DNA of 29,951 nucleotides, taken from positions 1 through 29,951 of the IMG/VR virus record IMGVR_UViG_3300014494_000009; one strand, 5' to 3'. The stretch comes from a virus. Of this stretch, positions 1 to 29,951 are shown piece after piece. Both the position numbers and the translations under genes were made by a program. A model generated the notes under the pieces. That model was given only the letters and a program-made list of their open reading frames with translations. It was not told where the DNA came from and searched no databases. Every line of letters begins with the position of its first letter. The stretch's first letter is position 1.

Positions 1-309
1 GGTTCCACCAGTTCCGATCTCGGCTTCTATCTCACTCCTGAGCTCACCGAGAGCCCCTGCGGTCAATACAGCCACGACCGGAGAATTGATGGCATATGCT
101 GCGGCAGTAGTGCCCTCGATGCCTCGCGTGACAGTCCAGGTGGCGCCCACCATCGCAGTCACCAAGATCAGCTCTAGGCCGATTCTAATGCGAAACTGAG
201 GAGCCGTCGGGAAGTTGGCGGTCGAAGCGACTGTCAGCGTCGCATCACTCGCGCCGATGCCAGCCGCCAGCACTGTCCTAGCCTGATTCGCAAAGCGTTC
301 TGTGGTCAT
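1..309 (-). CDS. Tail fibre-like protein, N-terminal part (runs off the window)
   Basis: The reading frame opens at an ATG at 309 and stays open to base 1, giving the first 103 residues of a protein that continues outside the window. It starts MTTERFANQARTVLAAGIGA, followed by a beta-rich stretch with WTVTRGIEGTTAAAY at about residues 60-74. Blocks of this kind (a beta strand ending in VTRG.EGT) are common near the start of phage fibre and baseplate-associated proteins. The ATG overlaps the stop of the upstream gene by ATGA (306-309), so the two are probably translationally coupled. Family recognition is by pattern only, and the C-terminal receptor-binding part is not visible. Confidence 0.7.
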   Translation of the reverse strand, partial: MTTERFANQARTVLAAGIGASDATLTVASTANFPTAPQFRIRIGLELILVTAMVGATWTVTRGIEGTTAAAYAINSPVVAVLTAGALGELRSEIEAEIGTGGT

Positions 310-662
310 AGTAGGATATCCAATGGCGCATCGAGTGCGCCTTTAAAGATTGTGGACGCGACGAATGCGCCCTCTTTGATCGCGAGGGTAAAGACCTTGA
401 CTACTTGATCGCCCGTGTCGAACTGCACCGAATTAGAAACCTGTGTCAACTCGTCAGGCGTGCCCCCGGAAATGTACGCGTAACTGGTCGAGTCATCTGT
501 GAACGACGTTCGACCATCGGCACCCAGAATCACCGAACCTGCTACTAGATCCCATGTTGACGAATCGATGGATGTTGCTCCAAGCCGCGTCATTTCAGCT
601 TGCCAATCGTACGCAAATCGAATGTTGTCGCCGGCTGTTTTTTTGTAGTGTGATGGGTTCAT
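306..662 (-). CDS. Small phage structural protein, fibre-associated type
   Basis: This is a 118-aa protein. I prefer the ATG at 662 over one at 716 because it is preceded by GAGG seven bases upstream and avoids a 29-base overlap with the protease gene. The sequence has the layout of a widespread short phage protein: KK....I.FAYDW near residues 8-20, then SSTWDLVAG near 34-42, and YAYISGGTP near 61-69. This is the pattern of a small beta-sandwich protein usually encoded among neck or fibre genes. Its position directly before a fibre-like gene (ATGA overlap) fits a virion role. The exact function is unknown. Confidence 0.7.
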   Translation of the reverse strand: MNPSHYKKTAGDNIRFAYDWQAEMTRLGATSIDSSTWDLVAGSVILGADGRTSFTDDSTSYAYISGGTPDELTQVSNSVQFDTGDQVVKVFTLAIKEGAFVASTIFKGALDAPLDILL

Positions 663-687
663 CTGGGCGCCTCGAATCGATTGGTAT

Positions 688-1368
688 CTATACCAGTGCG
701 GGAAAAATTGAATCACCGTCAGTTGCCATCATGGATTCCGCGTGCTCAAACGAGATGTAGAAATAGCCATCTTTGCCCCACGATGGACCCCATGAGTTTG
801 CGAACTTGAGGAGTCGCGCTTCCATATCGCATCCAACGCACTCGATGCAATGGCCACCACGGACCGCTCCAGTGGGCTTCACGAGTCCGTTATCGTCTGG
901 ATCATCGTAACCCTCGTACCAATCCCAGCCAACGTCACCGGGTCCAGTCTGCAGAGCGGTCAGGATATCGGTGAGTGAGAACGCGTTGGCGAAGCTCTTG
1001 ACGAGTCCGAGTTGTCGGCACGCGTTCCAAGCGCTCGTAGTATCGGTTCCGGTGTCGTCGGGTGGATACGTGCCATCAATCGAGTCCAGCGTCGTTGCCA
1101 GCTCGTAGATTTTCAGCGCATCAGCTTCGGTGAACTGATGCGTGAATGGACCAGTGGAGAGTACGCCAGCGGCACCGTTGCCCTCGCATGAGCCAATTTC
1201 ACCTTGATCGAATATTGGTACATTGCGTTTCCATTCGATGGTGCGCAGCGCAGAGCGAGGCAACGAACGAACGCCGTGCTGCTCTCTCCTCGGGTCAATC
1301 GATACATGACGCCCCAGTCGCTTGCCGGGTACGATGATCTCAGGTTGCAGTCTGACTAATTGGTTCAT
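688..1368 (-). CDS. Papain-like (C1A) cysteine protease
   Basis: This 226-aa protein carries the papain-family hallmarks in the right order. The oxyanion Gln55 and nucleophile Cys61 lie in FDQGEIGSCEGNGAAG. The catalytic His173 lies in VRGGHCIECVGC. Asn191 lies in FANSWGPSWGKDGYFYIS, the classical C1A NSWG.xWG..GYF block. There is no signal peptide and only about 50 residues before the catalytic core, so no long inhibitory propeptide. The start ATG overlaps the previous stop (ATGA, 1365-1368). It sits after a holin-like gene and a secreted repeat protein and before fibre genes. It could be a virion-associated or lysis-stage protease, or act on a host surface protein. The fold call is firm and the biological role is inference. 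Confidence 0.85.
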   Translation of the reverse strand: MNQLVRLQPEIIVPGKRLGRHVSIDPRREQHGVRSLPRSALRTIEWKRNVPIFDQGEIGSCEGNGAAGVLSTGPFTHQFTEADALKIYELATTLDSIDGTYPPDDTGTDTTSAWNACRQLGLVKSFANAFSLTDILTALQTGPGDVGWDWYEGYDDPDDNGLVKPTGAVRGGHCIECVGCDMEARLLKFANSWGPSWGKDGYFYISFEHAESMMATDGDSIFPALV

Positions 1369-1763
1369 GGGTATCTCGACACGATATTGGGATCAGCGCA
1401 CATTTTGGTTGCTAGAGTTTTGATTGTGATACCCTGCTGAGCTGCAACATTTTTGAGCGCTGCGTCTTTGGATAGCGCAGCAATGCAGTTGGCTGTGTTG
1501 CCGGGAAAAGCGCTCGAACCGCCCGTGGTAGCCTTGCCACCGGTTGCCAGCGCTCCACCGGTGCCAGGTGAGCCACCGGTTGATACTGAGCCGCCAATGC
1601 CAGCAGCACCGCCCGTGTGCGGTTGCACTGCCGAGCACGCGTAGGACTGAGTGCCAACCATTACAGACACCGCAACGCCTGAGCTAGTAGCCGTGGCTCC
1701 ACCGGTCGAGCCGCAAGCAAATGTGAGTAGCGTACTCAATGTGGCGCGTAGAAATTGGTTCAC
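1365..1763 (-). CDS. Secreted or lipoprotein-like protein with Thr-Gly-Gly repeats
   Basis: This is a 132-aa protein starting at GTG (1763), which overlaps the upstream stop as GTGA. The N-terminus has a positively charged residue and a hydrophobic stretch (residues 5-16) ending in TFACGST, resembling a lipoprotein signal with Cys17, although the lipobox is not canonical. Residues 50-82 contain five TGG units spaced by 3-9 residues, a flexible Gly/Thr/Ser linker. The C-terminal 45 residues are non-repetitive, with Cys93 and Cys122. TGG-rich linkers are frequent in exported proteins of Myxococcota, which may hint at the host. Grouping with the holin-like gene suggests an envelope role. No function can be assigned. 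Confidence 0.6.
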   Translation of the reverse strand: MNQFLRATLSTLLTFACGSTGGATATSSGVAVSVMVGTQSYACSAVQPHTGGAAGIGGSVSTGGSPGTGGALATGGKATTGGSSAFPGNTANCIAALSKDAALKNVAAQQGITIKTLATKMCADPNIVSRYP

Positions 1764-2212
1764 TTGATCACCTTGCGTTGTTCAACGATTGTGTATGTGT
1801 TCTCTGGATGCAGCGCGGATTGCTTCGCTTGCTCCGTTTGAATCGTGCTCAGTCCTGCGCAGAACAGAGTGTCAGCCTGCAACGGGTTAAGTTTGAATGT
1901 TTGCTCTAGGCAATACGGAAACTGATCGCCATTGCTTGCCGTCGCTGCCACTAGTTGCGTCGAGGAGCACCCGGCAAGCAATACGATAGACGCTAACGTG
2001 ACCAACGTTGCCTTGGTTGCGGTCGTTGCGTTCTTACCGTTGCCGGTGACATCGAAGTCTTTCATTACTAGCCCGAGAGCCATAACGACAATGCACATTG
2101 CTACCTGTAGCCATTGAATTGGCGTACCGTTTTGGTACGCTGTGAGAGTTGTTTGAAGAATACCCAACGTTCCGAGAACGATGGCGCCTAGTGTTGTTTT
2201 CCAATTGATCAT
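1760..2212 (-). CDS. Holin-like membrane protein with an internal lipoprotein-type segment
   Basis: This is a 150-aa protein with an ATG at 2212 preceded by AAGGAAAG. Residues 5-25 and 34-51 are hydrophobic and separated by a short polar loop, the layout of a small two-helix phage membrane protein. KDFDVTGNG follows directly, a motif I associate with small holin-like phage proteins. A third hydrophobic segment (69-81) ends in LLAGCSS, a textbook lipobox with Cys82. Met50 begins MKDFDVTG and would produce a 101-residue lipoprotein precursor by internal initiation in the same frame. The gene could therefore encode a holin and a spanin-like lipoprotein in one frame, or be a fusion. The lysis role is inferred from topology and neighbours. 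Confidence 0.6.
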   Translation of the reverse strand: MINWKTTLGAIVLGTLGILQTTLTAYQNGTPIQWLQVAMCIVVMALGLVMKDFDVTGNGKNATTATKATLVTLASIVLLAGCSSTQLVAATASNGDQFPYCLEQTFKLNPLQADTLFCAGLSTIQTEQAKQSALHPENTYTIVEQRKVIK

Positions 2213-2227
2213 AACGCTTTCTTTCCT

Positions 2228-4141
2228 TCAGCTGGCGTAGTTTCCGCCGCTATCGATGTCGATGAATAGAACCACGTCACTAGCGTTCGCTGCTGCAGGG
2301 CTTTGATATACGCTTATTTGTATGGTGCCGTTATTGGTACCAGTTAGTAGTACGTTACAAAAGTATCCGGCGCTTCCTGAGCCCGAGTTCAGATCTTGAA
2401 TCATTTCTAATCCTCCCTGCAGTGCCCAAGTTCCACCTACCCGTAGGTTATAGATCAGCTGCTTTTGTATTCGCTCACGCATGCTGTTCGATACAGAATC
2501 CATCCACTGCGATCGAATGGTGATAGTAGCCATCGTGTACCAGGTGGCGGAGTTTGGAATAACAGTATCACCTTTCCAAACTGATTCGGGAAACGCAATA
2601 ATCGTCGGAGTTTCACTCAGTACACGAGCGAGCTGTATGTGATACTTCTGCGCGCGATGCGTGCCTGTCTTCGCCGTCACGAGACTAGGGTCGGTCCACG
2701 TGAGGTTACCACTATCGTCCGACTCAGCGATAAATCCCGTATGCGCACCCGTTCTCACGCGTAACGTCGGAGTGTCTACGTTTGCGGTCGGAGCAGTGGT
2801 TCCAAAACCAACGTAGCCCCCATTTGGTTGCATCAGTATGCTGTACGCTGTCGCTGTTCCGTCGCTTCGTTGGGCTTGGATGAACGAGATTCCTGTGCCC
2901 TGAACGCCAAACAACAGCCCATAGTTTCCTGCACCGCCGTCGTTTAGGAGCGCGAATTTCCCGCCGTTAGCGCCCAAGGTTGGAATAACGTCGCCAGTTC
3001 CTACGATGGACAATTGATTACCCGGAGCCGTGGTGCCAACTCCGACGCGGCCAGTGTTTTCGTGGATTGACGAGTCACCTAGTGAGTTAGTGCCAGTGAA
3101 TTTCGCTAGTGTACCAGTTGTGCCCGTCGCATTTGCGGAACCCGCTGGGCCCGTAGCACCAGTGGCACCAGATGGACCTTGCGTGGCATTTGAGAATAGG
3201 ATGAAGGCGAGCGAATTTGTATCAACGACGTCGCTTCCCGATGCATTGCTACAGACCCATCCGGTTGCCGCGTTTACGGTTCCGCCAGTCGAGAAGAAAT
3301 AAGAACCTGCTGCACCGTAGCCAGTCGTGAAATCGGCGGGTCTAGTCCAGGCGCCGGAATGCACCAACCAGCAGCCATTTTGAGACGCGGTGCTCTGTCC
3401 AATCAGCAGCACACGCATGCTATCGGTTCCAAGCGATACTCCGTCAACAGTGGTACTCAGGCCGCTCCGTGTTGCAATGTTGGTCGTAGACACGGCAGAC
3501 ACTGACACATGTGGCTTGAGACCAACTGAGACACTGTCTACGTAGTGCTTGTTTGCTGGATCGGTGGGGTTTACCGGATCCGGGATGGTCGCTCCAACAC
3601 GGACAAATGAGAGTGAGCCAAAGCCTACGATGTCAGATCCAGAATTTGGGTTGTTGGTACAAATCCAAATCGACGCTGAGTAAGTGGAACCCTGCTCAAC
3701 AAATATTCCAACACCTCCGACACTGCCAGAAAAATTGGACGGGCGTGCCCATGCTCCCGTCTCAAACAGCCACAGCCCATTCTGTGTCGCATCCGTTTGC
3801 GCGACACAGAGAACAGCTGCTCCTAGGTACCCCGCTACGCCATCGATAGTCGGTACGCCTGACATTGATGCGACGTTAGTCGTCGCGACGACTAACGCAT
3901 TGAGCCCTGATCCGGCTGGACCTGTAGCACCTTGCGGACCAGTTGCACCCGTTGGTCCTGTAGATCCTTGCTGACCAACTGATCCAGTTACTGTGATCGT
4001 GTGTGTGCCCGAGGCCGGATCGTACGCTACGCTCGCACCAACAAGATTGAGAGTCTCGACCTCCGGAGGCACTGGAATACCTCCTGATTCGATGTTGATC
4101 GAACCCGAAGTTCCAGCTAATTCTTCGTCAAGATAGCTCAT
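2228..4141 (-). CDS. Tail fibre protein with collagen-like segments and a duplicated domain
   Basis: This is a 637-aa protein. Two Gly-X-Y collagen-like stretches (residues about 55-79 and 321-335) flank a duplicated domain of roughly 100 residues. Copy one (80-181) and copy two (213-317) share ATTN.A..SG, a T.DGV block, QNG.WL....GAW.RP..F and SDVV or SDIV. Between the copies, DP.NPTDPANKHYVDS (about 188-203) is a common fibre shaft motif. After the second collagen stretch come two VG.GTTAP units, typical of trimeric fibres. The C-terminal 150 residues are probably the receptor-binding tip. The start overlaps the upstream stop (ATGA). No intramolecular chaperone domain was recognised. Confidence 0.85.
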   Translation of the reverse strand: MSYLDEELAGTSGSINIESGGIPVPPEVETLNLVGASVAYDPASGTHTITVTGSVGQQGSTGPTGATGPQGATGPAGSGLNALVVATTNVASMSGVPTIDGVAGYLGAAVLCVAQTDATQNGLWLFETGAWARPSNFSGSVGGVGIFVEQGSTYSASIWICTNNPNSGSDIVGFGSLSFVRVGATIPDPVNPTDPANKHYVDSVSVGLKPHVSVSAVSTTNIATRSGLSTTVDGVSLGTDSMRVLLIGQSTASQNGCWLVHSGAWTRPADFTTGYGAAGSYFFSTGGTVNAATGWVCSNASGSDVVDTNSLAFILFSNATQGPSGATGATGPAGSANATGTTGTLAKFTGTNSLGDSSIHENTGRVGVGTTAPGNQLSIVGTGDVIPTLGANGGKFALLNDGGAGNYGLLFGVQGTGISFIQAQRSDGTATAYSILMQPNGGYVGFGTTAPTANVDTPTLRVRTGAHTGFIAESDDSGNLTWTDPSLVTAKTGTHRAQKYHIQLARVLSETPTIIAFPESVWKGDTVIPNSATWYTMATITIRSQWMDSVSNSMRERIQKQLIYNLRVGGTWALQGGLEMIQDLNSGSGSAGYFCNVLLTGTNNGTIQISVYQSPAAANASDVVLFIDIDSGGNYAS

Positions 4142-4833
4142 ATTCCTGCTCCAAAATGAACGATGCTAGCCCACTGTTGGTTTTGCGTTCCCGTTGTGCC
4201 ATCATTGGGCCAATCATAATGAAGCGTTGGATCGATTGCTGGTGATCCGTTGCTTGCGTTGCACGGGCTGTAAATCGTCACGTTGGATAGGGTAGCGGAC
4301 CAAGCCCACAGACTCATCGAGATAGCACCGGATGCAACTGCTGTGTGCAGTACCGACATTTGGAACACAAATGGCACCGCAGTCCCAGCAGTATTGGCAA
4401 TCGACTCAAAAACTTGATTATAAGTTTTGCTGCCGATCTGAACTCGCACATAGGTCAATGACAGGACAGTATCGACCGACACTAAGTTTATGGGACTGAT
4501 ATTGATGAGCAACCGATCACCAGCCGTAACAGTTGGACCAGCAAGCACTAGAGCAGATCCATCCAGGTCGTACACTTGTCGTGGAGTGTTGGCTACGGTT
4601 TGCGGGGATGGACCAATGTGCGTGTTGTCTGAGATACTTTTGCGCAGCCCAACGTAGAACCCCCTCACGGGCAAAGAATTGGTCAACCGAGCATTGAGAT
4701 TTGCGGTTCTGTCGGCAAGGTCTTGAAAGCCGCCGACTTCCGTCGTTGCGTTGCGTTGCGAAGAACCGTCGGGTGCCCTGACTTGAGTCGGGTAGTTTGC
4801 GGGGTTGTCGGTAAGCAGATCGAAAGTACTCAT
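4138..4833 (-). CDS. Tail fibre or baseplate-associated protein, unknown family
   Basis: This is a 231-aa protein. Its ATG (4833) lies three bases after the stop of the preceding tail gene. Residues 1-60 are polar and predicted mostly helical (NATTEVGGFQDLADRTANLNARL). The rest is rich in Thr, Val, Ser and Asn with alternating hydrophobicity, as in a beta-structured fibre domain. It ends with HYDWPNDGTTG near residue 205. There is no signal peptide or catalytic motif. Position between the baseplate/tail protein and the large fibre suggests that it attaches the fibre to the baseplate or forms a second appendage. I do not recognise the family. Confidence 0.65.
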   Translation of the reverse strand: MSTFDLLTDNPANYPTQVRAPDGSSQRNATTEVGGFQDLADRTANLNARLTNSLPVRGFYVGLRKSISDNTHIGPSPQTVANTPRQVYDLDGSALVLAGPTVTAGDRLLINISPINLVSVDTVLSLTYVRVQIGSKTYNQVFESIANTAGTAVPFVFQMSVLHTAVASGAISMSLWAWSATLSNVTIYSPCNASNGSPAIDPTLHYDWPNDGTTGTQNQQWASIVHFGAGI

Positions 4834-4836
4834 GGT

Positions 4837-5844
4837 TCACACCGTCCAGTAGACGTAGGAGGGGTCGCGCTCGGCAGGTAGTTGCCAATTTCCGGTCGGG
4901 TTAATCGAGTCGAAAGCAGTGGTGTCCAGCGGGTCGCCAACCTCGACTGGTAGTTCTGCGGCTGGCGCATCGTCGAAGCACAGAATCACCTGTTGCGGAT
5001 CGGCGTTAGGTGGCGACCAATTACGAACGATGGATAGAATTGCCTGGGCCGTGCTGAATGAACAGGTCGATCCGTAGGTAGGTATTGGGTCCGGTGTTGG
5101 GCTCGATGCTTGGTACGGGTCGAGTACAGTTCCCGTTGCCGTGTTGTCGGTGGTATTGTAATCAGTCCAAACACCGGCGTCAGTCCAGAGTCCATCGCGA
5201 GTCCACGGATGCCCGAACAGCAACACCCAGAACCGGCTCTTAGCGTCGAATGCAGATCCGCTGGGCTGTGGTCCCCAATCCCAATTGGATGGAGTCTGGT
5301 CGATGCTAGCCGTGCCTACGGGTGCTCCACTGAGGTAATCTCCGTTGTACAGATATCCGCCTGCAGCCAATGTGTATCGGGTTGCCGGCGACGTCGAAGT
5401 TCCATCGCCACAAATAATTCGCACCACCACGGGATACCCCTGCAGCAGAGCCTGCAATTGCTCCATAAGCACCCACGCGGAACCTTTACGGCGATTCGCT
5501 TGACGCCAGAACCACAGACGTTGAGCGTACTGCTGCGATGTCTCGAGAAATCCCCTTGGAATTCTGCGTTGCTGCCCGAGTAGATTCAGCGAGTAATCGT
5601 CGCCGAACCCAGGGAACGACGCGTTGAGTCCAGCGATGAGCGCGTCACCTTGCGCATCGAGTAGAGCGCCGTAGCAGGTCAGGAGTTTGTACCCATTCCC
5701 GCACTTCTTCGGATCGAGTGAAGCATTTCCAAGCAACCAACGTGGAGCTATCCCAAGCAATGTATCGCGCCAGGTGGGCGTTTGAGCTCCGCGCTTTATG
5801 CCTCGCGCATTGCGGCCAATGTTGAATAGGAGTGAGCCAGACAT
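4837..5844 (-). CDS. Baseplate/tail-tip protein in the gpI/gp48 position
   Basis: The ATG at 5844 overlaps the stop of the J gene (TAATG) and gives 335 aa. A longer in-frame start at 6024 would overlap the J gene by 180 bases and is rejected. The early part contains RWLLGNASLDPKKCGNGYKLLTC and RRIPRGFLETSQQYAQRLW, followed by a Trp-rich region with WDWGPQPSGSAFDAKSRFWV near residues 170-190. In Mu-like and P2-like phages the gene after baseplate J is the tail protein that joins the wedge to fibres (Mu gp48, P2 gpI). The role is assigned by gene order and general composition, since sequence similarity to those families is not obvious by eye. Confidence 0.6.
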   Translation of the reverse strand: MSGSLLFNIGRNARGIKRGAQTPTWRDTLLGIAPRWLLGNASLDPKKCGNGYKLLTCYGALLDAQGDALIAGLNASFPGFGDDYSLNLLGQQRRIPRGFLETSQQYAQRLWFWRQANRRKGSAWVLMEQLQALLQGYPVVVRIICGDGTSTSPATRYTLAAGGYLYNGDYLSGAPVGTASIDQTPSNWDWGPQPSGSAFDAKSRFWVLLFGHPWTRDGLWTDAGVWTDYNTTDNTATGTVLDPYQASSPTPDPIPTYGSTCSFSTAQAILSIVRNWSPPNADPQQVILCFDDAPAAELPVEVGDPLDTTAFDSINPTGNWQLPAERDPSYVYWTV

Positions 5845-7067
5845 TAGGTCCTCACCACAGTAGCGTTCGTTGTGCCTTTGACCGCTTGCGTCGTTGCGCC
5901 TACCGATATGTCCCCAGTCCCGGAGCTCGTTGACACAGTGACCTTGATGACTGGATTGACAATGTTTGCTAGGTTTTGCGTGGCGTCCTGAATCGCGCTC
6001 TTGATGGAGTCGATGAAGATCCACCTAGTACCGGACAGGTGGTCACCATCAATCAGTGCGGTCGGTATTACGTAGCCGCCAATCGGGTATGAGGCGAACA
6101 ACTCATCCAGTGACGTTTCGATGTAGCCTTTGATTTGATCGTCACTCAACGAAGAGGTGGCATCAACGTAAGCAGTGTACGTGATTGCAACGACTGCTTG
6201 CACGACTACCTGTAGCACGGCGGTTACTCCGAGCGGTACGACCATCGTCTGAATAGCTACATTGAGACGACCGAGCGGTGTTGTGATGTCGTTCAGGTCA
6301 CCAGGAACAACGCCACCCGAAGGCGATTCGACAACCAACGTCACCGGGTTACCGGAAACTACTCGGCACTTGCCGCAAATGAGCGAACCGTCTGCATTGG
6401 TTGCCGCGAGTGCCACGACTTCGTACGCTTCGTTAGGTCCATTGGGAGAAATGGCGGCTGTGCTTTTCTCGGCGCGATTGACTAGTCTCTGATCGCTCTC
6501 GTCATCTACACCCAGCAGCGTCGAAGTTACCGTGACCGATAGACCAGTGATTGCAGGGGACAGCGTGACAGTGGCACCAGCTGGAAGTGTCGAGGCAAAA
6601 CCAACCTGGTCCGCTTCAATGGCGCTAGACGTTGAAGCGCTTGGAGCAACCGTAAATGTCGCCGTGTTGTGATACGTGTATTTTGACGTACTCTGGTCAC
6701 TGTTCGTTTTGGTGTAAGTGATCGTTAGATCTTCGGGGTCTAGCGTAATGCTGCTTGTGGATGCATTGACGAATGTGACGTTTCCGGCAGCTGGCTGGGC
6801 TAGACTTCGAGTCGTTCCCCAATCGAACTTGGCAACAGCACTTAGCCAGTCACCAGATGATTCTTGCAGGAACTTCAGCTTGATTGCATTGCTTGCCCAT
6901 TGCGTATAGGCAGCATTCCAAACTGACAGAGCCGCGGTAAGAGTTCGTATCGGTGAACCAACCTTCCACGTCGTAGTGTCGAGGCCAACACGCGTCATCA
7001 GCATGTACAGCGTATTTTTGACTGAACTTGCCTGAATGGGCGCGATCAGATCAGTGAAGCTAAGCAT
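5844..7067 (-). CDS. Baseplate J-like wedge protein (Mu gp47 type)
   Basis: This is a 407-aa protein with the signature of baseplate J proteins: LLGVDDESDQRLVNRAE at residues 184-200, matching the family block (G.D.ES...R.R) that precedes the conserved middle domain. Upstream of it are the usual helical N-terminus (GSPIRTLTAALSVWNAAY, 37-54) and a beta domain. Downstream is GPNEAYEVVALAATNADG, then SPSGGVVPGDL near 260-270. J proteins form the wedges around the central hub of contractile tails and help trigger contraction. The start at 7067 overlaps the preceding small gene by eight bases. It is confidently recognised from motif and context. Confidence 0.9.
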   Translation of the reverse strand: MLSFTDLIAPIQASSVKNTLYMLMTRVGLDTTTWKVGSPIRTLTAALSVWNAAYTQWASNAIKLKFLQESSGDWLSAVAKFDWGTTRSLAQPAAGNVTFVNASTSSITLDPEDLTITYTKTNSDQSTSKYTYHNTATFTVAPSASTSSAIEADQVGFASTLPAGATVTLSPAITGLSVTVTSTLLGVDDESDQRLVNRAEKSTAAISPNGPNEAYEVVALAATNADGSLICGKCRVVSGNPVTLVVESPSGGVVPGDLNDITTPLGRLNVAIQTMVVPLGVTAVLQVVVQAVVAITYTAYVDATSSLSDDQIKGYIETSLDELFASYPIGGYVIPTALIDGDHLSGTRWIFIDSIKSAIQDATQNLANIVNPVIKVTVSTSSGTGDISVGATTQAVKGTTNATVVRT

Positions 7068-7290
7068 GCTGTTGCGCCTCAGTATTCATGGCGGTTATGA
7101 GTAGACCTGCATCGGTCAGACTCATGGTGAGCGAGTAGGGTCCTAGTGACGTAGTTCCACCTAGGTCGATGATCAATCCATCAGGGCTGGTCGTTTGAGT
7201 GATCTTGCAGATACAAGTCAGGTTTCGATCGTCCATGAGTATCTGTTTCTGGATCGCACTCTGGTAGGTAGTGACATCTGTCGGTGTCAT
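7060..7290 (-). CDS. Small baseplate-region protein, unknown function
   Basis: This is a 76-aa protein whose ATG follows the stop of the gp46/W-like gene with no gap (TGA then ATG at 7288-7293), and whose end overlaps the J gene by eight bases. It is mostly beta (KITQTTSPDGLIIDLGG near 29-45) with polar N- and C-termini and a CxC pair at residues 26-28. No known domain was recognised. The tight overlap on both sides shows that it is translated as part of the baseplate cluster, so it is likely a small wedge or assembly component. Confidence 0.65.
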   Translation of the reverse strand: MTPTDVTTYQSAIQKQILMDDRNLTCICKITQTTSPDGLIIDLGGTTSLGPYSLTMSLTDAGLLITAMNTEAQQHA

Positions 7291-7617
7291 TCACTTTTGG
7301 AGCAATTCCTGAATGTCGAACCCGTAGTCCGCTGGCTCGTCAATGAGGTCAAGGAATCCGAGCGGTGTGTTGATGCGCCGATAGTTGGCAGCAACTACGC
7401 TCAGTGTGCTGTTCGGGTCGTCCATCTCAGTCATTGAGATATCGTCGAAGCAAGCAACGTCGGAGCCGTACCCTAGGTTTCCCGTGGGAGCCGCCACCTG
7501 TTGGCTCAGTCCGGTTGCAACGGTTCCGGTGATGTCCGCATCGAACACAGGCGTCGAACCATCGGGTAGCACGCCTCCGTTCAGGTACACGTCTATGGAG
7601 TCGAGAATTTCTTTCAT
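7291..7617 (-). CDS. Baseplate wedge protein, gp46/gpW (gp25-like)
   Basis: The ATG at 7617 overlaps the upstream stop (ATGA), giving 108 aa. An upstream in-frame start at 7653 would overlap more and is not preferred. The C-terminus, RRINTPLGFLDLIDEPADYG followed by FDIQELLQK, resembles the end of gp25/gpW-type wedge proteins (R.....LG.......YG.D...L). The position directly before J, with only a 76-aa gene between, is the position of Mu gp46 and P2 W. It would join the J protein to the central hub. The assignment rests on this C-terminal pattern and on gene order. Confidence 0.7.
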   Translation of the reverse strand: MKEILDSIDVYLNGGVLPDGSTPVFDADITGTVATGLSQQVAAPTGNLGYGSDVACFDDISMTEMDDPNSTLSVVAANYRRINTPLGFLDLIDEPADYGFDIQELLQK

Positions 7618-8111
7618 GGCGACACCCTGAACACGCCACCCATGGCGGTCCATGTTGCGCTGACCGAGGTGCCTAAGATAATCGCATTGGCATGACTAAC
7701 GCCAGAACCGTCCGGGAATCCTCCGGCAAGTTGCGCAGTAATAGCCGCACCCATGGCAGTAACGGGGCCGTCCCAAGCGTATGCAAACACGCCACCCGAC
7801 GCGAGCAGCGTTTGAAAATCGAGCATCAGTTGTATCGATGCCTTCAGAGCAGCAACGACAGCAACCATGATATTGATTTGAACTTCAATGGTGGGCGGCT
7901 GAATTCCGAGCGCGAGCGCCGCCTGAAGTGACGCGATGATCTGCTGACACAACTCAATCTGCGCAGCAAATGAGATTGATACTGATGGCTTCCAATTAGC
8001 GAGCGCTGCGAGTTGCGACTCGAGCCCAGCGAGTCCAACACCCAACGCGGTAACTACTCCGGGGAGTCCAACCGTCAAACTTTCTTCACCAACAAATGTC
8101 AAAGTGCTCAT
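7614..8111 (-). CDS. Baseplate-region structural protein, unknown family
   Basis: The ATG at 8111 overlaps the stop of the hub/spike gene (ATGA), giving 165 aa. The longer frame from 8174 is rejected. The protein is rich in Ala, Leu, Gly and Ile with few charges. It has a long apolar helical run (AAQIELCQQIIASLQAALAL, about 49-68), then more helices and a Gly-rich C-terminal part with HANAIILGTSVSATWTAMGG. It is not a clear membrane protein, because Gln, Ser and Glu interrupt the helices. Position between spike and wedge genes indicates a structural or spike-associated role, possibly a hub plug. The family is not recognised. Confidence 0.6.
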   Translation of the reverse strand: MSTLTFVGEESLTVGLPGVVTALGVGLAGLESQLAALANWKPSVSISFAAQIELCQQIIASLQAALALGIQPPTIEVQINIMVAVVAALKASIQLMLDFQTLLASGGVFAYAWDGPVTAMGAAITAQLAGGFPDGSGVSHANAIILGTSVSATWTAMGGVFRVSP

Positions 8112-9295
8112 CTGACGGCACCCGCTTTGGTTGACCCTGATACGATTACGCCTGGGGCTGTTGGGCTTGACCAAATGACGATACCGGTGGCGGGGTTTCC
8201 TCCAATCGTTCCGACGAACGTTGCGGGGGCTAGCACGGTTGTGACATTGTCCCCTTGCGTTGCTATGTTGGCAGCAGCCAACGCGTCACCAGGTCCACCA
8301 CCGAGCGTAATTCGTTTTGGTGCAAAGAACTGGTCTCTCGTGTCGCTCACTGGACAGACTGCTGGCAGGTCTGGATCGCCCTCGAGGAACTCAAGCAGCA
8401 CAACGGAACCCGGTGACAACTCGGAATAGATTCCAGCGGGCGCGAAGTTTGGCACCATGCGCACGGGGGCTTTATCGGACAACGCGAGCAGGTTCAAACG
8501 GCCGTCACCGCTCTGGCTGTCCACGCGGTAACGCCACTTCACATATAACTTTGGGTCGATGATTTTCTCGACGTGCTGCTTGATGAGTTCTGCGAGTCGG
8601 TTGGAACCGGTGAATGGAACCGGGCTGAGCCATGCGCTGACTACGATGCTTGAGCCCTCTGCGGTCAACGTGAATTCACGGACCGTCAGTGTGCCGGTGA
8701 ATCGAGTGTCGTTGAGTTGCGAGCCAATCTGGATAACGTTCGGATCTTCAATCGCAATGGTGGCAAACTGGTTGCTCGGGTTCCATTCTACGACGTGATA
8801 GAGCTTGGAGTCAGGAGTGCTTGGAGTTCTCGGTGCGATGTTGGTCAGTCCATCGAATCCCATCCACCAAGAAACCCCATCGGCGGCATCTTCTAGCACC
8901 TGGAAAGCGATGGCACGACGAACATAGTCGTTGCCTAGTGACGCGTTTCCGGGCTGGCACACTCCAATGGTCTCACCCACCCGTTGCGCGACGTCCTGAG
9001 CTACTCTGCTAGCCTTGACCGCCGCGTCGTTGTGATACGCTAACGAGACCTCTTGCCCCCAACCGTTCGCTCCACCCACCAGGCGATAGCTAGAGCTGCC
9101 AACGAAATCACCAGAGTACGCAGGGTCGATGGTGCCCACATAGGACTGGCCGCCAATCGTGAGAGTTTGTTTTCCAGAGAGTGACACCTGATCACCGATA
9201 ACGACGGTTGCCACCCATGTGCCAGTAGTTGACACATGCAGCTTCACGCTTGCGCATGAGTTGCCACCAATTGACGGATTGGAAAGTTCGGTCAT
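8108..9295 (-). CDS. Baseplate hub/spike protein
   Basis: This is a 395-aa protein in the position of the Mu gp44/gp45 pair (hub and spike). The N-terminal two thirds resemble a gpD/gp27-like hub: VVIGDQVSLSGKQTLTIGGQ near 30-49 and LGNDYVRRAIAFQVLEDAAD near 118-137. An OB-like segment follows, KWRYRVDSQSGDGRLNLL near 255-272, then SPGSVVLLEFLEGDPDLPAV near 294-313, close to the gpV/gp5 type (G..V...F..GDP..P). The C-terminal 70 residues are low-complexity and beta-rich and may form the needle. One gene may therefore combine hub and spike functions. The start overlaps the previous stop (ATGA). Confidence 0.7.
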   Translation of the reverse strand: MTELSNPSIGGNSCASVKLHVSTTGTWVATVVIGDQVSLSGKQTLTIGGQSYVGTIDPAYSGDFVGSSSYRLVGGANGWGQEVSLAYHNDAAVKASRVAQDVAQRVGETIGVCQPGNASLGNDYVRRAIAFQVLEDAADGVSWWMGFDGLTNIAPRTPSTPDSKLYHVVEWNPSNQFATIAIEDPNVIQIGSQLNDTRFTGTLTVREFTLTAEGSSIVVSAWLSPVPFTGSNRLAELIKQHVEKIIDPKLYVKWRYRVDSQSGDGRLNLLALSDKAPVRMVPNFAPAGIYSELSPGSVVLLEFLEGDPDLPAVCPVSDTRDQFFAPKRITLGGGPGDALAAANIATQGDNVTTVLAPATFVGTIGGNPATGIVIWSSPTAPGVIVSGSTKAGAVR

Positions 9296-9918
9296 AGCTT
9301 AGGCGCCGGGGCTGGTGTGTTCTGTATTGCAGCAAGATCTGCCTTGCGTTGCTCGTTGTATTTCTTCTGATCTAGGTTGCGTTGGTCACGCGCGTCCGGC
9401 GCTGCTCCTTTTGGCTTCTCGTAGGCTGCCTGTTGAATCTTCATCGCACGGTACCCGATGACCGGTATGTCAATTGTCCATTCCGTTGATTCTCCAACAC
9501 GCTCTGGCTGGTGAACATCTTCGATGATCACATGAGTGATATTGATCGTTGGGTCACTAAGGAAAGGATGGTCAATGGTGATCGGGTTGATTACAAGCGC
9601 TTGCCCGTTGCCACTCCCGCCAGCTTTCGCGATGGGGTTTCGAAGTGCTTCACCTGCTGCTCCATTAAGTTTGAATACAGCCCAATCAATCCAATCTTGG
9701 TCGTCCTGAAGGTGAATCTTCAGAAGGAACTTGCAAACCTCCATGCCCCAGAAACGGTATCGAGCACCGGTGAGACCTGGACCGGATTGAATCTGAATCT
9801 TGCGGGGAGCATGCGCGCCGATGACTTCGGTGTAGCCGGGAGTTTGCTGACCAGCTAGCAGCACATAGTCTTGCGGGCTGTGCTCGGGGCTCCAATACTG
9901 GATGACAGTGTCAGCCAT
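9292..9918 (-). CDS. Tail protein after the tape measure (Mu gp43 position)
   Basis: This is a 208-aa protein with an ATG at 9918 overlapping the end of the tape-measure gene by eight bases. Residues 30-160 form a compact beta-rich domain (PRKIQIQSGPGLTGARYRFW near 39-58 and INITHVIIEDVHQPERVGES near 125-144). Residues 165-205 are a charged helix with KKYNEQRKADLAAIQNTPAP, likely a coiled tail. The WTIDIPVIGYRAMK pattern resembles the core of proteins that link the tube to the hub. Its slot corresponds to Mu gp43 or to a tail-completion/hub-attachment protein. No enzymatic motif was seen. Confidence 0.6.
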   Translation of the reverse strand: MADTVIQYWSPEHSPQDYVLLAGQQTPGYTEVIGAHAPRKIQIQSGPGLTGARYRFWGMEVCKFLLKIHLQDDQDWIDWAVFKLNGAAGEALRNPIAKAGGSGNGQALVINPITIDHPFLSDPTINITHVIIEDVHQPERVGESTEWTIDIPVIGYRAMKIQQAAYEKPKGAAPDARDQRNLDQKKYNEQRKADLAAIQNTPAPAPKL

Positions 9919-11740
9919 GGGCGCCCCCGGTCTGAGCTAGACCAATCTGCAAACGGTCGCACAACACCTCATAGATCTCACGAGCGGTGTCTGCTGGACT
10001 TCGAGCGCCGTCGACCGTGATTGTGATGTAGTTGTTCGGTGCGCTGGCTGCTGATGCTCGCGATCCGCCACCATAAGAGCCGACCGATGGTTGCGCGTTG
10101 GCTGGGATTTCAACCATCTCGCGCACGGCTGCATGCACCTGCGGCGTACCCTGGCGAATGCCGGCGGCCATACCAAGAGGCATCTGGTAGCCAATCTGGG
10201 CGCGCATTACGAGCGATGGGCTGTGAATCCCTAGGATGCTTTTCAGGAGCTTGATCGCACCGGTGCCAATGCCTTTGATTGCATTCCAAACGACACCAGC
10301 TGCGCCAGTGATACCGTCAGCGATGCCTTGCACCATCCACTTGCCGAGTCCGCTCCAATCGTAGTTGTAAAGTAGCTTTGCTCCTTTGTAGATACCGAGA
10401 AGCATCAAGCCAGCGAGAATCAACGGAGCCAGAACTATCAACGCGGTGGCCGCTATAGCGATACCTATTGATGCAAATGCTAGAGCAACCAATCCGGCAA
10501 CAAAGAGAACTCCACCGAGAGCAATCTTAATACTAGTCAGGGCCAACAGCGTTCCTAGGTCACCTTTGTAATCGAAGGTTTTGGCGACCCATAGCTGAAG
10601 GTCGAGCCAATGCCCTTCGGCAACAAGCACCCAATAGATCATGTCCTGAATCATGTGCTTGACCGCAATGCCGGCGCCTTCAGAGCTGCCAAACAACGGG
10701 TTGAACATGTCCTCGAGGATACCCTTCATCAACTTGCCGCTGACCGTCGTCTCACCGAACAATGACAGCACCGTGTTGAGTGACTTTAGAAATCCTTCGA
10801 TCTTGATGCCACCGAAAAGCAAGCCAACATTTTCGTGCAGCTTGGCCATCTGCTTCGAGAACCCGAGCGCTTGTCGAGTAGCCAAGTCGCCAAGGTCATG
10901 CTTGACACGAGCCGCGAATCCTGCCGATGCCTTGCCCAAGAATCCGAATTGCCAGGACATGGCGCCCATGTACTTGTTCGCCTGGTCAACGTCGCCACCG
11001 AATGCGGCCGTTGCAATCGACGTGGACTCAAGCGCTCGTTGCAGGTTCTTGCCTCGGTATCCCACTGCGTAGAGGTCCTTCGTGAACCCCATTACCTGCG
11101 TGCGCGCGAGCCCGTAGGTTGCTGCCATGAGGTTGGTAGAGGCCATCAATTGGTCAGCCTTGCCTGCTGCAATGCCCCACCAGTTTGGGATCTTGGTCAT
11201 TGCCTCAAGGGTAAGACTCTGTTCGCGGTAGAGTGACGCGTTGGCTAGGGCGAACTTGGCCATCGACACGGCAGCAGCTGCGAGGGCAATTCCGAGGGCA
11301 ATCAGTGCTGCAACAGCTAGGACGACCACACCAACGAGTCCAGCGCTGCCCAGTTTACTCACGAGCCCCGCAACGGAACCCGACATACTGCCGATAGGTC
11401 CCGTTGCTCCAAGTAGGCCCGTCTTCAATGACTCGAGTCCCGTTGCGAGTTCCTTCGTAGGCATCTTGTCGAACGTGCCTCCGAGTGAGATGTACTTCGA
11501 TTGAGCTCCGGCTATTACAATCTTTTGGTCTGCAATCTGCTGCCTGAGTTGACGAAACTGTGCAATTGAAACGGCCGAGCCGCCCTGAAGATTCTTCAGC
11601 GCCTTCTGCATTTGCGCCAAGGCCTGCGTGTCTGCATCAAGCTTGCCCCTCAGTTGCTCGAGTTGGGAAATTGCCGATACTCCGCTTGCACCGGTTTCGT
11701 CGGCAATCTCAACTCCGAAGCTTACAGTTGCGTCACTCAC
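9911..11740 (-). CDS. Tail tape-measure protein
   Basis: This is a 609-aa protein starting at GTG (11740), 12 bases after the end of the chaperone frameshift extension. The N-terminal 110 residues are a coiled coil (AISQLEQLRGKLDADTQALA near 19-38). Two strongly hydrophobic regions follow, at about 135-170 and 405-460, as usual in tape-measure proteins. The C-terminal part has WMVQGIADGITGAAGVVWNA near 475-494 and LGIHSPSLVM near 510-519, a very common tape-measure ending (LGI.SPS...). It sets tail length and is ejected at infection. At 609 residues it predicts a fairly short contractile tail. Position after the frameshifted chaperone is diagnostic. Confidence 0.92.
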   Translation of the reverse strand: MSDATVSFGVEIADETGASGVSAISQLEQLRGKLDADTQALAQMQKALKNLQGGSAVSIAQFRQLRQQIADQKIVIAGAQSKYISLGGTFDKMPTKELATGLESLKTGLLGATGPIGSMSGSVAGLVSKLGSAGLVGVVVLAVAALIALGIALAAAAVSMAKFALANASLYREQSLTLEAMTKIPNWWGIAAGKADQLMASTNLMAATYGLARTQVMGFTKDLYAVGYRGKNLQRALESTSIATAAFGGDVDQANKYMGAMSWQFGFLGKASAGFAARVKHDLGDLATRQALGFSKQMAKLHENVGLLFGGIKIEGFLKSLNTVLSLFGETTVSGKLMKGILEDMFNPLFGSSEGAGIAVKHMIQDMIYWVLVAEGHWLDLQLWVAKTFDYKGDLGTLLALTSIKIALGGVLFVAGLVALAFASIGIAIAATALIVLAPLILAGLMLLGIYKGAKLLYNYDWSGLGKWMVQGIADGITGAAGVVWNAIKGIGTGAIKLLKSILGIHSPSLVMRAQIGYQMPLGMAAGIRQGTPQVHAAVREMVEIPANAQPSVGSYGGGSRASAASAPNNYITITVDGARSPADTAREIYEVLCDRLQIGLAQTGGAHG

Positions 11741-11751
11741 GAGGGCCTACT

Positions 11752-12362
11752 TTACGCGCCGAGCTGGCTGTTCATGTAGCTGGCCAGGAACACGGCACCG
11801 GTAATCTGTTGCAGTTCTAGATCTGAATCGTCTGAGTCACTAGGGTGCAAGAACTCGATCAAGCACTGCCCGCAATAACGATTGTCCTTTCGAGCCCGGG
11901 CCAGGCTCCCTGTTATTTTCCCTCTACGTCACTCTGCTCCACGCCGGCAAGCTTGACCGCCGCGTTATTGGCCTTGCTCAGCAGTGCAGGGGTTTCGTCC
12001 TGCAGCTTGTTGAATTCCTCTTTTGACGGATGAATCAAACAACCTGCTATCAATTGAACCATGACCTGCTCTAGGCTCTGCTTGCCCGACGCTGCATTCG
12101 ACTGGTACGAACGAAATGCTGCTTTGCTCGGCTTGCGCACTACGACCATGTCACCAGTGTGCGGCGCAAATACGGCTGCAATCTTGCGGCCTAGTTCGCC
12201 GTGCTCAGTGACAAGTTCGTCGAGTAGCAACTCGTTCTCCATCATCTTGATGGCAATCGCCTCATCACTTGCAGCCTTTTCAGCTGCGCGCTTGGCTCTT
12301 ACTGCTTCGAGCTTGGATTGCAGTTCTTCTGTGGTTCCAGTTACGCTTACACAATTGACCAT
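11752..12362 (-). CDS. Tail assembly chaperone, long form made by -1 frameshifting
   Basis: Translation starts at 12362 and shifts -1 at the heptamer G-GGA-AAA (minus strand, bases 11922-11916), immediately before the zero-frame TAA. The -1 frame is then open for 54 codons and ends with TAA at 11754-11752, 12 bases before the tape-measure start. The extension begins ITGSLARARKDNRYCGQC and ends QITGAVFLASYMNSQLGA, giving about 203 residues in total. Long/short chaperone pairs made this way (lambda G/GT, P2 E/E', Mu gp41/gp42 region) help fold the tape measure before tube assembly. I translated the extension by hand. The shift itself is inferred from the canonical heptamer and the open frame. 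Confidence 0.85.
11913..12362 (-). CDS. Tail assembly chaperone, short (zero-frame) form
   Basis: This is the 149-aa product of normal termination at TAA (11913-11915). The N-terminus is a charged helix (EELQSKLEAVRAKRAAEKAA, 12-31), followed by DELVTEHGELGRKIAAVFAP near 48-67 and a helical C-terminal half with SKEEFNKLQDETPALLSKAN. This resembles the G/E-type short chaperones that sit between tube and tape-measure genes. Its last two codons, GGA AAA, are part of the slippery site. No strong ribosome-binding site precedes the ATG at 12362, so read-through coupling from the tube gene is possible. Confidence 0.8.
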   Translation of the reverse strand: MVNCVSVTGTTEELQSKLEAVRAKRAAEKAASDEAIAIKMMENELLLDELVTEHGELGRKIAAVFAPHTGDMVVVRKPSKAAFRSYQSNAASGKQSLEQVMVQLIAGCLIHPSKEEFNKLQDETPALLSKANNAAVKLAGVEQSDVEGK

Positions 12363-12386
12363 GGTTTATCCGCTTTGGTTGGTGGT

Positions 12387-12866
12387 TTAGAATCGCATCG
12401 CGTTGAACGTCGGGAGCCCATTGATGTAGGCTCTCAAATACTTGAACTCGATTTCACTCATGAGTGCATCGGGGCCCTCGTCGTGAGAGATGGTCTCGGT
12501 AACCCATGCAACATTTTCGAGTCGGATCGACTTGTCTGCAAACGTCTCTGACTCGACATACTGGATCATGTGGTCAAGTCGAGGCTCGGTAAACGAGATA
12601 TTGTCCGCAGCAAATGAAGCGTAGTAGTTGCGGATCGTTTCGACTGTGTCCGAATAGACCTTGAGTTTCAGCGGCTCGTAGCTCACCTTTCCAGCTGTAT
12701 AGGTGCGTGGTGCATGCGATCGACCCATGCCGTACCCATCGGAACGTTCGCGCTTCCAACCCGTCGCAATGGATGTCACGCCGAAGATCTGCTCACCATT
12801 GATCGTGTAGATCAGTGACGACCAGCTGAATGGGTTCAGGTTTACTCGTTCTAGATCAAGTGCCAT
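12387..12866 (-). CDS. Tail tube protein
   Basis: This is a 159-aa protein with an ATG at 12866 preceded by GGAG. It has the size and beta-sandwich pattern of Mu-type (gpM) tube proteins: NGEQIFGVTSIATGWKRERS near 23-42, KVSYEPLKLKVYSDTVETIR near 60-79, and FKYLRAYINGLPTFNAMRF at the C-terminus. Tube proteins stack as hexameric rings inside the sheath. It directly follows the sheath gene, as in all Mu- and P2-like phages. Recognition is by order, size and secondary-structure pattern. Confidence 0.85.
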   Translation of the reverse strand: MALDLERVNLNPFSWSSLIYTINGEQIFGVTSIATGWKRERSDGYGMGRSHAPRTYTAGKVSYEPLKLKVYSDTVETIRNYYASFAADNISFTEPRLDHMIQYVESETFADKSIRLENVAWVTETISHDEGPDALMSEIEFKYLRAYINGLPTFNAMRF

Positions 12867-12899
12867 GTTCTAGCTCCAAATTGGTGTAAACGTAGTGGG

Positions 12900-14441
12900 T
12901 TAGCCGGGGAGCAAGAAGCCCAGGCGGAGATTGATGAACGTCGGGTAGGCGAGAGGTTGAATGCCACCCTCGACGGTGAGCGTTGGGTTGTTCACGCGCA
13001 GATCGTCCGTACGCAGTACCGACACCAGAGCGGCGGTGCACTTGTGCGGGTCAACGAGAGTTGTACGAATCAGCGTGTTTGCAAGCTCTTCGATGCGATC
13101 TGCAACGCTCTTGAGGATGTGGCCAGTGTTGAGATCATAGTCCACGCCCTTTTGCAACTTCGTGTTGAAGAAACTCCACACGGTAGTTGCGAAAAAGCAC
13201 CACACTCGGAGGCGTTGGAAGTTGCTGAAAGGCGATCCGTTTTGAGCGATCAACGTTGGAAGATTGACGAATGCTCCTTGCGCATCAGTCCACGACCGAA
13301 GCACCATGAAACGCAGATCGTCGAGTCCAGGAGTAAGGCTTTCATCATGGCACCTGGCAAGTGGATTTCGGTTGCCATCCGTAATGCTCACCCCTGGTAA
13401 TCCACCTAGCGTCTTGTCTGCACACGAGACTTCAATCGGTAAACTCTTGACGAACGGAGCAATCGCGTAGCTAGGCGGGAGAATGTATTGCGCCGGCCAT
13501 GTAGGATTTCCCGAAGCAACGAGAGCAGCACCAGCGTTCATTGCTGCCGGTACAGCTGAAGAGTACGCACCGAAATGAGTGATTGCCGTGCTTGCCTGAT
13601 AAGCTGAATCCGTTTGCGCAACTCCAGCCGTGACGGTCGGCAATGACGTATTGCCCATCCACCAGCGGAATAATCCACGAGCCATCAGTCCATTGATGAA
13701 TGTGTCCATCGCTCCGCAAACACCAGTACTTGGAGTCGCATCGGTAATCTCTGACGCAAGCAAAACGCCTTCCCAGGATAGTGCGGAGTTTCCCAAAGCA
13801 ATGTTTGCAGTAGCCAGATCGGCAACTGCAGCAGCCGGCGCGGTCTGTGTACCAGTGAACAGGTCGCCAACGTTCAGCGTACCTGCAGCGCAATCGAGTT
13901 GAATTCCCGAGTCAAAACCGCTTACCGTATTTGCAAGCTCAATGACGAAAGTCGAGGTGTCCGGCAGCTTGGTGACAGGCGATAGAGTGCGGAAGTTGTC
14001 AACGGTCCACTGGACATAGATATGGTCGGTTCCCAGCGTACCACCTGCTGCCGAAGTTCCGTTAGCCAGGATCACCTTGACAACAATCATCCCAAATTCA
14101 CAGTCAATGAGATGAAGGCTTGCTCCATCAACCGTGACAACCGAAGTCGAAGGGGTGCCAGCTGCGCGCGTTGCAGTGACTGCGCTCACTACTCCTGCAG
14201 TCGTCGCATGCGTTCGTAAGCAGATGACAGTCGATGTCGGGTTCTGCACCGCGTAGCAGGCAGCCTCCACGAGCGGTCCTTGCCCAAACATCGCTTGAAT
14301 GTCAGTTGCCCTAGACAGAGCGATTGGAGTGTCATAGGCGCCAGATGTGGAGGGGCCCATGATTGCGAGCAGCTTGCCCGTACCAGGCGAGGCCGCTACG
14401 TTGGCGGTAACTTTGGTGGTGGTGATTGTCTGAACAGCCAT
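12900..14441 (-). CDS. Contractile tail sheath protein
   Basis: This is a 513-aa protein with an ATG at 14441 preceded by GAGG. The N-terminal domain has LLAIMGPSTSGAYDTPIALS near 24-43 and FGQGPLVEAACYAVQNPTST near 52-71, the usual sheath opening where a ring-interlocking arm is followed by (F)G.GPL..A. The C-terminal domain has LRVWCFFATTVWSFFNTKLQ near 406-425, then ADRIEELANTLIRTTLVDPH near 444-463, matching the conserved sheath end (...R......L.......). It makes this a contractile-tail phage. The large middle region (about 90-300), rich in Ala, Thr and Val, is probably an outward-facing insertion domain and is the most variable part of sheaths. Confidence 0.9.
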   Translation of the reverse strand: MAVQTITTTKVTANVAASPGTGKLLAIMGPSTSGAYDTPIALSRATDIQAMFGQGPLVEAACYAVQNPTSTVICLRTHATTAGVVSAVTATRAAGTPSTSVVTVDGASLHLIDCEFGMIVVKVILANGTSAAGGTLGTDHIYVQWTVDNFRTLSPVTKLPDTSTFVIELANTVSGFDSGIQLDCAAGTLNVGDLFTGTQTAPAAAVADLATANIALGNSALSWEGVLLASEITDATPSTGVCGAMDTFINGLMARGLFRWWMGNTSLPTVTAGVAQTDSAYQASTAITHFGAYSSAVPAAMNAGAALVASGNPTWPAQYILPPSYAIAPFVKSLPIEVSCADKTLGGLPGVSITDGNRNPLARCHDESLTPGLDDLRFMVLRSWTDAQGAFVNLPTLIAQNGSPFSNFQRLRVWCFFATTVWSFFNTKLQKGVDYDLNTGHILKSVADRIEELANTLIRTTLVDPHKCTAALVSVLRTDDLRVNNPTLTVEGGIQPLAYPTFINLRLGFLLPG

Positions 14442-14457
14442 GGATCGACCTCGAAAA

Positions 14458-15054
14458 CTAGGGTGGGGTAAGAGCTGGAATCGTCATGTCAGGAGCCGGC
14501 AAAGTCTCCGCCGGATCGGGAATCAAGTGAGTGCTCGGGAACGCAGTACCGTACGCATCGTCGGGAATCGGTGAACGTATTCTCCCCGTGACTACGATGG
14601 CCGCGCCGTGTCGAGAGTCGGCGCCAATGTCGAGCAACCAACGCGCACTCTCAAGATGGACCTGACCCACTCGATGAGTTCCGTGCACAGCTCGATAGAG
14701 GCAGGCTCGCCAAGTGTCGTAGAGCATGCGGCAAACATTGTATTGAGCACGCTCGTTCGTTGCCTTGTCCTTGCTCGGATCGAACGCTTGCAGTTGCACG
14801 TGGAACGCCTCGTCGAGATCTACTAGGTTGCGCGCTGACTGAGTCGCGGTCACCTGGATCGGAACCTTCGTGGCACCAAGTTCTTTGCCGAGTGATCCAG
14901 ACTCATCACCGGGAGTCCACACAACTCGTTGAGTTGTCATCTGCTGGCGAACCGGTGGACGCCAACCGAAATGGATAGCAAGGTCAGGAATGTGAGCGAT
15001 CAAGTCGGAATTCGTTACGTCGACTAGGACCTCGAGTGCGGTTTTGGTGCCCAT
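14458..15054 (-). CDS. Neck/tail terminator-type protein
   Basis: The ATG at 15054 overlaps the preceding stop (TAATG), giving 198 aa starting MGTKTALEVLVDVTNSDLIA. The frame extends further upstream to 15132 but would overlap the morphogenesis gene and is rejected. The protein has mixed alpha/beta character, with RVVWTPGDESGSLGKELGAT near 42-61 and RMLYDTWRACLYRAVHGTHR near 108-127, and a Pro-rich tail. The slot between the virion morphogenesis gene and the sheath is where tail terminator or head-tail connector proteins lie. RVVWTPGD is a pattern I associate with such proteins. The function is assigned mainly from position. Confidence 0.65.
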   Translation of the reverse strand: MGTKTALEVLVDVTNSDLIAHIPDLAIHFGWRPPVRQQMTTQRVVWTPGDESGSLGKELGATKVPIQVTATQSARNLVDLDEAFHVQLQAFDPSKDKATNERAQYNVCRMLYDTWRACLYRAVHGTHRVGQVHLESARWLLDIGADSRHGAAIVVTGRIRSPIPDDAYGTAFPSTHLIPDPAETLPAPDMTIPALTPP

Positions 15055-15515
15055 TAGGTCGCCCCCTTCATGGTAGCCTTGCCCCAGGGGGTCGTAGACT
15101 TGCCGCGATGCCCGCCCTTGCGTTGCATCCATTCGGGTCCGAATTCAATGATTCCAAGACGGATCGCATTGCCGAGTTTTTGGGGGAGCCCCTTGTTCGG
15201 CAGTATCTGGCGCGCAACTTCTTTGCGAGTACCAAATTGCGCGTAGACAGCCCCGCCGGTAATCGTGAGCCAGATGATCTTGCCTGAGGCTCTGACAGCC
15301 ACGCGGACTTTTTGGAGTGCCTTGCCGCCGTCTCTGACGAGAGGGGCCCAAGTCTGGCCGTCTAGGGACTGACCAGAGGCCACGGCACTGTCGCATTGGG
15401 CCTGGATTATCGGAACAAGTTTCTCGGGCATCTTGGCAACGGCCTGGGATGTCGAGCGTATGTCTCGAATCCAGCCATCGACGGTTCGAATCGCAAGTGT
15501 TTTATCGACAGTCAT
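15054..15515 (-). CDS. Virion morphogenesis/tail completion protein (Mu gpG-like or HK97 gp10-like)
   Basis: This is a 153-aa basic protein with an ATG at 15515 overlapping the previous stop (ATGA). It starts with a helical region (VDGWIRDIRSTSQAVAKMPE, 13-32), then GQSLDGQTWAPLVRDGGKAL near 48-67, followed by KIIWLTITGGAVYAQFGTRK near 78-97, and ends Lys/Arg/Gly-rich (GPEWMQRKGGHRGKSTTPWG). The order helix, G..W.PL.., strand, Y..FGT is the pattern of phage virion morphogenesis proteins (Mu gpG and the HK97 gp10 superfamily), which finish the neck and tail interface. The gene lies in the expected place. Confidence 0.75.
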   Translation of the reverse strand: MTVDKTLAIRTVDGWIRDIRSTSQAVAKMPEKLVPIIQAQCDSAVASGQSLDGQTWAPLVRDGGKALQKVRVAVRASGKIIWLTITGGAVYAQFGTRKEVARQILPNKGLPQKLGNAIRLGIIEFGPEWMQRKGGHRGKSTTPWGKATMKGAT

Positions 15516-15973
15516 CTGCGCCCCGATCTGATGTACTGCGCGCGCATCCAGTCGTAGGGTGTGACGTCGCTACGACTCAACACCGATGGTTTGATTCCAC
15601 TAGCAGTAGGCATGTCAGCGCGAAGCGGCAGATCCCAAAGACCCTTCTCCGGATCGGCGGCTTCATTGAGCTCGGTCATTGTGAGTTCCGCGCGCTTGGC
15701 GCAGAGCTCTGGATTCTGATCTGATGGTGAGTAACCGCGCTTTGCCTTGACTTCAACATCTACCAGTTTGACAAGCCATCGTTTGATCTGATCCGGTACT
15801 GGATCTTGAAACGGTGTGGCATAACGCTTCATCAACTTGCCGTCGATGGTGCCCGAGTAGCTGCCCAGCGTCGCGTCAATCCAACCCGGATAGTCCACCT
15901 CCACTGTGTCAACGTCGATCGTTGGCAGCAGCGTCAGCAGGCGATAGGTTTTGACGATTAGATATTGCGACAC
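15512..15973 (-). CDS. Head-tail connector, Mu gp36-like (DUF1320 type)
   Basis: This is a 153-aa protein starting at GTG (15973) with AAGAGA upstream. It shows the layout of Mu gp36/DUF1320: an N-terminal segment on settings of loading (YRLLTLLPTIDVDTVE), a helix leading into IDGKLMKRYATPFQDPVPDQ (43-62), matching I...L..RY..P....VP, then IKRWLVKLVDVEVKAKRGYS. The family forms a ring adaptor below the portal. Position directly after the capsid gene agrees with the Mu order. The C-terminal 35 residues are less conserved. Confidence 0.75.
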   Translation of the reverse strand: MSQYLIVKTYRLLTLLPTIDVDTVEVDYPGWIDATLGSYSGTIDGKLMKRYATPFQDPVPDQIKRWLVKLVDVEVKAKRGYSPSDQNPELCAKRAELTMTELNEAADPEKGLWDLPLRADMPTASGIKPSVLSRSDVTPYDWMRAQYIRSGRR

Positions 15974-16004
15974 TTGGTTTCTCTTAGTGATCCCGGAACC
16001 ACTC

Positions 16005-16036
16005 GCGGATTAAGTGGCCCCGGGAATCCAATCCGC
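16005..16036 (-). terminator. Hairpin directly after the capsid gene (possible terminator or attenuator)
   Basis: The seven-base arms GCGGATT (16005-16011) and AATCCGC (16030-16036) are separated by 18 bases that include CCCCGGG. They lie one base past the capsid stop codon. No T-run follows on the minus strand, so this is not a canonical intrinsic terminator. It may attenuate read-through so that capsid is made in excess of the following connector, or protect the 3' end of the capsid message. Confidence 0.35.
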
Positions 16037-17239
16037 TTAGGCTGCCTTGCATTTGAAGATGTAATAGGGGTGGCCATACGCGGGCGTAGAACGACCTCGC
16101 GCTTGGCACTCCATTACATTGCGCCGACCGAGGTCAGCGTTCTTGCCGTCATACGGCCAGTATTGCGTCGTTGCGATAGGCTCGCGCTCACTCCACACTA
16201 GACCTCCCAGTTGCGACATTGCGATCTGTTCCGCAATGACGTAGAAACTAGTGGGGTCCGCCGCGAGTGACGGGAACGTTTTGTCGGTTGACGACGTTGC
16301 AATCGTGAGCTCTGGCGCCTGAAGAATCGCCTTGAACCCAAGTGCTTGTAATTGCCCCTCAACTTTCTGCTCGATCATCGCTCCGACGTGCTCGACGGGT
16401 AATCCACCGGCGATGTCCATTGACCCGGCGCCTAGACTCGACGCGGGGTACGCGATAGACTTTGCAGCAAGCAACTGGCTCAGTCGTGGGCATAGCGTGG
16501 TAGGAGCCAGAATCCCGAGCGGACGAAGATAGCGTGGCATCAAGCCATTACTCATCCTAATCGATCCGATGTACGCCGCAATGTGTTGCAGGTACTCCAG
16601 TGACGCGTCAAACGTTGACGTCAAAACGTTCAGAGCACCGGGATAGATCGTGAGGTTTGGATCGGTAGTTGGGCAGGTGCCCCCACCGCCTCCCCATGCG
16701 GATCCTTTGGTTCCCGTGAAAATGTTACTGAACGTTCCACAGTTCGCTTGAACACCGGTGACCGGGTTGTACGGATGCGACTGAGAAAAGAATACTTGCG
16801 AGTCATAGGTTTGTTGCGCCGTTGCAGCCGCTTCACCACCGAGCAAGTATTTCCCAAGTTGCAACTGAGGATAGATCACCCCTTGTTGCGTAACCTGCGT
16901 GACCCAGTCCTCGATCAGGTTTACGCCAGCGCCATCAAGATCGGTGAACTGGTTCAGTGAAATCTCGTAGCGCCCCCCGACATTTCCGGGAACGAACGAG
17001 GTTTCTACCAGGGCAAGTTCGCGCGCCGGAAGGTCCGTAGACATACCGAGCGATTCAAGGTAGGCGGTTTCAAGTACCCACGTGACAAACTGTTTTGCAG
17101 AACGTGTGGGAATAAGGCGGGTGATCGCGGGATACCAGCAATTTTCAGATTTCAAGAAGTTGGCGTATGCCGTTTCCTTGATCTTGAGAATCGACTGGTC
17201 GATCCGGTATTGGAATGATGGATTGTAAAAACCAGGCAT
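16037..17239 (-). CDS. Major capsid protein, Mu gpT-like
   Basis: This is a 400-aa protein with a strong AGGAG before the ATG (17239), in keeping with high expression. It follows the gpT family layout: a helical N-terminus with YANFLKSENCWYPAITRLIP (25-44), then GGRYEISLNQFTDLDGAGVN near 88-107, and YDSQVFFSQSHPYNPVTG near 143-160, where FFS.SHP is typical of gpT-like capsids. The C-terminal part has EREPIATTQYWPYDGKNADL near 351-370 and ends AYGHPYYIFKCKAA. It forms the icosahedral shell after cleavage or rearrangement. It is preceded by a cement gene, as in many myoviruses. Confidence 0.88.
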   Translation of the reverse strand: MPGFYNPSFQYRIDQSILKIKETAYANFLKSENCWYPAITRLIPTRSAKQFVTWVLETAYLESLGMSTDLPARELALVETSFVPGNVGGRYEISLNQFTDLDGAGVNLIEDWVTQVTQQGVIYPQLQLGKYLLGGEAAATAQQTYDSQVFFSQSHPYNPVTGVQANCGTFSNIFTGTKGSAWGGGGGTCPTTDPNLTIYPGALNVLTSTFDASLEYLQHIAAYIGSIRMSNGLMPRYLRPLGILAPTTLCPRLSQLLAAKSIAYPASSLGAGSMDIAGGLPVEHVGAMIEQKVEGQLQALGFKAILQAPELTIATSSTDKTFPSLAADPTSFYVIAEQIAMSQLGGLVWSEREPIATTQYWPYDGKNADLGRRNVMECQARGRSTPAYGHPYYIFKCKAA

Positions 17240-17272
17240 TTGTAGCTCCTAAATCAATGTTGAAGGCGACGG

Positions 17273-18070
17273 TCACACCGCAGCGCTAAATACGAGGTAC
17301 GCCCAGTTGGAGGTTGTTGCGTTTCCTAGATTAGTCGCCTCGACTGTCCAGTGAATAGAAGCAGCCAGCGCGGTGAACTGAGTTACCGTTGAAACCTTGA
17401 ACGTTACCGTGTAAGCGCCCTGAGTTCCGTCCGATTTGAACACCACTTTGGCACCATTGGCTACACCCGACGTGGGCAAATTGATGGTTGCGTTTGCAGT
17501 CAATCCCGATGCTGCATTTACAACGTACGTTGTGCCGCTAACCAAACTTGCACCGGTTGGCGACCACGCGTTGGATGTGAATGCCGCAGATGTGATATCT
17601 ATATTCTCACCTTGCGCCGTAGTGACAACGTGAATCTTCTCCACCATCACTCGACCACTACTATCTAGCTCTCGGGCGATGCCAGCGGGAATTCCCGTTG
17701 ACGTCATGGTCACAGTCTGATTGTCCAGGAAGTAACACACTGATCCGATGTTAGCGAGCGCTACGGGTGATCCGGTATCGTTCAGGAATCCGAGTAGCTG
17801 TGCATCGTAACCTAGATCGACAACGCACGGGACGTCACCAGCACCACCGGGAGCAGTAGAGCTTCCGTCGTAGGCATCGGTGAATGTGCCATAGTATCCG
17901 TAGTTACTCGGACTGAGACCAGCGGTCATATTGACCAATTTACCCGTTGAGTAAACAATCGCCGCTGCCCAACCCTGCATCACTTTTTGCCCCGAGGTCA
18001 GAATCATCTGAGGAAAACGGCTCGACTTCGAGGGGTCGCGAAGTACGGGCGTTGTTGTTGCTGCTGTCAT
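17273..18070 (-). CDS. Capsid decoration/cement protein
   Basis: This is a 265-aa protein with an ATG at 18070 and AGGA upstream. It lies between head protease and major capsid, the usual place of cement proteins. The N-terminal half has GWAAAIVYSTGKLVNMTAGL near 33-52, LGYDAQLLGFLNDTGSPVAL near 86-105, and GIPAGIARELDSSGRVMVEK near 125-144. This resembles phage decoration proteins such as the DUF2190 group. The C-terminal half (about 155-265) adds a beta-rich domain, NAASGLTANATINLPTSGVA near 184-203, like an appended surface domain. It probably stabilises the expanded shell and displays the extra domain outside. Confidence 0.75.
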   Translation of the reverse strand: MTAATTTPVLRDPSKSSRFPQMILTSGQKVMQGWAAAIVYSTGKLVNMTAGLSPSNYGYYGTFTDAYDGSSTAPGGAGDVPCVVDLGYDAQLLGFLNDTGSPVALANIGSVCYFLDNQTVTMTSTGIPAGIARELDSSGRVMVEKIHVVTTAQGENIDITSAAFTSNAWSPTGASLVSGTTYVVNAASGLTANATINLPTSGVANGAKVVFKSDGTQGAYTVTFKVSTVTQFTALAASIHWTVEATNLGNATTSNWAYLVFSAAV

Positions 18071-18106
18071 GGTGTTTGGTCCTAAAAATGAGGGTTACGG
18101 TTTCGA

Positions 18107-19735
18107 TCACCCACCGAAGCGTCGAGTCATAAACTCGGCTTGTTCGGTTGCTGTAATGCTGCGGACGGCGTGGAAACCATCTTCGGTCTTGAAGAACTTG
18201 GGCTGATCGACTTGAGCGACCATGGACGTTGCGAACAATCGTTCTTGGTGCTCAGTGAGTGGTTCTTGCTGAGTACCGTTGACAGGCTCAGTTGCAGCTT
18301 GGATGGTTGACTTCGCACCGAGTCCAGCGATTGCAGCAGCAACCGTAGAAGGTGCAGCGACACGCGGCCAATTCTTAACTGCGTCCTCGACAGTTTTGAG
18401 GTCGGCTGACATCAAAGTCTTTCGCTGCGCATCGGAAAAGTCGGTGCGGTTTGCGAGTAGAGCGGTTCGCGTCGTAGCTTCAAGCCGCGTGATACGCGAC
18501 GCCGTTTTTTCCTCGTTGTCCTTGTCGTTGTCGGAAGGACCACCTTCGTTGTCCTTGTCGGGCTCCGCATGTTCCGGCTTTGGTTCAGCTTCGGCTGCCT
18601 TAGGGGCAGAGTTGCAAACCGCGATCATCTTGCGCGCCTTCTCTTTGTTTTCGTCAGTCTCGTTTGGGTCATCTACGGCTGCTTGTAGCGCCGCCATTGT
18701 TTCAGCAAAACCTGCCACTTTGGCCTCCTTTTTTGGTGTTGATTGCGAGGCCCGTTGTGCCTCAAATGTGCCACTGCTTAGCAGTGAAATAACTTCGTCT
18801 TCAGTTGCAATCTGATCGGCTAGACCCTTATCGATTGCAAACTGTCCATGAAAGCACGCTGCCTGGTAACTACGTACTTGCTCGATTGAAAGTGGTCGGT
18901 ACGCGGCAACGCACTTGAAGAATTCCTCAGCGAGCGCGTTGCATTCAGCATCGAACGCTGCGACTACTTCGTCTGTCTTCTCGATGTGCGGGTTGGTGTC
19001 CGCCTTGCGAATTCCGCTGGAAACTACCGTGTATTTGAGCCCGAGTTGCTTGTCGGCTCCGGTGCAATCGATAAGATTGTGAATGACACCGATGCTGCCG
19101 ACCATTCCAGTTTGCGGAATGAAGATATAGTCTGCCGCACAGGCGAGCGCGTAGGCTGCGCTGAAAGATTTTGAGTCAACGTAGCAGTACAGTTTCTTTC
19201 CTGCTGCTGCCATGATGGCGCGAATTTCCTGGACTGTGTCGAGGCATCCATCAACAAGTCCACCTCCCGAGTCGATGGACATAAGCACGCAACGAGCTGG
19301 ACTCGATGCGGCGATTCGAATGCGTTGCTTGATCGCATCGTACGAGTCGGACCACGTCTCATGATGGGCAAGAGGCCCACCCCAACCAACGTCAACTATC
19401 GCTAACCTATCGGTGCTGCGCGGTCTAGGTGGGCGAGGGATGTCGAACTGTGCGCCGACTAGGTTGATTGGAGCAGCGAGGTAACCAGGTACGAGCCACT
19501 GACGAGTTTCGTACAGAGTAGCTCTCGACGCTTCATGTTCCGGTTCAGGTTCGCGAGTTTCTTTCGAGGGATCCGATTCTTCATCTTCATCGTCACCATC
19601 GTCAATATCATCTTCGTCATCACCATCCGGATCTTCATCCACGCGAGTCAGAGGAGGAGCTTCGACATTTTCAGTCTTGAGCCAATCTGCATACGAGGCA
19701 GATGCTTTGACCTGATCGAATTGCTCGGCGCTCAT
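18107..19735 (-). CDS. Head maturation protease (S49/SppA-like) with C-terminal scaffold region
   Basis: This is a 542-aa protein. The protease core spans about 85-330. LMSIDSGGGLVDGCLDTVQE (151-170) is the SppA-type strand and glycine loop. The nucleophile is Ser192 in SFSAAYALACAADYIF, followed by TGMVGSIGVI. Lys244 in SSGIRKADTNP is the likely general base. The N-terminal 70 residues are extremely acidic (DEDPDGDDEDDIDDGDDEDE, 33-52). The C-terminal 200 residues are Ala/Glu/Lys-rich and helical, and are likely the internal scaffold released by self-cleavage, as in lambda C/Nu3 and Mu I/Z. The start overlaps the topoisomerase stop (ATGA). The acidic N-terminus is unusual and may interact with basic capsid or DNA-binding proteins. 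Confidence 0.88.
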   Translation of the reverse strand: MSAEQFDQVKASASYADWLKTENVEAPPLTRVDEDPDGDDEDDIDDGDDEDEESDPSKETREPEPEHEASRATLYETRQWLVPGYLAAPINLVGAQFDIPRPPRPRSTDRLAIVDVGWGGPLAHHETWSDSYDAIKQRIRIAASSPARCVLMSIDSGGGLVDGCLDTVQEIRAIMAAAGKKLYCYVDSKSFSAAYALACAADYIFIPQTGMVGSIGVIHNLIDCTGADKQLGLKYTVVSSGIRKADTNPHIEKTDEVVAAFDAECNALAEEFFKCVAAYRPLSIEQVRSYQAACFHGQFAIDKGLADQIATEDEVISLLSSGTFEAQRASQSTPKKEAKVAGFAETMAALQAAVDDPNETDENKEKARKMIAVCNSAPKAAEAEPKPEHAEPDKDNEGGPSDNDKDNEEKTASRITRLEATTRTALLANRTDFSDAQRKTLMSADLKTVEDAVKNWPRVAAPSTVAAAIAGLGAKSTIQAATEPVNGTQQEPLTEHQERLFATSMVAQVDQPKFFKTEDGFHAVRSITATEQAEFMTRRFGG

Positions 19736-20724
19736 GCTGCCTTGCCTTCAACGACGCGCTCGCGATATGCGTCAATCACGCGAGGGTTGATGTACTTTTC
19801 TTTGCAGATTGCTGGAGTGTTGCCGAGGAATTTGGAAGTTTCTTCAATCGCTTTCTTGATGTTCGCATCTGCTTCTTTCGCAGAAATCTTCGGGGGTGGC
19901 GCACTTTTCGAAAGCACGTCGAAGCACATTGAGCTCGCGTGAAACGTGCGAAAGTCTTTTGCTGTGATCTTGTCCGGCGATGCCTTCTCTAGATACCCGT
20001 TCACATCTGCCGCAGTCGAACCGAAGATCTTGTCACCGGGTTTCTTGCCTTCGGTGCGCTTCACGATCTCGGCAGCCAAGTCGCCTTCAACTCTACGGTT
20101 CCATTCCTTATGCGACTTTCCGGGAAACTTCAGGTTGATCGAACCATCTGAATTCTTTATGACATGCTCGGCGCGCAGAGTGGTAGCGCCTACGCTCCCC
20201 GTATCCTTCTCTGCATCGCTGCCTCCGACTCGTATTGTAGTCGTATCGATCAAACGAACGACCACCGCGCTATCAGCAGTCTTTGGATCATTCGATTTCG
20301 AATCACTTTCGATAGTCTTTCGAAGAGCTCCGATGTTCTTCGCCATCTTGGCAGCTTTCCCAAATTTGTAATCGGCTTGCTTCTGCATGTGCTCATCGGT
20401 GTATTGATACGTTTTGACTTCTTTACCGTTGCGGTTCTTGCGGAAAATGACTGCTTTTAGGCCAGTTTCACCGCTGAACTCATGAACCTTGTTGATCGTG
20501 TCGAGTGGAAATCCACCATAACCCTGCTTGCCGTTCTTGTCCTTTGGCTGGCGTGACGCGAGATCGGCGCGCGAAAGCTCCTTGCCTTCACCATGGATCT
20601 CCGACTTTACGGTCTTCGACTTGTCACTTTCGGAACTGCCACCTCCGCCACCAGAACCGAACTTGCCGTCGTCCTTGCGCGGGTGCTTCGATTCCTCAAA
20701 TTCCTTTTCAGCACGGAACGTCAT
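19732..20724 (-). CDS. DNA topoisomerase IB with phage-head-type N-terminus
   Basis: This is a 330-aa protein. Residues about 85-320 match the poxvirus/bacterial type IB topoisomerase. KTYQYTDEHMQKQADYKF (104-121) precedes the catalytic domain. The active-site set is complete: Arg165 in TTIRVGG, Lys203 in FPGKSHKEW, Arg259 in TAKDFRTFHASS, Asn302 in the family His/Asn position, and nucleophile Tyr311 in NTPAICKEKYINP. The N-terminus carries ESKHPRKDDGKFGSGGGGG, a HPR.DDGKFG motif common in phage head-module proteins, plus a Gly/Ser linker. ATGA overlaps join it to the portal upstream and the protease downstream. It occupies the position where Mu encodes the gpF head protein. It would relax DNA supercoils through a 3'-phosphotyrosyl intermediate. 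A virion or packaging role is inferred. Confidence 0.88.
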   Translation of the reverse strand: MTFRAEKEFEESKHPRKDDGKFGSGGGGGSSESDKSKTVKSEIHGEGKELSRADLASRQPKDKNGKQGYGGFPLDTINKVHEFSGETGLKAVIFRKNRNGKEVKTYQYTDEHMQKQADYKFGKAAKMAKNIGALRKTIESDSKSNDPKTADSAVVVRLIDTTTIRVGGSDAEKDTGSVGATTLRAEHVIKNSDGSINLKFPGKSHKEWNRRVEGDLAAEIVKRTEGKKPGDKIFGSTAADVNGYLEKASPDKITAKDFRTFHASSMCFDVLSKSAPPPKISAKEADANIKKAIEETSKFLGNTPAICKEKYINPRVIDAYRERVVEGKAA

Positions 20725-22349
20725 GCTGCAACTTCCTTCGGTGCATCGGTTGACTTGCCAACGTCCCCAAGTTTCTTCTCACCCTCTTCGCCACCAATCG
20801 GTTCAAGACCTTGAGAGCGACGGACTTCGTCAATCGTTATCGCCTTCGCAATGTCGGTCGGCGCCAGCGTGAGTTTGGGTGCGGTAGAGGCTCGCGCGAT
20901 TGGCCTCAGTTCTAGGCCGCTTTCACGTTCAAGCATCTTGCTCATGCTCTCTGGCTTTACCTGCAGGCCAACTTGGCTTGCGAGTTCAAGAATTACCTTG
21001 ATCTGCTGGATGTCGATTCGTTCGGCAACGTCAACACGACTCGATGTCACTGGTATCGAGTACTGCGCAATGATCTCGTCCATGTCGATCTCGCGCCCGT
21101 ACTTCGCAAGCATCGGCTCCAGTTTCTCAACTGCACCGGCGCATTGAATCCACGACTGTGCGGCGTTGGTTAGATCCTGCGGCGAACGTGTGTCGAACTC
21201 AATGCACGGTGAACCCTCGATGTTTTCGACACCGTATTGCGAAATCGTCCACTGCGGCAGTATCTGAGTGTTCTCGCACATTGCCCACGAGTCGGCGGGC
21301 TCTTGAATGAACTCTTTGCGAATGGTTTGGAACAAGTTGTTGTTCAGAAAACCAGTTCCACCAGTCGTTGTGACCTCTTGACCAGCTGCGCAAATCGTGA
21401 GTTCTCGGTCCCAACGTGTGATCGACTTGTCGAAAATGTCGGCGCCTTCGGAACCAACTTCTAGAACCTTTGCGTCAAATCCAGGGGCTGGCGCGCTTGC
21501 CAGAAAGTTGGAACCCCAGTTGGCAAACGCCATGAACCAGGACTCGCGGTCACCTTGCGACGCGCCAACGGGTGCAGTCGTTACGATGCCCGGGTTCGCC
21601 ATTCCGCGTTCGAGATTTCCCGAGCACAGTGCAGCATTTTCCTTGAGAATGAAGGCACGTGAGGCGGCGTACCAAATGCCGCGTTCCCACGGTGCTGCGT
21701 CAACGCCAGCGGGCTCCCACAGAACCCAATTGCCATCGCCCTTGATGATCGGCAGCAGTCCACCGGATGCTGAGCGATAGAACCAATTGCCCATGTTGGA
21801 CGACCAGCGATAGACGAGGCCCTCGGGTGGCAACCGGCGGAGTACTGGGTACGACCGCCCAGGAACCTTGAGCAGCTCACCAACCGCGACGCCCATACCA
21901 ATGCCGTCCTGGATCATCAGCTTGGCCTGGTCGGGCGGAATCATCGCATCGTGAACGCTCTGGACGGACTCGTGGCCCTCCTGCAGTTGCGCGACGTACT
22001 CAGCTTTACCCCTGAATTTACGTGGAAGCGTGACTATTCCGGCGCATCGAAGATTGAAAACTCCGCTGAAAACACCGTCACTCAGTACTGACTTCCAAAG
22101 TAATGCGGCACGGAATAGGTCACCGACCGCGGCATCCTGCATCGCCAGCTTGCGATCTTGGAGGAGCCAGTCGGTGATAAATTCGGGGCGGAGCGACAGG
22201 TGCCCACCCATCGCCTTGCGCCCTCGTTCGATGATCGGATCATCAATTCTAGGCCAATTTGCCCCAGGTTTCCCGACGTAACCCGACCGCGCCAGCAACA
22301 CGTCGATTACTCGAGATGCTGTCGCGGCTAGTGCGGTTCCTGCGCTCAC
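20721..22349 (-). CDS. Portal protein, Mu gp29-like (DUF935 type)
   Basis: This is a 542-aa protein starting at GTG (22349). No good ribosome-binding site is visible, so a start further in is possible, although the GANWPRIDDPIIERGRKAMG stretch (29-48) looks genuine. The core has AVGDLFRAALLWKSVLSDGV near 76-95 and then FNLRCAGIVTLPRKFRG, then LPPEGLVYRWSSNMGNWFYR near 175-194. GIVTTAPVGASQGDRESWFM (about 252-271) begins the stretch leading to the gp29-type core. The gp29/DUF935 family forms the dodecameric vertex ring through which DNA is packaged. Position, size and pattern all agree. The downstream topoisomerase overlaps its stop (ATGA). Confidence 0.82.
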   Translation of the reverse strand: MSAGTALAATASRVIDVLLARSGYVGKPGANWPRIDDPIIERGRKAMGGHLSLRPEFITDWLLQDRKLAMQDAAVGDLFRAALLWKSVLSDGVFSGVFNLRCAGIVTLPRKFRGKAEYVAQLQEGHESVQSVHDAMIPPDQAKLMIQDGIGMGVAVGELLKVPGRSYPVLRRLPPEGLVYRWSSNMGNWFYRSASGGLLPIIKGDGNWVLWEPAGVDAAPWERGIWYAASRAFILKENAALCSGNLERGMANPGIVTTAPVGASQGDRESWFMAFANWGSNFLASAPAPGFDAKVLEVGSEGADIFDKSITRWDRELTICAAGQEVTTTGGTGFLNNNLFQTIRKEFIQEPADSWAMCENTQILPQWTISQYGVENIEGSPCIEFDTRSPQDLTNAAQSWIQCAGAVEKLEPMLAKYGREIDMDEIIAQYSIPVTSSRVDVAERIDIQQIKVILELASQVGLQVKPESMSKMLERESGLELRPIARASTAPKLTLAPTDIAKAITIDEVRRSQGLEPIGGEEGEKKLGDVGKSTDAPKEVAA

Positions 22350-22446
22350 GAGTCAAGTGATGGCTGATTTGACTGGCTAGGCGCAATGATTTATCGCAAG
22401 CTATCAAAAGTGTCTTTAGTGCACATTCACGGGAGATATTGAGAAC

Positions 22447-22689
22447 ATGACCAGAATGCTTGCGAACCATTTGCTGATTCGGATTGCAAACTCCGCGCCC
22501 TGTGGTCTCATTGCCGTGCGCACGTACTTACAAGGTGGTCTTCGACGTGCAAGCGTGATCGAACGCATTGAGTTAGCGTTGCGAGCGAATGACCTCGCGA
22601 GTTACATCACTGCCCAAGGCGCTTACCCAAACGCGCCACTCATTGCCGATGCTTCCGGTGATCCAGGTACCCCGGGATGGCGAGCGTGA
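22447..22689 (+). CDS. Possible small plus-strand gene beside the CRISPR array
   Basis: This is an 80-aa frame, MTRMLANHLLIRIANSAPCG and onward, with GGGAGA about ten bases before its ATG. It ends seven bases before the array. The middle (SVIERIELALRANDLASYIT, 37-56) could form an amphipathic helix. It would be the only plus-strand gene in the window and faces the array. It has no recognised family. It may be chance coding potential in the otherwise gene-free 22350-22696 gap. If real, it could be a small regulator or an anti-CRISPR-like companion. In that gap I saw no convincing anti-repeat, promoter or terminator. Confidence 0.22.
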   Translation: MTRMLANHLLIRIANSAPCGLIAVRTYLQGGLRRASVIERIELALRANDLASYITAQGAYPNAPLIADASGDPGTPGWRA

Positions 22690-22696
22690 TATTCTT

Positions 22697-22946
22697 GTTG
22701 CAGTTGACGGCCTGCACGCCGTTGATGGTTTCTTGATGGTTTCCGGGCAGCTGCGGAGCTCGGCATACGTTGCAGTTGACGGCCTGCACGCCGTTGATGG
22801 TTTCTACTCAGGCCGTCGTCTGTCATCCGTTGCGCGTTGTTGCAGTTGACGGCCTGCACGCCGTTGATGGTTTCTTCTTCGATGTGGCGAGTGATGCCCT
22901 GCCATTGCTTGTTGCAGTTGACGGCCTGCACGCCGTTGATGGTTTC
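22697..22946 (-). CRISPR. Mini CRISPR array: four 36-bp repeats, three spacers
   Basis: Four identical 36-bp repeats lie at 22697-22732, 22769-22804, 22839-22874 and 22911-22946. On the plus strand each begins GTTGCAGTTGAC and ends GTTGATGGTTTC. The spacers are 36, 34 and 36 bp (22733-22768, 22805-22838, 22875-22910) and unrelated to each other. The centre of the repeat is a hairpin, ACGGC and GCCGT around a six-base loop. The minus-strand repeat begins GAAACC and ends TGCAAC. Its first two bases are the last two of the effector's TGA stop, so the array is probably transcribed with the gene on the minus strand, although repeat ends alone do not settle direction. The spacer at 22733 starts with a copy of the last 11 bases of the repeat. 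No cas1, cas2 or leader was seen. Confidence 0.93.
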
Positions 22947-24345
22947 ATGTCTCGCGGATCTCTAATGGTATCGTGTCTTTGGATGCCACATTGCGAGCGG
23001 CGTTGATTCTTCGGTGAATCACTGCCCCGCAACTACCACATTTACAGATCGGGTCCTCTCGATAACCAAACGATTCATCGGACTTTTCACCGCATCGCGA
23101 GCAAGTAACGGAATTTCCGTAGCACTCCACCTCTCGCACGCGAGAGCCAAATCGTTGTTTGAGCAGCGCCGGACCAAGTCTCATTACTGATATTTGATTA
23201 CTGGCCTTTCCGTCCCATTCATGTGGTAGGTGGCCCACATCACTGCTCTCATGCTCTACCTTGATCATCTCTACTGCAGCTAGTGGCTTGACAAGCTCAT
23301 TGTACAATTGATGCATGACGCGTCGTTTCATTTTCTGATGCAGTCTACTGACGGTAGTTCGATCGGCGGATGGACGCTGAATTGATTCTAGAGACTGCAT
23401 TTGTGCGATCTTTCGAGACAGATCATGATTGCGAGGATTCTCTATGATTCGATCATGCTCCCCATCTGATGTCGCGGCAATAACGTCTAGACCCATACTC
23501 ACTCCGATTACGCTTCCCGGAATTGCTTCTGGAAGCGCACGGATCGGTACTACCTGTTTGATCGCCGCATACCATCCATCAGCCTGCTGAGATATCGCAA
23601 CTCCCTGCATGATACGTCCCGTTGGTATGCGCCCTGGTAACTTTCCTAAAAACTTCATACCTTCAAACGATATCTGGCAGTCGTATGATCGGTGTTGTCC
23701 GGGCTTGTCGTATTTGGGGGTAAAGTTACCGACCTTCAAATTCTCACCACTACGAACCAACAAAGGCATATCGTCTCCAAGACGGCGAAACCTCTTTCTT
23801 CTCTGATTTTTTGCTCGACCTTTTCCACCTGCAGCTTTTCCGCTAGCAAAAAAAGTATGAACGAGCGCTTGAACGAGATGCGCGCTTGGCACCACTTCAA
23901 TAGGTTCTTCTAGATTTCCAAGAATCACTTCGCGAAAAAACTGATAGTCCTGCTTTAGTGGTCGCTCTTCGCTTGAGTAGAGCGCGATCATTTCCGTGAG
24001 CTTTGGTCTCCAACTGCACTCCGGAAGCTTGTTGGTTGCATCGTGTACGCATCTAGACCATTCACGGACCGCATCGCGATGTGCCTCCGCTGATGCTTTC
24101 GATTCAGATGCTGTCATTGATTCGTAATCGGGACGCGTCGGTTTCGGTGATACTAGTCCGTAATGCACCGCATACGCTTCTCGAGCGTCGATGACCTCCT
24201 GAGTCTGTTTGCATAGCCAGTTCCAGCATGTGCGCAATGCGTTTTGCAATGCGAACAAACGCGCTTCCTGCTCTCGCGTTGGATAGATTCTTATCACTTC
24301 ACCGCGTATCTCGTGTCCTTCTGGAATTTCAAAATTAGCTTTCAT
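22945..24345 (-). CDS. Compact Cas12/TnpB-like effector with degenerate RuvC active site
   Basis: This is a 466-aa protein. I prefer the ATG at 24345, two bases after the stop of the upstream gene. A GTG at 24360 would add five residues. Residues 1-170 are a helical recognition-like region. A basic segment KGRAKNQRRKRFRR (175-188) and a WED-like strand region GVAISQQADGWYAAI (248-262) follow. RuvC-I reads GVSMGL (281-286), with Ser283 in the place of the catalytic Asp. RuvC-II keeps Glu364 (KVEHE). The zinc finger uses C415, C418, C436 and C439, with an extra C434. RuvC-III reads HRRINAARN (444-452), with Arg446 in place of Asp. Family members of this size (TnpB, type V-U) use RNA-guided binding. 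Loss of two of three metal ligands predicts no DNA cleavage. The array that abuts its stop supplies guides. The subtype cannot be assigned by eye. Confidence 0.9.
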   Translation of the reverse strand: MKANFEIPEGHEIRGEVIRIYPTREQEARLFALQNALRTCWNWLCKQTQEVIDAREAYAVHYGLVSPKPTRPDYESMTASESKASAEAHRDAVREWSRCVHDATNKLPECSWRPKLTEMIALYSSEERPLKQDYQFFREVILGNLEEPIEVVPSAHLVQALVHTFFASGKAAGGKGRAKNQRRKRFRRLGDDMPLLVRSGENLKVGNFTPKYDKPGQHRSYDCQISFEGMKFLGKLPGRIPTGRIMQGVAISQQADGWYAAIKQVVPIRALPEAIPGSVIGVSMGLDVIAATSDGEHDRIIENPRNHDLSRKIAQMQSLESIQRPSADRTTVSRLHQKMKRRVMHQLYNELVKPLAAVEMIKVEHESSDVGHLPHEWDGKASNQISVMRLGPALLKQRFGSRVREVECYGNSVTCSRCGEKSDESFGYREDPICKCGSCGAVIHRRINAARNVASKDTIPLEIRET

Positions 24346-24347
24346 TC

Positions 24348-24614
24348 TCAGCACCCACACTTCATTCCGACCGTTGCCGATTCAACTCGTTCGCACCCCA
24401 GCCCCCGCATGCACCCGCGCAGCACGCCGTCTGCCTGATACCAGTGTGACGACGCCTTGACTTGGCACGCCATTGGACAGCAGTACTGGCGAACGTTGGA
24501 CTGGAAGCATGAGGCGTTACAATGGCGACACGCAAGAAGCCAGGCGACGAATAGAAAAACTGCTACTAACATTTTCACAGTTCGACCGTTGTCGTCGTGA
24601 AGTGACCGCGTCAT
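24348..24614 (-). CDS. Small cysteine-rich, membrane-anchored or secreted protein
   Basis: This is an 88-aa protein whose ATG (24614) overlaps the previous stop (ATGA) and whose own stop is two bases before the effector ATG, so translation of the effector is probably coupled to it. Residues 16-28 form a hydrophobic segment (LVAVFLFVAWLLA) before Cys29. Ten cysteines follow or flank it (29, 32, 36, 45, 46, 50, 68, 74, 86, 88). This could be a signal peptide or anchor with a disulfide-bonded or metal-binding domain outside. A shorter start at Met15 would place the hydrophobic segment at the N-terminus. No family was recognised. Genes this close to a Cas effector deserve testing as partners. Confidence 0.6.
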   Translation of the reverse strand: MTRSLHDDNGRTVKMLVAVFLFVAWLLACRHCNASCFQSNVRQYCCPMACQVKASSHWYQADGVLRGCMRGLGCERVESATVGMKCGC

Positions 24615-25168
24615 TGTGTCACCCACTTCCCACCGATGGTTGAACAACTCGAGTGCAGCGCTACGAGGTTCGAATATGCCGCATCGAGATAGTAGTCAGT
24701 CTCCACAGCATCGGTGTGCATGTGACCCATGTCAATGCGAATCGAGTACGCGCACGAACTGGCAGCAGTGAGCCCTGCGCACAAATTGGTTAGGCTAGCT
24801 TGGTACTCCGATGTCTGGTAGATGCAAACGCTCTGTGCCGTCGCATATGCGAAGTTTTCGCACGATATGAGTCCCTGTGCCGAGTCGTAGTAGCCGTAGG
24901 AAACGAACGCTGTTGTGACTCGATGCCCACCAGTGCCGCATGGAATCTCTGGACCGGCGTCGATAATCTCGTCAACGGATTGCGCCGATTCAATTCCCTC
25001 TGCTGGAACTCCGGAGCACCCGGCAGCCATGAGCGCCGCCAGTGCAATCGCGCGCTTGATGGTCGATTCGATTTGCGAGGCAAGGCGTTCGCACTCGAGT
25101 CGTGCGCCGCGTGCCTTGCGTGACAGTTCGGTCTGGTCGGGTTCGGGTTGGATGTAGGAAATGTTCAT
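24611..25168 (-). CDS. Lipoprotein-like protein with conserved cysteines
   Basis: This is a 185-aa protein with ATGA overlaps on both sides. A 37-residue charged leader precedes IKRAIALAALMAAGCSG (37-53), which reads like a lipoprotein signal with Cys51, but the leader is long for a signal peptide. The mature part has Cys residues at spaced positions (CENFAYATAQSVCIYQTSEY near 102-121 and HSSCSTIGGKW near the end) and alternates Tyr, Ser and Ala, suggesting a small disulfide-containing fold. It may be an exported phage accessory protein such as a superinfection-exclusion factor, or a cytoplasmic protein with a chance lipobox. Function unknown. Confidence 0.6.
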   Translation of the reverse strand: MNISYIQPEPDQTELSRKARGARLECERLASQIESTIKRAIALAALMAAGCSGVPAEGIESAQSVDEIIDAGPEIPCGTGGHRVTTAFVSYGYYDSAQGLISCENFAYATAQSVCIYQTSEYQASLTNLCAGLTAASSCAYSIRIDMGHMHTDAVETDYYLDAAYSNLVALHSSCSTIGGKWVTQ

Positions 25169-25392
25169 GATTTGGTCTCGTCGAACTCAACAGGGCGCAG
25201 CAGAATGTCCATCGACTCGGTAATCTCGCTATCAAGACGCGCCTCGGTATACATGTGGATTGCGTCACTGAGAGCCATGACTGAGTCGCTCTTCGTGGGT
25301 CCGATGATCGCGAGTAGCTCCTTGGCGCGCATGACAAGCAGGTCGGCGGCGAGAATCACGAGGCTCTTGGCGGGTCGCACTGTGGTGGTCAT
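25165..25392 (-). CDS. Small helical protein, unknown function
   Basis: The ATG at 25392 overlaps the upstream stop (ATGA), giving 75 aa starting MTTTVRPAKSLVILAADLLV. The longer frame from 25446 is rejected because it would run into the upstream gene. The protein is helical and acidic toward the C-terminus (EITESMDILLRPVEFDETKS, 56-75), with a moderately hydrophobic first helix. No motif was recognised. It belongs to the run of small overlapping genes between terminase and effector. Confidence 0.6.
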   Translation of the reverse strand: MTTTVRPAKSLVILAADLLVMRAKELLAIIGPTKSDSVMALSDAIHMYTEARLDSEITESMDILLRPVEFDETKS

Positions 25393-25757
25393 GACTTCGG
25401 GTCCATTTTTGTTTGTGCGACCAGATCGTTTGCACAATCCGGACAAATACCAACGTTGATCGCTAGATTACCCGAAATGTCTCTCTTAACCTCGGAGTCG
25501 AGGTTACAGCCGCAAGATTTGTCTGGTCTCCGTTTGCTGGCCCAAGATGGAAATGGTTTGAGCTCGGGGTATTTGGTCATCAGAATCGAGAGGTATGTCG
25601 GGCTCACGCCGATGGCTTCGGCAGCGTCTGACTGATAGTGGTGCTCTGCGACGCGCGCGAGAACGTAGGACACTGCGACGCGGTGTAGTCTGTGATCAGA
25701 TGGGCAGTCGAGACAAGCACCGAGCGCGACTGCTACTGGGTTTTTGCTGACGGTCAT
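25389..25757 (-). CDS. HTH and cysteine-pair protein, possible DNA-binding regulator
   Basis: This is a 122-aa protein with ATGA overlaps on both sides. Residues 42-63 (QSDAAEAIGVSPTYLSILMT) fit a helix-turn-helix (A..IGVS..YLS). Cys15/Cys18 (CLDC), Cys82/Cys84 (CGC) and Cys105/Cys108 (CPDC) could bind zinc in two halves. It may regulate the accessory genes or the CRISPR locus nearby, or act in packaging. The DNA-binding call rests on the HTH pattern only. Confidence 0.6.
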   Translation of the reverse strand: MTVSKNPVAVALGACLDCPSDHRLHRVAVSYVLARVAEHHYQSDAAEAIGVSPTYLSILMTKYPELKPFPSWASKRRPDKSCGCNLDSEVKRDISGNLAINVGICPDCANDLVAQTKMDPKS

Positions 25758-26068
25758 TCGCGCACCAGCTCCAATTTGAGTGAGGCCTGAGTGAGTTCAG
25801 CGTCCGTTGCTCCGATCATCTCAGAGTGGCTGCACAGTGCGACTCGTACCGACGCAATGCTGAGCTCGGGGTGTCGTGCCCAGAACATCGCGGCGAATCC
25901 GCGCAGCACTACGACCACGATTGGGTCGCACAGGTTGGGCACCTGCACTGCCTGCACCGCGATTGATTCGCCTCGGTAGCTCAAGCAGACCACCAGCGCA
26001 TCCTCGCCGGTCATGGCGCGTCGCATTCCGTGCGCGCGCAGTTGTTTGTCGATGGGTATGTGGCTCAT
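25754..26068 (-). CDS. Small hypothetical protein
   Basis: This is a 104-aa protein with ATGA overlaps at both ends, which supports translation. The core alternates hydrophobic strands (DALVVCLSYRGESIAVQAVQ near 23-42, then DPIVVVVLRGFAAMFWARHP near 48-67), with a helical C-terminus (TDAELTQASLKLELVRE). No known motif was seen. It is probably a small cytoplasmic alpha/beta protein of the accessory cluster. Confidence 0.6.
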   Translation of the reverse strand: MSHIPIDKQLRAHGMRRAMTGEDALVVCLSYRGESIAVQAVQVPNLCDPIVVVVLRGFAAMFWARHPELSIASVRVALCSHSEMIGATDAELTQASLKLELVRE

Positions 26069-26388
26069 AAATCAAACCTCTGACATTTCAGATCTAAATC
26101 TGCGTGCCTGATAATTCGCCGCAGTGGATACCGCATTTGGAGTCGTTCTTTGGTGGTGGCCGCTAGAGCGCGAGTGGCCACTGCCGCCATAATTGGCGTG
26201 GGTGTGAAAGTGTGACCACGATCAGCGAGCCAACGCGCATCTGACATCGTGATGCGTTGGAAATCCTCGATTGATGTATAGTCGTCTCTCATATCGAGAT
26301 AGAATACTACTCGCTCTAGTGTGGGAGTGATTCCCACGACTGTGATTGTTTCTCCAGAGTTGTAGAATTTGGCTGTCAATTCCGACAT
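26065..26388 (-). CDS. Small hypothetical protein, first gene of the overlapping accessory run
   Basis: This is a 107-aa protein with an ATG at 26388 and a clear AGAGGA upstream in the leader GAGAGGACTGAGAAAATG. The identical leader precedes an internal ATG in the neighbouring gene at 26737. The sequence has a beta-rich start (KFYNSGETITVVGITPTLER, 7-26), a helical middle and a basic C-terminus (RYPLRRIIRHADLDLKCQRF). Its stop overlaps the next start (ATGA). Function unknown. Confidence 0.6.
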   Translation of the reverse strand: MSELTAKFYNSGETITVVGITPTLERVVFYLDMRDDYTSIEDFQRITMSDARWLADRGHTFTPTPIMAAVATRALAATTKERLQMRYPLRRIIRHADLDLKCQRFDL

Positions 26389-26412
26389 TTTCTCAGTCCT
26401 CTCACGCGCCCA

Positions 26413-26441
26413 AGCCCCGGCCTCTCTCGAGGTGCGGGGCT
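26413..26441 (-). repeat. Hairpin between accessory genes (copy 1)
   Basis: Arms AGCCCCG and CGGGGCT (7 bp) plus an inner CCTC/GAGG step and a GAGA loop form a stable hairpin between the 168-aa gene and the next start. It has no T-run after it. A near-identical hairpin lies at 27000-27026. It could be a terminator or attenuator, or a mobile palindromic unit copied with the adjacent leader. Confidence 0.6.
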
Positions 26442-26461
26442 AGACTAGACTGAATGGGTAT

Positions 26462-26968
26462 CTACTCAGCAAAATACGCGACTAGATCCAGATCGAGGAT
26501 CGCAAACTGTCGCCCGTCGTCGTCCCTCAGTCCTGGTTGGCACCCGCCGACCCCGAGCTCTATCAGGATGCCTTCGTGCGCGACCCCATCGGGCGTCGTG
26601 TACCCGATGCGACGCCCATAATCACCCATCGCCTCGATACGAGCGCAGTAGCCCGCGATACCGGCAGACAGCTCGTCACTGATGTCGCTGTCTGCGTCGA
26701 TTACCTGATTGCCTGTGTTGATGATTTGGGTCATTTTCTCAGTCCTCTCTCGATCCCGGGTCAGCGCGTGCCTATCGTCCGCGGGTACAGAGACGTCGGC
26801 GAATTCGAACGTCTCAAAATCATCTCCTGCGGCTCCGCTCTCGCAGAGGTACGACTCTGTGCCCCACTTGTCCGCGTAGCTCTGTGCCTGGACTCGAGCC
26901 GCTGCGATGTCGCTACCTGCGTCGATTGCTTGGTTGCCTGTAGTGTCCGTGATTCTGTATTTGGTCAT
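26462..26968 (-). CDS. Small accessory protein with an internally duplicated start region
   Basis: The ATG at 26968 follows GAGGGAGACC and gives 168 aa. The frame extends further upstream without support and is trimmed. The N-terminal part (TGNQAIDAGSDI, 10-21) is repeated as TGNQVIDADSDI (85-96) just after Met79. Met79 (26737) is preceded by the same ribosome-site leader, GAGAGGACTGAGAAA, that precedes the next gene. This looks like two paralogous small genes joined in one frame by loss of a stop, or one gene with an internal start yielding a 90-aa product. The C-terminal half ends with DDDGRQFAILDLDLVAYFAE. Function unknown. Confidence 0.55.
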   Translation of the reverse strand: MTKYRITDTTGNQAIDAGSDIAAARVQAQSYADKWGTESYLCESGAAGDDFETFEFADVSVPADDRHALTRDRERTEKMTQIINTGNQVIDADSDISDELSAGIAGYCARIEAMGDYGRRIGYTTPDGVAHEGILIELGVGGCQPGLRDDDGRQFAILDLDLVAYFAE

Positions 26969-26999
26969 TTTTTTGGTCTCCCTCACTGACACCCCAAAA

Positions 27000-27026
27000 G
27001 CCCCGGCCTCGTGAGAGGTGCGGGGC
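27000..27026 (-). repeat. Hairpin between accessory genes (copy 2)
   Basis: GCCCCG and CGGGGC arms with the inner CCTC/GAGG step match the hairpin at 26413-26441. On the minus strand it is followed by TTTT, so this copy is closer to an intrinsic terminator. It lies between the stop at 27048 and the start at 26968. Confidence 0.6.
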
Positions 27027-27047
27027 GGGGACGATTGCGGGGGACGA

Positions 27048-27299
27048 TTATCCCGCGTACACTCTGCGACCGTTGACGCGGACGTGGCCCTCGAACTGGT
27101 CACAGTCTAGGCTCTCAATGATGGCCTCCACATATTCGGTCGTACTGAGTCCGATATCATCGCAGTACAGAGCATCGCCCGTGTCCGAGTCGATGAGCAT
27201 TTTGCCCGCTGCGCGCTTGCATTTAGCAACCATTTCGGTGTCACCATTGGCCGCGGCTTCGGATTTTAGAGTTTGGATTCTGCTGATTGGATTGGTCAT
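27048..27299 (-). CDS. Small hypothetical protein after terminase
   Basis: The ATG at 27299 is preceded by GAGGAGAAACACA, a strong ribosome site, and gives 83 aa starting MTNPISRIQTLKSEAAANGD. The longer frame to 27353 is rejected. The protein has a helical N-terminus with a basic patch (KCKRAAGK, 26-33) and an acidic/beta C-terminus (SLDCDQFEGHVRVNGRRVYA). No family was recognised. It is the first gene after the 34-bp palindrome at 27341, which may control it. Confidence 0.6.
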   Translation of the reverse strand: MTNPISRIQTLKSEAAANGDTEMVAKCKRAAGKMLIDSDTGDALYCDDIGLSTTEYVEAIIESLDCDQFEGHVRVNGRRVYAG

Positions 27300-27340
27300 T
27301 GTGTTTCTCCTCACTGACAAAACTAGTATGGTACCGATTA

Positions 27341-27374
27341 TCGCGCGCGGCAACTAATTAGTTAGTGCGCGCGA
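27341..27374. promoter_or_regulatory. 34-bp interrupted palindrome between terminase and accessory genes
   Basis: The outer arms TCGCGCGC (27341-27348) and GCGCGCGA (27367-27374) are exact reverse complements. They flank the 12-bp perfect palindrome AACTAATTAGTT (27352-27363), with three unpaired bases on each side (GGC and AGT). No T-run follows, so an intrinsic terminator is unlikely. It lies in the only long gap (27300-27424) on this side and 42 bases upstream of the first accessory start. A dimeric repressor operator is the best guess. Confidence 0.5.
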
Positions 27375-27424
27375 AGATAGTTCACGGGGCCGGTTCGTAA
27401 TCTATGGGCCAGGTAGTCAGTTGT

Positions 27425-29878
27425 TTACATCCCTCGCCGCATTCGCTCGACCATCGCCTCATTCTGTCGCGTTAGCTCGTGCACAGTCATCGGACGTTGT
27501 TGCTGGCGCGCCTGTGCCGTCCTGCGTTCAGCTTGACCTTGCGACGTGCGCTCGTAGTCCAATTCATAATTCGCCAGCACGTAACTCACGACGTCGACCG
27601 AGTTTGGGGACGCACCGTTCAATCGAGTGCGCATGAGAGATTTTGCAATGTAGACTCGAGTTGATTTGTCATCCTCGACCTTCTGCGAAGACTTGAGCAA
27701 TCGCAGCTGTGCGTCGAGTTTTGCATTCGGTGCATAACCAACTGCGCGAATAGTGAGCATGACCATGTTGTCGATCATCCAGTCGCGGAACATCTTGAAA
27801 CCTGGCTTAGGCGAGTTCTGCCCAGGCATTATACGCCATGCGCGCAACGGCTTGTCAGATCCGAGTGTTCGAATCAGTCGCATGAGTTCCGTTTCAAACT
27901 CGACACCGATGCGCGAGCTTGCGTCAAACCGAATCGGTATCGGATAGTCTTCGGGGCGAGCCCACGTATCGACGAGCGCTTTGACTTCGACGAACACCGA
28001 GTCCTGGATGCTGCAATTCTTCTCGTACAACGACACAATCTTCGCACCGCGGCGCGCGCAGAATCCGTAGGGATCTGAGCCTGCGCGCTCACCACCGGGG
28101 TCAACCGCAATCGTGAGGGGCCCTTCGTCTCCCATTGAAGGCCAACGAACGTGCGCTTGCTCGATATCCACTTCATTCAACGCGAGCTCCGCGTCCCAAT
28201 CCGGGAAATCTCCACTGACGCGCACTTGGTAAACGGGAGACTTTTTTCCGCGAATCGGGTCGAGTTGCGCAGCCATCTCAATTTCCTCAGGACTCATGAG
28301 TCCTTCGAATTGCTTGGAATACTTACTCGCCTCCTCGCAACTCAAGTGCACCTTTTTCCAATATTTTGAAATCTCTCCGTAGAACGTCTCGTAGAACGGT
28401 GTGTCGCGTAAAAATGGATTGCCACTCATTACAAACTTAGCAGTAACGGCTGACGCATTGAACTCGAGTGCGTAGAAGGACTCGTGGTCGAGTTCGCTTG
28501 CTTCGTCCGCGATAATCATGAATCCGTCACCGCCCGAGAATCCTAGGAGTCCTGCGGAGTCCGCGGCAACACGGCCATAGATGCATCGACCATCAGCCGC
28601 ACGAAGCCCCCCAGACTCACCGTGGCAACTGTTGTGCATCTTGCCATCGAGCACCTGCGAGTGAGGGCATGGCCGTTGAGTGACTGCCTCCCTGCGACAG
28701 TTCAGACAGATCCCGGACTCGGACCATAGTTTCCTGATTTCTTTCCAGAGCTGCCCACCCAGCTGCTCTATCGTTGCGTTTCCGATCTGCACTTCGGCAT
28801 GGGTGCGTGTCGCGAAATACCAGAGAGCAGCGATTGCGAGACTCGTGGTCTTTCCGCACTTGTTTCCCGATCTGCACGTCGTTCGCCGGTTGTCGCGGAT
28901 CGCCTCGAGGAATTCGATCTGACCTGGCCAGAGGTCGATCCCCAGCACGCACCGAGCGAACCCGACCGGGTCGTTTCGAAATTGGGTGATAGGAAATACC
29001 AGCAGGCGAGTCAACCGCAGTCGGTTCGCCGCGTCGCGCATCAGCACATTGCCGCCGGATATCAGTGCCGCAACCATCTCTCGCTCCTCGGGCATGGCGC
29101 GCAGGGCGTCGCACAGGCTCACTGTCACCTCCTGCCAGGGAGCGCACTCGAGTAGCTCGACGCTCGTGACCCGCTGGGTGAGCTTGCGCAACTTTTCTCG
29201 GATCGTGTCATGCACGGTGCGTAGCCGAAGGGAGTCAGCCGACCTTGTCTCGAGTGTGGCCAGGTTGGCGCGAGTGTCGCACTCGACCTGCAGGGCGCGC
29301 AATTTGGCCACGCACTCAGCTAGCTCCACAGCAGGCCCTACAGTGGCCGGGCTCGGGATTGCCCCGGCTGCCACTGTGGAGGCTCCTGCTAGCGCGCTGA
29401 CGAGCTCCCGGTACTCAGGTGAGCTCAGGAGTGCGTCGGAGTCGGTAGAGCGCTCCAGCGCGTCACCAGCGGTCCCCAACCACAGCCGCATGGCCGTCTT
29501 GGCGGATTCAATCCAGCCGGTCAGATCCTCGCGGGTGGCCAGCTGAGCGTCGAGCGAGTGCGAGATTGACGGGACAGGAGGGGTCCACGTGAGGTCAGCA
29601 TCGGGATTCGCTGCGGAAATTTTGGCGGCCATCTCCTCGCTGATCACCCGATCTCCCACGAGTAGCCGGTGCATTTGGCTTTTGTCGCACCCGTACTTCT
29701 GCGACAGTTTTAGCTCGCTCTGGAATTTACTCTCACGCTGTATAAATTCCAGGTGCGGCGTAAACTCTGGACGCTGCCTAGGGTTGACAGCACCTTTTAT
29801 TCCGCTTCCAGCCACCGTTTTCGAAATGCTTTCACACAATTCTTTCGCGATTGCCTTGTTTTTGGCTCGAATATTCAT
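27425..29878 (-). CDS. Terminase large subunit with N-terminal HTH extension
   Basis: The ATG at 29878 has GGAG seven bases upstream and gives 817 aa. An ATG at 29902 lacks a site. Residues about 55-92 (KLSQKYGCDKSQMHRLLVGD and onward) form a lambda-repressor-like HTH, and about 180-245 is helical. Packaging ATPase motifs follow: Walker A SGNKCGKTTS (337-346), Walker B FMIIADEASE (453-462), and the coupling motif SGNPF (485-489). The nuclease domain begins with LTIAVDPGGERAGSDPYGF (about 589-607), where Asp593 is the first metal ligand. The N-terminal 300 residues are far longer than in usual large subunits. No separate small terminase gene is seen beside it, so the extension may supply DNA recognition. 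Position before the portal module fits. Confidence 0.85.
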   Translation of the reverse strand: MNIRAKNKAIAKELCESISKTVAGSGIKGAVNPRQRPEFTPHLEFIQRESKFQSELKLSQKYGCDKSQMHRLLVGDRVISEEMAAKISAANPDADLTWTPPVPSISHSLDAQLATREDLTGWIESAKTAMRLWLGTAGDALERSTDSDALLSSPEYRELVSALAGASTVAAGAIPSPATVGPAVELAECVAKLRALQVECDTRANLATLETRSADSLRLRTVHDTIREKLRKLTQRVTSVELLECAPWQEVTVSLCDALRAMPEEREMVAALISGGNVLMRDAANRLRLTRLLVFPITQFRNDPVGFARCVLGIDLWPGQIEFLEAIRDNRRTTCRSGNKCGKTTSLAIAALWYFATRTHAEVQIGNATIEQLGGQLWKEIRKLWSESGICLNCRREAVTQRPCPHSQVLDGKMHNSCHGESGGLRAADGRCIYGRVAADSAGLLGFSGGDGFMIIADEASELDHESFYALEFNASAVTAKFVMSGNPFLRDTPFYETFYGEISKYWKKVHLSCEEASKYSKQFEGLMSPEEIEMAAQLDPIRGKKSPVYQVRVSGDFPDWDAELALNEVDIEQAHVRWPSMGDEGPLTIAVDPGGERAGSDPYGFCARRGAKIVSLYEKNCSIQDSVFVEVKALVDTWARPEDYPIPIRFDASSRIGVEFETELMRLIRTLGSDKPLRAWRIMPGQNSPKPGFKMFRDWMIDNMVMLTIRAVGYAPNAKLDAQLRLLKSSQKVEDDKSTRVYIAKSLMRTRLNGASPNSVDVVSYVLANYELDYERTSQGQAERRTAQARQQQRPMTVHELTRQNEAMVERMRRGM

Positions 29879-29951
29879 AAGTGGCTCCAGAACCCCATGC
29901 ATTACACTGCTGGCCGAAAAATTCCGTTACAGCTTTTATTTATCGCGGAAC

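What the first reader, a model, noticed from the sequence alone, without database searches (positions are those of the whole stretch)
22697..24345. Phage-borne mini CRISPR locus with a Cas12/TnpB-like effector predicted to bind but not cut DNA
A compact effector (about 466 aa) keeps the fold motifs of TnpB/Cas12 and is followed directly by a four-repeat array, inside the late operon of a contractile-tail phage between accessory genes and the portal. Two of three RuvC metal ligands are replaced. RNA-guided, non-cleaving relatives are known (Cas12m; TnpB-derived TldR repressors), but here the effector has its own multi-spacer array and is carried among structural genes. I infer a silencing system aimed at rival phages, plasmids or host genes.
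Basis: partly seen in the sequence, partly recalled or inferred. Interest (0 to 1): 0.95.

Follow-up and report, generated by a model that had tools for sequence, protein, structure and literature searches.

The report
Phage-borne, non-cutting miniature CRISPR locus
A bacteriophage carries, in the middle of its structural genes, a small CRISPR array with its own one-protein effector whose DNA-cutting site looks broken, so it probably silences rather than destroys the DNA it is guided to; what it targets is unknown.

Summary
Window 22945-24345(-) encodes a 466-aa TnpB/Cas12-fold protein; its stop codon overlaps the first of four identical 36-nt repeats (22697-22946) with unique 36/34/36-nt spacers. 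RuvC residues D1 and D3 are replaced (S283, R446); E359 is kept. All 46 viral loci fetched as relatives keep both aspartates, and no CRISPR-like array was found in their held flanks. A sister phage lacks effector and array but keeps the flanks, so this is an accessory cassette. No anti-repeat was found on the effector strand. There the repeat fits a pseudoknot template taken from two type V-M (Cas12m) repeats, suggesting a self-contained crRNA; the strand is not proven. The effector fits none of the subtypes tested (V-F, V-U4, V-M); profiles put it nearest TnpB, on a very long branch. Best reading: a divergent, probably cleavage-dead, tracr-free type V-like silencer. Cas12m, phage TldR and compact type V systems of landfill viruses are precedents, so this is a new variant of a known kind. 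No spacer target was found; transcription, DNA binding and loss of cutting are inferred.

The parts
22945..24345 (-). TnpB/Cas12-fold effector, 466 aa (GTG at 24360 would give 471 aa)
23497..23499 (-). codon AGT = S283, in place of the first RuvC aspartate
   Evidence: aspartate in 46 of 46 viral relatives
23269..23271 (-). codon GAG = E359, the RuvC glutamate, kept
23008..23010 (-). codon AGA = R446, in place of the third RuvC aspartate
   Evidence: aspartate in 46 of 46 viral relatives
23029..23103 (-). four-cysteine zinc-finger/TNB segment (C415, C418, C436, C439), intact
22911..22946 (-). CRISPR repeat 1 (shares two bases with the effector stop codon)
22875..22910 (-). spacer 1 (36 nt)
22839..22874 (-). 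CRISPR repeat 2
22805..22838 (-). spacer 2 (34 nt)
22769..22804 (-). CRISPR repeat 3
22733..22768 (-). spacer 3 (36 nt; last 11 nt duplicate the repeat start)
22697..22732 (-). CRISPR repeat 4
22661..22696 (-). sequence after the last repeat; overlaps the 3' end of the convergent small ORF, so probably native flank and not an acquired spacer (inference)
22637..24346 (.). cassette: blastn homology to sister phage L003 stops at one edge and resumes at the other
   Evidence: no effector match in the whole sister record
22447..22689 (+). small convergent ORF with a counterpart in L003 (no Pfam match)

Best explanation
A compact, self-sufficient type V-like silencing cassette carried by a phage. 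Shown: intact effector frame with TnpB/Cas12 domains; array of identical repeats with unique spacers starting at its stop codon; two RuvC aspartates replaced; absence from a sister phage; no anti-repeat found on the effector strand; a repeat that can form a V-M-like pseudoknot on that strand. Inferred: effector and array are co-transcribed; the repeat pseudoknot is the handle of a tracr-free crRNA; the effector binds guide-matched DNA without cutting it and blocks transcription or replication, as Cas12m does. My guess at the benefit is silencing of co-infecting or resident mobile DNA (about 0.35), ahead of host or phage genes (about 0.25); both lie inside the 0.6 given here.
For: Domains; model pTM 0.60, best VIA match ISDra2 TnpB Z 18.7 over 311 residues, rmsd 3.7. 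Dead site: D1 and D3 replaced here, kept in 46 of 46 viral relatives; E359 kept. Array. Intact zinc finger and frame argue against decay. Cassette: homology to L003 breaks at 24346 and 22637, no effector match in the sister record, effector GC3 0.45, lowest of 13 genes measured. Tracr-free: on the effector strand, 21500-25500, best duplex with the repeat -32.7 kcal/mol against -32.5 (sd 2.3) for shuffled repeats. Pseudoknot: strict template 9 of 40000 dinucleotide shuffles, and 102 of 59832 phage 36-mers over both strands; relaxed template fits the effector strand and not the other strand for the window and for both V-M loci, and 146 of 59832 phage 36-mers. Precedent: Cas12m blocks plasmids and phages by binding (passages of PMC11013384).
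Against: No protospacer found. No sigma-70-type promoter match on the effector strand in 21800-25200, so expression would rest on read-through of the late operon, an odd time for immunity, or on a promoter of another type. Strand not settled: the other strand folds into a more stable hairpin (-12.0 against -8.5 kcal/mol) and holds a mirror pseudoknot. The template was chosen after the fact from two V-M repeats, one beside an effector gene with internal stops; only one of the two fits the strict form. Cas12m proteins with an intact triad also do not cut (passages of PMC11013384), so active-site letters do not decide cutting. One copy of the locus only: no selection test possible.
Confidence: 0.6

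Rival explanations
1. Same mechanism, other aim (a sub-case of the best explanation; its share is inside that 0.6): an RNA-guided repressor of host or phage genes, like TldR, that helps the phage life cycle rather than fighting other elements.
For: Phage-encoded dead TnpBs (TldR) repress host flagellin (passages of PMC13418256). Late-operon position and only three guides would suit fixed targets.
Against: The TldR case has a guide RNA beside the gene and a partner gene; here there is a multi-spacer array and no further gene in the cassette. No spacer match inside the phage above shuffles.
Confidence: 0.25
2. Counter-defence decoy: the dead effector or its RNAs tie up a host CRISPR or TnpB system, as proposed for phage Cas9 with a dead RuvC.
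For: Precedent of phage-encoded RuvC-dead Cas9 (passages of PMC10910872 and PMC11656645).
Against: It carries an array with unique spacers, not needed for a decoy; the phage Cas9 case has no array. The effector is far from the subtypes tested, so mimicry of a known host system is not evident.
Confidence: 0.1
3. It still cuts: other residues, or a partner nuclease, do the work of the lost aspartates.
For: E359 and the fold are kept; neither activity nor metal site was tested.
Against: Two ligands that 46 of 46 viral relatives keep are replaced, one by arginine.
Confidence: 0.08
4. Decaying TnpB beside a tandem repeat, without function.
For: Long branch (2.89), lost catalytic residues, low model confidence in places.
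Against: Intact 466-codon frame, intact zinc finger, four perfect repeats with unique spacers.
Confidence: 0.07
5. RNA-guided transposition or integration of the phage (CasMu-V-like).
For: Mu-type portal; Cas12 without RuvC-III and with MuA is known (passages of PMC10910872).
Against: Apart from the TnpB-type effector itself, no transposase was recognised among the window proteins scanned; the sister phage carries a DnaB-like helicase, pointing to ordinary replication. The window is a fragment and not every ORF was scanned, so this is not excluded.
Confidence: 0.03

Closest known systems
Subtype V-M, Cas12m
   Same: Single compact effector; binding without cleavage and no tracrRNA in Cas12m (passages of PMC11013384), proposed here; repeats of like length (36 nt here, 37 nt in two V-M loci fetched); pseudoknot order and two-base AC tail shared with those two; V-M is found on plasmids and some prophages (passages of PMC11656645).
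   Different: Not V-M by sequence: PADLOC Cas12u1 10.6 bits, hhalign probability 29% over 69 columns. 466 aa against about 600. Triad S-E-R, against D-E-D, H-D-D and N-D-D reported (passages of PMC11013384).
TldR (TnpB-like nuclease-dead repressors)
   Same: TnpB-derived, RuvC-dead, phage-borne in one clade (passages of PMC13418256).
   Different: The prophage TldR has a guide RNA beside the gene and a partner flagellin gene; here a CRISPR array with three spacers and no partner gene in the cassette.
TnpB, IS200/IS605 and IS607
   Same: Closest by profile: hhalign probability 98.7, E 2.4e-16 to three TnpBs; structure Z 18.7.
   Different: Lacks D1 and D3, scores 77.9 bits against the curated cut-off 100 of NF040570, carries an array.
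Compact type V effectors beside arrays in landfill viruses
   Same: Phage-borne compact type V-like effectors with arrays and no predicted adaptation genes, some without recognised RuvC motifs (passages of PMC12607003).
   Different: Those sequences were not at hand; whether this effector belongs to one of their unnamed clades is untested.
CasMu-V and phage RuvC-dead Cas9
   Same: Interference-dead CRISPR effectors in mobile elements (passages of PMC10910872).
   Different: CasMu-V has MuA; the phage Cas9 has no array.

Membership tests
Class 2 type V CRISPR-Cas (broad sense) | single RuvC-fold effector next to a CRISPR array | tested here: met
Class 2 type V CRISPR-Cas (broad sense) | array transcribed and processed into crRNA bound by the effector | not testable with these tools
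   needs small-RNA sequencing and pull-down
V-M (Cas12m) | effector sequence in the Cas12m family | tested here: not met
   PADLOC Cas12u1 10.6 bits, E 0.046; hhalign to two V-M proteins probability 29%, 69 columns, while a TnpB (L011) gives 94%
V-M (Cas12m) | repeat-derived pseudoknot handle | tested here: inconclusive
   effector strand fits the template, other strand does not; but the template rests on two V-M loci, was chosen after the fact, and the transcribed strand is unproven
V-M (Cas12m) | no tracrRNA | tested here: inconclusive
   no anti-repeat above shuffles on the effector strand, 21500-25500; on the other strand the array's own complement filled the list
V-M (Cas12m) | long helical REC insertion (Roof/REC2) | tested here: inconclusive
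   helix 79-105 in the model and 406 residues aligned to 8pm4, Z 12.4, rmsd 4.4, but the model of nuclease-intact TnpB L021 aligns 404
V-M (Cas12m) | binds but does not cleave dsDNA | not testable with these tools
   needs biochemistry
V-F / V-U4 (Cas12f, Cas12n) | effector scores with the family as members do | tested here: not met
   window protein 64.8 and 59.8 bits with PDLC01700 and PDLC00933; seven nuclease-intact TnpB-type proteins score 196-711 bits with the same two models, so the hit is generic
TnpB nuclease | intact RuvC D-E-D triad | tested here: not met
   S-E-R
TnpB nuclease | NCBIfam guided_TnpB curated cut-off (100 bits) | tested here: not met
   77.9 bits
TldR | RuvC-dead TnpB derivative | tested here: met
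TldR | one guide beside the gene rather than a CRISPR array (as I understand the family; the passages seen describe a TldR-gRNA cassette) | tested here: not met
   four repeats, three spacers
CasMu-V / CAST | transposase genes in the element | tested here: inconclusive
   none recognised among the window proteins scanned, the effector's own TnpB matches aside; the record is a fragment and not every ORF was scanned

The most novel reading that the evidence does not exclude
An independent step from TnpB to CRISPR made inside phages: a TnpB lineage that lost its nuclease, gained a tracr-free crRNA array at its stop codon, and became a programmable repressor, deserving a type V subtype of its own, with a V-M-like crRNA handle reached by convergence or kept from the TnpB guide-RNA core.
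Probability: 0.3. Interest if true: 0.8.

Novelty: new variant of a known kind. Interest (0 to 1): 0.62.

Why it matters
CRISPR effectors are thought to have arisen from TnpB several times. A dead, very small effector with its array fused to the gene end and no evident tracrRNA would be a compact natural example of the step from a single-guide transposon nuclease to a multi-guide silencer, in a virus. It would also add to the few cases in which phages carry RNA-guided repressors, and is small enough to be a useful DNA-binding tool if it works.

Tried and rejected
Close relatives of the effector: none by single-protein scans of viral contigs; one TnpB in genome contigs; 4 phage records and 21 plasmid records, all under 60% identity and none with 80% of the query covered in one place; 0 of 398 genomes of one phylum at E 1e-18 (which itself says an empty answer shows nothing). 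Repeat relatives: none in viral contigs by a degenerate pattern. Targets: no convincing match (the seeds need 20 exact bases). The 1 phage record (E 0.3) and 23 plasmid records (listed matches 23-30 nt, E 0.02-1) were treated as chance. The genomes of possible hosts were not searched for spacers; the host is unknown.

PADLOC Cas12f/Cas12u4 label: rejected, because TnpB-type proteins score far higher; two of the seven controls, L010 and L021, may themselves be Cas12n-like. Cas12m by structure: first looked special (Foldseek query TM-score 0.52 against 0.46-0.47 for TnpB ternary complexes), but the control model of intact TnpB L021 aligned to Cas12m over almost the same length, so it is not used as evidence; the order differs in the control (TnpB ternary complexes 0.53-0.56, Cas12m 0.47-0.49). 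Array-like signals near viral relatives were checked: L032 is an 86-bp tandem repeat, L015 a 24-bp repeat inside an open frame, L031 a 50-bp two-copy repeat. The array test asks for three exact 20-mers or 15-mers 45-100 apart and sees only the held flanks, about 4 kb or less a side. In one search the middle column printed was not the catalytic glutamate; E359 rests. The first pseudoknot test (15 of 20000 shuffles, 19 of 4986 phage 36-mers) had excluded the other strand by a loop limit; one search showed a mirror pseudoknot there, so strand was re-tested against V-M repeats. By the strict template one of the two V-M repeats fits; the second fits with a gap of one base. In one search shuffles of the other strand fit the strict template 81 of 40000 times. 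Sequence likeness to V-M repeats is weak on either strand: 10 to 96 of 500 shuffles score as well. Rfam: no match in 20000-25500. Tree placement: very long branch, not trusted. Two wider searches for V-M loci gave only the same two. Rows dropped: alignment A3, used for the model and in the tree, held 40 of the 46 viral relatives (L027, L033, L038, L046, L053, L054 left out) plus L002; A6 held 36 rows.

Full report
What is there. The window is a 29,951-base IMG/VR virus record. On the minus strand, 22945-24345 encodes 466 aa with OrfB_IS605, HTH_OrfB_IS605 and Cas12f1-like_TNB domains above Pfam cut-offs. Its stop codon shares two bases with the first of four identical 36-nt repeats at 22697-22946; 100 shuffles gave no match. 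The three spacers are 36, 34 and 36 nt; the third ends with an 11-nt copy of the repeat start.

The nuclease site. In alignments with seven TnpB-type proteins and 46 viral relatives the first RuvC aspartate is S283 and the third R446 in the window protein. All 46 viral loci keep aspartate at both places, as do the seven. The glutamate, E359, and the four zinc-finger cysteines are kept. Loss of cutting is inferred from this; it is not shown. Cas12m proteins with a complete D-E-D triad also fail to cut (passages of PMC11013384), so the triad is a guide, not a proof.

A cassette. A sister phage, L003 (portal 85% identical), aligns on both sides but not over the effector and array: blastn homology stops at window 24346 and resumes at 22637. 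The whole sister record has no effector match. In the sister the slot holds other ORFs. The effector's GC3, 0.45, is the lowest of 13 genes measured (0.50-0.65 for the others). The effector ATG lies two bases after the stop of the upstream ORF, and no sigma-70-type promoter match was found on its strand, so read-through from the late operon is the likely source of expression (inference).

What the effector is. Profiles put it nearest TnpB: hhalign probability 98.7 to three TnpBs, 96.7 to the L021/L010 pair, 29 to two V-M proteins. The PADLOC Cas12f and Cas12u4 hits of 65 and 60 bits are generic, because seven TnpB-type proteins score 196-711 with the same models. In a tree of 48 rows it has an end branch of 2.89 and an unsure place. 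The AlphaFold2 model is moderate (mean pLDDT 65.9, pTM 0.60); VIA-align gives ISDra2 TnpB Z 18.7 over 311 residues (rmsd 3.7) and Cas12m 8pm4 Z 12.4 over 406 (rmsd 4.4). A control model of a nuclease-intact TnpB, L021, gives the same Cas12m chain over 404 residues, so the extra coverage is not special.

The guide RNA. On the effector strand from 21500 to 25500 no stretch pairs with the repeat better than shuffled repeats do, so no tracrRNA is evident there. Two type V-M loci were found in 199 genomes of one phylum. Their arrays lie downstream of the effector gene, and on the gene strand both repeats form an H-type pseudoknot followed by a two-base AC tail. The window repeat fits this template on the effector strand (ACGGC/GCCGU and UGCAG/CUGCA, then AC) and not on the other; the same holds for both V-M repeats. 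Chance: 9 of 40000 dinucleotide shuffles and 102 of 59832 phage 36-mers for the strict template, 146 of 59832 for the relaxed one. Against it: the other strand makes a more stable hairpin, a mirror pseudoknot exists there, the template was chosen after the fact, one V-M repeat misses the strict form, and one V-M effector gene has internal stops. I lean to the effector strand, unproven.

Targets. None found: blastn of the array against phage and plasmid records, ungapped comparison with the window and L003 against shuffles, and 20-nt seeds of the three spacers in viral contigs.

How it probably works. Effector and array are transcribed together; the repeat folds into a handle; the effector holds one guide per complex, opens matched DNA and stays bound, blocking transcription or replication. 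The steps after the anatomy are inferred from Cas12m, which protects E. coli from plasmids and phages by binding (passages of PMC11013384). Rivals are a TldR-like aim at host or phage genes, a decoy against host defence, retained cutting, RNA-guided transposition and decay.

Known or new. Precedents: Cas12m on plasmids and some prophages (passages of PMC11656645), phage TldR (passages of PMC13418256), compact type V effectors beside arrays in landfill viruses, some without recognised RuvC motifs (passages of PMC12607003), CasMu-V and phage RuvC-dead Cas9 (passages of PMC10910872); Cas12m structure and evolution (passages of PMC10442227). In the listings of eight searches of the held library I recognised no paper on this locus; only the best-ranked papers of each search were listed and many journals are not held, so this is weak evidence of absence. 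I rate it a new variant of a known kind.

Noticed in passing
window 19732-20724(-): Topoisomerase IB catalytic core (PF01028, E 1.2e-37) between portal and head protease; in sister phage L003 the portal ORF is followed directly by the protease ORF, so this looks like a second accessory insertion in the head genes.
   Followed up: partly
window 688-1368(-): Papain-family cysteine protease match (PF00112, E 1.2e-6) at the far end of the late genes.
   Followed up: no
window 22447-22689(+) and L003 9656-9976(-): Small ORF opposite to the late operon, with a counterpart in the sister phage, convergent with the array; no Pfam match.
   Followed up: partly
L003 8591-9160(+): 189-aa ORF with an internal repeat lies in the slot where the window has the CRISPR cassette; no Pfam match.
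   Followed up: no
L063 4881-6407(-): V-M locus whose effector frame ends early, without the zinc-finger end, beside a degenerate array.
   Followed up: no
L032 4789-5203: 86-bp tandem repeats shortly after a viral TnpB gene; not CRISPR.
   Followed up: yes
L015 6235-7155: 24-bp tandem repeats inside an open frame downstream of a viral TnpB gene.
   Followed up: partly
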